NCBI GenBank assembly: GCA_902598315.1
Contig: CACKBP010000006.1
Span: 1-64,000 of the forward strand
Source: an uncultured Pelagibacteraceae bacterium
GTDB taxonomy: Bacteria > Pseudomonadota > Alphaproteobacteria > Pelagibacterales > Pelagibacteraceae
Direction: 5' to 3'
DNA length: 64,000 nucleotides
The translations under genes were made by a program, and so were the position numbers. A model generated the notes under the pieces. That model saw nothing but the letters and a program-made list of their open reading frames with translations, ran no database searches and was not told the origin of the DNA. Positions 1-64,000 of the stretch are shown here, piece after piece. Position 1 is the first letter of the stretch; every line of letters begins with the position of its first letter.

Positions 1-899
1 AACCTAAAATTTCATTATAACTATAGCCACTAAAAACGCCCTCGGGCCAAACAAAAATAGTTTTTTTATTTTTTTTTGGTTCGCTATATTTTATTAATTT
101 TTTTAATCTAGACTCAATTTCCTGGTACGAAAGATTATAATTGAGATTGAAATTAGGGGAAATAACTTTGATATGAAATTTATCATTTATCCCATTTAGC
201 ATTCGACTATTTTGATTTATTGAATAATTTCCATATATGTATAAAGAAAGTATTATTAATGTAACAAAAAAAATTATTGAAGATTTTTGAGAAATTTTAA
301 TCTTTAAAAAAAAAACTGCTGGTAATAAAAAAAAAGTTATAGTTATTAAATTAAAAGCAAATAATCCAATTTTATTTAAAATTTGAATAATTTCTGTAGA
401 CCAAGAAAAGCTATAGGCCCATAAATTCCAAGGAAAACCCGTTAAAACTTTCGATCTAATATAATCTGATAATGCTAACGCTCCAGATAAAATAATTATA
501 GATTTAAAATTTAGAGATATATAAGGACCAGTTAAAACTGTCACTATTGAAAAAAATAAGCTTAAAAATAATGGGATAAGAACTAGGCCAAATGGAATTA
601 AGATTTTAAAGTTTTCATCAAAAGTCAAAGAATTTGTGATCCAATATAACCCGCACAAATAAAATCCAAAACCAAATGTAGACCCAAAAATAAAAAAATT
701 TTTTTTGAACGGTTTTTTTTCTATATTTACTTTTTGATTTTCTATTTATGTAAGCAATTAAATAAAGAAATATGGGTAAAATAATAAAATTAATTAGTGT
801 AAAATTAAAGGGCTGAAAGGAGAAAACTGTTAAAGATCCTAAAATAAATGGAAATAGGTAGAGAATAAAGAAACGGTTATTTAAATAACTTTCAATCAT
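1..899 (-). pseudogene. lnt: Apolipoprotein N-acyltransferase Lnt, frameshifted, C-terminus outside window
   Basis: Lnt transfers the third acyl chain onto outer-membrane-bound lipoproteins at the periplasmic face of the inner membrane. The first frame begins at 899 and is hydrophobic (residues about 10-50) but stops at 618. A second frame is open from 726 down to base 1 and continues the protein: FGSTFGFGF, then GLYWI, then GFPWNLWAYSF (a conserved Lnt segment), and at the window edge WPEGVFSGY, the nitrilase-domain motif with the catalytic Glu. The switch must lie between 726 and 618, most likely in the homopolymers at 692-706 or 713-720; one base fewer restores a single frame. The start abuts the ybeY stop. 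The gene may be intact in the organism if this is a sequencing error. The usual corC between ybeY and lnt is absent here. Confidence 0.85.
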
Positions 900-1364
900 T
901 TACTTGATGAGGAAGAGAAATTTTTTTTCAACATTATTCATACTCACATAATCTTTATTCTTTTTGTGGTCGTATCCTAAAAGATGAACTAGTCCATGAA
1001 TCCACAATTTATCAAATTCCAATTTAAATCTAATTAAATTTTTTTTAGATTTAATTTTATTTAAATTAACGATTATATCCCCTAAATAAATTTCTTTATT
1101 TTTTTTAATTTTATTTACAAATTCTTTTTTATTGTAGAAAGGAAATGACAGGACATCGGTTGATTCATTTTTATTTCTAAATCTTTTGTTAAGTTTTTTA
1201 ATTTCATTGTTACTTGATAAAAGAAGAGTGCAAAATATTACTTTTTTTTGGTATTGAATATTTTTTTTATTTAATTTTTCGATTTTTTTTTCAATATAAT
1301 TGATTGGATCTTTTAAATATTTTTTCCATTTATTATTATTTGAAATAACATTAATTTTTATCAT
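900..1364 (-). CDS. ybeY: Endoribonuclease YbeY (rRNA maturation factor)
   Basis: YbeY is a metal-dependent ribonuclease needed for 16S rRNA 3'-end maturation and ribosome quality control. The zinc site H-G-x-x-H-L-x-G-Y-D-H is present with His123, His127 and His133, preceded by the family motif TDVLSFP at 69-75. At 154 residues the length is normal. The start overlaps the stop of the upstream phoH-like gene (TAATG), suggesting translational coupling. The order miaB-phoH-ybeY-lnt is the usual proteobacterial arrangement. Confidence 0.93.
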   Translation of the reverse strand: MIKINVISNNNKWKKYLKDPINYIEKKIEKLNKKNIQYQKKVIFCTLLLSSNNEIKKLNKRFRNKNESTDVLSFPFYNKKEFVNKIKKNKEIYLGDIIVNLNKIKSKKNLIRFKLEFDKLWIHGLVHLLGYDHKKNKDYVSMNNVEKKFLFLIK

Positions 1365-2353
1365 TAATGTTTTTTTTGATAAGCTTTTATAATTTTTGAT
1401 ACTAGTGGGTGCCGAACAACATCATTATGATCAAATTCAATAGTTTTTATCTCCTTTAAATCTTTTAGAATATCTTTTGATTTTATTAAACCAGACTGTG
1501 ATTTATTTATTAAATCTATTTGTGAGGGATCTCCATTTACAACGAGTTTTGAATTTTCTCCTATTCGCGTTAAAAACATTTTTATTTGTGTTTCTGTAGC
1601 GTTTTGAGCTTCATCTAAAATTGCAAAACAATTTTTCAAAGTTCTGCCTCTCATAAACGCAAGTGGTGCAATTTCTATTTCTCCTGATTCGATCTTCTTG
1701 TCAATTTTATCAGCACCAAAAAGCTCATACAAAGCGTCGTATAAAGGTCTTAAGTAAGGATCAACTTTTTCTTTCATATCGCCAGGAAGAAAACCAAGTT
1801 TTTCTCCTGCTTCAACTGCTGGTCTTGATAATATGACTCTCTCAATTTTCTTTTCCATTAATAAAGTAACAGCTACGGAGACAGCTAAAAAGCTTTTCCC
1901 AGTTCCAGCTGGACCTAGTGAAAAAATAATATCATTTTCCTTCAACGCTTTTATATAATCAGACTGTTTTTCAGAACGTGCAATAACTGATTTTCTTGGT
2001 GTTTTAATTAATTGTTTAAATGATTTAATGTTTGATTGCTCCATTTCAATATTTTTTTTCACTGATAATACTATATCTTCTTTTTCAATTGTATTTGTTA
2101 AAAAGTACTTGTCAGCTAGAAATTTTATAGCATTACAAAAAATATCGTTATTTTCTTTATTTCCCTTACAGGTAATTGAATTTCCCCTAAAAAAAACTTT
2201 TGTATTTGTGATTTGAGATAAGTGTTTAAGATTCTGATCAAACTGTCCTACAATATTCATCAACATTTCATTGTCGTTAATTTGTATATTAACGGTTTCG
2301 TTATCTACTTTCTTTATAATTAAATTTTGATCTATTTTGCTAATTTCAGACAT
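1364..2353 (-). CDS. ybeZ: PhoH-like ATPase (YbeZ)
   Basis: This is a cytoplasmic PhoH-family ATPase that in many bacteria is encoded next to YbeY and is thought to act with it in RNA metabolism. The Walker A motif GPAGTGKS is at residues 147-154 and Walker B runs into LDEAQNAT (DEAQ at 247-250). The first 100 residues or so are a less conserved KH-like extension. Length (329) is typical. It lies 5 bp downstream of miaB and overlaps ybeY by one base, so it is in one operon with them. The name PhoH does not imply a proven phosphate-starvation role here. Confidence 0.9.
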   Translation of the reverse strand: MSEISKIDQNLIIKKVDNETVNIQINDNEMLMNIVGQFDQNLKHLSQITNTKVFFRGNSITCKGNKENNDIFCNAIKFLADKYFLTNTIEKEDIVLSVKKNIEMEQSNIKSFKQLIKTPRKSVIARSEKQSDYIKALKENDIIFSLGPAGTGKSFLAVSVAVTLLMEKKIERVILSRPAVEAGEKLGFLPGDMKEKVDPYLRPLYDALYELFGADKIDKKIESGEIEIAPLAFMRGRTLKNCFAILDEAQNATETQIKMFLTRIGENSKLVVNGDPSQIDLINKSQSGLIKSKDILKDLKEIKTIEFDHNDVVRHPLVSKIIKAYQKKH

Positions 2354-2358
2354 TTTTT

Positions 2359-3729
2359 TTAAGCAGCAAATTCTCTATTATTGCTATTCTGAATAATCCT
2401 ACCAAATAAAGTATTTTGATTTCCCCCGTTTATTTGCACTTGTTTAATTTTTCCCACTAAATTTTCCTTACTTTCTACAACTATAGGATTTGAGAACTCG
2501 TCTCTACCAAAAAAATAATTTTTTTGATTTTGTAATTCATTTTCAAACAAAACTAAAGATATTTTTGAAATAAGATTATTTCTATATTTTCTTTTAATTT
2601 CATTAGCAATTTTTTGAAAACTCATTAGTCTTTTTTTTGCGATTGCTTTATCTATCATCTTCATCTTTGCAGCAGGAGTCCCTGGTCTCGGGCTAAAAAT
2701 AAAAGAGTAAGCATTTATATACTCAACTTTTTGTAAAAGTTTAATAGTAGATTTGAAATCCTTTTCATCCTCATCAGGATATCCAATAATAAAATCACTA
2801 GAAAATTTGACTCTTGGATTTTCTACTTTTAGTTTTTTGATTAAATCTAGATATCTTTCTACAGTGTGCTTTCTATTCATCTTTTTTAAAATTTTGTTAG
2901 ATCCACTTTGAACCGGCAGATGAATCTGGGGCATTAATTTAGGTAAATTTGCATGAGCGCTAATTAAATCCTCAGTAAAATCGACAGGATGAGAAGTAGT
3001 GTATCTAATTCTTTTGATGTTTTTAATTTTAGAGATTTCCTCAATTAAATGTGACAGTTTTTTTCCCTTGTCGTTATAAGAATTGACGTTTTGACCCAAC
3101 AAAGTTATCTCTCTAGCTCCGTTATTAGATATTTGTACTGCCTCATCGATTAAATCGTCAAAAGTCCTCGAAAATTCAGAACCTCTTGTATAAGGAACAA
3201 CGCAGAAGTTGCAAAACTTATCACAACCTTCTTGGATAGTTAAATAAGATGAAACTTTATTATTCGAGTTTTTAATTAATCTTAAATTGTCGAACTTATC
3301 GATTACATCAAAATCTGTAGAGTCAATCTTTTTCGAGTTTTTTTCTAAATTAAGTATTGTTTTATTAAAAAGATGGTAGGACTGAGGTCCAATAACTGCG
3401 TCTATATATTTTTCTCTTTTTAATAAAATTTCTCCTTCTGCCTGTGCTACACATCCTGTAACAATTACTATAGGTTTCTTTTTATTTCTAAATTCTTTTT
3501 TTAATCTACCTACGTCGTGATAAACTTTATCAGTAGCCTTTTCTCTGATGTGACATGTATTTAAAACATAACAATCAGCATTATTTGAATAATTTGTTTT
3601 AATATAATTAATTTTTTTAGTTAAATCTAGAATACGATTACTATCGTACTCATTCATCTGACATCCAAAAGTTTTTATGAATATTTTTTTTTCCAATTTA
3701 TTTTTTGATTTTTGATCCGTATAATTCAA
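2359..3729 (-). CDS. miaB: tRNA-2-methylthio-N6-dimethylallyladenosine synthase MiaB
   Basis: MiaB is a radical-SAM methylthiotransferase that modifies i6A37 of tRNAs reading UNN codons. The N-terminal MTTase cluster ligands are Cys23 (KTFGCQMN), Cys59 (LNTCHIRE) and Cys93 (TGCVAQ). The radical-SAM triad is C169-x3-C173-x2-C176. A TRAM-like RNA-binding region occupies the last 70 residues or so. The chosen start overlaps the 3' end of fur by 32 bp. A shorter start nearer KKIFIKTFGC would remove the overlap, so residues 1-14 are uncertain. Product assignment is firm. Confidence 0.94.
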   Translation of the reverse strand: MNYTDQKSKNKLEKKIFIKTFGCQMNEYDSNRILDLTKKINYIKTNYSNNADCYVLNTCHIREKATDKVYHDVGRLKKEFRNKKKPIVIVTGCVAQAEGEILLKREKYIDAVIGPQSYHLFNKTILNLEKNSKKIDSTDFDVIDKFDNLRLIKNSNNKVSSYLTIQEGCDKFCNFCVVPYTRGSEFSRTFDDLIDEAVQISNNGAREITLLGQNVNSYNDKGKKLSHLIEEISKIKNIKRIRYTTSHPVDFTEDLISAHANLPKLMPQIHLPVQSGSNKILKKMNRKHTVERYLDLIKKLKVENPRVKFSSDFIIGYPDEDEKDFKSTIKLLQKVEYINAYSFIFSPRPGTPAAKMKMIDKAIAKKRLMSFQKIANEIKRKYRNNLISKISLVLFENELQNQKNYFFGRDEFSNPIVVESKENLVGKIKQVQINGGNQNTLFGRIIQNSNNREFAA

Positions 3730-4117
3730 GTTTGTGATCTACTAAATTGTAACCTAATTTTTTTGCAATTTTTTTTTGGAGCTCTTCTATATCTTTATCG
3801 ACAAATTCCACTATCTCACCACTATTAATATCGATTAAATGGTTATGATCATCATTAAGCTCATACCTTGCTTTACCAGCCTTAAAATCATGTTTGATTA
3901 ATATTCCTGCTTCTTCAAATAATTTCACAGTTCTATATACTGTCGCAATACTTATTTTATCGTCAATATTTGAAACTCTCTTGTGTAATTCATCAACATC
4001 TGGGTGATCTTTGGACCCGTAAACCTCTTTTGACTCGGATAGGACTTTTGCTATAACTTTTCTTTGGTCAGTTAATCTAACACCTTTTTCTTTACACTTT
4101 TCCTCAATTATACTCAT
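3698..4117 (-). CDS. fur: Fur-family metal-responsive transcriptional regulator
   Basis: Fur is a dimeric repressor: an N-terminal winged helix (residues about 1-85, with the recognition region ATVYRTVKLFEEAGI) and a C-terminal metal-sensing and dimerisation region. The segment DDHNHLIDINSGEIVEF corresponds to the Fur metal site; the structural-zinc cysteine pairs of E. coli Fur are not visible, as in many alphaproteobacterial Fur/Mur proteins. Whether it senses Fe or Mn cannot be told from the sequence. It sits between tsaB and miaB, 8 bp after tsaB, probably co-transcribed. Confidence 0.9.
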   Translation of the reverse strand: MSIIEEKCKEKGVRLTDQRKVIAKVLSESKEVYGSKDHPDVDELHKRVSNIDDKISIATVYRTVKLFEEAGILIKHDFKAGKARYELNDDHNHLIDINSGEIVEFVDKDIEELQKKIAKKLGYNLVDHKLELYGSKIKK

Positions 4118-4125
4118 GCTTTAAT

Positions 4126-4509
4126 TTAACTTAAATAAATAGGTTTTATCAAATTTTTTTCTGTTAAATTTTCATCAATTAATTTCTCTATGTTTTTTAG
4201 GTCAAAATTTTGCAAATCATTATCAATGTACCCGTAAAGTCTTACTTTTTTCGATATTTCTAGTCCCTTTGCAATAGCTAGGGAAATCCTGATACCTGAA
4301 AAACTTCCTGGACCTTGATTAACTATAACACTGAATTTTTCGTTTAATTCAACTTTATGTTGTTCAAGAAAATCAAATGTTTCTTGCACAAGCTTTTCAT
4401 TGACATTTTCTTTCTCTTTAAAAGTATGAACAAAAAATTCTTTATTTATTCTTAAACCTAATTTATCATTCTTTCCAATGCAATTGATTATCAAAAAATT
4501 TTCCATCAT
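4126..4509 (-). CDS. tsaB: Short TsaB-like tRNA threonylcarbamoyladenosine (t6A) biosynthesis protein
   Basis: TsaB partners TsaD and TsaE in making t6A37 in tRNA. The N-lobe signature is clear: NQGPGSFSGIRISLAIAKG at residues 64-82. At 127 residues it is only about half the usual 210-230. The second ASKHA lobe is largely missing, yet the protein still ends in a P-x-YL motif (KPIYLS) resembling the normal TsaB C-terminus, so it looks internally shortened rather than simply truncated. The rimI gene often found next to tsaB is absent. Its start overlaps, head to head, the start of the divergent deacetylase gene. Two adjacent Met codons leave the exact start open by one residue. Confidence 0.82.
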   Translation of the reverse strand: MMENFLIINCIGKNDKLGLRINKEFFVHTFKEKENVNEKLVQETFDFLEQHKVELNEKFSVIVNQGPGSFSGIRISLAIAKGLEISKKVRLYGYIDNDLQNFDLKNIEKLIDENLTEKNLIKPIYLS

Positions 4510-5533
4510 TATGATATTTATTATAACTATTAGTTGTGACTATTCAAAACTATTTGCCTCAAATTCTAATAATTTTGAAGATTATGGTTTGATTTCAATA
4601 ATGTATCATAGGTTCAATGAAAGCAAATATCCCTCAACTAATATTCAATTAGAAGTTTTTAAAGATCAATTAAAAATTATAAATGAAGAAGGTATCAAAT
4701 TCATTCATCCAAAAGATTTTTTAAAAAATATTACTTCAGACAAAACAATTAGAAAAGTTTTACTAACGATAGATGATGGCCTATTGTCTTTTTATAATAA
4801 TGCATGGCCAATACTTAAAGAAAAAAAAATACCTTTTATTTTATTTGTAAGCACAAGGGAAGTAGGATCATACAACTATATGAATTGGGATCAGATTATT
4901 GAATTACATAATTCTGAACTAGTAGAAATTGGAAATCATAGTCATTCTCACGAGTACTTAGTAGATGAAAGTTTTGAAGTTGTAAAAGCAGATATCATGA
5001 AATCGATTGAGATATTTAAAAATAAACTTGGTAGAAATTCACATTTTTTTTCTTACCCTTTCGGTGAATACAGTCTGGAATTTAAAAAAATTATAAAAGA
5101 ATTAGGATTTAAATATGCATTTGGTCAACACTCTGGTGTAATTGATGATACAAAAGATTTATGGGAGCTTCCAAGATTTCCTATAAATGAAAAGTATGGG
5201 GAATTGTCTAGATTTAAAACATTAATGAAAACTCTTCCCTTCAAGTATACAAAAATAGTTCCAAAAGAAAGATACCTAATAAAGTCTAAAAATCCACCAA
5301 ATATCCTAATTGAATTTGAGAATAATATAAAAAATCTTAATAAAATAAATTGTTTTTCTAATGAAGGAAATAAATGGAGAAACTCTAACACATTATTTTT
5401 AGAAAATAATATTTTAGAAATAAAAATCGCTGAAAAATTTATAGGAGAGCGTGGTAGAGTTAATTGTTCGTTAAAAGAGAAAAATGGCTTTTGGAGATGG
5501 TTAGGAATCCAATTTGTCGTTAGTGAAAGATAA
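4478..5533 (+). CDS. Polysaccharide deacetylase (NodB-homology) lipoprotein
   Basis: This is a predicted lipid-anchored carbohydrate esterase family 4 enzyme removing N- or O-acetyl groups from an envelope glycan. Motif 1 is TIDDG at 97-101, motif 2 is the HSHSH cluster at 154-158, and FSYPFGEYS corresponds to motif 3. The chosen start gives a proper n-region (KK), a hydrophobic core and a lipobox ending at Cys20 (ITISC); starting at the internal Met (4511) would lose the charged n-region. The last 90 residues or so extend beyond the NodB fold. The gene starts 32 bp inside the divergent tsaB, so its promoter must lie within tsaB. Substrate unknown. Confidence 0.85.
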   Translation: MQLIIKKFSIIMIFIITISCDYSKLFASNSNNFEDYGLISIMYHRFNESKYPSTNIQLEVFKDQLKIINEEGIKFIHPKDFLKNITSDKTIRKVLLTIDDGLLSFYNNAWPILKEKKIPFILFVSTREVGSYNYMNWDQIIELHNSELVEIGNHSHSHEYLVDESFEVVKADIMKSIEIFKNKLGRNSHFFSYPFGEYSLEFKKIIKELGFKYAFGQHSGVIDDTKDLWELPRFPINEKYGELSRFKTLMKTLPFKYTKIVPKERYLIKSKNPPNILIEFENNIKNLNKINCFSNEGNKWRNSNTLFLENNILEIKIAEKFIGERGRVNCSLKEKNGFWRWLGIQFVVSER

Positions 5534-5534
5534 T

Positions 5535-7088
5535 TTAGGAATTTAATTCAATTTGTCTTACTGAATTTACTAACCTAACAAGCTCAAAATCAGTTAATCT
5601 ATTTTGTGTGATTATTTGATTTAAAATTCTCGTGTATTCTGATCCAGTTTGAGCATAATTTTTTAAGGAGTCAGTCAAATCTAAACCTGAAATTTTTTTA
5701 CCTTTGGCTCTAAGCCTGCTTCTCTTATCTCTAAATTTTATATAGCTTTTATGAGTGTTTAAATTGTTTTGATAAGCTTTCACCGAAGCTCTTAAGATTG
5801 GAAATTTCAAAATTTTATGACTTTTGTTGCTATCCCTTTTTAATGGAGCTATACCTTGACCGTCCCAAGTCCATTGTCCAAAAATTGCATTTCCTTCTAA
5901 AGCAAATCTAGATGTGCCCCAGCCACTTTCTTTTGCAGCTTGTGCTAATGCAATAGAAACTGGAATAATATCCATTCTTAACATTAATTGGTTTAAATCA
6001 CTTTTTTTAACTTTATATTCTAAAAGTTTTTGTCTTAACCATTGTTTTTCCAAATCTGTTGTATATTTTTTTTGAGACAATTCTTTTAATTTTAATCTAT
6101 CATCAAGTATTCTTTCATTTTCCGCAACAATTAACGGAAGTACAATTTTGATGAAGGTTTCTTTTTTGAGCTGAACACTTTGTAGATTATCTAAATCTCT
6201 TGGAAATTGTGTAAAATATATTGGCTTTACCAGTTTTTCATCTCTTACTTTTCTTAAGTCATAATCAACATCTTTAAAAAGCTGTATTACAGTTTCTGTT
6301 CTTAAATTTAAATCAGGTAATATAACTTCTGCTACACTATTTCTTTTTACCTTAAGTTCTGGTTTTTTAGCCTCTTTTTTTTTTGTTTCAATTTTAGGTT
6401 TTTTAACTTCTTGTTTTTTTGTTTCAATTTTAGGTTTTTTAACTTCTTGTTTTTTTGTTTCAATTTTGGGTTTTTTAACTTCTTGTTTTTTTATTTCGGA
6501 TTTAGTTTTTTTTGTTTCAATTTTTTTATCAAAAAAATTATAATTTTTATATTGATTAAATCCTGCTACAATAGCTGTAGTTATCCCAATTATTAAGAAG
6601 ATACCAATTATGACTTTTCTAACACTTTTGGGATCAACAGTTTGATTATATATTGAATTAAATACATCAGTTAATACGTTTCCAAAAAATGAAATTACTG
6701 TTTTACCAAGTTGCGGTAAGACATTTAAAAAATTGATTCCTACTCCACCTAAACTTTTCCAGAAATATAAAATACCACGATTTACTTTCCTGCTAGTGTC
6801 ATATTTGTAATTTTCTATTTTTCTAAAAAACCTGTTTTTATCTTTAATTTTTTCTTCTCTAAAATCATAAATGCTAGTCTTTAGTTTTGTAATAGGTTTG
6901 GAGAAGTTTTCTTTTATAAAACTCGTATTAAATTCTTTTGGTATAACAATTTTATTTTTTTTTAAAATTAATTCTATTTGGCCGGTAGTTAAATTTTTTC
7001 GTCTTTTAACATAATCTTGTATTTCTCTGACTTTATATATATTTGCTAGTTCAATTAATTGATCTCTGTAAGATAATCTTTTTTTCAT
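5535..7088 (-). CDS. Membrane-anchored Bax-like glucosaminidase
   Basis: The 517-residue protein has a charged cytoplasmic region (1-155), one membrane segment at about 159-177, a Lys/Glu-rich linker of near-identical 12-residue repeats (about 200-245), then a periplasmic domain. The C-terminus (about 375-500) matches the Bax/glucosaminidase family, with the catalytic region ALAQAAKESGWGTSRFA (candidate Glu387), GNAIFGQWTWDG and a late YAQTGSEY segment. It probably cleaves peptidoglycan GlcNAc linkages. The repeat linker may span the periplasm. It converges on the deacetylase gene with one base between stops. The N-terminal extension and TM make it longer than E. coli Bax. Confidence 0.82.
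   Translation of the reverse strand: MKKRLSYRDQLIELANIYKVREIQDYVKRRKNLTTGQIELILKKNKIVIPKEFNTSFIKENFSKPITKLKTSIYDFREEKIKDKNRFFRKIENYKYDTSRKVNRGILYFWKSLGGVGINFLNVLPQLGKTVISFFGNVLTDVFNSIYNQTVDPKSVRKVIIGIFLIIGITTAIVAGFNQYKNYNFFDKKIETKKTKSEIKKQEVKKPKIETKKQEVKKPKIETKKQEVKKPKIETKKKEAKKPELKVKRNSVAEVILPDLNLRTETVIQLFKDVDYDLRKVRDEKLVKPIYFTQFPRDLDNLQSVQLKKETFIKIVLPLIVAENERILDDRLKLKELSQKKYTTDLEKQWLRQKLLEYKVKKSDLNQLMLRMDIIPVSIALAQAAKESGWGTSRFALEGNAIFGQWTWDGQGIAPLKRDSNKSHKILKFPILRASVKAYQNNLNTHKSYIKFRDKRSRLRAKGKKISGLDLTDSLKNYAQTGSEYTRILNQIITQNRLTDFELVRLVNSVRQIELNS
6361..6504 (-). repeat. Four 36-bp tandem repeats within the Bax-like gene
   Basis: Four consecutive 36-bp units begin at 6361, 6397, 6433 and 6469, each starting with ggttttttaRcct/cttc on the plus strand. 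They encode the Lys/Glu-rich 12-residue repeat (unit KIETKKQEVKKP) of the linker. The middle units differ by a single base; the outer ones are more diverged. The unit is a multiple of three, so copy-number change would not break the frame. Confidence 0.9.
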
Positions 7089-7091
7089 AAA

Positions 7092-7640
7092 CTATTCTGC
7101 CTCTACTGAATTAACTTCTTTCACATAATGTTTCAAAAGATTTTGAACACCTTGTTTTAAGGTCATTAAAGAACTTGGGCAACCAGAACAACTGCCTTGG
7201 AGTTTGACTTTTACTATACCATTTTCAAAAGATTTGAACTTTATATCACCACCATCTCTCGCAACTGCAGGTCTGATCTTCGTATCTAGAACTTCTAAAA
7301 TTTTGTTCACTATTTCATCATTATTATTTGATGAAGTATTTATTTTATTGTTTTCTTTTAGAATGGGTTCTTTATTGTTTTCAAAGTAATCATTTAAATG
7401 CGAAATGACCATTGGTTTTAAATCATTCCAAGAAACTTCGTCAGTTTTTTTCACAGATAAAAAATTTTTCGACAACAAAACTAATTCTACACCTTTAAAA
7501 GCCAATAATTCCCTAATAAAAGGATTTGTCAAATCCTTAGACTTTGCTTTTTGAAACTCTTCTGTGCCTATTTCAGATATAGTATTCTCTGAAAGAAACT
7601 TTAGAGAATTAGGATTTGGAGTTGGTTCTGTTTGTATCAT
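7092..7640 (-). CDS. Nfu-type iron-sulfur cluster scaffold/carrier protein
   Basis: The N-terminal Nfu_N domain (residues 1-90, beginning MIQTEPTPNPNSLKF, the family hallmark) is joined by an Asn/Ser-rich linker to a C-terminal NifU domain with the cluster-binding CSGCPS motif (Cys151, Cys154). Such proteins carry Fe-S clusters to target apoenzymes in the cytoplasm, as mitochondrial Nfu1 does. Length (182) is normal for the alphaproteobacterial type. It lies 3 bp downstream of the Bax-like gene start and 12 bp from the end of trpS, all on the minus strand. Confidence 0.92.
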   Translation of the reverse strand: MIQTEPTPNPNSLKFLSENTISEIGTEEFQKAKSKDLTNPFIRELLAFKGVELVLLSKNFLSVKKTDEVSWNDLKPMVISHLNDYFENNKEPILKENNKINTSSNNNDEIVNKILEVLDTKIRPAVARDGGDIKFKSFENGIVKVKLQGSCSGCPSSLMTLKQGVQNLLKHYVKEVNSVEAE

Positions 7641-7652
7641 GAGAAATTTATA

Positions 7653-8654
7653 TTATATCAATCCAACTTTTTCACGTATATTTTTTAAGTTTTCCTCAGC
7701 AATAATATTGGCTTTTTCTGTACCTTTTTTTAGAACTTTCATAAGATGCGACTTATCTTCTAGTAACTTTTTTATCTCTTTTCCTACAGGTGTGATTTCA
7801 TTTACTAATACATCTGTTAATTTTGTTTTTAAAAAAGAATATTCTTTTCCTGACATCTCATTTAAAACTTTTTCTAAACTTACATTTGATATTTCAGAAT
7901 AAATATTTAATAAATTTAATGCCTCTGGCTTTGCCTCTAAGGCTTTTATGTTATCTGGTATGGCCTCAGAGTCAGATTTAGCTTTTTTTATTTTGTTAGC
8001 TATATCATCCTCTTTATCTTTTAAATTTATTCTAGAATAATCTGATTCCTCAGATTTACTCATTTTTTTCGTTCCATCTCTTAAACTCATAACTCTTGAT
8101 ACATTCTTAGGTATCAAAGGCTCAGGTAGTGGAAAAAAATTACTGCAATTAAAGTCATTATTAAATTTTTGAGCAATGTCCCTGGCTAGCTCTAAATGTT
8201 GTTTTTGGTCTGCCCCTACTGGAACATGTGTAGCTTTGTAAAGTAGAATGTCTGCCGCCATCAAATTTGGATAGATGTATAAACCAACGCTTGCTTTTTC
8301 TTTGTCTGATCCAGCTTTATCTTTAAATTGTGTCATTCGATTTAGCCAACCAATTCTTGATACACAATTAAAAATCCAAGCCAGCTCTGCGTGTCCTGAG
8401 ACAGAGGATTGATTAAATATTATACTTTTTTTAGGATCAAGGCCAGTAGCTAAAAAACTTGCTACGGTCTCTAAAACGTTATTATTAAGATCCTCAGGTT
8501 TTTGAAAGATAGTTATAGCATGTAAATCCACAACACAATAAATGCACTTCATTTCTTTTTGGAGGATCACAAAATTTTTTAATGCCCCTAGATAATTACC
8601 AAGATGTAAATTTCCTGTGGGCTGAACTCCTGAAAACACTAATTTTTTTTTCAT
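7653..8654 (-). CDS. trpS: Tryptophanyl-tRNA synthetase
   Basis: A class I aminoacyl-tRNA synthetase charging tRNA-Trp. The HIGH-type motif lies in [13 protein letters not shown] (about 11-23) and the KMSKS loop is at 197-201. Length (333) is typical of bacterial TrpRS. It starts directly at the end of murJ (ATG next to the murJ stop), so it is probably translated from the same transcript. No attenuator-like leader is visible. Confidence 0.96.
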
Positions 8655-10181
8655 TTAATTTGTCTTATAATTTTTAATTCTTAATAAACCTAATACATAA
8701 CAAGATAACAAATAAATAATTCCTGCGAAACCTACTATAATTATTAAATAAATAGATTTATACATATAACCGTACTCTAAAAAATCAGCAAATTCCCTTA
8801 AAGTGTAAAATAACGCTAAACTCATTAAAAGTGAAGAAATTAAAATTTTAAATGTTTTTTTAAATATATTTTTTTCTAAAAGTAAGAAATTATATTTATT
8901 TAATAAAACTAAATAAATCAAAACACCTAACCAAGAAGAAATAGAAGTAGCGATCGGAATGATTAGAAAGCCAATTTGACCAAAAAAAATTATGCTTAGT
9001 AATATATTTGTAAATACAATTATTGAAGAGATATAAAAAGGTGTTTTAGTATTATCGCGAGCAAAGAAAAAATTAGCTAAAATTTTGACTAAGGCAAAGG
9101 CAACTATTCCATACCCAAAAAATTCAAGAGCAAGAGACGTTATCTCAACATCATTTGGAGTAAAAGATCCATATCCAAATAAACCACTAACTATCTCTTC
9201 AGAAGCTAGTATCAATCCGAGGCTAGCAGGTAAAGAAAGCAATAGAGATAATTCAATAGATTTATTTTGAATATTTGAAACTTTAGAAAACTTTTTAGAT
9301 TTTAAAGCATTTGAAAGAACCGGTAAAGAAACAGTACTTACTGCTATACCTGCAATCGCCAAATTTATCTGATATATTCTATCTGCATAGTAAAGATAAG
9401 ATACTGCACCAGTTTGAAAAGAAGCAATTATAGTTCCAACTAAAATATTGATTTGTGTTACACCTGATGAAAAAATACTTGGTAATAATTTTTTAAAAAA
9501 AAATTTTACGTTTTTTGACATTCTGAATTTAAATTTAATTTCTGGTCTATAAAATTTTAAACTTACATAAATTAAAAAAAATAATTGAAAAATACCTGCA
9601 AGTGTAACTCCGTAGGATAATTGTTTGGCGACATTTAAATCATTCAAATAGGATAATATTATACTTAATATTAAAACTACATTTAGGAAGATTGGTGCAG
9701 CAGATGCGGCTGCAAATTTATTATAAGAGTTCAAAATTCCTGAAAAAAAAGATGATAAACTTACAAATAATAAAAATGGAAAGGTAATTCTTGTAAATTC
9801 TACAGCTAAATTAAATTTTACATCATCTGAATAAAAACCCGGAGCTATTATATACACTAGAAATGGTGTAAATATTTCTGCCAAAGTTACCAAAATAATT
9901 AAAAATAATAACAATAGACTTAACACATCATCTGCAAAAATTTTTCCCTTTTTTTTGTTACTAATTGTTAATGAAGTGTAGCTTGGTATAAAAGCAGCAT
10001 TAAAAGTTCCTTCAGCAAAAAGTCTTCTAAAAGTATTAGGTAATCTAAACGCTACAAAAAAGGCATCGGCTAATATCGAAGCTCCCAAAAATACTGCAAT
10101 TAAAATGTCCCTAAGATATCCTAAAATTCTGCTAATTATTGTGAAAAAACTGAATATAGAAGCTGAGGAAAGCAAGTTCAT
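8655..10181 (-). CDS. murJ: Lipid II flippase MurJ (MviN)
   Basis: MurJ moves the peptidoglycan precursor lipid II across the inner membrane. The 508-residue protein has about 14 hydrophobic segments and the conserved N-terminal pattern SRILGYLRDILIA ... ADAFFVAFRLPNTFRRLFAEGTFNAAF. It precedes trpS with no gap. A 70-bp AT-rich spacer separates its start from the divergent maeB and must hold both promoters. Confidence 0.96.
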   Translation of the reverse strand: MNLLSSASIFSFFTIISRILGYLRDILIAVFLGASILADAFFVAFRLPNTFRRLFAEGTFNAAFIPSYTSLTISNKKKGKIFADDVLSLLLLFLIILVTLAEIFTPFLVYIIAPGFYSDDVKFNLAVEFTRITFPFLLFVSLSSFFSGILNSYNKFAAASAAPIFLNVVLILSIILSYLNDLNVAKQLSYGVTLAGIFQLFFLIYVSLKFYRPEIKFKFRMSKNVKFFFKKLLPSIFSSGVTQINILVGTIIASFQTGAVSYLYYADRIYQINLAIAGIAVSTVSLPVLSNALKSKKFSKVSNIQNKSIELSLLLSLPASLGLILASEEIVSGLFGYGSFTPNDVEITSLALEFFGYGIVAFALVKILANFFFARDNTKTPFYISSIIVFTNILLSIIFFGQIGFLIIPIATSISSWLGVLIYLVLLNKYNFLLLEKNIFKKTFKILISSLLMSLALFYTLREFADFLEYGYMYKSIYLIIIVGFAGIIYLLSCYVLGLLRIKNYKTN

Positions 10182-10251
10182 ATTTTATCTAAATTAAGCC
10201 ATAAATTTATAGTGAATTAATTTTCTTTTTATAACATACTCATAAAAATAA

Positions 10252-12534
10252 ATGGCAAAGAAAACTGAAATTGATCACTATACCGATAAAGAAGCATTAG
10301 ACTTCCATATAAAGGGGAAGTCGGGCAAAATTGAGATTAGTTCTAGTAAACCTTTAACCACAAAAAGAGATCTATCTTTAGCATATTCTCCAGGAGTGGC
10401 AGCGCCAGTTAAAGAAATCGCTAGAAACCCCGACTTGGCATATGATTATACGAGTAAAGGTAATTTAGTAGCTGTAATTAGTAATGGATCTGCAATTCTA
10501 GGTTTAGGAAATTTGGGTGCGCTTGCTTCAAAACCAGTGATGGAAGGCAAATCAGTTTTATTTAAAAGATTTGCTGATATCGATTCAATTGATATTGAAA
10601 TTAACAGTAAAAACACAGACTCCATAATTGAAACTATAAAAAATATTGCTGGTACATTTGGAGGTATAAATCTTGAAGATATTGCTGCACCAGATTGTTT
10701 CATAATTGAACAAAAATTAAAAGAAATTTTAAACATTCCAATTTTTCATGACGATCAACACGGAACAGCAATTATTACTACTGCCGCTTTGATTAATGCC
10801 TTGGATATTTCGAAAAAGAATATTGAAAATGTAAAAGTAGTAGTTAATGGTGCTGGTGCTTCAGCTCAAGCTTGTGCTAATTTATTTATAAGCTCAGGAA
10901 TTAAAAGTAAAAATATTGTAATGTGTGATAGTAAGGGTGTGATTTATAAAGGAAGGGAAAAAGTTGATCAGTTTAAATCTGCTTTTGCAATTGAAACAAA
11001 GATGAGAACTCTAGATGAGGCTATGAAAGATGCAGATGTTTTTTTAGGTTTATCTGCAAAAGATGTAGTTTCAAAAGATATGATAAAATCAATGGCTAAA
11101 AATCCAATTATTTTTGCTTGCGCTAATCCTGATCCTGAAATTAAACCTGAGTTAATATCTGAGGTTAGGTCAGATGCAATTATTGCTACTGGAAGATCTG
11201 ACTATCCAAATCAAGTTAATAATTTGATAGGTTTTCCATATATTTTTAGAGGCGCATTAGATGTTAGAGCCAAAGAAATAAATGAAGATATGAAGGTTGC
11301 TGCAGCCAATGCGATAGCTCTTTTAGCGCGCGAAAATGTTCCTGACGAAGTCGTTTCTGCATATGGTGGAGATAGACCAAGGTATGGAAAAGATTACATA
11401 ATTCCCTCAACTTTTGATCCAAGGTTGATTAGTGTCATACCTGCAGCGGTAGCTAAAGCGGCAATGAAAAGTGGTGTTGCTAGAAAAAATATTAACGACA
11501 TTGAGATGTATAAAGATCAATTAACTAATAGGCTAGATCCGACTATGTCTCTTATGCAAGGAATAAATGCTAAGGTTAGAAAGAATCCCAAGAGAGTTAT
11601 TTTTGCAGAGGGAGAAGATGAAAATATGCTTAAAGCTGCAATTGAATTTGGGAGAAATAAGCTCGGTACCCCTATTTTGATTGGTAATGAGAAAAGAATT
11701 AAAGAACAGTTGGAAAATATAGGTTTAGATAAAGATTATAAAATTGAGATAGTCAATTCAACAGATAAATTAAAAAGAGAAAAATACGTTAAGCATTTAT
11801 ATAAAAAACTTCAAAGGGAGGGGCAATTAGAAAGGGACGTAGATAGATTAGTTCGAAACGACAGAATAGCTTGGGGCGCATCTATGATTGCATGCAAAGA
11901 TGCAGATGCAATGGTCACTGGAAATATTAGGCACTATGCTGCTTCAATAGAGAAACTTAAAAAGGTAACGGAACCTCGTGCTGGTGAAGAAATATTTGGA
12001 ATGACAATGATTACGTTAAAAGGAAAAACAATTTTAGTAGCTGATACTAACGTTCAAGATTTCCCATCTCCTCAAAGATTGGTAAAAGTTTCTAAATCTT
12101 GCGTTCGTGTAGCGAGATTATTCGGTTTTGATCCTAAAGTTGCTTTTTTATCTCACTCAACATTTGGTAAACCAATTTCTAAAAATACCAAACACGTAAG
12201 AGACGCTATAGAGTTGTTAAAAAAGGAAAAAGTAGATTTTGATTTTGATGGAGAAATGCAGCCAGATGTTGCTCTAAATCCAATTTATCAAGAAATTTAT
12301 CCATTTTCTAAAATTGTTGGAAATGCAAATATTCTAATAATGCCTGCACTTCATAGCGCTGCAATTTCAACGAAGTTGATGAAAGTTTTTGGGGGAGGAA
12401 AACTGATAGGACCGCTTCTTATTGGACTAGGGTCCCCAATAGAAGTAGCGCCTCTTAGAGCTAGTACATCTGAAATTTTAAATCTAGCATCAATAGCAGC
12501 ATATTCTTCGGACGTTATAGATTATTCTAGTTAA
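10252..12534 (+). CDS. maeB: NADP-type malic enzyme with C-terminal phosphotransacetylase-like domain
   Basis: The enzyme decarboxylates malate to pyruvate, linking the TCA cycle to NADPH supply. The N-terminal 420 residues or so are the malic enzyme: SPGVAAPV and GNGSAILGLGNLGALASKPVMEGK-type motifs, then IFHDDQHGTAI (metal/substrate site) and the NAD(P) loop VVNGAGASAQA. The remaining 330 residues are a phosphate acetyl/butyryl transferase-like domain, thought in MaeB proteins to be regulatory. Length (760) matches the MaeB class. Its stop shares TTAA with the stop of the convergent dolP-like gene. Confidence 0.95.
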   Translation: MAKKTEIDHYTDKEALDFHIKGKSGKIEISSSKPLTTKRDLSLAYSPGVAAPVKEIARNPDLAYDYTSKGNLVAVISNGSAILGLGNLGALASKPVMEGKSVLFKRFADIDSIDIEINSKNTDSIIETIKNIAGTFGGINLEDIAAPDCFIIEQKLKEILNIPIFHDDQHGTAIITTAALINALDISKKNIENVKVVVNGAGASAQACANLFISSGIKSKNIVMCDSKGVIYKGREKVDQFKSAFAIETKMRTLDEAMKDADVFLGLSAKDVVSKDMIKSMAKNPIIFACANPDPEIKPELISEVRSDAIIATGRSDYPNQVNNLIGFPYIFRGALDVRAKEINEDMKVAAANAIALLARENVPDEVVSAYGGDRPRYGKDYIIPSTFDPRLISVIPAAVAKAAMKSGVARKNINDIEMYKDQLTNRLDPTMSLMQGINAKVRKNPKRVIFAEGEDENMLKAAIEFGRNKLGTPILIGNEKRIKEQLENIGLDKDYKIEIVNSTDKLKREKYVKHLYKKLQREGQLERDVDRLVRNDRIAWGASMIACKDADAMVTGNIRHYAASIEKLKKVTEPRAGEEIFGMTMITLKGKTILVADTNVQDFPSPQRLVKVSKSCVRVARLFGFDPKVAFLSHSTFGKPISKNTKHVRDAIELLKKEKVDFDFDGEMQPDVALNPIYQEIYPFSKIVGNANILIMPALHSAAISTKLMKVFGGGKLIGPLLIGLGSPIEVAPLRASTSEILNLASIAAYSSDVIDYSS

Positions 12535-13109
12535 AGTTTATTTCTACTTAAATCTGCTGCTAAATAAATTGATGGAATAACTTTTTTAACATCGAAGATC
12601 TTATTTGCTTCATTTATAACTTCCTGCTTTTCTTCTTTATCCATAGCTATTCCAAAAATATAAATATTTTGATTTATTGTTTCTAAAGTGTAATTTCTAG
12701 CTTTAGTTTTTTTATTAAATATTAAAGCTGATCTCAATTGACTTGTAATTAAGATGTCTTTTGCTGTACCTTTAAAAGTAGATTGACCTTTAATTGTAAT
12801 CGCATTTTTAACAGACCGAACACCTTTTGTCTCCCAAGCCATTTTAGTAATCTTAATTTTTTCTTCTGCTTGATCTACTTTACCAGATAAGAAAATGTTA
12901 CCATCTCTCACCTCTGATTGAATTGATATGAAATATTTTTTATCAGATAATGCGAGTCTCGCACTTAAATTTTTTTGCATAATAGTGTCATCAATTTGCA
13001 TTCCAATTGTCCTAGGATCAAAGGTTATGTCTACACCAGCGCCAAACTGACCTACTGAAGAACAAGATGTTAATAAAACAAAAATAAATATATTAATTTT
13101 TTTTATCAT
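12531..13109 (-). CDS. dolP: BON-domain outer-membrane lipoprotein (DolP/YraP-like)
   Basis: A secreted lipoprotein with signal peptide MIKKINIFIFVLLTSC (lipidated Cys16) and two BON domains (about 45-115 and 120-190) with the recurrent 'V..G.I.L.G.V' pattern. In enterobacteria DolP supports outer-membrane integrity and sits beside rsmI and lpoA; the same three families are neighbours here, which supports the name. It overlaps the 3' end of rsmI by 17 bp. Function in this organism is inferred from domain and synteny. Confidence 0.82.
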   Translation of the reverse strand: MIKKINIFIFVLLTSCSSVGQFGAGVDITFDPRTIGMQIDDTIMQKNLSARLALSDKKYFISIQSEVRDGNIFLSGKVDQAEEKIKITKMAWETKGVRSVKNAITIKGQSTFKGTAKDILITSQLRSALIFNKKTKARNYTLETINQNIYIFGIAMDKEEKQEVINEANKIFDVKKVIPSIYLAADLSRNKL

Positions 13110-13932
13110 TTTTTAAGTTGAGACAAATATTATAAATAATTTTTTTTTTTTCATTTTCAGTTTGCATAATTAAATCAACTGTATCCTTTACGCTATACTT
13201 TTTTAAAAATTTTTTGGCCATGTTAATAATTTTTTTTTCGTTACTTTTTTTATCAATTATCTTTTTGTCAGAAATCACTGCTGTAATTTCACCTTTAACT
13301 TGATTTCTAAAAAGTTGGTAATCTTTAATATCATCTCTAGAAAAATCTTCGTGAAGCTTAGTCATTTCTTTACAGATTGTTATTTTTCTATCGGTAAAAT
13401 ACTTTTTAAACTTTTCAATATAAAAATTTATTTTCAAAGGTTGTATGAAAAAAATAATTGGAAACTGAAATTCTGATAAAGAATTTAATACCTTATCCAC
13501 TTGATTTTCAGTTTTAGGCAAAAAGCCGTAAAATAAAAATTTATCACCAAAACCTGAAACGCTCATTGCGGTTGTAATGGAGGAAACTCCTGGAATAGGA
13601 CAAATTTTAATTTTATTTTTTATACATTCATTTATTAGCAAGTTTCCTGGATCAGATAAAATTGGTGTTCCGGCATCAGATACAACAGACAAAATTTTGC
13701 CCCGATTGATGTGCTCTATGACGTTATTGATTTGTTTTTTTTCGTTAAATTTATGATAAGGGACTAATTTTTTTTTAATACTATAATGATTAAACAATTT
13801 TATCGAATGTCTAGTATCCTCACAAAGAATGATATCTGAATTTTTTAACACTTCTATTGCTCTTAAGGTAATATCTTTAAGATTCCCAATGGGTGTTGAC
13901 ACAATATATAAAGTATTTGTAAATAATTTCAT
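13093..13932 (-). CDS. rsmI: 16S rRNA 2'-O-ribose C1402 methyltransferase RsmI
   Basis: RsmI methylates the ribose of C1402 in the decoding centre using SAM. Diagnostic motifs: LYIVSTPIGNLKDITLRA near the N-terminus, CEDTRHS at about 38-44, VSDAGTPILSDPG, and PGVSSITTAMSVSGFG. Length (279) is normal, with a Lys-rich tail. Its ATG lies 3 bp from the ATG of the divergent LpoA-like gene, so each gene's promoter must lie inside the other. Confidence 0.95.
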   Translation of the reverse strand: MKLFTNTLYIVSTPIGNLKDITLRAIEVLKNSDIILCEDTRHSIKLFNHYSIKKKLVPYHKFNEKKQINNVIEHINRGKILSVVSDAGTPILSDPGNLLINECIKNKIKICPIPGVSSITTAMSVSGFGDKFLFYGFLPKTENQVDKVLNSLSEFQFPIIFFIQPLKINFYIEKFKKYFTDRKITICKEMTKLHEDFSRDDIKDYQLFRNQVKGEITAVISDKKIIDKKSNEKKIINMAKKFLKKYSVKDTVDLIMQTENEKKKIIYNICLNLKNDKKN

Positions 13933-13935
13933 GAT

Positions 13936-15090
13936 ATGAAAATAAAATTTTTAATATTTTTATCTTACATAATTTTTTTTATTTACTCTAATCTTTTAAG
14001 TGATGAAAATAATAAAAATCTTAAAGTTGGTTTGTTAGCACCTCTTTCAGGTGAATACTCAGATTTAGGGAATTCACTTTTATATTCTTTACAATTGGCA
14101 TTAGGTGAAATAGGAGATGATAAAGTTTTTATTATTCCTAGAGACACAGGTTTTAATGATAAAGATAAACTTAATTCTGCAATAAAAGATATTCGAGAAC
14201 AAGGCGTAAAAATAATAATTGGACCTATAAGCAGTGAAGATTTCAAAGAAGTTAAAAAATATACGGACATTACGTTTATTTCACCCTCAAACATTTCACC
14301 TGAGTTTGAAAATAATATTATCAGCGTGGGCATTAGTCTAGAGTCTCAATTAATTGCATTGGATAAATTTATTAAAAAAAATAAAAAAAAAAGAACCGTA
14401 ATAATGTATCCAAATAATAAGTACAAAGAGCTCATAGAAAAAAAAATAAAAAAACTTAATATTAATCATTTTAAAATATTTAACTACAGTCCAGATCCTC
14501 AAATCCTAACTGGAGAAATTGAAACTCTTACAAATTATTCACAGAGAAAAAGAAATCTTGAAATTAGAAAAAAAATGTTTGAAGACAAAGAAGATCCTCA
14601 GTCCATCAAAGAACTCGAAAGACTTGAGCAACTATACACTTTAGGAAAAGTCAATTTTGACTCTGTTATAATCATAGATTTTGGAAATAGTCTAAAAAGT
14701 GTTTTAACATCTCTTGTTTACACAGACGTGAATCAAGATAATGTTTTGATTACTACAGTGAATCAGTGGTTTGATGAAAGCATATTTTATGAAAATACCA
14801 TTAAAACCCTTTATTACCCATCTATAAATTATGATGAGTTTAAAAAGTATAACAAAAAATATTTTAAAAGGTTTAAGTCTGACCCAACAGAAATTACAAT
14901 TTTAACTTATGATGCTTTGGGATTAATTTATTATGTTTGGAAAACAAATGGTAAAATAAATTCTGTTAATGATTTTTCACTTAAAAAAAAGATAAAAGGT
15001 AAAATTGGAGTTTTTAGTTTTAAAGATAAAAAAGTTTTACAAGAGTTAGAAATATACAAAACCGAAAAAAATAAATTTATAAAGTTTTAA
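13936..15090 (+). CDS. LpoA-like penicillin-binding protein activator (periplasmic-binding-protein fold)
   Basis: The 384-residue protein begins with a signal sequence or anchor (MKIKFLIFLSYIIFFIYSNL) and continues with a type I periplasmic-binding-protein fold: KVGLLAPLSGEYSDLG, IIGPISSEDFKEV, and a late LTYDALGLIYYVW. This corresponds to the C-terminal domain of LpoA (YraM), which activates PBP1a. The N-terminal TPR domain of E. coli LpoA is absent, as is usual in alphaproteobacteria. A simple solute-binding protein is the alternative, but no transporter genes are nearby and rsmI/dolP are the expected LpoA neighbours. Its 3' end overlaps rdgB by 14 bp. Confidence 0.72.
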   Translation: MKIKFLIFLSYIIFFIYSNLLSDENNKNLKVGLLAPLSGEYSDLGNSLLYSLQLALGEIGDDKVFIIPRDTGFNDKDKLNSAIKDIREQGVKIIIGPISSEDFKEVKKYTDITFISPSNISPEFENNIISVGISLESQLIALDKFIKKNKKKRTVIMYPNNKYKELIEKKIKKLNINHFKIFNYSPDPQILTGEIETLTNYSQRKRNLEIRKKMFEDKEDPQSIKELERLEQLYTLGKVNFDSVIIIDFGNSLKSVLTSLVYTDVNQDNVLITTVNQWFDESIFYENTIKTLYYPSINYDEFKKYNKKYFKRFKSDPTEITILTYDALGLIYYVWKTNGKINSVNDFSLKKKIKGKIGVFSFKDKKVLQELEIYKTEKNKFIKF

Positions 15091-15655
15091 TTTTTTTTTT
15101 TAGCTTTTTAAAGGCTTCAAATCTATGATCAATCTTAATTTTCTTATAATATGATATCTCCCCGAAAGTCTTATTTTCAAAATTTGGAATAAATATTGGA
15201 TCGTAACCAAAACCATGATTACCTTGAATTTTTTTTGAGATAGTGCCCTCAATCTTTCCTACTACATTTACAACTCTTTTTTGCGGACTTTTAAAAGATA
15301 GACTGCAAACAAAAGTTGCAGACCTTTTTTTCTTATTTTTCATTCTTTTTAAGATATATTTCATAGCTTTTTTGAACCCCCCTTTGTTTTTTGCTAACCT
15401 AGCTGAATGAACTCCAGGCTTGTTGCCTAGAGATTTTATGCAAAGTCCAGAGTCGTCAGAAATAACTGGATAATCGACATGCTTTGAAAAAAATTTAGCT
15501 TTCAATCGAGAATTTGCGATGAAAGTTTTTCCGGTTTCAGCAGGACTTTTTATTTTAAGGGTTGTAGGAGAAATTTTTTTATATTTCTTTGAAATTAAAT
15601 AGGCAATCTCTTTAAATTTACCTTTATTATGAGTACCTATCAAAATTTTTTTCAT
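15077..15655 (-). CDS. rdgB: Non-canonical purine NTP pyrophosphatase RdgB
   Basis: A house-cleaning hydrolase for dITP, ITP and XTP. Motifs: THNKGKFKEI at the N-terminus (substrate binding), SDDSGLCIKSLGNKPGVHSAR (catalytic Asp region) and GFGYDPIFIP near the C-terminus. Length (192) is typical. It converges on the LpoA-like gene and diverges from grpE across 44 bp. Confidence 0.95.
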   Translation of the reverse strand: MKKILIGTHNKGKFKEIAYLISKKYKKISPTTLKIKSPAETGKTFIANSRLKAKFFSKHVDYPVISDDSGLCIKSLGNKPGVHSARLAKNKGGFKKAMKYILKRMKNKKKRSATFVCSLSFKSPQKRVVNVVGKIEGTISKKIQGNHGFGYDPIFIPNFENKTFGEISYYKKIKIDHRFEAFKKLKKKIKTL

Positions 15656-15699
15656 TATCTATCTAGTAATTTCACAATTATTTACTATATAGCACTCAA

Positions 15700-16302
15700 A
15701 TGACAAAAAACGACAAAAAAAGTGATGAAGAGTTAACAGCTAAAAATGAGGCTACTAACAATAATATAAAAGATGGCCAAGAAGAAAAAAAAGATATCTT
15801 ATCTACTGAAGAAAAACTTAAGGAAACTGAAGACAAATTACTTCGATCGCTTGCTGAAATTGAAAATCAAAGAAGAAGATTTGAGAAAGAGATTAAAGAT
15901 GCTTTTGAGTTTGGATCTTTTAATTTTGCAAAAGAAAGTTTAGCAATATTAGATAACTTGCAGAGAGCCAAAATAGCGATCAAAAATGATAAAATCTTAA
16001 AAGAGAACAATGATCTAGGTAAATTCTTGGAAAATATAGATATTATAGAAAAAGATTTAGTTTCAATATTTGAAAAAAATAACATTAAAAAAATTATTGC
16101 AAATGGCAAAAGATTTGATCCAAATCTGCACCAAGCTATGATCGAGATAGACAATGAAAAGGAGGAACCTGGGACAATTGTGCAGGAAATCCAAACTGGT
16201 TATATGCTGGGTGATAGGCTCTTAAGACCAGCGCTTGTAGGGGTGGCTAAGAAAAAAGATTCAAAAAATCAAGAAAAAGAGGAAAAAAAGGATAAAAAAT
16301 AA
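15700..16302 (+). CDS. grpE: DnaK nucleotide exchange factor GrpE
   Basis: GrpE releases ADP from DnaK. A charged disordered N-terminus (1-40) is followed by a long helix (about 40-100, ENQRRRFEKEI) and the C-terminal beta domain with HQAMIEIDNEKEEPGTIVQEIQTGYML and RLLRPALVGVA, the GrpE signature. Length 200. It is the first gene of a grpE-dnaK-dnaJ cluster; hrcA, often upstream in other alphaproteobacteria, is absent. Confidence 0.95.
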   Translation: MTKNDKKSDEELTAKNEATNNNIKDGQEEKKDILSTEEKLKETEDKLLRSLAEIENQRRRFEKEIKDAFEFGSFNFAKESLAILDNLQRAKIAIKNDKILKENNDLGKFLENIDIIEKDLVSIFEKNNIKKIIANGKRFDPNLHQAMIEIDNEKEEPGTIVQEIQTGYMLGDRLLRPALVGVAKKKDSKNQEKEEKKDKK

Positions 16303-16331
16303 CTTGTAGTGTCAAAAAAAACACCCATATA
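16303..16331 (+). promoter_or_regulatory. Candidate heat-shock (sigma-32/RpoH) promoter of dnaK
   Basis: CTTGTAG at 16303-16309 resembles the RpoH -35 element (CTTGAAA) and ACCCATAT at 16323-16330 matches 7 of 8 bases of the -10 consensus CCCCATNT. The 13-bp spacing is as expected. It lies in the 53-bp grpE-dnaK gap, about 25 bp upstream of the dnaK ATG, with an AAGGATAA ribosome binding site in between. Confidence 0.6.
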
Positions 16332-16355
16332 AACCTGACAGAAGGATAACAAATA

Positions 16356-18281
16356 ATGAGCAAAGTTATAGGAATAGATTTAGGTACAACGAACTCTTGC
16401 ATAGCTATAATGGATGGCACGCAGGCAAAAGTTTTAGAGAATACTGAAGGTGCTAGGACAACACCATCAGTTGTTGCTTTTTTAGAGAAAGAGGAAAAAC
16501 TAGTTGGTCAACCTGCAAAAAGACAAGCGGTGACTAATGCGGGTGATACTATCTTTGCTGTCAAAAGACTTATTGGTAGAAAATTTGATGGAACCTCTGT
16601 TCAAAAAGATATTTCAAAAGTTCCTTATAAAATTGTTAAATCAGATAATGGAGATGCTTGGGTAGAAGGAAAAGGTAAAAAATATTCCCCAGCACAAATA
16701 TCAGCTTTTATTTTACAAAAAATGAAAGAGACTGCTGAAAAATATCTTGGTCAAGCAGTAACAAAAGCTGTAATTACTGTTCCAGCTTATTTTAACGACT
16801 CTCAAAGACAAGCTACTAAGGATGCTGGTAAAATAGCTGGTTTAGAAGTTTTAAGAATTATAAACGAACCAACTGCTGCGTCACTAGCTTATGGTTTAGA
16901 TAAAAAAGGTGGAAAAAAAATCGCAGTATATGATTTAGGTGGCGGAACATTTGATATATCAATTTTAGAAATTGGAGATGGGGTTTTTGAAGTTAAATCA
17001 ACAAATGGCGATACTTTCTTAGGTGGTGAAGATTTCGATGATACAATTGTTGAGTATTTAGCTTCGGAGTTTAAAAAAGACAACGGTATAGATTTGAAAG
17101 CAGATAAGTTAGCTCTTCAAAGATTAAAGGAAGCAGCTGAAAAAGCTAAAATTGAGCTTTCATCTGCTGCACAGACAGAAATTAATTTACCTTTTATTAC
17201 AGCGGATAAATCTGGACCTAAACATTTAAATTTAAAATTTACTAGAGCGAAGCTTGAAGCCTTGGTTCAAAGTTTAGTTGATAGGACTTTAGAACCATGC
17301 AAGACAGCTTTAAAGGACTCTGGTTTTTCTGCAGCAGAGATTAACGAGGTAGTTTTAGTTGGTGGAATGACAAGAATGCCAAAAATAATTGAAACTGTAA
17401 AAAATTTTTTCGGTAAAGAACCAAATAAAAGTGTAAATCCCGATGAAGTAGTGGCTATGGGTGCAGCTATACAAGGTGGAGTATTACAGGGAGACGTCAA
17501 AGATGTTTTGTTATTAGACGTAACACCACTCTCTCTAGGAATAGAAACTCTAGGTGGAGTATCAACAAAACTTATTGAAAAAAATACAACAATACCTACA
17601 AAAAAAAGCCAAGTTTTTTCAACCGCAGAAGATAATCAGCCAGCAGTGTCTATCAGAGTGCTACAAGGTGAGAGAGAGATGGCTGCGGACAATAAAATAT
17701 TGGGGAATTTCGAGCTAGTTGGAATACCGCCTGCTCCAAGAGGAACTCCACAAATAGAAGTAACGTTTGATATTGATGCTAATGGAATAGTGAGTGTTTC
17801 TGCAAAAGATAAAGGAACTGGAAAAGAACAGAAAATTCAAATTCAAGCTTCAGGTGGATTATCTGATGAGGAAATTAAGAAAATGGTAAAAGATGCTGAA
17901 GCGAATAAAGAAGCTGATAAAAAGAAAAGGGAGTCAGTTGATGCTAGAAACCAGGCTGATAGTTTAGTTTTTTCAACAGAAAAAAGTTTAAAAGAGCATG
18001 GAGACAAAGTTTCTGCTGAGGAAAAAAAAGCAATAGAAAACGGAGTTTCTGATCTTAAGAAATCTTTAGAAGGAACAGATGTCGAAGATATAAAAAAGAA
18101 AACACAAAATTTAATACAAGTATCTATGAAATTAGGTGAAGCAGTATATAAAAGTCAACAAAAGCCAGATGACAAAAACAAAGGTGGTGGTGGACCAAAA
18201 GATGCTAAACCTGGTGAGAAAGATAATGTTGTAGATGCAGATTTTGAAGACGTGAAAGAGGATAAAGAGAAAAGCGCCTAA
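16356..18281 (+). CDS. dnaK: Chaperone DnaK (Hsp70)
   Basis: ATP-dependent cytosolic chaperone. The nucleotide-binding domain opens with [10 protein letters not shown] (5-14), followed by [29 protein letters not shown] and [12 protein letters not shown]. The substrate-binding domain follows from about 390, and the tail ends with the DnaK/GrpE-related acidic motif VVDADFEDV. Length 641 is normal. A good ribosome binding site (AAGGAT) and its own candidate RpoH promoter precede it. Confidence 0.98.
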
Positions 18282-18304
18282 GATAAAAAATAAGGAGACG
18301 TCCT

Positions 18305-19426
18305 GTGGCTAAAAGAGATTGTTATGATGTCTTAGGTATTCCTAGAGGAGCTTCAAAAGAAGACATAAAGAAAGCTTACAGGAAATTAGCATTAAAGTAC
18401 CATCCAGACAAAAACAAAGGCGATAAAGCTTCAGAGGAGAAATTTAAGGAAGCCAGCGAAGCATATCACATACTTTCAGACGATAAGAGAAAAGCAAATT
18501 ACGATCAATTTGGCCATGCAGCTTTTGAGGGGGGTGGAGGAGGTGGTTTTCAAGGCTTTGGTGGTTTCGATAGTTCATCTTTCTCTGATATTTTTGAAGA
18601 CTTTTTTAGTGACTTTGGTGGTGGCTCTTCTAGAAGAGCTAGCAACAGAGGAAATGATTTAAGATATGATGTAAGTATAAGCTTGGAAGACGCTTATTCG
18701 GGTACTGAGAAAAATGTAAGATATACTACTTATAAATCATGCAAATCATGTTCAGGAAGTGGAGCTGCGAAAGGATCTAAACCAATAAAGTGTGATTATT
18801 GTTCTGGAAGAGGAAAAGTAAGAACTAATCAGGGCTTCTTTACAGTTCAACAAACATGCCCACAATGCAGTGGTTATGGAGAAATGATTAGCACTCCTTG
18901 TAACAGTTGTAGCGGTAATGGAAAAGCGCAAGCAAACGAAAACGTAACTGTCAAAATTCCTAAAGGAGTTGATGATGGAACCAGAATAAGATTATCTGGC
19001 AAGGGTGAGGTGGGCTCAAAAGGAGGGTCTAGTGGGGATTTATATTTATTTATATCTATAGACAATCATAACATTTTTAAAAGATCAGACGAAAATTTAT
19101 ATTATGAGTTGCCGATTTCTTTTTCAGATGCAGCCCTAGGAACATCCGTTGAAGTGCCTTCAATTGACGGGGGTAAATCGAAAATAAAAATACCTGCAGG
19201 AACACAACACGGAAAACAATTTAGACTCAAAGGTAAAGGTATGCCTGTATTAAGAAGAAGTATATTTGGTGATCTTTATATTAGAATTATCACAAAAGTA
19301 CCAAGTTCACTTTCAAAAAGACAAAGAGAAATACTAGAAGAATTCAATGAGATTGAGTCTAATAAACCAGATCCAGTGATTAAAAGCTTTTTCGAAAAAG
19401 CTAAAAAATTCTGGAAAAAAACATAA
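18305..19426 (+). CDS. dnaJ: Chaperone DnaJ (Hsp40)
   Basis: Co-chaperone stimulating DnaK ATPase. The J domain (1-70) carries HPD in KYHPDKNKG, then a Gly/Phe-rich linker (about 75-110) and four CxxCxGxG zinc repeats ([32 protein letters not shown]), then the C-terminal substrate domains. It starts at GTG, 23 bp after dnaK, with a strong AAGGAGA site. Length 373 is typical. Confidence 0.97.
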
Positions 19427-19431
19427 TTTAA

Positions 19432-19599
19432 ATGGGAACTGATCAAATAATGTCTGCAATATTTCTTTTTGCGGTGCTTATTTTAATCTTACCTAGTTTT
19501 TTATCCACCAACAACAAAATGAAACAATTTTTAAGTAATTTATCTATATGGACTATAATTGTGCTAGTGATTATTGTAATAATTTATTTAATTAGATAA
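19432..19599 (+). CDS. Small two-span membrane protein, 55 residues, unknown
   Basis: A short frame opens with MGTDQIMSAIFLFAVLILIL and ends with WTIIVLVIIVIIYLIR. Two hydrophobic stretches (about 7-25 and 39-54) flank a short polar loop with Asn and Lys. The stop overlaps the dapB start (TAATG) and the ATG is 5 bp after the dnaJ stop, so it fills the dnaJ-dapB gap exactly, which argues for a real gene. It resembles the two-TM N-terminal part of some alphaproteobacterial membrane-anchored retropepsin-like proteins, but no protease domain follows. Function not recognised. Confidence 0.6.
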   Translation: MGTDQIMSAIFLFAVLILILPSFLSTNNKMKQFLSNLSIWTIIVLVIIVIIYLIR

Positions 19600-20375
19600 T
19601 GAAAAAAATTAATTTAGCTATAACGGGTTGCATGGGTAGAATGGGTCAGCAACTCATTAGATCAGCAAATAAAAATAAAAATTTTAAATTAGTATCTCTA
19701 ACAGAAAATAGAACTGTAAATAAAAGAATTTCTGGAATTAGGCCTGAAACAAACTCCCTTTCAGCTTTTAAAAAAGCAAATGTAATTATAGATTTCACAG
19801 TTCCTTACTGTACAATGGAAATTCTAAATATAGCCGCAAAACAAAAAAAAAGAGTAGTTATTGGTACAACAGGTTTTTCAAAAAAAGAGGAAATTTTAAT
19901 AAGAAATTTCTCAAAAAAAATTCCAATACTTAAAGCTGGAAATATGAGCCTTGGAGTAAACTTGCTCATGTATTTAACAGAAATTGCATCAAAATCTTTA
20001 GGTAATAATTTTTTAAGTAAAGTGCATGAAGTGCATCATAAACATAAAATTGATTATCCTTCTGGCACAGCTTTAATGTTAGGTAAAGGAATAGCAAAAG
20101 GAAAGAGTAAAAATTTTTATAATTTAATGGGTAAAAAATATTTGAATAAGAAAACTTTCCCTTACTCAAAAAAAATAAACTTTAATTCTATTCGTAAAGG
20201 TGAAATAATTGGAGAACATGAGGTCAGATTTTCTAGTGGGAAAGAAATTATAAAGCTTAATCATGAGTCTTTTGATAGAGCTTTATATTCTGAAGGCGCC
20301 TTGACAGCGGCGGCTTGGTTAATGTCTAAAAAAGTTGGTCTTTATTCTATGAGGGACCTTCTTCGCTTTAAGTGA
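19599..20375 (+). CDS. dapB: 4-hydroxy-tetrahydrodipicolinate reductase DapB
   Basis: Lysine/meso-diaminopimelate pathway enzyme reducing HTPA with NAD(P)H. The nucleotide-binding loop is AITGCMGRMGQQL, GTTGFSKKEE lies in the middle, and the signature EVHHKHKIDYPSGTALMLG contains the catalytic His and substrate Lys. Length 258 is normal. It overlaps the upstream 55-residue gene by one base and the downstream nth by 4 bp (GTGA). Confidence 0.96.
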   Translation: MKKINLAITGCMGRMGQQLIRSANKNKNFKLVSLTENRTVNKRISGIRPETNSLSAFKKANVIIDFTVPYCTMEILNIAAKQKKRVVIGTTGFSKKEEILIRNFSKKIPILKAGNMSLGVNLLMYLTEIASKSLGNNFLSKVHEVHHKHKIDYPSGTALMLGKGIAKGKSKNFYNLMGKKYLNKKTFPYSKKINFNSIRKGEIIGEHEVRFSSGKEIIKLNHESFDRALYSEGALTAAAWLMSKKVGLYSMRDLLRFK

Positions 20376-21025
20376 ACAATAAAAAAAAAGCTAAAATTAT
20401 TTTAAGGATATTAAACAATACCTATCCTGAAGTGCCTATACCTTTAAATTATAAAAACACTTTTACACTTTTAGTTTCAGTTCTTCTTTCAGCGCAATGT
20501 ACTGATGTGAATGTCAATAATGTAACGAAAGATATTTATCCAAAATATAATAAACCTCATCATTTTGTAAAACTTGGCAGAAGGAAAATTGAAAGGTTAA
20601 TAAAAAAAATTGGGATATTTAGAGTTAAAGCTAAAAGTATCTTTTACTTATCTAAAACATTAATTGAAAAATATAAAGGTAAAGTTCCAAAAACTTATGA
20701 AGAGCTAGAACAACTCCCTGGCGTTGGGCACAAAACTGCTAGTGTAGTTATGTCACAAGGATTTGGTTTTCCAGCCTTTCCAGTCGATACACATATTCAT
20801 AGATTAGCTCAAAGATGGGGTTTAACTAATGGAAAAAATGTTGTTCAGACAGAAAAAGATTTAAAAAAAGCTTTTCCCAAAAAATACTGGAACAAGCTTC
20901 ATTTACAAATAATTTGGTACGGAAGAGAATATTGTAAGGCCCGAGACTGTTATGGAATAACTTGTAAAATTTGTAAAAGCTGTTATCCCAATAGATCAAA
21001 ACCTATTAAAACAAAAAAAGCTTAA
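20372..21025 (+). CDS. nth: Endonuclease III (Nth), atypical Cys pattern
   Basis: DNA glycosylase/AP lyase for oxidised pyrimidines. The helix-hairpin-helix with catalytic Lys is in LPGVGHKTASVVMSQGFG, and the catalytic Asp is in FPVDTHIHRLAQRWG. At the C-terminus the family normally has a [4Fe-4S] site of C-x6-C-x2-C-x5-C. Here, after YGREYC, the cysteines fall at relative positions 1, 6, 11, 14 and 17; the canonical position 8 is Gly. The cluster may use a different Cys. It starts at GTG overlapping the dapB stop. Length 217. Confidence 0.93.
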   Translation: MNNKKKAKIILRILNNTYPEVPIPLNYKNTFTLLVSVLLSAQCTDVNVNNVTKDIYPKYNKPHHFVKLGRRKIERLIKKIGIFRVKAKSIFYLSKTLIEKYKGKVPKTYEELEQLPGVGHKTASVVMSQGFGFPAFPVDTHIHRLAQRWGLTNGKNVVQTEKDLKKAFPKKYWNKLHLQIIWYGREYCKARDCYGITCKICKSCYPNRSKPIKTKKA

Positions 21026-21955
21026 ATGAAAATTTTAGGAATTGGCAACGCTATTGTTGATGTAATTTGTAAAGTTGATGACAAATTTATTTCACAGAAT
21101 AACTTAACAAAAAGTACGATGAAACTAGTGGATGAGACTGAATTTAAAAAGTTATTATCTACTCTTAAAATAGAGGAAACTGTTTCAGGCGGTTCAGTTG
21201 CAAATTCAATAGTAGGTCTCTCACAACTTGGAAATAAAGTTGGTTTTATAGGCAAAGTAAGTGACGATGATTTAGGTAACAAATATGAGGAAGGCTTGAA
21301 AAAAGAAAATGTGCAATACTTTTATTCAAAGAAAAAAGAGGTAATTCCAACAGGAACTTGCTTAATATTAATTACGCCTGACTCTGAGAGAACAATGGTA
21401 ACATTCCTTGGAACCGCAGGAAGAATTAACGAGAACGATATTAATAAAAATGCAGTCAAAGATTGTGAAATTTTATTTTTAGAGGGATATTTATGGGATG
21501 AAGGCGAGCCAAAAAAAGCTTTTGAAAAAGCAATTAAACACTCCAATAAAGTCGCAATGTCGTTATCAGATTTATTTTGTGTAGAAAGACACAAGAGTAA
21601 CTTTTTAGATTTAGTAAAAAACAAACTTGATATAACATTTGCAAACGAACAAGAGATATTGTCATTAATAAATACATCTAATTTTAATGATGTAGTTGAA
21701 TTTGCAAAAAAAATTAAAAAATTGATAGTTATCACACGAGGAGATAAGGGTGCGTTAGCTATAAATGGTGATGATGTAGTAGAGTGCTCAGCAAATAGAA
21801 ATCTTAAAATAGTTGATTTAACCGGTGCCGGCGATCTGTTTGCTGGAGGGTTTCTTCACGGGCTTATTAACGGCAAAACTATTAAAGATAGTTTAATTAA
21901 AGGCACTGAAATGTCCTCAAAAATAATTCAAATTATTGGTGCTAGAATAAAATAA
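21026..21955 (+). CDS. PfkB-family carbohydrate/nucleoside kinase (adenosine-kinase-like)
   Basis: A ribokinase-superfamily sugar or nucleoside kinase. Signatures: GGSVANSIVGLSQLGNKVGFIGKVSDD near residues 55-80 and the anion-hole/catalytic motif DLTGAGDLFAGGFLHGL near the C-terminus with the catalytic Asp. Length 309. Many alphaproteobacterial relatives are annotated adenosine kinase; the substrate cannot be fixed from sequence. It abuts the nth stop and converges with the ArfA-like gene, the two stops being one base apart. Confidence 0.88.
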   Translation: MKILGIGNAIVDVICKVDDKFISQNNLTKSTMKLVDETEFKKLLSTLKIEETVSGGSVANSIVGLSQLGNKVGFIGKVSDDDLGNKYEEGLKKENVQYFYSKKKEVIPTGTCLILITPDSERTMVTFLGTAGRINENDINKNAVKDCEILFLEGYLWDEGEPKKAFEKAIKHSNKVAMSLSDLFCVERHKSNFLDLVKNKLDITFANEQEILSLINTSNFNDVVEFAKKIKKLIVITRGDKGALAINGDDVVECSANRNLKIVDLTGAGDLFAGGFLHGLINGKTIKDSLIKGTEMSSKIIQIIGARIK

Positions 21956-21956
21956 A

Positions 21957-22061
21957 TTATTTTTTTCTTCTTTTGAAACTACCTTTACCTTTTTTTGGTT
22001 TTATAACTCTTTTGCGGTATTTTTTTGTAAAGAGATCTACAGCTATTTTATTCCTTTTTTT
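21957..22061 (-). CDS. arfA: ArfA-like ribosome-rescue protein, minimal, start codon irregular
   Basis: Directly after the stop of the winged-helix regulator, the minus strand encodes KKRNKIAVDLFTKKYRKRV followed by IKPKKGKGSFKRRKK and a stop. The R-V-x-K-x-KKGKGS-(F/Y) core is the hallmark of ArfA (E. coli has RQRVEKNKKGKGSYMRKGK), which recruits RF2 to ribosomes stalled without a stop codon. No ATG, GTG or TTG lies in this frame. A TTG at 22063-22065 overlaps the regulator TGA (TTGA), but the A8 run at 22055-22062 puts it one base out of frame; A7 would join them. Alternatively ATA at 22044-22046, 6 nt after AAGG, could initiate. Coordinates give the open stretch. Confidence 0.68.
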   Translation of the reverse strand, partial: KKRNKIAVDLFTKKYRKRVIKPKKGKGSFKRRKK

Positions 22062-22682
22062 TCAAAAATAATAACCCTTTTTGTTATTTAAAATAAAATT
22101 ATCATCCGAAAATTTATCACTAATTTTTTTTCTTAATCTGTAAATATGTGTTTCCACGGTATGCGTATCCGCATCTGACGAATAATTCCAAACTAAAGAT
22201 AATATTTCATTTTTGGACATTGGTTTTTTTTTATTCAAAAATAGTTCCATCAAATTAATCTCTTTTTCTGTTAAAATTATAAATTGATTTTTTTTTAACA
22301 ATTTTTTGTCATTTTTATTCAGCGTATATGATTTTATTTTAATTGATGAATTTTTCACAAATTTTTTTTTTGCAACAAGGCTTTCTACAACATTATTTAT
22401 TTCGTTGATGGAAGTGGGTAGTTTTAGAAAAAAATCAAATAAGTCAGACTTGTCGTTTTTTTTGTCATATGAAGCTAATATTTTAAAACAGTCCTTATTA
22501 TCTGAAACTGTTTTATTAATTTTATCTTTAAGTATTTCCTCGTGGTAAATAATGCCGTCAAAATTATCAATAGAAGTTTCTTTGATAAATTCTGTAAAAT
22601 TGAACTTTAAATAATCTTTTAGTTCATTTATTGTAGATATAAAGCTTTTGGGGCCAAAAATTAAAATATTTAGTTTATGCAT
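22062..22682 (-). CDS. Winged-helix (OmpR-type) transcriptional regulator with degenerate receiver
   Basis: The C-terminal 100 residues form an OmpR/PhoB-type DNA-binding domain: LTEKEINLMELFLNKKKPMSKNEIL, then DTHTVETHIYRLRKKI and KKGYYF at the end. The N-terminal 115 residues or so have receiver-like size and secondary-structure pattern, but the acidic pocket and phospho-Asp are not recognisable (GIIYHEEIL in the expected beta-3 region). It may therefore work without phosphorylation. No histidine kinase is adjacent. Its ATG overlaps that of the divergent YkuD gene within ATGCAT. Confidence 0.8.
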   Translation of the reverse strand: MHKLNILIFGPKSFISTINELKDYLKFNFTEFIKETSIDNFDGIIYHEEILKDKINKTVSDNKDCFKILASYDKKNDKSDLFDFFLKLPTSINEINNVVESLVAKKKFVKNSSIKIKSYTLNKNDKKLLKKNQFIILTEKEINLMELFLNKKKPMSKNEILSLVWNYSSDADTHTVETHIYRLRKKISDKFSDDNFILNNKKGYYF

Positions 22683-23168
22683 ATTTTGGTAAATAAAAAT
22701 TTTCTTACTTATAAGAATTATAAAGTAAAATGTGCGATCGGTAAAAGGGGAATTAATAAAAAAAAGAGAGAAGGTGACCTGATTACTCCTAAAGGTACAT
22801 TTAGTATTATAAAGGTCTTATATAGAAAAGATAGAGTTAAAGGGTTAAAAACGAAAATACCTAAAAAAGTAATCGAGAAAAACATGGGTTGGTGTGATGA
22901 CCCAAGATCTAATAAATATAATCAATTGATAAAGTACCCATTCAATTTTAATTCTGAAAAACTTTTCAGACCCGACAATACTTATGACATTGTATTAGTT
23001 TTAGATTTTAATATGAATCCAATCATTAAAAATAAAGGAAGCGCAATTTTTATTCATATAGCGAAAGAAAAATTTAATCCCACTAAAGGTTGTATTGCAA
23101 TTAAAAAAAAGGATTTGAAAGAAATTATAAAGAATTTTGATGCAAGAACAAAAGTAAAAATTTTTTAA
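22677..23168 (+). CDS. L,D-transpeptidase (YkuD) family protein without signal peptide
   Basis: The 163-residue protein has the YkuD catalytic pattern: GDLITPKGTFSI, then His127 in FIHIAK and the nucleophile Cys139 in PTKGCIAI. YkuD enzymes make 3-3 peptidoglycan cross-links or attach lipoproteins to peptidoglycan in the periplasm. No signal peptide or TM is visible, so export is unexplained; short signal-less homologues are common in alphaproteobacteria. The start is inside the shared ATGCAT palindrome and there is no clear ribosome binding site. Confidence 0.82.
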   Translation: MHILVNKNFLTYKNYKVKCAIGKRGINKKKREGDLITPKGTFSIIKVLYRKDRVKGLKTKIPKKVIEKNMGWCDDPRSNKYNQLIKYPFNFNSEKLFRPDNTYDIVLVLDFNMNPIIKNKGSAIFIHIAKEKFNPTKGCIAIKKKDLKEIIKNFDARTKVKIF

Positions 23169-23815
23169 TATCTAGATCCAAAAATAGAACTTCCAATTCT
23201 AACGTAAGTAGCGTCATAACGAATTGCATCCTCGTAGTCTGAAGACATACCCATACTTAATTCTTTGAGGCCCAAAGATTTATTTAATTCACTCATCTTT
23301 TCAAAATATTTTTTTGTATTTTGATTATTAGGAGGAATAGCCATTAAACCTAAAATATTAAGATTTTTTTCCTTCGTACAGTAATTATAAAAACCATCTA
23401 TCTCGTTTATGGGTAGGCCAGATTTTTGGGATTCATTTCCGATGTTAACTTGAATAAAATATTTTAACTTTTTTAAACTATCTTTTTCACAATTTGAAAA
23501 GATATCTACAAGTTTTTGGGTATCGAGCGAGTGGATATAATCAAAAATCTTGTAGGCATCTTTTGCTTTATTGCTTTGCAATTTACCAACCATATGAAGT
23601 TTGAGTTTTTGGTTGTCGTATTTTATAGTTGTCCATTTACTTAAGGCTTCTTGAACTTTGTTTTCGCCAAAATGATCATGTCCTATGTCAATAAGTGGTT
23701 TAATATGATCCATTGAGAAAGTCTTGCTGATAGCCACAATATTTACTGATCTTTTAGTTTCTAGATTTTTTATATTCGATTTTATTTTATCAAAACTTTC
23801 TAATATGCTGCTCAT
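23165..23815 (-). CDS. yggS: YggS-family pyridoxal-phosphate homeostasis protein (PLPBP)
   Basis: A single-domain PLP-binding TIM-barrel protein that buffers PLP and affects amino-acid and vitamin B6 homeostasis; no enzymatic activity is known for the family. The PLP Lys is in VAISKTFS near residue 31. Other signatures are DHFGENKVQEA, LHMVGKLQSNKA and the C-terminal LSMGMSSDYEDAIRYDATYVRIGSSIFG. Length 216. Its ATG abuts that of the divergent ThiE-like gene (CATATG), and its stop shares TTAA with the YkuD gene. Confidence 0.95.
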   Translation of the reverse strand: MSSILESFDKIKSNIKNLETKRSVNIVAISKTFSMDHIKPLIDIGHDHFGENKVQEALSKWTTIKYDNQKLKLHMVGKLQSNKAKDAYKIFDYIHSLDTQKLVDIFSNCEKDSLKKLKYFIQVNIGNESQKSGLPINEIDGFYNYCTKEKNLNILGLMAIPPNNQNTKKYFEKMSELNKSLGLKELSMGMSSDYEDAIRYDATYVRIGSSIFGSRY

Positions 23816-24391
23816 ATGTTTATATTTAAAAAAAAATATTTTTTAATTATTGAAAGTATCAAAGATATTGATTTTAGAAACATTAAAATTCGAGGTAAAT
23901 TTATAGTTATTTATAGAAATCTTAAAAAACAAGAAGAATTTCCTGAATTGGCAAGATTTAGAAGAAAATGCAAATCAAAGAAAATAAAATTTATTGTTGC
24001 CAATAATTTATCTTTAGCAGTTAACTTAAAAGCTGATGGTATATACCTATCTGCGTATAACAAAGACTATAAACCTCTAAATTTGAAAAAAAAAAATTTT
24101 GAAGTTATAGGTTCTGCACATAATACAAAGGAATTAAATCATAAAATAAAACAAGGTTGTAAATACATTTTATTATCAAGATTATTCAAAGTTAACTACA
24201 AAGAAAATTTAAATTTTTTGGGCATTTGTAAATTTAATAACTATTCCCTTATATCTAAAAAAAAATTAGTGCCTTTAGGTGGGATTAATATTTCAAACCT
24301 TAATAAATTAAAAACTGTTAATTCTGAATGTTTTGCAATAATGACGGAAGTAAAAAAAAAGCCGGCTAAAATATTCAGCCGGCTTTTTTAA
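23816..24391 (+). CDS. Thiamine-phosphate-synthase/TenI-like TIM-barrel protein
   Basis: The 191-residue protein follows the ThiE/TenI pattern: IKFIVANNLSLAVNLKADGIYLSAYN (compare INDNxxxAxxxxADGVHLGQxD), VIGSAHNTKEL (compare IGxSxHxxxE), and LVPLGGINISNLNKL (compare ALGGI). The canonical ThiE residues are only partly kept, so activity as thiamine-phosphate synthase is doubtful and a TenI-like or divergent role is possible. Its last codons form the 5' and 3' arms of a transcription terminator. It starts directly at the yggS start. Confidence 0.72.
   Translation: MFIFKKKYFLIIESIKDIDFRNIKIRGKFIVIYRNLKKQEEFPELARFRRKCKSKKIKFIVANNLSLAVNLKADGIYLSAYNKDYKPLNLKKKNFEVIGSAHNTKELNHKIKQGCKYILLSRLFKVNYKENLNFLGICKFNNYSLISKKKLVPLGGINISNLNKLKTVNSECFAIMTEVKKKPAKIFSRLF
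24355..24389. terminator. Bidirectional intrinsic terminator inside the 3' end of the ThiE-like gene
   Basis: A7-run plus GCCGGCT (24361-24367), 9-nt loop, AGCCGGC (24377-24383) then T6. The stem is GC-rich in an otherwise AT-rich region, and the flanking A and T tracts allow function in both directions. It serves the plus-strand ThiE-like gene and the minus-strand porin that ends at 24407. It is also translated, encoding the last residues (KKPAKIFSRLF) of the ThiE-like protein. Confidence 0.9.
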
Positions 24392-24406
24392 ATTATCGCT
24401 AACTAA

Positions 24407-25465
24407 TTAAAACGCAAATGAAAGTGCTACGATAGTATCTGTAGCATCACTATTTGTTTTATAGCTTACGTTTTCGTAATCTGCTCTAGCTATTGACAAT
24501 GTTGCACCACCTAATGAATATGCGACTTGGATTGAATCCATTTCGATATCATAAGCTGTTGTTGAACTTGTCTGATAGTTAATTTCTGACTCTTCACTTG
24601 TGTAAGAAACAGAGATTTGGTCGTTAACAGCGTATGCTAATGAGTAACCAGTATTTTCATAGTACTCTGCAGCAGTTGCACCGTTTGCTCTGTTTGCTAC
24701 TGTTAATTGAGGAGCTTTGAATGACTTACCGTAACCAACTGAAAAGTTTCCAGCTGCATATTCTACTGCGTAAGCACCATTTTCTTCAATTTGATCATCA
24801 GATTGTACACCATCATCATAGCTGTTAATTTCCATGTATGATGCTGAAAGCGTTAAACCGTCAATTGGTTTAGTTACTAGAGAGAACTCTGTTGCTGAGT
24901 CACCGCTAGCAGCTGTTGTGTTACCACTTTGACCATCTTTCCTTTGTTGACCGTGTGCTGCTGACACAGTTGTTCCAAATGGAAGTTCTGGTGAGTGATA
25001 TTGAATTGACGCGAAACTACCCATGTCATTTGGATATACAATACCTTCACTGAATCCAGTGTCTGACATTGAAGTATAAGATGATTGATCCCAAGCGTAT
25101 TTTTTGTTGTTTCCACACTCAGATACACAGAATTTTAATGTACCTAGATCATTCATTGTTAACGAGATTTGCGTGTCATCGTTAATTGCTTGACCTGGTG
25201 CATCACCTGATGTGTTACCTTGTGTACCACTTGAAGATGGATCTAACTCCATAGAGTATTTCCATGTGTACCCGTTGTCCATTTCACCGCTTGCAGTGAA
25301 ATTTAATTCATTAGTTACACCGATACCGTTGTCATTTTGTGCACCATTAACGAAGTTATAAGTAGCTTTTGCTGAACCACTTACAGTTAATTCACCTGCG
25401 TTAACAGAAAACATTAAAGACAAAGAAGCGATTGAAACTAATAAAGTTTTCATTATTGTTTTCAT
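24407..25465 (-). CDS. Outer-membrane porin (Gram-negative porin family)
   Basis: A secreted beta-barrel protein. The signal peptide MKTIMKTLLVSIASLSLMFSVNA is cleaved before GELTVSGSAKATYNF, the classic porin first strand. Alternating amphipathic strands rich in Gly, Tyr, Ser and Asp follow, and the chain ends in Phe (SFAF), the BAM recognition signature. Length 352. Codon use is less AT-biased than in neighbouring genes, typical of high expression. An AAGGAAAA site precedes the start; a second Met 4 codons in is an alternative start. Substrate specificity unknown. Confidence 0.88.
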   Translation of the reverse strand: MKTIMKTLLVSIASLSLMFSVNAGELTVSGSAKATYNFVNGAQNDNGIGVTNELNFTASGEMDNGYTWKYSMELDPSSSGTQGNTSGDAPGQAINDDTQISLTMNDLGTLKFCVSECGNNKKYAWDQSSYTSMSDTGFSEGIVYPNDMGSFASIQYHSPELPFGTTVSAAHGQQRKDGQSGNTTAASGDSATEFSLVTKPIDGLTLSASYMEINSYDDGVQSDDQIEENGAYAVEYAAGNFSVGYGKSFKAPQLTVANRANGATAAEYYENTGYSLAYAVNDQISVSYTSEESEINYQTSSTTAYDIEMDSIQVAYSLGGATLSIARADYENVSYKTNSDATDTIVALSFAF

Positions 25466-25660
25466 ATATTTTCCTTTGTTTGTTTATTTAAATAAACTGC
25501 GCAGAAATTAACATTTAAGTTCGTTTTTTAGTGCTTTTTTATTAAATATGCTCTATTTTAAAGATATGTGTTGCATAATTACAACAAAATGTATGTATGG
25601 AAGTTGTATTTTTAAGATGATACTTAAAATAGACGGTAATTTAAAAATAATCTCGGGCAA
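25466..25660. promoter_or_regulatory. Divergent regulatory gap between porin and DUF3576 lipoprotein
   Basis: At 195 bp this is the second-largest non-coding stretch in the window. It contains a 16-bp perfect palindrome GTTTATTTAAATAAAC at 25482-25497, only a few bases upstream of the porin ribosome binding site, so it would form a hairpin in the porin mRNA leader or act as an operator. The rest is AT-rich with several possible -10 boxes; no single promoter stands out. Confidence 0.45.
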
Positions 25661-26179
25661 ATGCATTTAAAATTAATAACACTAGGTTTGATAGTAATCC
25701 TTGCATCGTGTGAGGCGCTTAAGCCAAAAAAAGTAGATACAAGAAATGTTCCCGTTAATGCTCAAGAGAGAGCGAGAAAAAATATTAATGAGGGAAGAGG
25801 TACTAACCTTGGCGATTTACTTGGAAGAAAAGGATCTACAAATTATGAATTTAGCACATCTAATCCAATGTGGAGAGCTTCCTTAGAATTGTTAGATTTT
25901 CTACCACTTACAACAGTTGATTACTCTGGAGGAATGATTATTACTGATTGGTATTCTGAAAATAATTCAAATGAGTCGATTAAAATAACAGTAAGATTTT
26001 TAGATAACCAAATTAGGTCCAATAGTTTAAAAGTAATTGTACATAAAAAAAACTGTGTGACAGTAAATAACTGTAAAATTGATTTATTAAACAACAGTGC
26101 AATTGCAAATGAGCTACAGGTATCGATTATTAAAAAAGCTGCTCGTTTTCAAAAAGAGGATAAGAATAAAAAAAAATAG
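25661..26179 (+). CDS. DUF3576-family lipoprotein
   Basis: A predicted lipoprotein: MHLKLITLGLIVILASCEA with a lipobox ending at Cys17. The body contains NPMWRASLELLDFLPLTTVDYSGGMIITDWYS, the conserved segment of the alphaproteobacterial DUF3576 family, which is commonly found directly upstream of leuS as here. The C-terminus is Lys-rich. Molecular function is unknown; an outer-membrane or periplasmic role is inferred only from the signal peptide and the lptE gene downstream of leuS. Confidence 0.85.
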   Translation: MHLKLITLGLIVILASCEALKPKKVDTRNVPVNAQERARKNINEGRGTNLGDLLGRKGSTNYEFSTSNPMWRASLELLDFLPLTTVDYSGGMIITDWYSENNSNESIKITVRFLDNQIRSNSLKVIVHKKNCVTVNNCKIDLLNNSAIANELQVSIIKKAARFQKEDKNKKK

Positions 26180-26185
26180 CCTCAC

Positions 26186-28702
26186 ATGGAAAGAATAAAT
26201 TTTCAAGTAATTGAAAAAAAATGGCAAGAAAAATTTAAGTCTCATAAACTTTATAACAAAGATCCAAAGGCTAAAAAGTTTTACTGTTTAGAAATGTTTC
26301 CATATCCATCGGGTAAAATTCATATGGGACACGTGAGAAATTACACAATTGGAGATGTTATTGCTAGGTATAAATTTCTAAATGGATTTAATGTTTTGCA
26401 TCCAATGGGCTGGGACTCTTTTGGTTTACCTGCAGAGAATGCTTCCAAGATGAACAACTTACACCCAAAAGAGTGGACAAATAAAAATATTGAAATAATG
26501 AAAAATCAATTAAAAATCCTTGGATTATCTATCGATTGGGATCTTGAAATCTCTACATGTGATGAAAATTATTACAAACATCAACAAGAATTGTTCATAG
26601 ATTTTTATAACCAAGGATTGATTTCAAGAAAGGAAACTTACGTAAATTGGGACCCTAAGGAGAAAACTGTTTTAGCAAATGAACAGGTCATAAATGGCAG
26701 AGGTTGGAGATCTAATGCAGTAGTTGAAAGAAAGAAATTATCTCAGTGGTTTTTTAATATAACTAAATTTTCAGATGAACTACTAGCTGATTTGGAGAAA
26801 TTGAAGGGTTGGCCAGATAAAGTTAAATTAATGCAAAAAAACTGGATTGGTAAATCTTTTGGTTGTGAAATCAATTTTGAATTAGACAATAGTAAAGAAA
26901 AAATTAACATATTTACAACTAGACCCGATACGATTTTTGGAGCAACTTTTATATGTTTGTCTGTAGACCACAAATTAAGCAAAAAATTTTCGTCGACACA
27001 AGAATTTAAAAAATTTAAAGATGAGTGTGATAAGACTGGAACTACGGAAGAAGCTCTAGCAAACGCGGAAAAATTAGGTTTTAACACTAAATTATTCGTT
27101 AAACATCCCTTTATAAAAGGGAAAAAATTACCTATTTTTTTCGCCAATTTCGTACTGATGGATTATGGTAGTGGCGCAATATTTGGCTGCCCTGCTCATG
27201 ACCAAAGAGATTTTGATTTTGCAAAAAAATACAAACTTGAAATCATACAGGTTGTTTCTCAAAAAGAGGTGTTATCTAACTTAACGGAAGCTTACACAGG
27301 TGATGGTAAAATTATTAATTCTGAATTTTTGAATGGGTTAGAAGTTATGAAGGCAAAAGAGAAAATTATAAATGAAATAGAAAAAAAACAAATTGGTATA
27401 AGAAAAACTTTATATAGACTTAAAGACTGGGGTGTGTCTAGGCAAAGATATTGGGGCTGTCCTATACCGATGATTTATCTTGAAGATGGGAGCATTGAGC
27501 CGGTTGATAAAAGTGAACTTCCAATAAAATTACCGGATGATATTGACTTAAAGTCTCGGGGTAACCCACTTGACACTCACCCAACATGGAAAATTACAAA
27601 ACAAAAATCTACAGGTAAAAGAGCTTTGAGAGAAACTGATACTTTAGATACTTTCGTAGACTCTTCATGGTATTTTCTAAGGTTTTGCTCGCCTAATTAC
27701 AATTTTCCACTTGATGAAAAAAAAATTAATTACTGGATGCCAGTTGATCAGTATATTGGAGGTATAGAACATGCAATTTTGCATCTGCTTTACTCGAGAT
27801 TTTTTACTAAAGGTATTCAACAATGTAATAAAAACTTAAAGATATCTGAGCCATTTAAAAACCTCTTTACACAAGGCATGGTTTGTCATGAATCTTATAA
27901 AGATGAAAGAGGCGAATGGTTGTATCCCGATGAAATCGAGAAAGTTAGTAACAACACAGTCATAAAAAAAACTGATAAAAGTAAAGTGATTGTAGGCCCA
28001 CCTGAGTCAATGTCAAAATCAAAGAAAAATACTATTGACCCAGAAATAATGATTAAACAATACGGAGCTGACTCAGTGCGCTGGTTTATATTATCTGATA
28101 GTCCGCCAGAAAAGGATGTTCAGTGGTCAGACAGTGGTGTTGTGTCTGCTAACAAATTTTTACAAAAAATCTGGAACTTGAATTATTCTATATCAATCAG
28201 GGAAAACAAGAAGTCGGATAAAAGCAAAGAAATTAAATTTAATTCGGAAATTAACAGTTACCTATTTAGAATAGATCAGACGATTAATACTTTTAGATTT
28301 AATGTTTCTATAGCAAATTTTTACGAAGTTTATAAAATTTTTAAAAACTACCTGGAAACTGATATAAATAATGAGATTTTAAAGGAGGGGATAATTAAAA
28401 TTATGAAGCAGATGGTACCATTTGTTCCTCACCTTGCCCATGAGTGCTTAGAATTGCACAAATGTAAAACTGTAAATATGTGGCCATCAATCAAGAAGAA
28501 TGATTTGATAGAAAAGATAAAATTAGCAGTTCAAGTTAATGGAAAAACAAGAGATATTTTAGAAGTTTCAAAAGATTTAAAAGAAAAAGATATTAACGAT
28601 ATAATTAACAGCCAATCAAAAGCTAAAAAATATTTAGAGCAAAAGAAAATCAAAAAAGTTATCTTTGTAAAAAATAAAATTATAAACTACATAGTTATAT
28701 AA
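26186..28702 (+). CDS. leuS: Leucyl-tRNA synthetase
   Basis: Class I synthetase charging tRNA-Leu. The HIGH motif lies in [15 protein letters not shown] (about 38-52), the CP1 editing domain spans about 220-410 ([12 protein letters not shown] present), and the KMSKS motif is SMSKSKKNT. Length (838) is normal. It starts 6 bp after the DUF3576 gene and its stop overlaps the lptE start (TAATG). Confidence 0.97.
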
Positions 28703-29178
28703 TGTTAAATAAACCAAATCCTTTTTTATTTACTGTTTTTTTAATTCTAATATACGGTTGCGGTTTTAAATTTGTAGATAAATCAAAATTAATAAATTTT
28801 AAGATTGATACTATTGTTACGTCAGGAGAAAAAAGGCTGAATTACAAGATAAAAAATAAAGTCTTACTAAGCTCAAACGACCAAAGTAATCGTAGAATAC
28901 AAATTGATCTAAAGTCTGAAAGAAAAAAAAGTGTTAAGGAAAAAAATATAAGAAATGAAATCACTAAATATGAGGTTATGGTTGTGACAAAAATAATTGT
29001 AACAGAAATAAATAATCTTGAAAAAAAAGAATTCTCAATTAGCAAATTCGGAGATTATGTTGTTGCCGATCAGTATTCAAAAACTTTAAATAATGAGAGA
29101 AAACTTCTAGATATTCTTACTAACAAAATTTCGGAGGCAATTATCGAAAAGTTAACTCAAAATTTAAATGATTTATAA
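28702..29178 (+). CDS. lptE: LPS-assembly lipoprotein LptE-like
   Basis: A small lipoprotein (158 residues) with lipobox LIYGC (Cys20) followed by GFKF, as in LptE, the plug protein of the LptD outer-membrane LPS translocon. Similarity in the body is weak, as is normal for LptE, but the position between leuS and holA is the conserved LptE locus across proteobacteria, which carries most of the weight. It overlaps holA by 11 bp. Confidence 0.75.
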   Translation: MLNKPNPFLFTVFLILIYGCGFKFVDKSKLINFKIDTIVTSGEKRLNYKIKNKVLLSSNDQSNRRIQIDLKSERKKSVKEKNIRNEITKYEVMVVTKIIVTEINNLEKKEFSISKFGDYVVADQYSKTLNNERKLLDILTNKISEAIIEKLTQNLNDL

Positions 29179-30154
29179 AAGTTACCAAGTTGAGCTTAAT
29201 GCCAAAATTATTAAACAAGATTTGGTATTATTTTATGGAGAAAACCTAGGTCTACAAGACGATATTAGAAGAAATATAAAGCTAAATTATCCTGGAAGTG
29301 AAATATTGTACTTTGATCAAGATGATTTACTTAAAAATAAAAATTTAATTTTTAATGAAATGAATAATGACTCATTATTTAACAAACAAAAAATTTTTTT
29401 TATAGGTCAAGTGAATGAAAAAATTTTTGATCTCATAAAAGAAATTGATTATAAAAACGATAAAAAAATATTTTTATTTGGAGGATTGTTAGAGAAAAAA
29501 TCTAAATTAAGAAACTTTTTTGAAAAAGAAAACAATTGTGCGGTAGTTCCATGTTATGAAGATAATGAAATTAACATCAAAAAAATAATTTTATATCACC
29601 TTAAGGATTATCAAGGACTCACTAATAACGTCATAAGTTTAATTATAGAAAAAACTGGGCTTAACAGGGTAAAACTCAATAATGAGCTTCAGAAAATAAC
29701 AAGTTTGTTTCAAAATAAGAATATTGATCTGAAAAAATTAGAGCTTTTGTTAAACTTAAAAGAAAATGATGATTTTAATAAACTTAAAGATATGGCTTTT
29801 AATGGAAATAAGGAAAAAACTAATAATTTACTAAGTGAAACCAATCTAGAAAATGAAAAGAATATTTACTATCTAAACATAATAAACAACAGGTTGCAGA
29901 AACTTTTAGAATTAAAAAAAAATAGAAAAAGTTCAAACATTAATGATGATATTGATAATCTTAAACCACCTATTTTTTGGAAAGAAAAGCCGAATTTTGC
30001 TATTCAAGCAAATAAATGGTGTGAAAAAAAAATTCTTACTATGATGAGAAGAACTTATAAATTAGAAATTGAATTAAAATCAAACTCTTCGATTAATAAA
30101 AATATATTATTTAAAAAATTAATGGTAGATATCTGTAATATAGCTAATTCCTAG
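29168..30154 (+). CDS. holA: DNA polymerase III delta subunit HolA
   Basis: The clamp-loader subunit that opens the beta clamp. The N-terminal AAA-like region has DLVLFYGENLGLQDDIRR (without a true Walker A, as expected), followed by KIFFIGQVNEK and the C-terminal collar domain with IIEKTGLNRVKLNNELQKI. Length 328. Its locus after leuS-lptE is the standard one. It converges with parB, overlapping by 11 bp. Confidence 0.88.
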   Translation: MIYKSYQVELNAKIIKQDLVLFYGENLGLQDDIRRNIKLNYPGSEILYFDQDDLLKNKNLIFNEMNNDSLFNKQKIFFIGQVNEKIFDLIKEIDYKNDKKIFLFGGLLEKKSKLRNFFEKENNCAVVPCYEDNEINIKKIILYHLKDYQGLTNNVISLIIEKTGLNRVKLNNELQKITSLFQNKNIDLKKLELLLNLKENDDFNKLKDMAFNGNKEKTNNLLSETNLENEKNIYYLNIINNRLQKLLELKKNRKSSNINDDIDNLKPPIFWKEKPNFAIQANKWCEKKILTMMRRTYKLEIELKSNSSINKNILFKKLMVDICNIANS

Positions 30155-30998
30155 TTAGCAAATCTGACACTAACTCAAACTGATCTAAATCTTTATACTC
30201 GATTGTAACTTTTCCAGAATTATTTTTTTTGTTTAATATATTTACTTTTAAACCAAGAGATTTTTGGATTCTCTCTTGGGCCTTTAATATATTTGCATCA
30301 ATTACTTTTTCTTTATTATTACCCCTTTTATTTCTTACAAGGTATTCCACCTTTCTAGCGCTGTAATTTTTTGATACTATTTCCTCGGCAATACTGGAGG
30401 CATTAGAAATTCCTATTAATGGTCTAGCTTGACCTGAAGTCAGTGTACCTTCTTCTAGCATGGCGATAACATCACTCGGTAAAGTTAAAAGTCTTAGTGT
30501 ATTACTTATATGACTTCTACTTTTAGACATTAATTTAGAAATACTTTCATGATCATATTTAAATTCATCATTCAGTCTTTTATACCCACGAGCTTCCTCG
30601 ATTGGGTTAAGATCATCACGCTGAATATTTTCTACTATAGCAACTTCTAAAGACTCAACATCTGATAAATCTAATATTGTAACTGGTATTTCGTGTAAAC
30701 CTGCTTTTTGTGCAGCTAGCCACCTTCTCTCTCCAGCAACAATTTCATATTTACCTGATTTAGATTTACTAGGTCTAACTGCGATAGGCTGAATAATGCC
30801 GTTTTTTCTTATAGAATTGGCTAATTCTTCCAATTTTTCCTCTTTGAAATTTTGCCTAGGCTGATACGGATTTCGAGTTAAATCGGCGATAGCAGCCGTA
30901 TTATTTTGACTCGTAAGAGGTGATTTTTCCTTTGGAGCTGTATCTCCAAATAATGCGGATAACCCTCTGCCTAAACCTCTTTTTTTTCCAGAATTCAT
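30144..30998 (-). CDS. parB: Chromosome partitioning protein ParB
   Basis: A DNA-binding CTPase that loads at parS and spreads along the chromosome. N-terminal MNSGKKRGLGRGLSALFGD is the ParA-interaction motif; the CTP/ParB box region includes NPYQPRQNF and GERRWLAAQKAG; the HTH is in MSKSRSHISNTLRLLTLP; a short C-terminal dimerisation domain follows. Length 284. It overlaps parA by 4 bp. Candidate parS sites lie about 1-1.2 kb upstream, inside rsmG. Confidence 0.97.
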   Translation of the reverse strand: MNSGKKRGLGRGLSALFGDTAPKEKSPLTSQNNTAAIADLTRNPYQPRQNFKEEKLEELANSIRKNGIIQPIAVRPSKSKSGKYEIVAGERRWLAAQKAGLHEIPVTILDLSDVESLEVAIVENIQRDDLNPIEEARGYKRLNDEFKYDHESISKLMSKSRSHISNTLRLLTLPSDVIAMLEEGTLTSGQARPLIGISNASSIAEEIVSKNYSARKVEYLVRNKRGNNKEKVIDANILKAQERIQKSLGLKVNILNKKNNSGKVTIEYKDLDQFELVSDLLTRN

Positions 30999-31792
30999 GC
31001 AGCGCTTTCAATTTGATTTTTTTTTAAAAATTCTTCAGCCAGTTTAAAATAAGATTTACTTCCAATACAATTTTTATCGTAAACAACGCAAGGTAACCCA
31101 TGTGAAGGTGCTTCAGACAAACGTACGTTTCTTTGAATCACCGTCTGATATACTTTTTCTTTAAAATAATTTCTTGCTTCTCTGTCAACCTCAGAAGAAA
31201 GTTTGTTTCTTTTGTCAAACATTGTCAGTAAAATACCTCTGATCTTAAGACCTGGATTTAGATTTTCTTTTATGCGATCAATTGTTTTTACAAGCTGAGT
31301 GATACCCTCTAATGCGAAGAATTCTGTTTGAAGCGGGACCAGCAATTCATCTGAGGCAACTAATGCCATTATAGTAAGTAAGCTTAGAGACGGGGGACAG
31401 TCTATAAAAATATTATCGTATTTTTTTAGAAGGCCGCTTTTTTTTAATTTAAGAATTTCTTTTAATACAAATGCTCTGTTAGAGTCATTAGCAGTTTCAA
31501 CCTCAAGACCAGAAAGATTTACATGAGAACCTATTAGATCAAGATTTTCGATATCAGTTTTCTGGATTATATTTTCAATATTGGTTTTTTTTATTAAAAG
31601 ATTATAAACATTCTTATCCTCATCATTATTATTCTTTCCTAAGCCGGTTGTTGCATTACCCTGTGGATCTAAATCAATTACTAAATTATTTTGACCCATA
31701 ATGGACAGTGATGCAGCCAAATTTATTACTGTGGTGGTTTTTCCCACGCCACCTTTCTGATTTATGATCGCTAATGTTGTGGGTGATGACAT
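30995..31792 (-). CDS. parA: Chromosome partitioning ATPase ParA (Soj)
   Basis: A Walker-type ATPase that forms the gradient moving ParB-parS complexes. The deviant Walker A is NQKGGVGKTTT near residue 11-21, the A' motif is DLDPQGNATTGLG, and Walker B is IFIDCPPSL. Length 265. It lies directly after rsmG on the minus strand, giving the classic gidA-gidB-parA-parB order. Confidence 0.97.
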   Translation of the reverse strand: MSSPTTLAIINQKGGVGKTTTVINLAASLSIMGQNNLVIDLDPQGNATTGLGKNNNDEDKNVYNLLIKKTNIENIIQKTDIENLDLIGSHVNLSGLEVETANDSNRAFVLKEILKLKKSGLLKKYDNIFIDCPPSLSLLTIMALVASDELLVPLQTEFFALEGITQLVKTIDRIKENLNPGLKIRGILLTMFDKRNKLSSEVDREARNYFKEKVYQTVIQRNVRLSEAPSHGLPCVVYDKNCIGSKSYFKLAEEFLKKNQIESAA

Positions 31793-32410
31793 TTATTTGT
31801 TAATCTCCATCAAAATTATTTTTGAATCTTTATTTGTCATGCTGCTTTCTAATTTATAAGGGTATTTTTTTGTTTTTAAAGAATTATTTAATTCTTTCTG
31901 TGCATTTTGACCTTTTAAAATCATTAATTTATGGGGCTTTTTAGCGATTTCACGTGAAACTTGTATTATTTGATCTAATTTTTTAAAAGCTCTACAGATT
32001 ATTAACTCAGAATCTAAAACTTCGTCTCTGACATCTCCAAAAACTTCTGCATTTAAACTCAATTCCTTAATTACACCCGTTAAAAACCTTCTTTTTACTG
32101 GTGATTTTTCATACAATTTCACGTGAAAAGCCTTATTTTCATTGAATATTTCTACTACGAGACCCGGGAATCCTGCTCCAGAGCCAAGATCAGCGATGGA
32201 ATTAAGGTTAAAATCAATAAACTTAACCAATTGTGCTGAATCAAGTATATGTCTATGCCAAATTTGATTTTCTGTGCTTTTAGAAATTAAATTATAATTT
32301 TGATTTTCTTTTAAAACTAGATTTGTGAACTTTATAAGCTTCTCAATTGAATGATCTCTAAAATTAAGACTCTTTTTGAGAATATTTATAACTTCAAGCT
32401 GCTGCATCAA
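31793..32410 (-). CDS. rsmG: 16S rRNA (guanine527-N7)-methyltransferase RsmG (GidB)
   Basis: A SAM-dependent methyltransferase for G527 of 16S rRNA. The SAM loop is [18 protein letters not shown], with [13 protein letters not shown] following and [12 protein letters not shown] in the second half. Length 205. It overlaps mnmG by 4 bp. Two 12-bp palindromes resembling parS lie within this reading frame, so the gene sequence is under a second constraint. Confidence 0.95.
31946..31961. other. parS-like ParB-binding site 1 (inside rsmG)
   Basis: The 16 bases centred on CACGTG match the conserved bacterial parS consensus TGTTTCACGTGAAACA at 13 of 16 positions, including the whole palindromic core TTTCACGTGAAA plus the next C. 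It lies within 1.2 kb of parAB. I found the 12-bp core only here and at the second site in the window. Confidence 0.8.
32115..32130. other. parS-like ParB-binding site 2 (inside rsmG)
   Basis: The core TTTCACGTGAAA is intact and 12 of 16 positions of the parS consensus match. Its centre is 169 bp from that of the first site. Two copies of a 12-bp palindrome in one 618-bp AT-rich gene next to parAB are unlikely by chance. Confidence 0.75.
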
Positions 32411-34275
32411 GCAGTGGCTTTATATCTAAGTTTTTTAATGTGTGAAAGAAGCATAATTATTGCTGCTGGCGTAACACCGTCAATACGAATAGCTTGACCT
32501 AGCGTTTTGGGCTTCACCTGAAGCAACTTACTCTTAATCTCATTAGATAGGCCGCTCAGTTTTTCATAATCTATACCCTCAGGTATGATAACGGACTCGT
32601 CTTTCTTAAAAGACTCTATGTCTCTATCTTGTCTGTCAAGGTAACCCATATAATGGGCATCTGTTTCAACTTGATTTTCTATAGGCTTTGGAAAACTAGG
32701 TATATCGCAAAATACTTGCCTTATTTTTGCCATATTTACTTTTCGCTGGCCCATAATCTCTAAGCAAGATCTTTTTACTCCATCCATAGCAATTTTGATA
32801 TCATATTTCTTAGCTTGATTAGGTGATAAATAATTATTTTTTAAAATTGAATTAAGAGCCAAGATATTTTTTTTCTTTTCGTTAAATATTTTTTTTCTTT
32901 CAGACTTCACTAAATTTAAATTGATTCCAAAATCAGTTAGCCTTTGATCGGCATTATCGGCTCTTAAAGTTAGTCTGTATTCAGCTCTAGATGTAAACAT
33001 TCTATAAGGTTCCGTAACTCCTTTTGTAATGAGGTCATCAATCATGACGCCAATATAAGATGTTGATCGATCTAAAATAAACTCTTCTTGATTTTGAATT
33101 TTAAGAGCCGCATTAATCCCAGCAATCAAACCTTGAGCTGCAGCCTCTTCGTACCCTGTAGTTCCATTGATTTGTCCAGCAAGAAATAAAGAATTAATTT
33201 TTTTTGTTTCTAAGGTAGCTTTTAACTCCCTTGGATCCACATAATCATACTCAATTGCGTACCCAGCCCTCTTCATCTTAACATGCTCTAAACCCTTGAT
33301 TTTGCTCAGTATTTTAAACTGTATCTCCTCTGGCAGAGAGGTTGATATGCCGTTTGGGTAAATAGTATTGTCCTTTAATCCCTCTGGTTCTAAAAATATT
33401 TGGTGTTTTTCTTTTTCCTTAAACTTAACAATTTTATCCTCTATAGATGGACAATATCTAGGTCCTACTCCTTTTATGTTTCCTGAATACATAGCACTTC
33501 TAGAAATGTTTTCACTAATAATTTTGTGAACATCATTATTTGTATAGGTCATCCCACATTTAATCTGCTTATTATTGATCTTGTTCGTCAAGAAAGAGAA
33601 ATAATAATGATCATCATCAGCAGGCTGCATTTCTAAGCCGTCATAATTAATTGTATCACCATCTAGTCTAGGAGGCGTTCCAGTTTTTAATCTTCCAATT
33701 TGCATTTTAAATTTTGACAATTGTTCACTCAAACCGGTGGATGGTTTTTCATCGAACCTACCTGCTGGTATTTGTTTTTCACCTATATGAATCAAACCAT
33801 TTAAAAAAGTTCCTGTAGTCAATATTAATTCTTTAGTTCTTACTTCTTTACCGCTTTGACAAATAAATCCTATGATCTTGTTATGCTCAAATAAAAATTT
33901 TGTTACTGGATCAGCAATAACTTCCAAATTTTCATAATTTAGCAAAATTTTTTGCATATGTTCTTTATAAAGAGCTCTATCTGACTGGGTCCTTGGTCCT
34001 TGCACTGCTGGACCACGACTTCTATTTAACAATCTAAATTGGATACCAGATTTATCAGCTACAACACCCATCACACCATCTAAAGCATCGATTTCTCTTA
34101 CAAGATGCCCTTTTCCTAGCCCTCCTATAGCGGGATTGCATGACATTTCACCTATAGTCTCTATTTTATGAGTAAAAAGAGCAGTATTTACGCCCATTCT
34201 AGCGGAAGCTGCTGCCGCCTCGCATCCAGCATGTCCTCCACCTATAACTACTACATCATAGCTTTGTTTTGTCAT
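32407..34275 (-). CDS. mnmG: tRNA uridine-5-carboxymethylaminomethyl modification enzyme MnmG (GidA)
   Basis: An FAD enzyme that with MnmE makes cmnm5U34 in tRNAs. The FAD fingerprint [17 protein letters not shown] is at the N-terminus (about 12-28). Conserved segments are [24 protein letters not shown] and [29 protein letters not shown], and the C-terminal MnmE-binding helical domain is intact. Length 622. It shares a minus-strand cluster with mnmE, 42 bp upstream. Confidence 0.97.
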
Positions 34276-34317
34276 GCTGTGAATGTAAACGTCTAATTTA
34301 AGAATACAAGAAGTATT

Positions 34318-35646
34318 TTATTTACCAATACAAAAGTCTTTAAATATTGATCCAAGTATTTCTTCCACATCTACCTTACCGACGATACTGCCAAGATGTC
34401 GTGTGGCCATTCTTAGGTCTTCAGCCGCTAATTCGAGGTCTTTGTTTTGATCCTTTTTAAGGAATTTATTAATCTCTTTTAAGCAATCATTAAGCTTAAC
34501 CCTATGCCTCTCTCTAGTAATTAAACCACTATTATTGGATGTAAACTTTTTGCTTAACTTAGTTTTAATCAAATTTATTAATTTATCGATATTTTTATTA
34601 TCTTTTACTGAAGCTAAAACAGTATCACCATTAAATTTGTGATTTCGCTTTTCCGAGACATCTGATTTATTTAAAAGAATTATAGTATCTTTATTAATCA
34701 TATTCTGTATTTCTTGATTAATTTTTTTTGATGAATTATCAATTACTACTATATTTAAATCTGCTTCTTTTGATTTGCCTAATGCTAAAGAAATCCCTTT
34801 TTTTTCTACTTCGTTTTTAGCTTCTCTTATACCTGCTGTATCAGCAAGAATTACTGGGTACCCATCTAAATTAAGATAAGTCTCAATAACATCTCTTGTT
34901 GTGCCAGCCTCATCTGAAACAATTGCTACCTCTCTTTTTGAAAGTAAATTTAATAATGATGATTTTCCTGCATTGACTTCGCCTGTAATTGAAACCCTAA
35001 AACCGTCTCTGATTTTTTCTCCAACTCTATTATCTTCAATAATTTTTGTAATTTCTGAATGAATTTCTTTAATTGATTTGTGTGCATCTTTTAATACTTT
35101 TTCTGGAAGATCTTCCTCGGCAAAATCAATTTTAGCTTCTATAAAAGCAAGTGATTTTATTATTTTTTCCCTCAGATCATTATAATAATTCGAAGCGTTG
35201 CCCTGTACTAATTTAACTGCTTGTTGTCTTTGAAGTTCCGTCTCGGAATGGATTAGATCTCCTATACTTTCTGCTTTTAACAAATCAATTTTCTCGTTTT
35301 GAAAAGCAATTTTAGTAAACTCACCTGGTTCAGCTAATCTGCAGTTTTTTTGCTCGGAAAGTACTCTTAATAAGGCGTTTATAACTGCGTTACTTCCATG
35401 GATTTGTAATTCTGCTAGATCTTCACCAGTATAGCTATTTGGCCCGGGAAACCACAATAATAGAGCCTCTGGATCTATTATACTATCATTTTTAGGGTCA
35501 TAAAACTTACAAAAATTAACTTCGTTCGACTTTATATCTTTTGACTTAGTCAAATTTTGACAAATATTAAGCGTGTCCTTGCCAGATATTCTAACAATAG
35601 ATATTCCAGAGGGGCCTCTACCCGATGATAAAGCATAAATGTTCAT
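34318..35646 (-). CDS. mnmE: tRNA modification GTPase MnmE (TrmE)
   Basis: A GTPase partner of MnmG. The N-terminal tetrahydrofolate-binding domain (1-118, ALSSGRGPSGISIVRISG) is followed by helical regions and the G domain with P-loop GEVNAGKSSLLN, DTAGIR and NKSD. The C-terminal CIGK motif that supplies the reactive Cys is intact as the last four residues. Length 442. It lies 4 bp downstream of the UbiH-like gene. Confidence 0.97.
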   Translation of the reverse strand: MNIYALSSGRGPSGISIVRISGKDTLNICQNLTKSKDIKSNEVNFCKFYDPKNDSIIDPEALLLWFPGPNSYTGEDLAELQIHGSNAVINALLRVLSEQKNCRLAEPGEFTKIAFQNEKIDLLKAESIGDLIHSETELQRQQAVKLVQGNASNYYNDLREKIIKSLAFIEAKIDFAEEDLPEKVLKDAHKSIKEIHSEITKIIEDNRVGEKIRDGFRVSITGEVNAGKSSLLNLLSKREVAIVSDEAGTTRDVIETYLNLDGYPVILADTAGIREAKNEVEKKGISLALGKSKEADLNIVVIDNSSKKINQEIQNMINKDTIILLNKSDVSEKRNHKFNGDTVLASVKDNKNIDKLINLIKTKLSKKFTSNNSGLITRERHRVKLNDCLKEINKFLKKDQNKDLELAAEDLRMATRHLGSIVGKVDVEEILGSIFKDFCIGK

Positions 35647-35650
35647 TGAA

Positions 35651-36760
35651 TTATAATGATAAACCTCGATTAGAGATTATTTTACTAAATTTTTTTAATG
35701 TATCGTTGTTTTTTATATTTTTTACAATTATTTCTTTGAATGGATCCAGATATTTATTTTGTTTAAAGAAGCTGTGAGTCGCATCAACGCCTAAACCCAT
35801 GATGGTATTTTCGGGTTTTCTGCTATTGTAAAAATCATTTAATGCATAGCTGTTTTTTATAGATATGCCTAAGCCCGCATAATATTTAATTATTTCTTTT
35901 AATTTTTTAATATCCCTAAGAACAAGATTAAAACCTTGTCCAGCTACAGGATGAATAGTATGCAAACCCTCTCCAAGAATTAATATATTTTTTTGATGAT
36001 ACTGTCTTCTTAATATTAGTGAGATCGGATAAGATTGAATGTTGCTAATAGTAATATCTTGTTTACACTTTAGCAACTCTGTTATTTTTTCTTTAACTAG
36101 ATTTGTGATTTTTTTAGAATTGTTCTCGAAGAAATATTTTTTTACACTCCAGACAAAAGAAAAATAATTTTTTGAAAAAGGGAGTATAGCTAATGGTCCT
36201 TCTTTTAAAAAGAATTGGCTTGTGTTTAAAGCTTTGAAATTGTGCCTTACATACCCTGTTATAGCTATTTCTTTATAATTTTTCAAAATAGATCTAATCT
36301 TAATTATTTTGTCGTAAATTTTAGATTGTCCGCCTAGGCAAAGGATAATTAAATCATAATTTTTTAACTCATCTAAGTTTTTTACATCTTTTCTAATTAA
36401 TTTAATTTTGCTTTTTAATATTTCCTTCAATAATAAACTTTTAATTTTATCGTTTTCAAAGACATACATAAGATTTGAATTAGCTTCGTTAAGATTTAAA
36501 AAATTTATTTTTTCTTTTGAAGTTTCGTAAAAAAGCTCAATTTTTTTTGAGGGCCAGAACAACTTTTTTTCTAAAGTAGTAATATTTTGATTGACGAAAT
36601 TGAAATTTGTATCTGAAATAGCAGTAGTCCTTTTATCTAGGTTTTTTGTGCCTTTTTTTGCTATTAAATTTACCTCAATACCTGCTACTTTAGCCAAAAC
36701 TGCAGCCGTCATTAAGCCTGAAAGACCGTCTCCTACAATGCATATTCTCTGTTTTATCAT
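35651..36760 (-). CDS. UbiH/UbiL/COQ6-like FAD-dependent monooxygenase
   Basis: A flavoprotein hydroxylase likely acting in ubiquinone ring hydroxylation. The N-terminal dinucleotide fold is CIVGDGLSGLMTAAVLA. The second FAD motif is GEGLHTIHPVAGQGFNLVLRD (compare GDAAHxxxPxxGQGxNxGxxD). Length (369) is slightly short for UbiH/COQ6 (about 390-400). Which ring position it hydroxylates cannot be read from sequence. It is first in the minus-strand run toward mnmE and parAB, divergent from ftsK across about 54 bp. Confidence 0.8.
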   Translation of the reverse strand: MIKQRICIVGDGLSGLMTAAVLAKVAGIEVNLIAKKGTKNLDKRTTAISDTNFNFVNQNITTLEKKLFWPSKKIELFYETSKEKINFLNLNEANSNLMYVFENDKIKSLLLKEILKSKIKLIRKDVKNLDELKNYDLIILCLGGQSKIYDKIIKIRSILKNYKEIAITGYVRHNFKALNTSQFFLKEGPLAILPFSKNYFSFVWSVKKYFFENNSKKITNLVKEKITELLKCKQDITISNIQSYPISLILRRQYHQKNILILGEGLHTIHPVAGQGFNLVLRDIKKLKEIIKYYAGLGISIKNSYALNDFYNSRKPENTIMGLGVDATHSFFKQNKYLDPFKEIIVKNIKNNDTLKKFSKIISNRGLSL

Positions 36761-36814
36761 ATAATAATTTTTAACACTTTCATAAAATGGTAAAAAGTAC
36801 GTAATCGATTCGTG

Positions 36815-38896
36815 ATGAATACAAACTTTTTAAATAGTGTAACAAATTTTTTGAAAAAGCGAACCTTTGAATTGTTAGGTTTAATCTTAGTTTTATCAAG
36901 TGTCGCACTAGCAATTGCCTTTACAACATATTCTCCTGACGATCCCTCATTTGTTTACGGAGATAGAAATTTTGAAATCCGAAATTTTTTAGGGATTTAT
37001 GGAAGCAGTATTGCAGATTTCTTGTTACAAAGTTTTGGTTTGGCCTCTTTTTTACTATTACTTAATTTTTTGTTTTGGGGGTTAGATTTAATATTAAAAA
37101 AAGAATTAAGAAGAGTAATTCTAAAATTATTCTTAGTTGTAGCCTATTTAACTGTAGGCACAGTTTTTATTTATTTAACATTCAATAATTCTTTTTGGTT
37201 AATTGACAATGGTAATTCCGGTTTTGTTGGAAAAATAATGTATAACTTTATTATTGATTGGGCACCATGGATAAACAATACATATTCAATTTATGGATTA
37301 CTATTATTAACTGTAATTTTTTTTTCATTTTCAGCTGATATTAATTATAAAAAAATATTCTCTATAATTATCTCACTTTTTAAAAGAAAATCTGTAAAGG
37401 ATACAGAGCCAGATTTAAGCAAAATCAATATTGAAGATCAGCCTCAAACATTAGAAAAACCACAACAATCATTTTCATTTGATACAGATACGTTTTCCAA
37501 ACAAGATCAGGCTGTTATTAAAACAAAATATAAGTTACCGGATATAAATTATTTAGAAAAAAATTTATCTAAACTTAGTTCTGATGGAAATAAAAATCGT
37601 CCTGATGCTGGGTTTATGGAAAAAATACTATTAGATTTTGGTATAGATGGAAAAATTAAAACAATCAATAATGGCCCTGTGGTAAGCCTTTATGAATTTG
37701 AACCAGCGCCAGGTGTAAAAGTATCAAAAATTATAAATTTATCTGAAGATTTAGCAAGGAATACAAGCTCAACTTCTACAAGAGTTTCTGTCATTCCAGG
37801 TAAGAATACTGTTGGAATAGAAATTCCAAATGAAGAGAGGGAAAGCGTATCATTAAGAGAAATCATTTCTTATGATAAGTTTCAAAAAAAAGATGTAAGA
37901 CTTCCGATAGCATTAGGAAAAAGTATTTCTGGGATGCCGATTGTTGGTGATTTAACTTCGATGCCTCATCTTTTAATCGCTGGAACTACTGGGTCAGGAA
38001 AATCTGTATGTATTAATACAATCATAGTTTCATTGCTTTACAAGTTAAATCCTGATCTTTGTAAATTTATTTTAATCGATCCAAAAATGTTAGAGTTATC
38101 TACTTATGAAGGAATACCTCATTTATTAACCCCAGTGATAACTGATGCTAAGAAGGCGACTTCAGCTTTGTCGTGGACAGTTAAAGAAATGAATAGCAGA
38201 TATAAATTAATGAGCAAAGTTGGTGTCCGAAATATTGATGGATACAATGCCAAAAACAAACTCAAAATGCCTTACATTGTTGTAGTCGTTGACGAGATGT
38301 CAGACTTAATGCTTGTAGCAGGAAAGGAAATTGAAAACTATATTCAGAAATTATCTCAAATGGCTAGAGCTGCAGGAATACACATTATTATGGCGACTCA
38401 AAGGCCAAGTGTTGATGTGATAACAGGTACAATTAAAGCTAATTTTCCCACAAGAATATCTTTTCAAGTAAGTTCCAAAATTGATAGTAGAACGATTTTA
38501 GGAGAGCAAGGGGCTGAGCAATTACTTGGAAAAGGAGATATGTTGTTTATGTCATCAGCAAATAGAATAGTTAGAATTCATGGTCCTTATGTCTCTGAAC
38601 AAGAAATCGAGAAAATAACTAATTCATTAAGAGCGCAAGGACAGCCGGACTATATGGAAGAAATTACTTCACAGGAAACCATGGAAAACTCATTAACACC
38701 TGGAAATGAGGGTGATGAAGATGAATTATTTAATCAGGCCGTAGAAATTATTAAAACTGAAGGAAAGGCCTCTACAAGTTTTTTGCAGAGAAAATTACAA
38801 ATCGGATACAATAGAGCAGCAAGAATTATTGATATGATGGAAGAAAAAGGTATTGTCAGCAAAGCAAATCATGTTGGTAAACGTGAAGTTCTTTAA
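36815..38896 (+). CDS. ftsK: DNA translocase FtsK
   Basis: A septum-anchored motor that clears chromosome termini and activates XerCD. Four TM segments lie at the N-terminus (about residues 15-175), then a short linker, the FtsK alpha/beta motor with P-loop GTTGSGKSVCIN and VVVDEMSDLM, and the C-terminal gamma winged helix (FNQAVEIIKTEGKASTSFLQRKL). At about 693 residues the linker is short compared with E. coli. ATG at 36815 is chosen; a GTG at 36812 is directly upstream in frame. Confidence 0.95.
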   Translation: MNTNFLNSVTNFLKKRTFELLGLILVLSSVALAIAFTTYSPDDPSFVYGDRNFEIRNFLGIYGSSIADFLLQSFGLASFLLLLNFLFWGLDLILKKELRRVILKLFLVVAYLTVGTVFIYLTFNNSFWLIDNGNSGFVGKIMYNFIIDWAPWINNTYSIYGLLLLTVIFFSFSADINYKKIFSIIISLFKRKSVKDTEPDLSKINIEDQPQTLEKPQQSFSFDTDTFSKQDQAVIKTKYKLPDINYLEKNLSKLSSDGNKNRPDAGFMEKILLDFGIDGKIKTINNGPVVSLYEFEPAPGVKVSKIINLSEDLARNTSSTSTRVSVIPGKNTVGIEIPNEERESVSLREIISYDKFQKKDVRLPIALGKSISGMPIVGDLTSMPHLLIAGTTGSGKSVCINTIIVSLLYKLNPDLCKFILIDPKMLELSTYEGIPHLLTPVITDAKKATSALSWTVKEMNSRYKLMSKVGVRNIDGYNAKNKLKMPYIVVVVDEMSDLMLVAGKEIENYIQKLSQMARAAGIHIIMATQRPSVDVITGTIKANFPTRISFQVSSKIDSRTILGEQGAEQLLGKGDMLFMSSANRIVRIHGPYVSEQEIEKITNSLRAQGQPDYMEEITSQETMENSLTPGNEGDEDELFNQAVEIIKTEGKASTSFLQRKLQIGYNRAARIIDMMEEKGIVSKANHVGKREVL

Positions 38897-39440
38897 AAAA
38901 ATTTTTTTAGTCTGGTTTTTTCTTTCTACATCACCAATTCTATACGCTGGTGAAAAAGAAGAAATAATCTCTCGATTAGAAAACATAAAATCTTTAGAAT
39001 TTGTATTTGATCAATCAATTAATAAAGAAACTGAAAAGGGTAATTGCCTTTTGGAGTTTCCTGGAAAATTAAAATGTAATTACTTTGATGAAAAGGAAAA
39101 AGAACTAGTTATAAATAATAAGAAATTATCAATAACGCAAAAAAAGTATAATAAAACTTATCATTATCCTATTTCAAAATCTCCATTCTTAAATATTTTG
39201 TATAAAGATAAACTTTTAGAAATTGTGCAATCAGGAGAATTAGAGTCAACTGATGAAATAATTAAGCTTGTTTATTTTGGTGATAACGAAATTATAGTTT
39301 TTTTCGATAAAAAAAATCAGGATTTGAGAGGATGGAAGATTAAAGATCAATACAACAATAATATAAATTTCTCTATTAACATTGTTGCTAAAAATGACGT
39401 TTTTAAAAAAGGTACCTTCAAACTACCTGAAGTAAACTAA
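38883..39440 (+). CDS. lolA: Outer-membrane lipoprotein carrier LolA-like protein
   Basis: A periplasmic chaperone carrying lipoproteins from LolCDE to the outer membrane. The GTG at 38883 gives a clean signal peptide (KFFKKIFLVWFFLSTSPILYAGE). Longer starts inside ftsK (38853, 38871) would add residues before the n-region and seem less likely. The body has the LolA/LolB half-barrel pattern: a strand with F.Q, then GNCLLEFPGKLKCNYFDEKEKELVINNKKL. It overlaps the ftsK 3' end by 14 bp, and ftsK-lolA is a conserved pair. Sequence similarity is moderate. Confidence 0.78.
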   Translation: MKFFKKIFLVWFFLSTSPILYAGEKEEIISRLENIKSLEFVFDQSINKETEKGNCLLEFPGKLKCNYFDEKEKELVINNKKLSITQKKYNKTYHYPISKSPFLNILYKDKLLEIVQSGELESTDEIIKLVYFGDNEIIVFFDKKNQDLRGWKIKDQYNNNINFSINIVAKNDVFKKGTFKLPEVN

Positions 39441-39943
39441 GCTACAAAATCAATTTCTTCTTCTTTAAAAATTTGAAAACCTTTAGATTTATAATTTTGT
39501 AATGCGTGTTTGTGGTCTAAACTACAAGTATGAACCCACATTCTTTCAGGATTTTTTCTTGATGCACTTGCAATAGCATGATTTACAAGTGTTGAACCAA
39601 GCTTCAAACCTCTAAATTCTTTTAGTACACCTAGATTGATAAGCTCTACTTCATTAGATCCAGGATGATATTCTTGTTCGTAATATCCTACCAAATCTTC
39701 ACCTTTTTTAAGAACATGCGTTTCTAAGTTTTTATTCGTAACATACTTTACCCACTCACTATCAGACCAAAGTAATCTGTCTCTCCAATAGTGGTCTACG
39801 CCTATTTGTTTGTAGAAAAATCTGTTTAAGTGGAAATTATCTTTGTCATCCAAAATAATTTGAAAGTTTTCTGGCAGATTTAAATCAACTGTTTTTGAAA
39901 AATCTTTAATTTCTAAAAAATATCTTTTTACTCTTGAAACCAT
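39437..39943 (-). CDS. GNAT-family N-acetyltransferase
   Basis: A 168-residue GNAT protein. The acetyl-CoA-binding segment is LGVLKEFRGLKLGSTLVNHAI (R/Q-x-x-G-x-G/A type, here RGLKLG), and the late segment HALQNYKSKGFQIFKEEE is the usual C-terminal GNAT strand. The substrate is unknown. It is the last gene of the minus-strand his operon, one base overlapping the HIT gene, so it may be expressed with histidine biosynthesis. Its stop overlaps the lolA stop in CTAA. Confidence 0.85.
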   Translation of the reverse strand: MVSRVKRYFLEIKDFSKTVDLNLPENFQIILDDKDNFHLNRFFYKQIGVDHYWRDRLLWSDSEWVKYVTNKNLETHVLKKGEDLVGYYEQEYHPGSNEVELINLGVLKEFRGLKLGSTLVNHAIASASRKNPERMWVHTCSLDHKHALQNYKSKGFQIFKEEEIDFVA

Positions 39944-40299
39944 CAGCTTACCATCTTTCCAATCTTTTCACCTGCAAATATATGATAGTGTAAATGAGGA
40001 ACTTCCTGACCGCCATCACTTCCAATATTAGTTAAAGCTCGATATCCTTTGTCTTTTGCACCCATCAAGTTTGCGACATGCGTCACGGCTTTGTTTAGCT
40101 CTACAATCTCTTTATCAGAAGCTTTACTGTTAAAATCATTAAGATCTACGTATTCACCTTTGGGAATAACTAAAACATGAACTTTCTTTTGAGGATTAAT
40201 ATCATGAAAAGCTAAAACATGATCATTTTCATAAACCTTTTTACACGGGATTTCTCCTCTTAAAATCTTTGCAAATATATTGTTCTTATCGTAACTCAT
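39943..40299 (-). CDS. HIT-family nucleotide hydrolase (HinT-like)
   Basis: A histidine-triad protein hydrolysing nucleoside phosphoramidates or aminoacyl-AMPs. The N-terminal NIFAKILRGEIPCKKVYEND and C-terminal catalytic motif HLHYHIFAG (H-x-H-x-H) are typical of the HinT/PKCI class. Length 118. It overlaps hisE by 4 bp and is part of the his operon. Confidence 0.93.
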   Translation of the reverse strand: MSYDKNNIFAKILRGEIPCKKVYENDHVLAFHDINPQKKVHVLVIPKGEYVDLNDFNSKASDKEIVELNKAVTHVANLMGAKDKGYRALTNIGSDGGQEVPHLHYHIFAGEKIGKMVS

Positions 40300-40568
40300 T
40301 TTTGCCTTTTCTTAAGTTCGCTCATCACATCTTCAATTTTTATATTATTAGCCTCCAAGTAAACCATCAAATGATAAACTACATCAGCAGCTTCGTGTAT
40401 CTTATTTGAATTTTTTTCCACAGATTCTATTAATTCACCTACTTCCTCTTTTACTTTTGAAACACTTAAGTTTTTGTCATTCAAAAGTTTGTTTGTATAA
40501 GATTTGTCAGGAGAAGAATTTTTTCTCTCTCTGATTGTTTTGATTAATTGTTCCAAGTTTTCAAACAT
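40296..40568 (-). CDS. hisE: Phosphoribosyl-ATP pyrophosphatase HisE
   Basis: Catalyses the second step of histidine biosynthesis. A 90-residue all-alpha MazG-fold protein with KVKEEVGELIES and EAADVVYHLMVYLEANNI, the metal-binding Glu/Asp helices. HisI is not fused and is not nearby. It starts just after hisF in the hisB-H-A-F-E cluster. Confidence 0.93.
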   Translation of the reverse strand: MFENLEQLIKTIRERKNSSPDKSYTNKLLNDKNLSVSKVKEEVGELIESVEKNSNKIHEAADVVYHLMVYLEANNIKIEDVMSELKKRQK

Positions 40569-40569
40569 T

Positions 40570-41328
40570 TTATAACCTTACTGATACATTTTTAGAATTC
40601 AAATATTCTTTAGCATCTTTGATTTTATGTTCGCCATAATGGAAGATAGAAGCTGCTAAAACTGCACTCGCTCCACCTTTAACTATACCATCGTATAGAT
40701 GATCTAAAGTTCCTACACCACCAGAAGCAATAACAGGAATATTAGTTTTATCTGTAATTACTTTTAATAATTCAACATCATAACCAGACTTTGTTCCATC
40801 TCTATCCATAGAAGTTAGTAAAATTTCTCCTGCTCCATTTGTTTCCACTTGTTTAGCGAATTCAACAGCATCAATACCTGTTTTGTTTCTTCCACCATGA
40901 GTAAAGACTTCCCATTTATTATCTGAAACTTTTTTAGCATCGATAGCTACAACAATACATTGAGAACCAAATTTTTTAGACGCTTCTTTTACAAAACTAA
41001 CGTCTTTAACTGCTGCTGTATTAATAGAAACTTTATCTGCACCAGCTAATAATAAATCAGTAATATTTTGTATAGTTCTAACTCCGCCACCGACAGTTAA
41101 AGGAACAAAACATTCTTTGGCAGTTTTTCTTACAATATCAATAATTGTCTCTCTGTTTTCATTAGATGCGGTAATATCTAAAAAACAAATCTCATCAGCT
41201 CCACCGTCACTGTAAATCTTAGCTTGTTCGACTGGATCTCCAGCATCTTTTAATTCAACAAAGTTTATACCTTTAACTACTCTTCCGTTCTTAACATCAA
41301 GACAAGGTATAATTCTATTTTTAAGCAT
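40570..41328 (-). CDS. hisF: Imidazole glycerol phosphate synthase cyclase subunit HisF
   Basis: The TIM-barrel cyclase making IGP and AICAR with HisH ammonia. [28 protein letters not shown] carries the catalytic Asp (in CLDV), with TVGGGVRTI and [14 protein letters not shown] for the phosphate sites. Length 252. The AICAR it releases is used by PurH, encoded 15 kb away. Confidence 0.97.
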
Positions 41329-42046
41329 CGATCTCCTTTGCTAACTCTTCTAGTTTAATATCGCCATCATAAATAGCTTTACCAACAATGATACCTTCAA
41401 TTTTTTTATTATTTAAGTCTTTGGCTTTCTTAATATCATTTATTGAAGAAACGCCCCCTGAAATCACAACAGGACAATTAGAAATCTCTGCAATTTTAAC
41501 CGTCTCATTAAAGTTAGGGCTATTCTTCATTCCATCTCTATTAATATCTGTAAAAATAATTCGGCTAACTCCATAATTGTTTACATCTTTGAGAAAGTCT
41601 ATGGTTTTAACATTTAGATTTTCTTTCCAACCTGACACAGAAAGATTTCCATCCTTTGCATCTAATCCTAAAGCAATTCGACCTTTAAATTTTTTGCAGG
41701 CCTCCTTTAAAAGTTCTTTATTTTTAATAGCACCACTCCCTAAGATTACCTTCTCAACACCTGCATCAATATATTGCGTAATACTATCGAGAGATCTTAC
41801 ACCGCCACCTATTTCAATTTTTAAATCGTATTTACTAACTATTTCTTTAATAATATCTAAGTTAACCGTCTTTCCAGTTAGTGCACCATCCAAATCAACA
41901 ATGTGTAAATTTTTAAAGCCATGATCTTTATATTTACCTGCTTGATCAATAGGTGAAATTTCGTATTCCGTTTTGTTTTCAAAGTCTCCTTTGATTAATC
42001 TTACGCATTTCTTGTCTTTTATATCTATAGCAGGAAATATTTTCAT
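41321..42046 (-). CDS. hisA: Phosphoribosylformimino-AICAR ribotide isomerase HisA
   Basis: A TIM-barrel isomerase of histidine biosynthesis. [19 protein letters not shown] carries the catalytic Asp, IEIGGGVRS and [12 protein letters not shown] form the phosphate sites, and [16 protein letters not shown] the second catalytic region. Length 241. It overlaps hisF by 8 bp and hisH by one base. Confidence 0.96.
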
Positions 42047-42675
42047 TATAGTTTTAAAAAATTATCAATTACTTTTAATCCGATTTTATCACTCTTCTCA
42101 GGGTGAAACTGAGTTCCAAATAAATTATCTCTTTCAACAGCACAGACAATTTTTGATGAATAGTCTGTTGTTGCTGAAATAACTGATGGATCTTCAGGAA
42201 TAAACTCAAAACTGTGAACAAAATACATATGAGATTTATTTTTTATATCTTTAAATATTTTACTTTCTTTTTGAATTTCAATTTCGTTCCAACCAATGTG
42301 TGGAAGCTTAAATTTTCCTTTTTGATTATCAATTTTGGAAACTTTACCAGAAATCCAACCTAACCCCTTTGTTTCTGCTTCCTCGTACCCAATATCAGCA
42401 AACATTTGTAGGCCTACACAAATTCCTAGTAAAGGTTTCTTATTTGTAATTGCAAAATCTTTTAGCGTGTCTGCTAGTCCAGAAATTCTATTCAAAGAGT
42501 CTACGCAGCTTTTAAATGAACCTTGCCCTGGTAAAACAATCTTGTCACTAGACTTAATTTTACTTATGTCTGAAGTTACCTTTAGATTAACTTTATCTCT
42601 AGCGACCTCTGTAAAGGAATTTATGACAGAGCTAATATTGCCCGATTGGTAGTCCACAATTGTGACGTTCATCAA
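42046..42675 (-). CDS. hisH: Imidazole glycerol phosphate synthase glutaminase subunit HisH
   Basis: A class I glutamine amidotransferase feeding ammonia to HisF. The nucleophile lies in LLGICVGLQMFAD and the His/Glu pair in GTQFHPEKS near the C-terminus. Length 209. It sits 2 bp after hisB in the operon. Confidence 0.96.
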   Translation of the reverse strand: MMNVTIVDYQSGNISSVINSFTEVARDKVNLKVTSDISKIKSSDKIVLPGQGSFKSCVDSLNRISGLADTLKDFAITNKKPLLGICVGLQMFADIGYEEAETKGLGWISGKVSKIDNQKGKFKLPHIGWNEIEIQKESKIFKDIKNKSHMYFVHSFEFIPEDPSVISATTDYSSKIVCAVERDNLFGTQFHPEKSDKIGLKVIDNFLKL

Positions 42676-42677
42676 TT

Positions 42678-43268
42678 TTAAATAGAGCCTTTTGTCGAAG
42701 GTATTGAGTTTTTAATTCTTTTATCAATCGCTAAAGCATCTTTTAATGATCTAGCTAAACCTTTGTAACATGACTCAATTTTGTGGTGACTATTCTCACC
42801 GTAAATATTTTCTATATGCAAAGTAACTCCAGCTGATTGTGAAAAAGCCTGAAACCATTCTTTAAATAATTCTGTGTCCATCTCACCAAGTTTCTCAACA
42901 GGAAGATTTACTTTCCAAATTAAATAAGGTCTATTTGATACATCTATAGATACTCTGCTTAAAGTTTCATCCATAGGAATCATTGTTGATGCGTATCTTG
43001 TAATTCCTTTTCTATTACCTGCTGCTTTTTTAATAGCTTCACCAATTGCTATACCTGTATCCTCGGTAGTGTGGTGTAAATCTATATGTGTGTCACCTTG
43101 TGCTTTTACTTCTAAATCTATTAAAGAGTGCTTAGATAATTGCTCTAACATATGGTCTAAAAAACCTATTCCAGTTTTGATTTTATACTTTCCTTTTCCA
43201 TCTAGATTGACCGCGACAGAAATACTGGTCTCTTTTGTTTTCCTTATAATTTTTGCTTTTCTTCTCAT
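42678..43268 (-). CDS. hisB: Imidazoleglycerol-phosphate dehydratase HisB
   Basis: The manganese-dependent dehydratase of histidine biosynthesis. Metal motifs [17 protein letters not shown] and [20 protein letters not shown] are both present. Length (196) is the stand-alone enzyme without the phosphatase domain. First gene of the his operon (hisB-H-A-F-E-HIT-GNAT); hisG, hisD, hisC and hisI are not in the window. Confidence 0.96.
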
Positions 43269-43290
43269 AAACTATGCCCGATTTATCTTT

Positions 43291-43319
43291 GATATATAAT
43301 TAAATAGTCATTTTATCAA
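43291..43319 (-). promoter_or_regulatory. Possible housekeeping promoter of the his operon
   Basis: On the minus strand TTGATA (43314-43319) and TATATC (43291-43296) are 17 bp apart, about 23 bp upstream of the hisB start. The -35 matches 5 of 6 consensus bases and the -10 four of six. Such boxes are common by chance in AT-rich DNA, so support is weak. Confidence 0.35.
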
Positions 43320-43328
43320 TAAATCACT

Positions 43329-43358
43329 ATTGAAGATCTCAAATTAATCTCCACATAT
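43329..43358 (+). promoter_or_regulatory. Candidate heat-shock (RpoH) promoter of hslVU
   Basis: ATTGAAG (43329-43335) resembles the CTTGAAA -35 and CCACATAT (43351-43358) matches 7 of 8 bases of CCCCATNT, with a 15-bp spacer. The -10 ends 6 bp before the hslV ATG, so transcription would start at or next to the start codon, implying a leaderless mRNA. There is no Shine-Dalgarno sequence. Confidence 0.5.
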
Positions 43359-43364
43359 AACTCA

Positions 43365-43904
43365 ATGAATACAGCTGAAAAATGGCACGGCACTACAATT
43401 GTCCTCCTTAGAAAAGGCGGGGAAACAATTGTTGCTGGAGACGGCCAAGTCAGTCTTGGTAATACGGTTTTAAAGAGCAAGGCTAAGAAAGTAAGAAAAA
43501 TTGAAAAGAGAGGGGTAATCGCAGGCTTTGCAGGATCAACTGCGGATGCTTTAACTTTATTTGAAAGACTTGAAGCAAAATTAGAAAAACATGCAGGAAA
43601 CTTACAAAGAGCTGCAGTTGAGTTAGCAAAAGATTGGAGGAGTGATAAGTTTTTAAGAAGATTAGAAGCTTTAATGGCAGTAGCAGATAAAAGTCATAGT
43701 TTTATAATATCAGGTACAGGAGATGTACTAGAGCCCGAGGATGGTATAATTGGGATTGGATCTGGAGGAAACTATGCCCTTGCTGCAGCTAAAGTTTTAA
43801 TTGAAACTGATATGAAAGCTGAAGAAATCGTAAAAAAAGCATTAAAAGTAGCTTCTGACATTTGTGTGTTTACTAATAATAATGTTACGATTGAAAAAAT
43901 TTAA
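43365..43904 (+). CDS. hslV: ATP-dependent protease subunit HslV
   Basis: The threonine-protease core of HslUV. A short propeptide (MNTAEKWHG) precedes the catalytic [10 protein letters not shown], and [10 protein letters not shown] and [12 protein letters not shown] follow; alphaproteobacterial HslV proteins carry the same WHG propeptide, which supports this start. Length 179. The stop directly abuts the hslU start. A candidate RpoH promoter lies immediately upstream. Confidence 0.96.
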
Positions 43905-45281
43905 ATGTCCAAATCGAAAAAAGAATCAAATTTAAAATTAGTTAAAGGATCTAAGAATGAGAGATCTAAAGTGAGTGCTCTTTCTCCAAGAGAAATAGTT
44001 TCTGAGTTAGACAGATACGTGATTGGACAAAAAGATGCGAAAAAAGCAGTGGCCGTTGCACTTAGAAATAGGTGGAGAAGACAAGCTCTTACTGATGAAA
44101 TGAGAGATGAGGTTCTGCCAAAAAATATACTTATGATTGGTCCGACAGGCGTAGGCAAAACAGAAATTTCGAGAAGACTATCTAAACTAGCTGAGGCACC
44201 TTTTATAAAAGTTGAGGCAACTAGATTTACAGAGGTTGGTTACGTTGGCAGAGACGTAGAACAAATAGTGAGAGACTTGATTGAGATTGCTATAGCAATG
44301 GAAAGAGAGAGAAAGAGAAAAGAGGTTAAAGCAAAAGCTGAGTTGAAGGCAGAAGAAAAAGTTTTAGATGCCTTAGTAGGAAACAAAGCAAGCGTTGCCA
44401 CGAGAGAGAGCTTTAGAAAAAGGCTTAGAAGTGGAGACCTAGACGATAATGAAATAGAAATTGAAGTTCAGAATTCATCTTCTGGTATTCAAAGTTTCGA
44501 AATACCAGGAATGCCTGGCGGAAATGTGGGAATGGTTAATCTAGGAGACATTTTAGGTAAATCCATGGGAGGAAAAAAAGGGAAAAAGAAAAAAATGACC
44601 GTTAAGGAATCTCATGGAATTCTAATAGCTCAAGAATCAGATAAGATGATAGAGGAAGATAAAATAATTAAAGAAGCTAAAAAGTCGACAGAAGAGAATG
44701 GAATAGTTTTTTTAGATGAGATTGATAAGGTATCTGCTAGAAGTGATAGGGTCGGAGGTGATGTTTCAAGGGAGGGAGTTCAAAGAGATTTGCTTCCTTT
44801 AATAGAGGGAACGACAGTAAGCACTAAACATGGCCCAATAAAAACTGATCATATTTTGTTTATTGCTTCAGGTGCTTTTCAATTAGCTAAACCATCAGAT
44901 CTTTTGCCAGAACTACAAGGTAGACTACCTATCAGGGTAGAATTAAAAGCTTTAAATGAGGATGATTTTAAAAGAATACTTAAAGAACCTGATAATAGTT
45001 TGATTAAACAATATAAAGCATTATTGAAAACTGAAGATGTTAATCTTGAGTTTTCAGAAGATGGAATTGATATGCTTGCAAAAATTTCTGCTGAAGTGAA
45101 TTCATCAGTTGAAAATATTGGAGCTAGAAGGCTTCATACAATTATTGAAAAAGTTTTAGACGATATCAGTTTCAATGCTACTGATAAAGCTGGAGAAACC
45201 ATAACGGTAAATAAAAAGTATGTTCAAGAAAATTTGGGTAATTTAGTGAAGGATACTGACTTATCAAAATTTATTTTATAA
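43905..45281 (+). CDS. hslU: ATP-dependent protease ATPase subunit HslU
   Basis: The AAA+ unfoldase partner of HslV. Signatures: [25 protein letters not shown], Walker [11 protein letters not shown], pore loop GYVGRDVE, Walker [11 protein letters not shown], and sensor region [27 protein letters not shown]. The intermediate domain (about 110-250) contains a Gly/Met and Lys-rich stretch. Length 458. Its stop abuts the Smr gene stop in a TTATAA palindrome. Confidence 0.97.
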
Positions 45282-45722
45282 ATTTTTTAACTTAATAATT
45301 ATCGCCCCATCTCCTCCGTCTTTTGGCTCTGCTTTATTGATTGAGTGAATTAATTTTTTTAACTCTATACTAGAATTGATAAACTCAGGAACGGAATACT
45401 TTAGTTTACCAAATTCTTTTGAGGTATACACATTTTTTTCATTCTTGGAGTGACTTCCCTTGCCTGTAACTAACAATATCTCTTTATATTGTTTTTCTAC
45501 ACAGAAAAGTATTATGTCTTTTATTTTTTTATTAGCATCATCTAAACTAAATCCATGAAGGTCAAATTTATACCTATTTTCTCCGCGAGAAAATAATGTT
45601 TTACTTTTATCCTTATCATAAATATCTGATGGATTTCTGATATAATCTGCCCAGGTTTTCTTGTCCTCTTGAGAGAGATTTCTTTTTTTTATCACTTGCT
45701 GATAATTTCGGATAAATACCAA
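45276..45722 (-). CDS. Smr-domain protein
   Basis: A 148-residue protein with a C-terminal Smr (small MutS-related) domain: [23 protein letters not shown] and [17 protein letters not shown], containing the DLHG and GKGxHS motifs of Smr endonuclease-like or RNA-binding proteins. MutS itself is absent. It overlaps the upstream Tim44-like gene by 31 bp, the usual alphaproteobacterial pairing. Function not established. Confidence 0.88.
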
Positions 45723-46312
45723 TTAGGACTTCTATTATTTATATTTTTTGTAAATTTCCAACTATCCGACACAAATTTTATTTTATCAGGGTTTCCTTCA
45801 ATTATTTTATTATCTTTATCCCTTTTTACTGATATTACTTCAGCTACAAATTTAACGGTTGCAAATAAATTGTCTTTAATTTTTTCATATTTTTCAACTG
45901 AGGACTCTTTAACGCCAATGAAAGTGAATTCAGATTTAATATTTTCTTTATTTCTTGCCTTTATTGCATCAGAAAAATTAGAAAACATATTTGCTGATAA
46001 TAATGCTTTTAATTTAATAAGATCTCCTGTTGAAAAAGACGTAAGAATGCTCTCATATGCAATTTCAGCACCTCTTAAAAATTCCTTTTTATCTTTTCCC
46101 TCCAAAACATCTAAATTTTGTTCTTCAAGTTTAGCATCCTTCTGAGGCATGCTAAATTTTTTTTGAGCAAAGCTAGGATAAACTTTTGATTCGTGTCCAG
46201 TTTTTCTCCCCAATATACTTCTTAATCGCAATATAATAAATCCCGCGATCATACCTAGTAATATAATGTCTAAATAACCAAAACTGTTACTCATAATTTG
46301 ATAAATATACAT
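45692..46312 (-). CDS. Tim44-domain membrane protein (TimA-like)
   Basis: A 206-residue protein with one N-terminal membrane segment (about 11-30, YLDIILLGMIAGFIILRLR) followed by a basic linker and a Tim44-like domain (about 75-206). Bacterial TimA proteins are relatives of the mitochondrial import-motor anchor Tim44 but are not import factors; a role in inner-membrane protein biogenesis is only inferred. The neighbours fxsA and secB are the standard alphaproteobacterial context. Confidence 0.85.
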   Translation of the reverse strand: MYIYQIMSNSFGYLDIILLGMIAGFIILRLRSILGRKTGHESKVYPSFAQKKFSMPQKDAKLEEQNLDVLEGKDKKEFLRGAEIAYESILTSFSTGDLIKLKALLSANMFSNFSDAIKARNKENIKSEFTFIGVKESSVEKYEKIKDNLFATVKFVAEVISVKRDKDNKIIEGNPDKIKFVSDSWKFTKNINNRSPNWYLSEIISK

Positions 46313-46338
46313 GAATAATATAATTTTGTATCAGACAA

Positions 46339-46761
46339 ATGAACACATTTTTTCTTATTTTTATAATATTACCAGCTTTAGAGATATTTTTTATGATAGA
46401 AATTGGTTCAAAAATAGGAGCTTTAAGCACGTTAGCTTTAATTTTTCTCACTGCTATTCTTGGAGTGTTTTTTGCAAGAGTTCAAGGCATTCAAACTTTA
46501 AAATCTGGATTAGTTAATTTATATCAAAATAAAGTTCCTATTTATGAACTAGTATCAGGTGCATCTATTGCTTTTGCAGCTGTGCTCTTAATTATTCCAG
46601 GATTTATAACTGATTTAATTGGATTTATTATTTTAATCCCTTTTACAAGAAGAGTTTTATTTAAAATAGCGCTAAGAGGCAAAACTACGACGGACAAGCA
46701 CAAGGAAAAAATTGATGCCATAGATGGGGAAATAGTAAAAAAGGAAAAAGATGAGCTATAA
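46339..46761 (+). CDS. fxsA: FxsA-family inner-membrane protein
   Basis: Three or four hydrophobic segments, starting FFLIFIILPALEIFFMIEIGSKIGALSTLALIFLTAILG, then a cytoplasmic C-terminal tail rich in Lys and Asp. The PALEI-type start and the LIPGFITDLIGFIILIPFTR stretch are typical of FxsA. Its E. coli relative relieves F-plasmid exclusion of phage T7; the native role is unknown. It overlaps secB by 11 bp and diverges from the Tim44-like gene across 26 bp. Confidence 0.9.
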   Translation: MNTFFLIFIILPALEIFFMIEIGSKIGALSTLALIFLTAILGVFFARVQGIQTLKSGLVNLYQNKVPIYELVSGASIAFAAVLLIIPGFITDLIGFIILIPFTRRVLFKIALRGKTTTDKHKEKIDAIDGEIVKKEKDEL

Positions 46762-47170
46762 GATTATTGGGAAATATATCAAACACATAAATTTTAATAT
46801 TCCTAATCCAAAAACTTTTTTTTTACTTTCAAAAGATATTGTAAATTATAAAATTAATATAGAAATAAAGAGTAACCAAGTTAAACAGAATATTATTGAA
46901 GTACTGACTTCTTTAAATTTATCACCAGTTAAAAATAATTTCGATAAGATAGATACAAAAATTGTTTATGCAACTATTGTCGAATTATCAAATAATAAAT
47001 TGGAAAAAAAGGAAATGGAAAAAATTGTACTTATTGATGTACCGTCTAAAATATATCATGAACTTCGAAACATATTTGTTTATTTATTTGAAAATTCAGG
47101 TTTTAAAGATGTTAAGATAAGTGAGAATGTTGACTTTGAAAAACTTTATCAAATGCGAAAAATTCAATAA
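46751..47170 (+). CDS. secB: Protein-export chaperone SecB
   Basis: The 139-residue protein fits SecB: an N-terminal strand YIKHINFNIPNP (compare YIKDLSFENPNAP), a middle region KKEMEKIVLIDVPSKIYHELRNIF (compare IxxPxxLFPYxRxxI), and a helical C-terminus. It keeps preproteins unfolded for SecA. The canonical 'P-LLFPYAR' motif is diverged to VPSKIYHELRN. Context (Tim44-fxsA-secB-dnaQ) is diagnostic. Its 3' end overlaps dnaQ, convergent, by 7 bp. Confidence 0.8.
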   Translation: MSYKIIGKYIKHINFNIPNPKTFFLLSKDIVNYKINIEIKSNQVKQNIIEVLTSLNLSPVKNNFDKIDTKIVYATIVELSNNKLEKKEMEKIVLIDVPSKIYHELRNIFVYLFENSGFKDVKISENVDFEKLYQMRKIQ

Positions 47171-47823
47171 AAATTTTTCTTAAACTCTTTTTTTAGAAAA
47201 CTTCTATGATTGGCAATTTCTTTTTCTGATATTTGAATGACCTTTTTATTATAATTTTCTTTTTTTATAATGTTTTGATCAGAGCTATTCGCTGAAAGAT
47301 TAAATTTAGGTTCTTTGACATCTAAAAGATTTATATAAACTTCTCTCAACAACTCACAATCAAGTAACGCATTGTGTTTAGTTCTTCTAGAAAGGTCTAT
47401 ATTAAATCTCTTACATAATGCATCGAGAGAATTGGACATTCCTGGAAATTTATTTCGCGCTATATCCAATGAGTCAATTACTAATTCTTTCTTTATTAGT
47501 TCTTTATTTATAAAACTTAATTCTCCGTTAAGAAACCCTAGATCAAAAGGTGCATTGTGAATTATTATTTTTTTATCTTTAATAAAATTTATTAAATCTT
47601 CTGCTACTTGATCAAATGTATTCTTATCACTTAAAAATTCATGAGAATAACCATGAATCTTTAAAGCATCATCTGGGACAGTCCGTTTAGGATTTATTAA
47701 TTTGTGAAATACTTTTCCTGTTGGTACAAGATCTTTTGTCTCAATACAGGCAATTTCTACGATTTTATGTCCATCTTTAAAAGACAATCCTGTTGTTTCA
47801 GTATCAAGGAAGATTTCACTCAT
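47164..47823 (-). CDS. dnaQ: DNA polymerase III epsilon subunit (3'-5' exonuclease) DnaQ
   Basis: Proofreading exonuclease of the replicative polymerase. ExoI FLDTETTG at the N-terminus, ExoII HNAPFDLGFLN, and ExoIII with HNALLDCELL are all present (DEDDh type). A clamp-binding or alpha-binding tail of about 50 residues follows, somewhat shorter than in E. coli (219 vs 243). It overlaps coaE by 8 bp on the minus strand leading away from the candidate origin. Confidence 0.94.
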   Translation of the reverse strand: MSEIFLDTETTGLSFKDGHKIVEIACIETKDLVPTGKVFHKLINPKRTVPDDALKIHGYSHEFLSDKNTFDQVAEDLINFIKDKKIIIHNAPFDLGFLNGELSFINKELIKKELVIDSLDIARNKFPGMSNSLDALCKRFNIDLSRRTKHNALLDCELLREVYINLLDVKEPKFNLSANSSDQNIIKKENYNKKVIQISEKEIANHRSFLKKEFKKNFY

Positions 47824-48379
47824 ATTTTTTGAGTATATCTAATAAATTTTTTTTTAAAATATTTAAATTTTTTTCATTAACAACTACATGATCGCAATAT
47901 TTAGCCTTCTTTTTTTCATTAAATTGTTTTCTATTAAGTATATTAAAAAAGATTTTATTGCCTCCTTTTTTTTTAAATCTTTTTAACCTCAGATCTCGTT
48001 TTGCTTTAATGAAAAGAATACTGTCAAAATTTTTCATTAAACGACTTTCTACTAATAGAGGTATTTCGAAAAAAATAAATTTTTTATTCCTATGTTTTTT
48101 GGTAAAATTTACCATTTCTTTTCTAACTAAAGGGTGGATAATTTTCTCTAGTTTTTTAAAAAAAGATTTATCTTTTAAGATTTTCTGTTTAATTAAACTT
48201 TTAATGTTAGAACTACTCTGAATTTTAAGTTTTTTTGATATGTATTTTCTAAATTTTTTTTGTAAGTAAAGTTTTTTGACTACACTATCAGCACTAAAGA
48301 CTGGACCTTTATATCCTAAGATCTTACTTGCTGTCGATTTACCAGAGGCTAAAGACCCGGTTATACCTATTCTTTTCAT
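47816..48379 (-). CDS. coaE: Dephospho-CoA kinase CoaE
   Basis: Last step of coenzyme A biosynthesis. P-loop GITGSLASGKST at the N-terminus, FSADSVVKKLY (compare DADxxxH), and FFEIPLLVES in the middle. Length 187 is near normal. It overlaps aroE by 4 bp. Confidence 0.93.
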   Translation of the reverse strand: MKRIGITGSLASGKSTASKILGYKGPVFSADSVVKKLYLQKKFRKYISKKLKIQSSSNIKSLIKQKILKDKSFFKKLEKIIHPLVRKEMVNFTKKHRNKKFIFFEIPLLVESRLMKNFDSILFIKAKRDLRLKRFKKKGGNKIFFNILNRKQFNEKKKAKYCDHVVVNEKNLNILKKNLLDILKKYE

Positions 48380-49200
48380 TTTAAATTTGTAACCAATAAT
48401 TCAATTAATTTCTCATCAATTTCTGGGTTAATTTTATTCCATAAGTAAAATGCTTTTTGCCCTTGATAGATAAACATATTTAGACCGTTAAAAACCTTGA
48501 TATCCATCTTTTTAAGATACTTAATAGTTTTAGTCTCCAAAGGATTGTAAATTGTATCTATATAAATTAAACTACTCTTGATTTGATTAAAATTAAAATT
48601 AAAATCTTTACTGCCCTTTAAGCCTAAACTTGTTGCATTTATTATTATCTCAAAATTTTTAATTTCATCTTGTAATTTTTCCCATTCAATGATTTTTAAA
48701 TTGTTAAATTTATTTTTTAAGAAAATACACTTTTCTCTAGTTCTATTAGTAATTGATATTTCTAGAACACCAGACTTCTGCAAGGATAAAATAACAGATG
48801 GCGATACACCTCCTGCACCAATGATAAGGGCTTTCTTTTTTTGCGCATTATCTATTTCTTTCAAGTATGCTGCTTGTAGACCAAAAACGTCAGTATTTTC
48901 TCCTACAATGGTCTGATTGCTATCAAGGTAAATTGTATTTACTGAACTTGTTATTTCTGCATCATTAACAATAGTGTCAACGTGCGGAACTATTTTTTGT
49001 TTATAAGGCAGAGTAACGTTAATACCGCTTAGTTCTTTGTTCCTTATCTGCTCAATTATTTCCGACAGTTTATTCTCGTCTTTTACATCAATAATAGAAT
49101 AATTTGCATCGATTTTATATTTTTTGAACCAATAATTATGAAGGACTGGTGATAATGAATGTTTGATAGGATTGCCTATAATTCCAAATTTTTTTGTCAT
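48376..49200 (-). CDS. aroE: Shikimate dehydrogenase AroE
   Basis: NADPH-dependent step of the shikimate pathway. The substrate loop is GNPIKHSLSPVLHNYWF, the catalytic Lys is in NVTLPYKQKI, and the cofactor loop is LIIGAGGVSPSVIL. Length 274 is typical. It overlaps maf by 4 bp and coaE by 4 bp, giving the conserved maf-aroE-coaE-dnaQ run. Confidence 0.95.
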   Translation of the reverse strand: MTKKFGIIGNPIKHSLSPVLHNYWFKKYKIDANYSIIDVKDENKLSEIIEQIRNKELSGINVTLPYKQKIVPHVDTIVNDAEITSSVNTIYLDSNQTIVGENTDVFGLQAAYLKEIDNAQKKKALIIGAGGVSPSVILSLQKSGVLEISITNRTREKCIFLKNKFNNLKIIEWEKLQDEIKNFEIIINATSLGLKGSKDFNFNFNQIKSSLIYIDTIYNPLETKTIKYLKKMDIKVFNGLNMFIYQGQKAFYLWNKINPEIDEKLIELLVTNLK

Positions 49201-49781
49201 TTTTTATTCTGTTTAATATAGTTTATAATATCTTTTATAGGCAAACCCATAATTGAATCCCGATCTCCTTTAATATATTCGAATAATTCCAATCCTTTTG
49301 CCTCGATTTGGTAAACACCATAAGCAAGTAAAGTTTTTGTGCTTATTTTGTCAAGATATTCTCTAAGATGCTTTTCTGTTAAACGTTTCATCTTTAACTC
49401 AGAAGAGTCAGAATGGTTCCAAATCATCGCACCATTTTTGGAAATACAAACTGAGCTTATCAAAAAATGCTTGGAATTATTTAATTTCTCTAATATTTTA
49501 AAAGCTTCTTCTCTAGATTTTGGCTTGTTTATCAATTTATTATCAAGAGAGATAACGCTATCTGCTCCCAAAACTAACCTACCCGGATTTTTACTACTTA
49601 CCCTAATTGATTTTATTTCAGCAAGATTTTTAGATATAGATAAAGGATCGGCTCCTTCTTCTAACAAAGAATCCTTTATTTCATCTTCATCTACATTTGA
49701 AACAATTACTTCACAATCAATTTTATATTTATCTAAGATTTTTTTTCTTACACCGCTCTTTGAGGCTAATATAATTTTCAT
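49197..49781 (-). CDS. maf: Maf-family nucleotide pyrophosphatase
   Basis: A house-cleaning pyrophosphatase for modified nucleotides. N-terminal ILASKSGVRKKIL (S/T-x-R-R/K motif), LGADSVISLDNKLINKPKSREEA in the middle, and the C-terminal DRDSIMGLPI. Length 194. Which Maf subtype (dTTP/UTP or m7GTP) is not decided here. It overlaps ppsR by 4 bp. Confidence 0.93.
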   Translation of the reverse strand: MKIILASKSGVRKKILDKYKIDCEVIVSNVDEDEIKDSLLEEGADPLSISKNLAEIKSIRVSSKNPGRLVLGADSVISLDNKLINKPKSREEAFKILEKLNNSKHFLISSVCISKNGAMIWNHSDSSELKMKRLTEKHLREYLDKISTKTLLAYGVYQIEAKGLELFEYIKGDRDSIMGLPIKDIINYIKQNKK

Positions 49782-50596
49782 TTATGTTTTTTTATTTCTA
49801 TCATTTTCAAAATCGACGCTGCTGTTTCTTCTACAGATCTTCTTGTAACGTCTATAGTTGGCCAATTATTTTTTTTAAATAAAGTTTTTGAGTCATCTAC
49901 CTCTTTTTTTATAAAATCTAAATTAGTGTAATCTTTCAATTTAGTATCTTTCATTATAGCCACTCTGTTACGTCTAATATCAGCTAATCTCTCAGGATCA
50001 GCCACTAAACCTATAATGCATGCTGATTTGTTTTTCTTAAGACCATCTGGTATTTCCTGCTCTGACACCAACGGTATATTGATTGTTTTATAACCTCTAT
50101 TAGCTAAATAAATTGAGGTAGGGGTTTTGCTGGTTCTACTCACGCCTAATAAAATAACATCTGCATCATCAATATCGTCAACTTTTTTTCCATCATCATG
50201 GGACATTGTGAATTGTATAGCCTCTATTCTTTTATAATAATCAGCATCTAGGACATGTTGAGCGCTCGGTTTGTGAATAGCTTTTTGATTCAATAACTTT
50301 GAAAAACTCAAAATTAAATTTCCTAAAATACCAAAACAAGGCACATTGTGTTTTTGACTTTGACTTGAAATATATTTAGCTAACTTTGTTTCAACAATGG
50401 TGTAAAGAATTAATGAATTTTCTACTTTATTACACTCTTTGATAATTTTATCGATTTGTTGTTCAGTTCTCACAAAAGCAAATTCTTTCTTTTCATATTC
50501 AAAATTTTCAAACTGTGACTTAAGAGATAGGAATATTCTATCAAGGGTTTCACCTGTTGAGTCAGACACAAGATATACATTGTATTTTTCGTTCAT
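49778..50596 (-). CDS. ppsR: Bifunctional kinase/pyrophosphorylase of the PpsR/PDRP (DUF299) family
   Basis: Homologues reversibly phosphorylate PEP synthase or pyruvate phosphate dikinase. The N-terminal VYLVSDSTGETLDRI and the P-loop VILLGVSRTSKTPTSIYLANRGYKTINIPLV are family signatures, and the C-terminal RRSVEETAASILKMI is typical. Length 272. This gene is the RP001/CC_0001-type gene that borders the origin in Rickettsia and Caulobacter. It is the first gene leftward from the candidate oriC. Confidence 0.93.
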   Translation of the reverse strand: MNEKYNVYLVSDSTGETLDRIFLSLKSQFENFEYEKKEFAFVRTEQQIDKIIKECNKVENSLILYTIVETKLAKYISSQSQKHNVPCFGILGNLILSFSKLLNQKAIHKPSAQHVLDADYYKRIEAIQFTMSHDDGKKVDDIDDADVILLGVSRTSKTPTSIYLANRGYKTINIPLVSEQEIPDGLKKNKSACIIGLVADPERLADIRRNRVAIMKDTKLKDYTNLDFIKKEVDDSKTLFKKNNWPTIDVTRRSVEETAASILKMIEIKKHK

Positions 50597-50870
50597 AAAG
50601 TTGTTAATAAACTAATAGTAAATAACCTTTTTTAACCTTTTATAAAAATGTTGATTAAAACGTTAACATTAATTCACATCATTTTAACAATTTATTCGAT
50701 GTTAATAATGCTGTTTTACTAGTGTTTATAAGATTAATAAAGTCATCAAACAAAGGTTTTTTGGGAAAAATTACTAACTAGCACATGTATAAAATATGTA
50801 TAAAAAGTTATATGGATATTAAACAGGGCCTAGTACATAAACAACGTTTTTAAAAAACTATTATTTTATA
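50597..50870. other. Candidate chromosomal replication origin (oriC) between ppsR and hemE
   Basis: The largest gap in the window (274 bp), very AT-rich, flanked by divergent ppsR and hemE, the same pair that flanks the experimentally defined Caulobacter origin. Two sites are one mismatch from the DnaA box TTATNCACA: TAATTCACA at 50670-50678 (plus) and TGTTTATAA at 50723-50731 (minus). The decamer ATGTATAAAA occurs at 50785 and 50796 (11-bp period). Variants of (G/A)TTAATAA recur at about 50603, 50701 and 50733. GTTAAC is at 50662-50667. No CtrA-type TTAA-N7-TTAA was found. It must also hold the ppsR and hemE promoters. Confidence 0.7.
50785..50805. repeat. Two direct decamer repeats, 11-bp period, in the candidate origin
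   Basis: ATGTATAAAA at 50785-50794 and again at 50796-50805, separated by one T. The 11-bp spacing places both copies on the same face of the helix, as for cooperative protein binding. They fall in the hemE-proximal half of the gap, beside the AT-rich stretch GTTATATGGATATTAAA. Confidence 0.7.
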
Positions 50871-51881
50871 ATGATAAGTTTAAGAAATATTTTAGTTAAC
50901 AAAATTTCTTGTAAATCTATCTGGTTTATGAGACAAGCAGGACGTTATCTTCCCGAATTCAGGAAAATAAGAAAAAAGAATAAAAATTTCATTAAGCTTT
51001 GTTTGAATAGTGAATTAAGTTCAGAAATTACGTTACAACCAATAAAAAGATTCAATTTAGACTCAGCAATAATTTTTTCTGACATTTTAATGACACCGTA
51101 TGCCTTAGGACAGGATATAACTTTTAAAAATAACCAAGGCCCAAAACTCAGTGAATTTAAGATGGATGTTCTAATAAGAAATAACAAAGAAGATTTTTCT
51201 CAAAAATTAAGCCAAGTTTATAAAGCTATTGAAATAACAAGAAAAAAATTAGAAAAAGACAAGTCCTTAATTTGCTTTATTGGAGCGCCATGGACACTTT
51301 TAATTTATATGCTAGGCTTAAAGAAAAATAATAACAGTTTAGATATAGACAAATATAACAAATATAAAAAACAAATTAATAAGATACTGAAAGAATTAAA
51401 TTTTTACTTGTGTGCTCACATAGAGAATCAAATTAATGCTGGAGCAGATGTAGTTCAAATATTTGATTCTTGGGCTGGCCTCATACCAGATAAAGATATA
51501 AAAGATTTTTGTTATATTCCAAATAAAAGAATTGTAGATTTTTGTAAAAGTAAAAATATAGTATCTATTTGCTTTCCTAAAGGTTTAAAAAAAAATTATG
51601 AAGTATTCAATAATTTTGTTAAGCCAGATGGAATTAACTTAGACCCCGATTTAGATCCTTTATGGGCTAGAAATAAACTCAAGGATGTTGTCTTACAAGG
51701 TGGTTTAAACCCAAAAATATTGTTAAAAACTAACAAAGATATTTTAGAAACAGCGACGAAATACGTAAAAGCTTTTAAAGATATTCCATATGTTTTTAAT
51801 CTTGGACATGGGTTACTTCCGGAAACAGATCCTGTTAAAGTAGAAATGTTAATTAATTTTTATAGGAATTATAATGAATAA
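50871..51881 (+). CDS. hemE: Uroporphyrinogen decarboxylase HemE
   Basis: Heme pathway enzyme converting uroporphyrinogen III to coproporphyrinogen III. The N-terminal signature WFMRQAGRYLPEFR, FSDILMTPYALGQD with the catalytic Asp, FIGAPWTLLIYML, and the C-terminal FNLGHGLLPETDPVKVEMLI are all present. Length 336. It overlaps hemH by 8 bp and is the first gene rightward from the candidate origin, as in Caulobacter. Confidence 0.97.
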   Translation: MISLRNILVNKISCKSIWFMRQAGRYLPEFRKIRKKNKNFIKLCLNSELSSEITLQPIKRFNLDSAIIFSDILMTPYALGQDITFKNNQGPKLSEFKMDVLIRNNKEDFSQKLSQVYKAIEITRKKLEKDKSLICFIGAPWTLLIYMLGLKKNNNSLDIDKYNKYKKQINKILKELNFYLCAHIENQINAGADVVQIFDSWAGLIPDKDIKDFCYIPNKRIVDFCKSKNIVSICFPKGLKKNYEVFNNFVKPDGINLDPDLDPLWARNKLKDVVLQGGLNPKILLKTNKDILETATKYVKAFKDIPYVFNLGHGLLPETDPVKVEMLINFYRNYNE

Positions 51882-52866
51882 AGACCACCCAGATGTAAAA
51901 TTCGGTAAAACTGGTATACTTATTATTAACCTTGGAACCCCAGATTCGACAAATTGGTGGGATATTAGGAAATATTTGAAAGAATTTTTATCTGATAGAA
52001 GAGTTATAGAAGTGAATCCAATAATTTGGCAAATTATACTTAATTTATTTATTTTAACTTTTAGGCCATCCAAAACAGCTCATGCATATAAGCAAATTTG
52101 GAGAAAAGAGAGCAATGAATCACCATTATTATATTTTACAAAACGTCAGGCAGAAGAACTTAAAAATAAGTTAGGAAGTGATAAAATCATTTTAGATTAT
52201 GCCATGAGATATGGAAATCCAAGTATTAATTCACGATTAAATCGTCTTAAAGAAAGTGGATGTGAAAACATAATTATTTTACCTTTATATCCACAATACG
52301 CGGCAGCGACCACAGCAACAGTTTGTGACGAAATTTATAGATCCTTAATGAGAATGAGATGGCAACCAAGTTTACAAATTATTCCTCATTATGAGAGCGA
52401 ACCGTTATATATTGAAGCCCTAGTGAATAGTATAGAAAAAAAGATCAAAGAAATAAAATGGAAACCAGACTTAATAATTTCATCATACCATGGCATCCCT
52501 AAATCATATTTTGACAAAGGTGACCCCTATCATTGTTATTGTCACAAAACTACTAGACTTATTAAAGAAAAGTTTAATAAAATTGAGATTAAAACAACTT
52601 TTCAATCACGATTTGGGCCTCAAGAATGGCTTACTCCTTACACTGATAAAACTTTAGAAGCTTTGCCAGGCGAAGGTATTAAAAACTTACTGGTGATTTG
52701 TCCTGGCTTTGCTTCTGACTGCGTTGAAACTTTAGAAGAGATTAACATTCAGGGAAGAGAGAGTTTTATAGAAAAAGGAGGTAAAAACTTTGATTTAATT
52801 CCTTGCTTAAATGATAATTCTGACCATATTAAATTATTTGAGAAATTAATTAGCAAACATCTTTAG
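51874..52866 (+). CDS. hemH: Ferrochelatase HemH
   Basis: Inserts Fe2+ into protoporphyrin IX. GILIINLGTPDST near the N-terminus, ILPLYPQYAAATTATV, SYHGIPKSYFDKGDPYHCYCHKT with the metal-binding His, and TFQSRFGPQEWLTPYTDKTLEALPGEG, the ferrochelatase signature. Length 330. Translationally coupled to hemE by overlap. Confidence 0.97.
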   Translation: MNKDHPDVKFGKTGILIINLGTPDSTNWWDIRKYLKEFLSDRRVIEVNPIIWQIILNLFILTFRPSKTAHAYKQIWRKESNESPLLYFTKRQAEELKNKLGSDKIILDYAMRYGNPSINSRLNRLKESGCENIIILPLYPQYAAATTATVCDEIYRSLMRMRWQPSLQIIPHYESEPLYIEALVNSIEKKIKEIKWKPDLIISSYHGIPKSYFDKGDPYHCYCHKTTRLIKEKFNKIEIKTTFQSRFGPQEWLTPYTDKTLEALPGEGIKNLLVICPGFASDCVETLEEINIQGRESFIEKGGKNFDLIPCLNDNSDHIKLFEKLISKHL

Positions 52867-52867
52867 A

Positions 52868-53299
52868 ATGAATTTTTACCTACTGTATAAGTCATTACAT
52901 TTAATAGCAGTTATTTCATGGATGGCTGGTTTGTTATACTTACCTAGAATATTTGTTTATCACAGCGAAGCTTATCACGAGTCACAAAAAAAAGTTTTTA
53001 AGGTAATGGAGAGAAAGCTTTATAATTTCATTATGATGCCAGCAATGCTTCTCTCTTGGCTCTTCGGTGTATTGCTGTTACATAGTCTTGGTTTTTCAGC
53101 AATTACTGAACTTTGGATGCAAGTTAAAATTTTCGCAGTCATACTCTTAACTTATTATCACTTTACTTTGGGAAAATATCTCAATGATTTCGCTGCCGAC
53201 AACAATCAAAAATCGTCTAAATTTTTCAGAATATATAATGAAATACCAACAATTATACTAATTGTGGTCATATTTATTGTAATATTTAAACCCCTATAA
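52868..53299 (+). CDS. hemJ: Protoporphyrinogen oxidase HemJ
   Basis: The membrane-bound, oxygen-independent-type protoporphyrinogen oxidase used by many alphaproteobacteria. Four hydrophobic segments; the N-terminal YLLYKSLHLIAVISWMAGLLYLPRIFVYH carries the conserved His10-type ligand, with KVFKVMERKLYNFIMMPAMLLSW following. Length 143. It completes a hemE-hemH-hemJ operon. Its last codons lie in the downstream hairpin. Confidence 0.92.
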   Translation: MNFYLLYKSLHLIAVISWMAGLLYLPRIFVYHSEAYHESQKKVFKVMERKLYNFIMMPAMLLSWLFGVLLLHSLGFSAITELWMQVKIFAVILLTYYHFTLGKYLNDFAADNNQKSSKFFRIYNEIPTIILIVVIFIVIFKPL

Positions 53300-53308
53300 T
53301 TAGGGGTT
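53289..53308 (+). terminator. Hairpin at the end of hemJ, probable terminator
   Basis: AACCCCTA and TAGGGGTT form an 8-bp perfect stem with a 4-nt loop, beginning inside the hemJ coding sequence (the stop is in the loop region). A T5 tract follows after GAAA, so the U-tract is imperfect. It may separate hemEHJ from rho or reduce read-through. Confidence 0.5.
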
Positions 53309-53366
53309 GAAATTTTTAAAAAAAGACATATATTTTTAACACATTCCTTAAACCAACAATAATCAC

Positions 53367-54641
53367 ATGAACTTACAAGAATTAAAGCAAAAAAATCCTG
53401 CAGAGCTTATTAGCGAGGCTGAAAAACTTGGAATAGAAAACCCAAGCACTCTAAGAAAGCAAGAAATACTTTTTGCAATACTTAAAAAACTCGCAGAAAA
53501 AAATGAGCAGATTACAGCTACTGGAGTGCTCGAGGTCTTACAAGATGGCTTTGGTTTTCTAAGAGCAATAGAGTCTAATTATCTACCAGGCCCTGATGAC
53601 ATTTATGTGAGCCCTAGTCAAATTCGAAGGTTTGGATTAAGAACGGGTGACTCTGTAGAAGGAGAAATTAGAGGACCGAAAGATGCCGAAAGATATTTCG
53701 CATTGTTAAAAGTTAATAAAATAAATTTTGATGAACCAGATAAGGGAAAAAATAAAATTGCATTTGATAATTTAACACCTCTTTATCCAAATGAAAGGAT
53801 TAAGCTAGAAGTCGAGATAACTAAAGTAGAAAAGAAGCCAGACAATACTGCCAGACTTATTGATTTAGTGAGCCCAATAGGAAAAGGTCAAAGATCCTTA
53901 ATCGTTTCACCTCCAAGAGCAGGCAAAACAATAATTCTTCAAAATATTGCTCAGTCTATTACTGCCAATCACCCAGAGTGCTACCTAATGGTTTTATTAA
54001 TTGACGAAAGACCTGAAGAAGTAACAGATATGCAGAGATCAGTTAAAGGTGAAGTCGTAGCATCTACTTTCGATGAACCCGCATCGAGGCACGTAGCTGT
54101 AGCAGAAATGGTAATTGAAAAAGCTAAAAGATTAGTAGAACATAAAAAAGACGTAGTAATTCTTCTAGACTCTATTACTAGGCTCGGTAGAGCGTATAAT
54201 GCAGTTATTCCTAGTTCTGGAAAGGTTTTAACAGGAGGTGTAGACGCCAATGCCCTTCAAAGACCTAAAAGATTTTTTGGAGCAGCCAGAAATGTAGAAG
54301 AAGGTGGTTCACTAACAATTATTTCTACTGCATTAATTGACACTGGAAGCAGAATGGACGAAGTAATTTTCGAAGAATTTAAAGGCACTGGCAACTCAGA
54401 ATTAATTCTTGATAGGAAAGTTGCAGATAAAAGAATTTATCCCGCATTGGATGTAACTAGATCAGGAACTAGACGAGAGGAGCTATTATTTGCAAAGGAT
54501 GAATTATCTAAAATGAATGTTTTAAGAAGAATAATTAGTCCGATGGGCACAATGGATGGTATAGAATTTTTAATTTCTAAATTAAAAAATACAAAAAATA
54601 ATTCAGATTTTTTTGAGTCAATGAACAAATCTGCAAATTAG
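53367..54641 (+). CDS. rho: Transcription termination factor Rho
   Basis: Hexameric RNA-dependent helicase. The N-terminal SAP-like and cold-shock RNA-binding region includes [15 protein letters not shown] and [16 protein letters not shown]. The P-loop is [11 protein letters not shown], then [14 protein letters not shown], the Q-loop region and [19 protein letters not shown] with [22 protein letters not shown]. Length 424 is normal. It is preceded by a 67-bp leader, where Rho autoregulation would be expected, but nothing specific is seen. Confidence 0.97.
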
Positions 54642-54645
54642 ATTT

Positions 54646-55263
54646 TTACTGAATAGTTCTATTATTGAAATTATTATCGTGTAAATAAAACCCTATAATG
54701 TTGTTTAAGGTTTCTATTTTATCTTCTACAGTAATCGCTTCTAAAAGTTTTTGCTTTTCCTCATTAGTCACCGGGGAAATCATTGAGAGAGTATTAATTC
54801 TTTGAATTTTGTCTAATTTTTCAAACTCTCTCCAATTTAACAATAAACCATTCTTTTTTAAAAAAACTTTTGCTTTCTCCATTAATTCTTCAGTATTAAA
54901 CTCACTCGTATAATTTTTTAAATCTGTTTCAAAATTTTTATAGTCAACTTTAAATTCTCTGTATAATTTATCATTATTAATTTCTTCCAAAATTTTAAAC
55001 CTAGTAATACCGGTTAAATTTATTAATATTCTACCATCTTTAGTTTTTTGTAAATCGCTTATTTTTCCTAAGCATCCAACTTTGTATAAATTTTCACCAT
55101 CTTTTTGAGATTGGACCATTCCCATAAATTTATCTTTGCTGTATGTATCATTAACTAAATCTAGATATCTCTTTTCAAAAATATTTAGGGGAAGATTTGT
55201 TTTAGGAAAATAAATAACACCATTTAAAGGAAAAACAGGAATTACACTTGGAAATTTTTTCAT
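54646..55263 (-). CDS. LON substrate-binding-domain protein
   Basis: A stand-alone Lon N-terminal domain: VIPVFPLNGVIYFPKTNLPLNIFEKRYLDLVND at the N-terminus, GCLGKISDLQKTKDGRILINLTGITRFKI in the middle, and a helical C-terminus with FEKLDKIQRINTLSMISPVTNEEKQKLLEA. No AAA+ or protease domain follows (205 residues). Such proteins are common in alphaproteobacteria; the function is not established. It converges with rho (4 bp between stops). Confidence 0.92.
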   Translation of the reverse strand: MKKFPSVIPVFPLNGVIYFPKTNLPLNIFEKRYLDLVNDTYSKDKFMGMVQSQKDGENLYKVGCLGKISDLQKTKDGRILINLTGITRFKILEEINNDKLYREFKVDYKNFETDLKNYTSEFNTEELMEKAKVFLKKNGLLLNWREFEKLDKIQRINTLSMISPVTNEEKQKLLEAITVEDKIETLNNIIGFYLHDNNFNNRTIQ

Positions 55264-55315
55264 AAAAAGATTATATTAAAATTTTTAGATCACTGAAAGC
55301 GACATTTTATTTATG

Positions 55316-55345
55316 TTGACCGCTATAGAGACGTTATAATATAAT
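55316..55345 (+). promoter_or_regulatory. Promoter of tRNA-Gly
   Basis: TTGACC at 55316-55321 (5 of 6 of the -35 consensus) and a perfect TATAAT at 55340-55345, spacer 18 bp. Transcription would begin about 4-6 bp before the tRNA 5' end. A second TATAAT overlaps at 55335 but with too short a spacer. This is the best housekeeping promoter I can see in the window. Confidence 0.7.
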
Positions 55346-55355
55346 TTATTTAAAT

Positions 55356-55430
55356 GCGGGCATAGCTCAGTGGTAGAGCGTCTCGTTGCCAACGAGAAGG
55401 TCGAGGGTTCAAGTCCCTTTGCCCGCTCCA
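55356..55430 (+). tRNA. tRNA-Gly (anticodon GCC), CCA encoded
   Basis: The acceptor stem GCGGGCA pairs perfectly with TGCCCGC. The D-arm is GCTC...GAGC, the anticodon stem CTCGT/ACGAG-like with loop TTGCCAA (anticodon GCC), and the T-arm has GGTTCAAGTCC. The discriminator T is followed by encoded CCA. The phhB ATG begins 5 bp after the CCA, so processing of a tRNA-mRNA transcript is likely. Confidence 0.96.
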
Positions 55431-55434
55431 AAAT

Positions 55435-55770
55435 ATGAGTGATTTAGCAAATAAAAAATGTGTTCCTTGTGAAGGCAATATTCCACCGTTCGACAAAAAT
55501 GAAATTCATAAATATTTAAAAAAAGTCGACGGATGGAATGTAGAAAGCAATAAGAATAATAATTTTTATTTGGAAAAAGAGTTCAAATTTAAAAATTTTA
55601 AAGAAAGTCAGGATTTCGTAAACAAAATAGGGGATTTAGCAGAAAAAGAAAATCATCACCCTGATATTTTATTTGGGTGGGGATACTGTAAGATTAAAAT
55701 TTTTACTCATGCTATAAAAGGTCTAGCTGAAAGCGATTTCATCCTAGCCGCTAAAATTGATAAAGTTTAA
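55435..55770 (+). CDS. phhB: 4a-hydroxytetrahydrobiopterin dehydratase (pterin-4a-carbinolamine dehydratase)
   Basis: A 111-residue PCD fold protein. The active-site motif ENHHPDILFGWGYCKIKIFTHAIKGL matches the family E-x-x-x-HHP...H-x-x-x-GLT pattern, although the terminal Thr is Ala. It recycles pterin cofactor of aromatic amino-acid hydroxylases, or in bacteria without them serves molybdopterin-related or unknown pterin chemistry. No hydroxylase is nearby. Its own promoter would have to lie in the tRNA, so co-transcription with tRNA-Gly is likely. Confidence 0.92.
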   Translation: MSDLANKKCVPCEGNIPPFDKNEIHKYLKKVDGWNVESNKNNNFYLEKEFKFKNFKESQDFVNKIGDLAEKENHHPDILFGWGYCKIKIFTHAIKGLAESDFILAAKIDKV

Positions 55771-57321
55771 CTAATGATTAAAATGTCTTAAGCCAGTAAA
55801 TAACATTTTTATCTTTGCACTATTGGCTGCTTCTATAATCTCAGAGTCTTTAACAGACCCACCAGGTTGAATTATTATTTTTACTCCAGATTTCGCTAAA
55901 GTTTCTATACCATCTTTAAAAGGAAAAAAAGCATCTGAGGCAGCAATGGAGTTTTTTATTTTATTTGGTTGAAATTTTTTAGCTTTTTGTATTGCAATTT
56001 TACAGCTATCGAGCCTACTAGGTTGTCCTGCTCCAATACCTATAGTGGAAAAGTTATTACATATCACTATTGCGTTTGATTTTACGTACTTACATACTTT
56101 GAATGCAAATTCTGCCTGAGCTAGTTCTTTTTTATTAGGTTTTAATTTAGTAACACATTTTAATTTTTTTTTGTCGTAAGATTTTAAATTTCTAGTTTGG
56201 ATCAAAAATGAATTATTAAATATTTTAATTGGCAATAAGTTTCCATATTTAAAATCAGATATGTCTATTAGTCTTAAGTTCTTTTTCCTCTTAAGTATTT
56301 TTACAGACTTTTTATTAAAACCTCTAGCTAAAACAACTTCTGTAAAATTTTTAATTATTTCTGAAGCAATTCTCTCATTAATTTTGTAATTACAGGCAAT
56401 AACGCCACCAAAGGCACTTAACGGATCACAAGAATATGCGTTTTTAAATGACTGAAGCAAATTTGTATTCTCTGCTACACCACATGGATTTGCATGCTTT
56501 ACTATTACAGTGCCTGCTTTTTTTTCAATTGATCTTAGTATATCTATTGAAGCAAACATATCGTTATAATTATTATAACTTAATTCCTTTCCGTGCAGCT
56601 TAGTAAAACCGATATCTCTATCATTATAATCACTAATATATATTGAACTTTTTTGATGAGGATTTTCACCGTATCTAAGACTTTCAAATTTTTTTCCAAA
56701 AATTGTTTTCCTTTCTGGAAATTGGATATCGAGTTTTTCATTAAACCAGTTAGCAATCATCGCATCATAATACGCTGTAAGACCAAATGCCTTAGAAGAC
56801 ATAATTTCCCTAAATTTTAAACTTGTCTTTCCTTTATATTTTTCTATTTCATTAATTAACAGTGGGTAATCGTTCTTATTAGTAATTATTGCAACATTTT
56901 TAAAATTCTTTGCTGCAGATCGAACCATTGTAGGCCCACCCACATCGATGTTTTCAACTATTTTTTTTGGATTTTTTGATAATCTAACAACTTTTTGAAA
57001 TGGATAAAAATTTACCACTATTAAGTCTAATGAAGGAAAATTTTGTTTATTCATTTCATTTCTGTGTGATTTTTTTTGTCTATCATGTAAAATACCCGCA
57101 TGTACTTTAGGATGTAAACTTTTGACCCTTCCATCCAACATTTCTTTAAAACCTGTAAATTCAGATAACTCTGTGCAATTAAATCCGTTCTTCTTAATAA
57201 AATTATACGTACCTCCAGAGCTGATAATCTTAATTTTATATTTTTTTAAAACTTTAAGTAATGGCTTAATATTTTCCTTATCAGAAACGGAAATTAAAGC
57301 ATTTTTTATTTTTAAATTCAT
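55771..57321 (-). CDS. purH: Bifunctional AICAR transformylase/IMP cyclohydrolase PurH
   Basis: Final two steps of IMP synthesis. The N-terminal cyclohydrolase domain has ALISVSDKENI, ISSGGTYNFI and MLDGRVKSLHPKVHAGIL; the transformylase domain has SLRYGENPHQKSS, IVKHANPCGVA and the C-terminal DAFFPFKDGIE and IIQPGGSVKDSE. ATG at 57321 (MNLKIKNALISV) is preferred: an upstream in-frame ATG at 57348 would overlap the heparinase-like gene by 25 bp and add nine unconserved residues. Length 516 is typical. Confidence 0.94.
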   Translation of the reverse strand: MNLKIKNALISVSDKENIKPLLKVLKKYKIKIISSGGTYNFIKKNGFNCTELSEFTGFKEMLDGRVKSLHPKVHAGILHDRQKKSHRNEMNKQNFPSLDLIVVNFYPFQKVVRLSKNPKKIVENIDVGGPTMVRSAAKNFKNVAIITNKNDYPLLINEIEKYKGKTSLKFREIMSSKAFGLTAYYDAMIANWFNEKLDIQFPERKTIFGKKFESLRYGENPHQKSSIYISDYNDRDIGFTKLHGKELSYNNYNDMFASIDILRSIEKKAGTVIVKHANPCGVAENTNLLQSFKNAYSCDPLSAFGGVIACNYKINERIASEIIKNFTEVVLARGFNKKSVKILKRKKNLRLIDISDFKYGNLLPIKIFNNSFLIQTRNLKSYDKKKLKCVTKLKPNKKELAQAEFAFKVCKYVKSNAIVICNNFSTIGIGAGQPSRLDSCKIAIQKAKKFQPNKIKNSIAASDAFFPFKDGIETLAKSGVKIIIQPGGSVKDSEIIEAANSAKIKMLFTGLRHFNH

Positions 57322-57323
57322 AA

Positions 57324-58961
57324 TCAGATTTTTTTCTTTATTTCCCAATTAAAGGATTTATTTTTATTAACTAAATTACCAGCGATTGTTATACAAGAGT
57401 TATCTAATATTTTTTTGCCACCTAAATATATACTTTTTTCAATTTGCAAAGTTTCGTTTTCTACAGATAAAATTAAAGACTTATTCTTAGATATTTGAAT
57501 TAAGGCGCTATTCCCCCCTATAGTTTTGACTGCAGTTAGCTGAGGATTTAAATGAAAGCGAAATACGTATCTTATTGGAATACCATCACTTTTTTTTAAT
57601 ATGTGATCTATTCCAATTAATTTACTTTGCTCCTTATCTATATAAATTTCCCTTCTATGTATACAACCAAAATTTTTTTCGTAACCATTATGTTCTGACG
57701 AACAACCAACATATTTCTTTTCATTTTTTAATTTTAATTCACGAGTTTTAAAAGTATTCTTAATTGAATTTCCAAAAACTCTATTAACGAGTTTGTTCCT
57801 CTCAAATCTTGTTATAGCAGTATCATTTATTGTCAAAGTAGATTGACTTGCTGTAAATCTACTTATCAGCTCTGCTTTAGCTGAAATCCTTTTCCCAAAA
57901 CCACAGTTAGTTATTATTTTCACTCCATCTATATAATATTCAAAAGAGAGCGGGCCAGATTGATAATTCTTGGAGAAATTCTTACTTGGCGGACTACCTA
58001 CGTCAAAGAAAACAACTTGTCCTTTTGACTTGAAATGATAAAGACCACCAATAATTTTATTTTTAATACTTTTTGTCTCCAACTTTATATATTTATTAAA
58101 TTTAGATAAATCATCTTCAGACCCACCGTTAAAAAAAGGAATTTTTTCATCTGGAGTTTTTATATCATTAATACAACTGATATTTTTCTTAATAATATTT
58201 TCTAAAAATTCAGGAATATATTTTTGAGCATCTTTGATTGTCTCACTACAAAGCACAAGATATTTTGTTAGAGAAATAAGATCATTAGGGTTTCTAGAAA
58301 GAGGAAAACCATCCTCATCGTAGTAGAATTTTATAAACTTTTCTAATTCGCTTAAACCTATATTGAAATTTTCCTCATATTCCTTAAATGCTAGACCAGA
58401 TAAAACTAGAGCAGTGAGAATTTCTACTTTCACGTTAGGATCTTTTTCAAATCTTATGTTTTTTTTTAAATGATTACATTGTGTAATTATGCTCTGAAAG
58501 AAGTTTCTTTTAAACTCAAAGGTTCCATTATTTATTATAATATCAATATTTAAAATCCAACTTATTACCCTAGAACTTAATGTTGAATTCTCCCACACTT
58601 TTTTTTTATAGTTTGAATATTTTAACATCCATAAATAAATAATTTTTTGAATATTTTTTCTATCTACCTTCCTATCAATTAAATTGAGCCATAAAAAATT
58701 ATGATGCTTTTTCATATTGCTACTTTTTTCGTTCAGCCAAAAATCATTAGGATTAATTTCACTGATTTTAAAAGATTTCTCTTTGAAAGGTGAGACTATT
58801 GAGAGTAGAAACGGATTTGGATTAAAGTAAACCTGAACTGGAGCTTTAGTAAGTAAGGATTTATTATAATGTTTCGAAGTAAAATAAATTTTTTTAAAAA
58901 ATTTTATAAAAGTCACCTGGAGAGCTATAAAATAAAAATAGGCACCTTTTAAGCCAAACAT
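57324..58961 (-). CDS. Heparinase II/III family protein
   Basis: A 545-residue protein with an N-terminal alpha-alpha barrel-like region and a C-terminal beta-sandwich of the heparinase II/III family (GGLYHFKSKGQVVFFDVGSPP, then HNGYEKNFGCIHRREIYID, and RFHLNPQLTA). It is probably a polysaccharide lyase or a glycan-handling enzyme; the substrate is unknown. It lies between rpe and purH as in many alphaproteobacteria, suggesting a conserved envelope or housekeeping role rather than catabolism. No clear signal peptide. Confidence 0.85.
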   Translation of the reverse strand: MFGLKGAYFYFIALQVTFIKFFKKIYFTSKHYNKSLLTKAPVQVYFNPNPFLLSIVSPFKEKSFKISEINPNDFWLNEKSSNMKKHHNFLWLNLIDRKVDRKNIQKIIYLWMLKYSNYKKKVWENSTLSSRVISWILNIDIIINNGTFEFKRNFFQSIITQCNHLKKNIRFEKDPNVKVEILTALVLSGLAFKEYEENFNIGLSELEKFIKFYYDEDGFPLSRNPNDLISLTKYLVLCSETIKDAQKYIPEFLENIIKKNISCINDIKTPDEKIPFFNGGSEDDLSKFNKYIKLETKSIKNKIIGGLYHFKSKGQVVFFDVGSPPSKNFSKNYQSGPLSFEYYIDGVKIITNCGFGKRISAKAELISRFTASQSTLTINDTAITRFERNKLVNRVFGNSIKNTFKTRELKLKNEKKYVGCSSEHNGYEKNFGCIHRREIYIDKEQSKLIGIDHILKKSDGIPIRYVFRFHLNPQLTAVKTIGGNSALIQISKNKSLILSVENETLQIEKSIYLGGKKILDNSCITIAGNLVNKNKSFNWEIKKKI

Positions 58962-58964
58962 TTA

Positions 58965-59627
58965 CTAATTTTTTCTAAGTAACTCTATATTTTTTTTAAG
59001 ATTACCTTTATTTTCTTTGAATATAGTAGATCCAGAAACAAGTATATTTGCTCCAGCCTTTTTTGCTAAAGCACAATTTTCAAAATTTATTCCTCCATCA
59101 ATTTCTATATCCACTTTTAACTTTTTTTTATCAATTATATCTTTTAATACTTTTGTTTTTTCTAGAACTTCAGGCATAAATTTTTGTCCACCGAATCCAG
59201 GTTCAACACTCATAATGAGAACTAAATCAATTTCATTAAGATGTTCTTCTATTAGATTTATTTTTGAGTTTGGCTTTAGTGAAATTCCTACTTTTTTACT
59301 TTGCTTCTTAATTAGCTGAATTGTCTTAGATGTATTATCAGTAGCCTCTGGATGAAAAGTAATTATATCTGCGCCTGCATTTGCGAAATCTTTAATAAAA
59401 TTATCAACTGGAGAAATCATAAGGTGAACGTCAAAAGTTTTATTTGTTAAAGGACGGAGTTTTTTTATAACTTCGGGACCAATGGTAAGATTGGGCACGA
59501 AATGACCATCCATAACATCTATGTGGATATAATCAGCACCAGCTTTCTCAAGAGAAACAACTTCGCTTCCTAACTTGCTAAAATCAGCTGACAATATCGA
59601 TGGTGAAATTTTAATAGGATTTGTCAT
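58965..59627 (-). CDS. rpe: Ribulose-phosphate 3-epimerase
   Basis: Pentose phosphate enzyme interconverting Ru5P and Xu5P. ISPSILSADFSKLGSEV, YIHIDVMDGHFVPNLTIGPEVI and MSVEPGFGGQKFMP are diagnostic (metal-binding His and Asp present), with VDIEIDGGINFENC for the second catalytic Asp. Length 220. It lies 3 bp upstream of the heparinase-like gene. Confidence 0.97.
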   Translation of the reverse strand: MTNPIKISPSILSADFSKLGSEVVSLEKAGADYIHIDVMDGHFVPNLTIGPEVIKKLRPLTNKTFDVHLMISPVDNFIKDFANAGADIITFHPEATDNTSKTIQLIKKQSKKVGISLKPNSKINLIEEHLNEIDLVLIMSVEPGFGGQKFMPEVLEKTKVLKDIIDKKKLKVDIEIDGGINFENCALAKKAGANILVSGSTIFKENKGNLKKNIELLRKN

Positions 59628-59670
59628 TCTTTACTTATATTTTAATCAAAAACTTTGTCAAAAAATATGG

Positions 59671-60006
59671 TTAATTAAACAGTTGATATAATTGTCTTGA
59701 AAAATCACTTTCTAATGGAAAAGCTAACATACCCCATACGTCGTATCCAAGGATATAGGGCATTGCGTAGAATCTAAATAAATAAAAGAACCACGCAACA
59801 TATAAAGCTATAAAAGGACCAAATAAAAAACTTGGGGTTATGAATTTAAATAAATTGATTATGGGATTAGTTGTTTTCACAAATATTCTCATGAAAAAAA
59901 AAGTAGAGTCTTCTCTTTGAAATATATTCATGAATGCACGACCTATTAAAGTCCACATAATAGTGCCTAGCGCGTAATCTAAAACTATTGCCCATGTTGG
60001 TATCAT
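59671..60006 (-). CDS. Small membrane protein, possibly YggT-like
   Basis: A 111-residue hydrophobic protein with two or three membrane segments (about 5-22, 55-80, 80-100). The central stretch MRIFVKTTNPIINLFKFITPSFLFGPFIALYVAWF recalls the YggT pattern (x-x-TDPxLxPxRxxxP...SPIxA), but only one repeat is seen and the match is weak. It sits between rpe and the symporter terminator, probably in its own transcript. Function unknown. Confidence 0.6.
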   Translation of the reverse strand: MIPTWAIVLDYALGTIMWTLIGRAFMNIFQREDSTFFFMRIFVKTTNPIINLFKFITPSFLFGPFIALYVAWFFYLFRFYAMPYILGYDVWGMLAFPLESDFSRQLYQLFN

Positions 60007-60031
60007 ATATCTAAATTACCATGATTCAGTC

Positions 60032-60062
60032 AAAAAAAAAGGGGCGAATAAATCGCCCCTTT
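60032..60062 (-). terminator. Intrinsic terminator after the symporter operon (bidirectional-capable)
   Basis: GGGGCGA (60041-60047), 5-nt loop, TCGCCCC (60053-60059). A9 precedes on the plus strand and TTT follows. Read on the minus strand it is a GC-rich stem followed by nine U, a strong terminator just 21 bp past the symporter stop at 60083. Confidence 0.9.
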
Positions 60063-60082
60063 AAGTTTTAAATAATTGTTAA

Positions 60083-61939
60083 TTAGTGTTGCTTACCAAG
60101 AATAGCCTTACCTGTAGGTATTCTTGTATCGTCTACTAATTTTTGTGTAGCTGGGCTTGGCTCTTTAGTCATTAAACTGACTACCACCATTACAACTAAA
60201 CAAATTGGTGCTCCGATTAAACCAAATCTTAAGTGGTCAATACCTAAGAAAGGAGTATTTACACCGCCCCATATTGGAACTGAGAATTTAGGGAACACCC
60301 ACGTTAAGTAAACTGTTCCTGACACAATTCCTGCTATGATACCGGCGATTGCACCTTCTCTAGTAGCTCTCTTCCACCATACACCAAGTACAAGTGGGAA
60401 GAATAAGCCTGACATTGCAAAGTCGAATGCCCAAGCAACCGAACCTAAGATACTTGTTAGCCTGAAAGAGGCTATGTAAGCACCAGCAGCTCCGATTATT
60501 ACTAGAAGTACACGAGCAACTAATAGTCTTTTTGATGTCTCCGCTTTTGGATTTATGATCTTGTAATAAATGTCGTGTGATAACGCATTTGATATCGCAA
60601 GAACTAAACCATCGGCAGTTGACATGGCAGCAGCCATACCACCAGCAAACACTAGTCCAGAGATTACGAACGGTAGACCGGCTACTTCTGGAGTAGCTAA
60701 TACTACAACGTCACCTCTCATGAACCACTCGTTCAACTGAAGTATTCCGTCACCATTAAAGTCTGCAATAAATACTTGCTTAACTTCAGACCATCTTTGA
60801 ACCCACTCTATTGACTGAACCTCAGAAATAGATTTTCCGATAATTCCAGTTGGTAGATTAGGATCCATCAATGCTAATTTAGACAATGTCGCTAACATAG
60901 GCGCTGAAGAGTAAAGTAAGAAAATAAAGAATAGCGACCAAGCTACTGATTTTCTTGCTGCTCTTACTGTAGGAGTTGTAAAGTATCTCATTAAGATATG
61001 AGGTAACGATGCAGTTCCCACCATCATACAAATCGCTAACGATAAGTATTTCCAGACAGCCATTCCACCTTCAGGTACTCCAGAGTGAGTTCCAGAGATA
61101 TATTTCAATCCTCCTGGTACCCCAGCTGCTTTCATATCTGCGGCGCTGTTTTTAACTAGTCCAAATTGTTTTTCAAGTTCACCAAGTCTTGCAACCTCAT
61201 CACCCAACATCAAGTGAGGGAAAATTCCTCCACCTACGTTAGAACTAATCCAGAATACTGGTATTAAGTATGCGATGATTAATACAATGTACTGAGCAAC
61301 TTGTGTCCAAGTTACGGCTCTCATTCCACCAAGCATTGAACAGATAAGGATACTTATTAATCCTACCCATACACCTGCTTCAAACGGAATTCCAAGAGCT
61401 CTAGAAGCAATTGTTCCCGTAGCATTAATTTGTGCTGTTACGTAAGTAAATGATGCTATGAAAAGCACGAACACTGCGCAAGCTCTTACGAGGTTACCAC
61501 CGTATCGTGTTCCGATAAAATCAGGAACTGTGTAACATCCAAACTTTCTTAGGTACGGAGCCATTAATGTTGCAACAAGTACGTATCCACCTGTCCAACC
61601 TACTAAGAAAGCCATATAAGTATAGCCACCAAAGTAAACTCCACCCGCTAAAGCTACGAATGATGCACCTGACATCCAGTCAGCTGCTGTTGCCATTCCG
61701 TTAAATACGGTTGGCACTTGTCTTCCTGCAACATAGTAGGCATCTACTTGAATGGTTCTTGATAAATAACCGATTAAGGCATAAATCAACACCGTGAAAG
61801 CTACGAACATCACTCCGATATTTTTAGCTGACACACCTGCTTGCTCTGCTAATGCCATCAAAATGATGAACACTAAAAAGCCACCAGTGTAGGTACCATA
61901 TATTTTAGGAAGGTTTTGTATAAAATCTCCTTTAAACAT
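60083..61939 (-). CDS. Sodium:solute symporter, VC_2705/ActP-like, with EF-hand-like loop
   Basis: A 618-residue SSS-family transporter with about 13 membrane segments and the SSS motifs AADWMSGASFVALAGGVYFGGY and AGGMAAAMSTADGLVLAISNALSHD. It is paired with a DUF4212 small subunit, as in the VC_2705 two-component class often annotated as cation/acetate symporter. Residues 393-404 (DFNGDGILQLNE) fit an EF-hand calcium loop in a hydrophilic insertion. Proximity to acs suggests acetate or a related short acid as substrate (inference). Codon use is noticeably less AT-biased than in neighbouring genes, pointing to high expression. Confidence 0.88.
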   Translation of the reverse strand: MFKGDFIQNLPKIYGTYTGGFLVFIILMALAEQAGVSAKNIGVMFVAFTVLIYALIGYLSRTIQVDAYYVAGRQVPTVFNGMATAADWMSGASFVALAGGVYFGGYTYMAFLVGWTGGYVLVATLMAPYLRKFGCYTVPDFIGTRYGGNLVRACAVFVLFIASFTYVTAQINATGTIASRALGIPFEAGVWVGLISILICSMLGGMRAVTWTQVAQYIVLIIAYLIPVFWISSNVGGGIFPHLMLGDEVARLGELEKQFGLVKNSAADMKAAGVPGGLKYISGTHSGVPEGGMAVWKYLSLAICMMVGTASLPHILMRYFTTPTVRAARKSVAWSLFFIFLLYSSAPMLATLSKLALMDPNLPTGIIGKSISEVQSIEWVQRWSEVKQVFIADFNGDGILQLNEWFMRGDVVVLATPEVAGLPFVISGLVFAGGMAAAMSTADGLVLAISNALSHDIYYKIINPKAETSKRLLVARVLLVIIGAAGAYIASFRLTSILGSVAWAFDFAMSGLFFPLVLGVWWKRATREGAIAGIIAGIVSGTVYLTWVFPKFSVPIWGGVNTPFLGIDHLRFGLIGAPICLVVMVVVSLMTKEPSPATQKLVDDTRIPTGKAILGKQH

Positions 61940-62196
61940 TAGTCATCCTCTCTTTCTGAGAAACCATGTTCTTCGTCGATTTTTTCTTGTTTATTTGCAG
62001 TCCAAAATAAAATTATCACAAAGGCAAGAAGTGAACCTTGCGCAGTCATGTAATATGCTAATGGATAGCCAAGAAAAGACATCGTGTTCAGTTCTGAACC
62101 AAACATGAAGATCACTAATGAGAAGAAAGCCCAAAGAACCAATGTTACTATCATATGGTTTTTGGTCTTATTCCAATATGCGTCTTTATTTGACAT
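61939..62196 (-). CDS. DUF4212 symporter small subunit
   Basis: An 85-residue protein with two membrane segments (about 16-36 and 52-71) and the family pattern AYWNKTKNHMIVTLVLWAF ... FLGYPLAYYMTAQGSLLAFVIILF. Such small subunits are encoded directly before VC_2705-type symporters. It shares one base with the symporter start. A strong GGGGGAA ribosome binding site precedes the ATG, and an 18-bp palindrome lies 23 bp further upstream. Confidence 0.9.
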   Translation of the reverse strand: MSNKDAYWNKTKNHMIVTLVLWAFFSLVIFMFGSELNTMSFLGYPLAYYMTAQGSLLAFVIILFWTANKQEKIDEEHGFSEREDD

Positions 62197-62218
62197 ATTT
62201 CCCCCTATTTATTATTTA

Positions 62219-62236
62219 ACTTTTTACGTAAAAAGT
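62219..62236. promoter_or_regulatory. 18-bp perfect palindrome upstream of the symporter operon
   Basis: ACTTTTTACGTAAAAAGT is a perfect inverted repeat with no loop, centred about 31 bp upstream of the small-subunit ATG. Its position in the leader or promoter fits an operator for a dimeric regulator; an mRNA hairpin is the alternative. The remaining 115 bp or so up to the divergent 62352 gene show no other clear signal. Confidence 0.55.
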
Positions 62237-62351
62237 ACTCTTATTGCTGGGGAGCATACTGATTATGAGTTGAATTAAAAGAGAAAAAAGGACCCCAAAA
62301 CCAAATTGAAATGCTATAAGACAAGTAAACAAAGGGTTTTTTAAATACAAC

Positions 62352-62993
62352 GTGAAATTGAATCTAGATAAATTGCGAAACACTCTTAGAACCACTCTAA
62401 TTGACATTTGGGAGTATGTTATCCCTATTTGGAAAATTTCAGGACTATTTAAAAGCATTAAATCAAAAAAAGATTTGGAAAAATTTATTCAAGAGAGATC
62501 TGCTCATGTTTCTCAAACAACTCTATACGGTTATTTAAAAACAAGAATTGGAGTTAAGTATATTGCTATGATGGAAGATGAGGTTTTTTTAAAATCTATT
62601 AATATTGCAAAATGGAATATCTATGTGGTTGCTTTAGCAGATTGTGCTTTCTATGTTTTCTCGTACCTTATTTCAGAAAAAAACTTGCAAGAGAATGATT
62701 GTAAAGAAACCTTTTTAAATATCTTAGAAAATGAAAAAAAAAATGGGTTAAGCGATGAAATTTTTAATAGAGGTAAAAAAAACTTTTTAGAAAGATTAAA
62801 TAAAGTAAATTTTACAAACTATCATTTAAACGATCCTTTTAAAGAGAGTGGCCAAGCTTTATATTATTGGTCGCCTATTGCAGATGAATTGAAATCCCTT
62901 GATAAAAAAATTGTTTTAAACTCTATCCATTTAAAATGGGGTTTGATGAAGGACGAGTTTAAAAAATTAACTAAAAATTTAAAATTTAATTAA
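62352..62993 (+). CDS. Conserved alphaproteobacterial protein of unknown function
   Basis: A 213-residue soluble-looking protein starting at GTG. The segment [59 protein letters not shown] resembles a family widespread in alphaproteobacteria that is sometimes labelled 'esterase' without evidence. No catalytic motif is recognisable. It is predicted largely helical. It sits between the symporter and acs and shares TTAA stops with acs, so a role near acetate metabolism is possible but unproven. Confidence 0.75.
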
Positions 62994-64000
62994 CCTTTGT
63001 TTTGTCTATTTTCGACAAGCGATGTCACAACACTAGGATCTGCTAAAGTTGTTGTATCTCCTAAATTATCTGGTTCATTAGCAGCAATTTTTCTCAAAAT
63101 TCTCCTCATAATTTTTCCAGATCTTGTTTTTGGCAAACCAGGTGCGAATTGAATTACATCTGGAGTTGCGATTGGACCAATTTGTTTTCTTACCCAAAGT
63201 TTTAAGTCTCGCTCTAAATCTCCCGTTGGGTTTTCACCAGCATTTAGAGTAACATAACAATATAGCCCATTACCTTTTATGCTATGTGGAAATCCAACTA
63301 CTGCAGCTTCAGCTACTTTTGGATGTGCAACAAAAGCACTTTCTATTTCAGCTGTTCCTAAATTATGTCCTGAGACTATTATTACATCATCAACTCTTCC
63401 AGTTATCCAATAATATCCGTCCTTATCTCTTCTGCATCCATCGCCCGAAAAATATTTCCCGTCAAATTGTGAAAAATATGTGTCTATAAATCTTTGATGA
63501 TCTCCATAGACTGTTCTCATTTGTCCGGGCCAAGAATTTGCCATACAAAGCCTCCCCTTGCCCTCTCCCTTAACCACTTTACCGTCTTTGTCCACTAAAA
63601 CTGGTTTTATTCCATAGAAAGGTTTTGTTGCTGAGCCAGGCTTTAAATCTATCGCTCCAGGTTGAGGTGCGATTAGTATACCTCCGGTTTCAGTTTGCCA
63701 CCACGTGTCTACAATTGGGCATCTAGAGTCACCTACCGTCCTATAATACCACATCCATGCCTCTGGATTGATTGGTTCACCAACAGTTCCCAATAATTTG
63801 AGAGTTTTTCGACTTGTCTTTTTAACTGGACCGTCTCCTTCGCGCATCAAAGCTCTAATTGCTGTTGGAGCTGTATAAAAGATATTTACTTTATGCTTAT
63901 CTACAATTTGCCACCAACGCGAGCTATCAGGATAATTTGGAACTCCTTCAAACATAATAGTTGTAGCTCCATTTGATAGTGGGCCATAAATAATATAGCT
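62990..64000 (-). CDS. acs: Acetyl-CoA synthetase Acs, C-terminal part (N-terminus beyond window)
   Basis: Activates acetate to acetyl-CoA via acetyl-AMP. The frame is open to base 64000 ([19 protein letters not shown]), so the start is outside the window. [58 protein letters not shown] and the C-terminal [13 protein letters not shown] (the Lys acetylated by Pat in relatives) are diagnostic. It lies beside a VC_2705-type symporter, suggesting acetate uptake plus activation. Confidence 0.96.

Follow-up and report, generated by a model that had tools for sequence, protein, structure and literature searches.

The ppsR-hemE intergenic gap as the probable replication origin of a SAR11 chromosome, compact and lacking recognisable CtrA and IHF sites

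The closest described systems are two alphaproteobacterial replication origins, the experimentally mapped origin of Caulobacter crescentus (Cori) and the Rickettsia origin at the hemE locus, both of which have hemE and a COG1806 gene as boundary genes in the available part of the original comparison (PMC1914354). The CtrA site is given there as TTAA-N7-TTAA. We analysed a stretch of 64,000 nucleotides (the window) from contig C6 of a SAR11 genome of 0.94 Mb, which is in 18 contigs and 83% complete. It is highly probable that the 274-bp intergenic gap between ppsR and hemE (50597-50870) is the chromosomal replication origin of this genome, and the proposed oriC is very probably of the hemE/COG1806 kind of Caulobacter and Rickettsia, compact and without CtrA or IHF sites. 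Like Cori and the Rickettsia origin, as far as they are described in the part of PMC1914354 at hand, the gap is located between hemE and COG1806 (ppsR), is AT-rich, carries a DnaA-box cluster and lies near the skew centre, the last in three of the four complete relatives sampled. Unlike Cori, the window's gap has no CtrA site and none of 16 SAR11 genomes exceeded the CtrA cut-off; unlike both origins as presented in that part of the text, it has no IHF consensus, and its boxes have drifted to TTATNAACA and similar sequences. The same source looks for intergenic regions longer than 300 bp, and this gap has 274 bp. The first-pass annotation had proposed a compact (<275 bp) alphaproteobacterial origin here. 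Its length, position and conserved motifs, the box enrichment, the skew centre in relatives, the proximity of parAB and the unreached CtrA cut-off, all read from sequence, argue for that proposal.

The left boundary gene is ppsR (COG1806/DUF299-type; 49778-50596, minus strand; NF003742, 9.1e-96) and the right one is hemE (50871-51881, plus strand; TIGR01464, 3.5e-88, at 295.9 bits slightly below the model cut-off of 302.95); transcription of both runs outward from the gap. NCBIfam models matched nine flanking proteins (a PpsR-type regulator, HemE, HemH, HemJ, Rho, Maf, AroE, CoaE and DnaQ), with maf, aroE, coaE and dnaQ on the left beyond ppsR, and hemH, hemJ and rho on the right beyond hemE. 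The boundaries, the two flanking genes and the runs on either side are exactly those first annotated, and, as was claimed, no other non-coding stretch of the window is as long: with our own choice of ORFs the runner-up measured 195 bp, and a longer apparent gap at 1-617 was dismissed as a gene cut by the window edge. The GC content of the gap is 21%, compared with 25-40% for 2-kb stretches of the window. No tRNA and no Rfam family at gathering score was found in it. By PpsR, and among the best 80 of 543 matches, the nearest named relatives were 'Candidatus Pelagibacter ubique' HIMB058 and single-cell genomes of Pelagibacteraceae, which puts the genome in SAR11.

We examined whether the gap is conserved in relatives, as the first-pass annotation had suggested for SAR11 genomes. 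A protein search of 150 relatives, many of which are incomplete or distant, returned PpsR from only 72, and from 8 of the 23 that are at least 90% complete. Seventy of the 72 belong to the same genus; leaving aside G066 and G081, we examined 68 loci, one of them the window's own. In all 68, hemE is divergent from ppsR and 263-286 bp away, even though PpsR identity falls to 65%. A Pfam model search detected PpsR in 20/20 family genomes from 11 genera. In the wider family the ppsR-hemE spacing was 258-300 bp in 20 of the 22 loci fetched (L167, L195 and 20 others); the hemE starts in several loci were extrapolated from BLAST alignments. Place, length and motifs are conserved among SAR11 genomes. 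In genus g19 (L213 and L214) hemE is not beside ppsR, and rho begins after 353 bp. HemE searches of their genomes (G171 and G158, respectively) gave weak top hits, 1.7e-22 and 3.0e-23, so relocation, replacement or loss of heme genes is possible there. Both g19 loci, in which hemE does not adjoin ppsR, were left out of the set of 88 gaps used below (68 from the genus and 20 from the family). L056 and L057, which belong to other families, gave no ppsR start, and the 2 kb retrieved for L057 contained no hemE.

DnaA boxes were scored against the consensus TTATNCACA with one mismatch allowed. The exact consensus is absent from the window's gap and has a sole match in 64 kb, at 14535 (3.5 expected from shuffles); with one match, outside the gap, it was dropped as a test. 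At one mismatch the gap holds five boxes, at 50602 (minus), 50670 (plus), 50700 (minus), 50723 (minus) and 50795 (minus), so that the near-consensus boxes noticed at first are real but their number was five, not two. The 88 homologous gaps contain 329 one-mismatch boxes, compared with a mean of 68 (sd 6.6, maximum 81) in 30 sets of dinucleotide shuffles, and 10 exact boxes compared with 2.6, the gaps being related by kinship and the draws non-independent. In such AT-rich DNA, one-mismatch boxes are weak evidence for any single genome. Within the 64 kb, 274-bp stretches with at least four of them occur in two places, the gap and near 12950; the second place (12950-13230) includes two copies of TTATTAACA among its boxes. 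The 274-bp stretch richest in boxes (5) in the 400 kb sampled from the complete relative G154 overlaps the gap; within its own limits the gap has 4 boxes, a number equalled at two other places of the sample. For G191 the sample shows 3 boxes in the gap and the densest cluster elsewhere (4 at 555.6 kb).

In the genus alignment, six columns have one-mismatch boxes in at least 8 of the 68 sequences (53, 40, 45, 8, 22 and 37). The ppsR-proximal box TTATTAACA (50602-50610, minus, 1 mismatch) falls in a column with such a box in 53/68. It is followed by three head-to-tail sites ending in ACA, ACGTTAACA, TAATTCACA and ATTTTAACA (50660-50689, plus), spaced by 10 and 11 bp; the middle one is itself a one-mismatch box. 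The ACA is invariant in 68/68 for the first two sites and 94-100% conserved per base in the third, and this array may well be bound by DnaA. Two further one-mismatch boxes on the minus strand, TTATTAACA at 50700-50708 and TTATAAACA at 50723-50731, have counterparts in 40/68 and 45/68 sequences, respectively. At 50784-50803 (minus) two DnaA-box-like sites are spaced by 11 bp; TTATACATG has 2 mismatches and TTATACATA has 1, and their columns carry one-mismatch boxes in 22/68 and 37/68. The repeated motifs reported earlier were also found: TGTTAATAA is present twice (50602 and 50700), and TGTATAAAA-type repeats occur at 50784 and 50795, 11 bp apart. The motif blocks are conserved at 0.84 versus 0.67 for the remaining gap, a contrast that is partly circular because the blocks were picked after the alignment was viewed. 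The DnaA protein of this genome carries its helix-turn-helix domain.

Next to hemE is a module (50817-50835, plus) that can be compared with the basal unwinding system (BUS) of Bacillus subtilis and many other bacteria, for which the parts of the literature at hand give the order DnaA box, GC spacer and DnaA-trios (PMC8287927, PMC6669920, PMC10721633). The module consists of a degenerate DnaA box TATTAAACA (50817-50825), a GC cluster GGGCC (50826-50830) and the trio-like triplets CTA GTA (50830-50835). In the genus, the ACA of the box is invariant in 68/68 and the five bases after it are 70% GC versus a gap mean of 18%. CTA follows the box at 3-5 nt in 58/68 sequences, compared with 5.7 (maximum 12) in shuffles. 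The order of DnaA box, GC-rich spacer, CTA triplet (the complement of the 3'-GAT-5' trio) and AT-rich DNA resembles that of the BUS, although the window's box is degenerate; unlike the BUS of those papers, the window has no more than two trio-like triplets in a row. In the aligned columns, three or more trios in a row were at chance (17/68 in the genus versus 14.8 in shuffles), and a three-trio BUS was rejected. The conserved order hints that the module marks where the duplex opens, with the AT-rich stretch up to hemE (50836-50870) as the proposed site of first strand opening.

The arrangement suggests how the origin might work. DnaA would bind an array of boxes on both strands that are weak and shifted towards AT (TTATNAACA, TTATACATA and the like), and with several boxes 10-11 bp apart the bound molecules could line up. 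The DnaA assembly would then extend to the hemE-proximal box, and the DNA would open just past the GC cluster next to it, in the AT-rich sequence that leads up to hemE. Helicase loaded in this opened stretch would give two diverging forks. DnaA occupancy, the direction of opening and helicase loading at the gap are predictions from the layout of the motifs.

We then searched for the regulators of Caulobacter-type origins. TTAA-N7-TTAA is absent from the window's gap, and the IHF site WATCAN5WTR was found in it on neither strand. With the CtrA model NF045991 (cut-off 350 bits) none of 16 other SAR11 genomes scored above the cut-off (best 148), where one of 14 control genomes did; the model was built on Rhodobacter-type CtrA, and a very divergent CtrA may escape it. 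The 83% of the genome in hand encodes four OmpR-type proteins, none above the CtrA cut-off: one PhoB, one without a recognisable receiver and two others below the cut-off. This agrees with a report, available to us in part, of Pelagibacter lacking a ctrA orthologue (PMC2877005). The TTAA-N7-TTAA sites and ctrA gene of a CtrA-controlled Caulobacter-type origin were thus not recovered. The annotated lack of a CtrA-type site holds for this genome's gap, yet 47 of the 88 related gaps carry TTAA-N7-TTAA, versus 16 after base shuffling. In the genus, 39/68 sequences have the motif; its start falls at the ppsR-proximal box in 26 of them and in the phased array in 17. We read these copies as DnaA sites because near-consensus boxes occupy the same positions in the window or in relatives.

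The gap could also be the origin while an OmpR-family regulator in the former role of CtrA, and not DnaA, binds its array at 50660-50689, a variant of the preferred explanation whose odds overlap with it and which we consider unlikely. In the published examples accessible to us (PMC9275681, PMC1914354), the sites of OmpR-family proteins are direct repeats spaced by roughly one turn of the helix, and the excess of TTAA-N7-TTAA in genomes where the CtrA cut-off is unreached would fit such a protein. A candidate gene is also present: 22062-22682 (minus), 28 kb from the gap, encodes an OmpR-type protein with Trans_reg_C only and an N-terminal half without a Pfam receiver match, and 14/16 SAR11 genomes have partial matches of this kind at a distance of 17-28 kb from the ppsR gap. 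Against this reading, the window's array contains a better match to the DnaA box (TAATTCACA), as do the arrays of relatives (TTTTCCACA in L055, TTACTCACA in L059 and L061); the window's array has no TTAA-N7-TTAA, and only the 17 genus sequences mentioned above have one there. A further idea, that this CtrA-less SAR11 origin has partly kept CtrA-type one-turn repeats which another OmpR-family protein now uses, is somewhat less likely still; the receiver-less regulator near the origin would perhaps be the user. If so, the start of replication in these streamlined, free-living cells would be set by an OmpR-family protein at the kept repeats. A search for literature on OmpR proteins at 11-bp arrays and on origins without CtrA found no matching paper. 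As a separate observation, the receiver-less protein has been retained in streamlined genomes. CenR, an OmpR-family protein that binds TGA-N8-TGA direct repeats, was dropped as its identity, as the accessible part of the CenR paper states that Pelagibacterales have no CenK/CenR homologue (PMC9275681).

To place the gap on the chromosome, we calculated GC skew from 20 stretches of 20 kb in each of four complete relatives, with split positions on a 5-kb grid; the G191 sample was denser near the gap than elsewhere. When the chromosome was split at the gap, the skew difference between the halves was 0.139 in G154, 0.116 in G158, 0.086 in G175 and 0.069 in G191, and of 2000 stretch shuffles 0, 0, 10 and 52, respectively, reached the gap score. 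The best split coincided with the gap in G154 and was 28 kb away from it in G158, 26 kb in G175 and 85 kb in G191. In this check, proposed by the first-pass annotation, the skew shift expected at an origin is seen in relatives only, at the gap itself or within 28 kb in three genomes and weakly in G191; the window's own 64-kb skew has no minimum at the gap. A published skew model, in the portion at hand, lists HTCC1062 among chromosomes with unequal arms (PMC2099444).

The gap might instead merely hold the divergent promoters and leaders, with conserved regulatory sites, of ppsR and hemE, and the origin would then lie elsewhere. The outward starts of both genes and five sigma-70-like matches in 50500-50950 fit this reading, but 3.6 (sd 1.9) such matches were expected. 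The g19 gap, which adjoins rho in place of hemE, retains four one-mismatch boxes in L213 and three in L214. The last of these is TTATAAACA; TTCCC or TGACC comes next and CTA after it, in the same box, GC cluster and CTA order as elsewhere. Keeping boxes where hemE does not adjoin argues against a plain hemE promoter. The skew centre, no more than 28 kb from the gap in three of the four complete relatives, also counts against a promoter, which would leave unexplained that parB lies within 21 kb in 12/12 genomes. Together these observations make a mere promoter region very improbable.

The remaining alternative, that the origin adjoins dnaA as in many bacteria, 60-73 kb off, is the least probable reading: all 16 relatives searched have dnaA no more than 73 kb from the gap, and in G191 dnaA splits the skew better (0.082 versus 0.069 at the gap), but the gap gives the higher split in G154 (0.139 versus 0.099 at dnaA), G158 (0.116 versus 0.086) and G175 (0.086 versus 0.059), and dnaA lies on the hemE side (60-64 kb) in nine genomes and on the ppsR side (70-73 kb) in seven. 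In all 16, dnaA is transcribed away from the gap. In the window's genome dnaA sits on another contig, in line with the earlier remark that no dnaA gene is nearby. In a related observation, SAR11 genera differ in whether dnaA, parB and the OmpR-type gene lie to the hemE side or to the ppsR side of the gap. The positions are offset by ~9 kb, a pattern that would follow if a small block holding the gap had been inverted. Such a local inversion of the ppsR-hemE block explains the side changes and offsets as well as symmetric inversions about the origin would; the latter were rejected as evidence, and only the direction of dnaA was used.

The chromosome partition genes parB and parA are at 30144-31792 (minus; parB by TIGR00180, 2.9e-56, and parA from the ORF translation only). 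The parB match (30378-30902) is about 20 kb from the gap, and parB was 9-21 kb from it in the 12 genomes searched, with distances taken from coordinates. These genes belong to a parB-parA-rsmG-mnmG run at 30144-34275, in which the names besides parB were read from translations. A parS-like sequence GATTTCACGTGAAACT with three mismatches lies inside the rsmG frame (31946-31961); 0.39 such sites were expected, and the site is weak alone because 33 of 100 shuffles have at least one. The run and the parS-like site may possibly form a segregation centre.

SAR11 bacteria are among the most abundant bacterial groups, and their replication at sea is estimated from origin-to-terminus coverage. A short conserved origin marker 60-73 kb from dnaA would fix a reference point for such estimates. 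In the parts of two studies available to us, one placed the terminus by coverage alone (PMC9589681), and another, of complete Arctic SAR11 genomes, began its genome alignments at DnaA (PMC12421898). We found no description of a SAR11 origin sequence in the papers searched, which were mostly open-access. As an alphaproteobacterial origin without a recognisable CtrA, the gap would be a natural case in which the dispensable parts of the Caulobacter origin become testable. In L056, from another alphaproteobacterial family, hemE is ~0.5 kb from ppsR and the gap has four one-mismatch boxes and one TTAA-N7-TTAA. A TAATCCACA box is followed there by a second box-like site and CAACAACCACTACCACC, with the TTAA-N7-TTAA alongside, an order that resembles the hemE-proximal module of SAR11.
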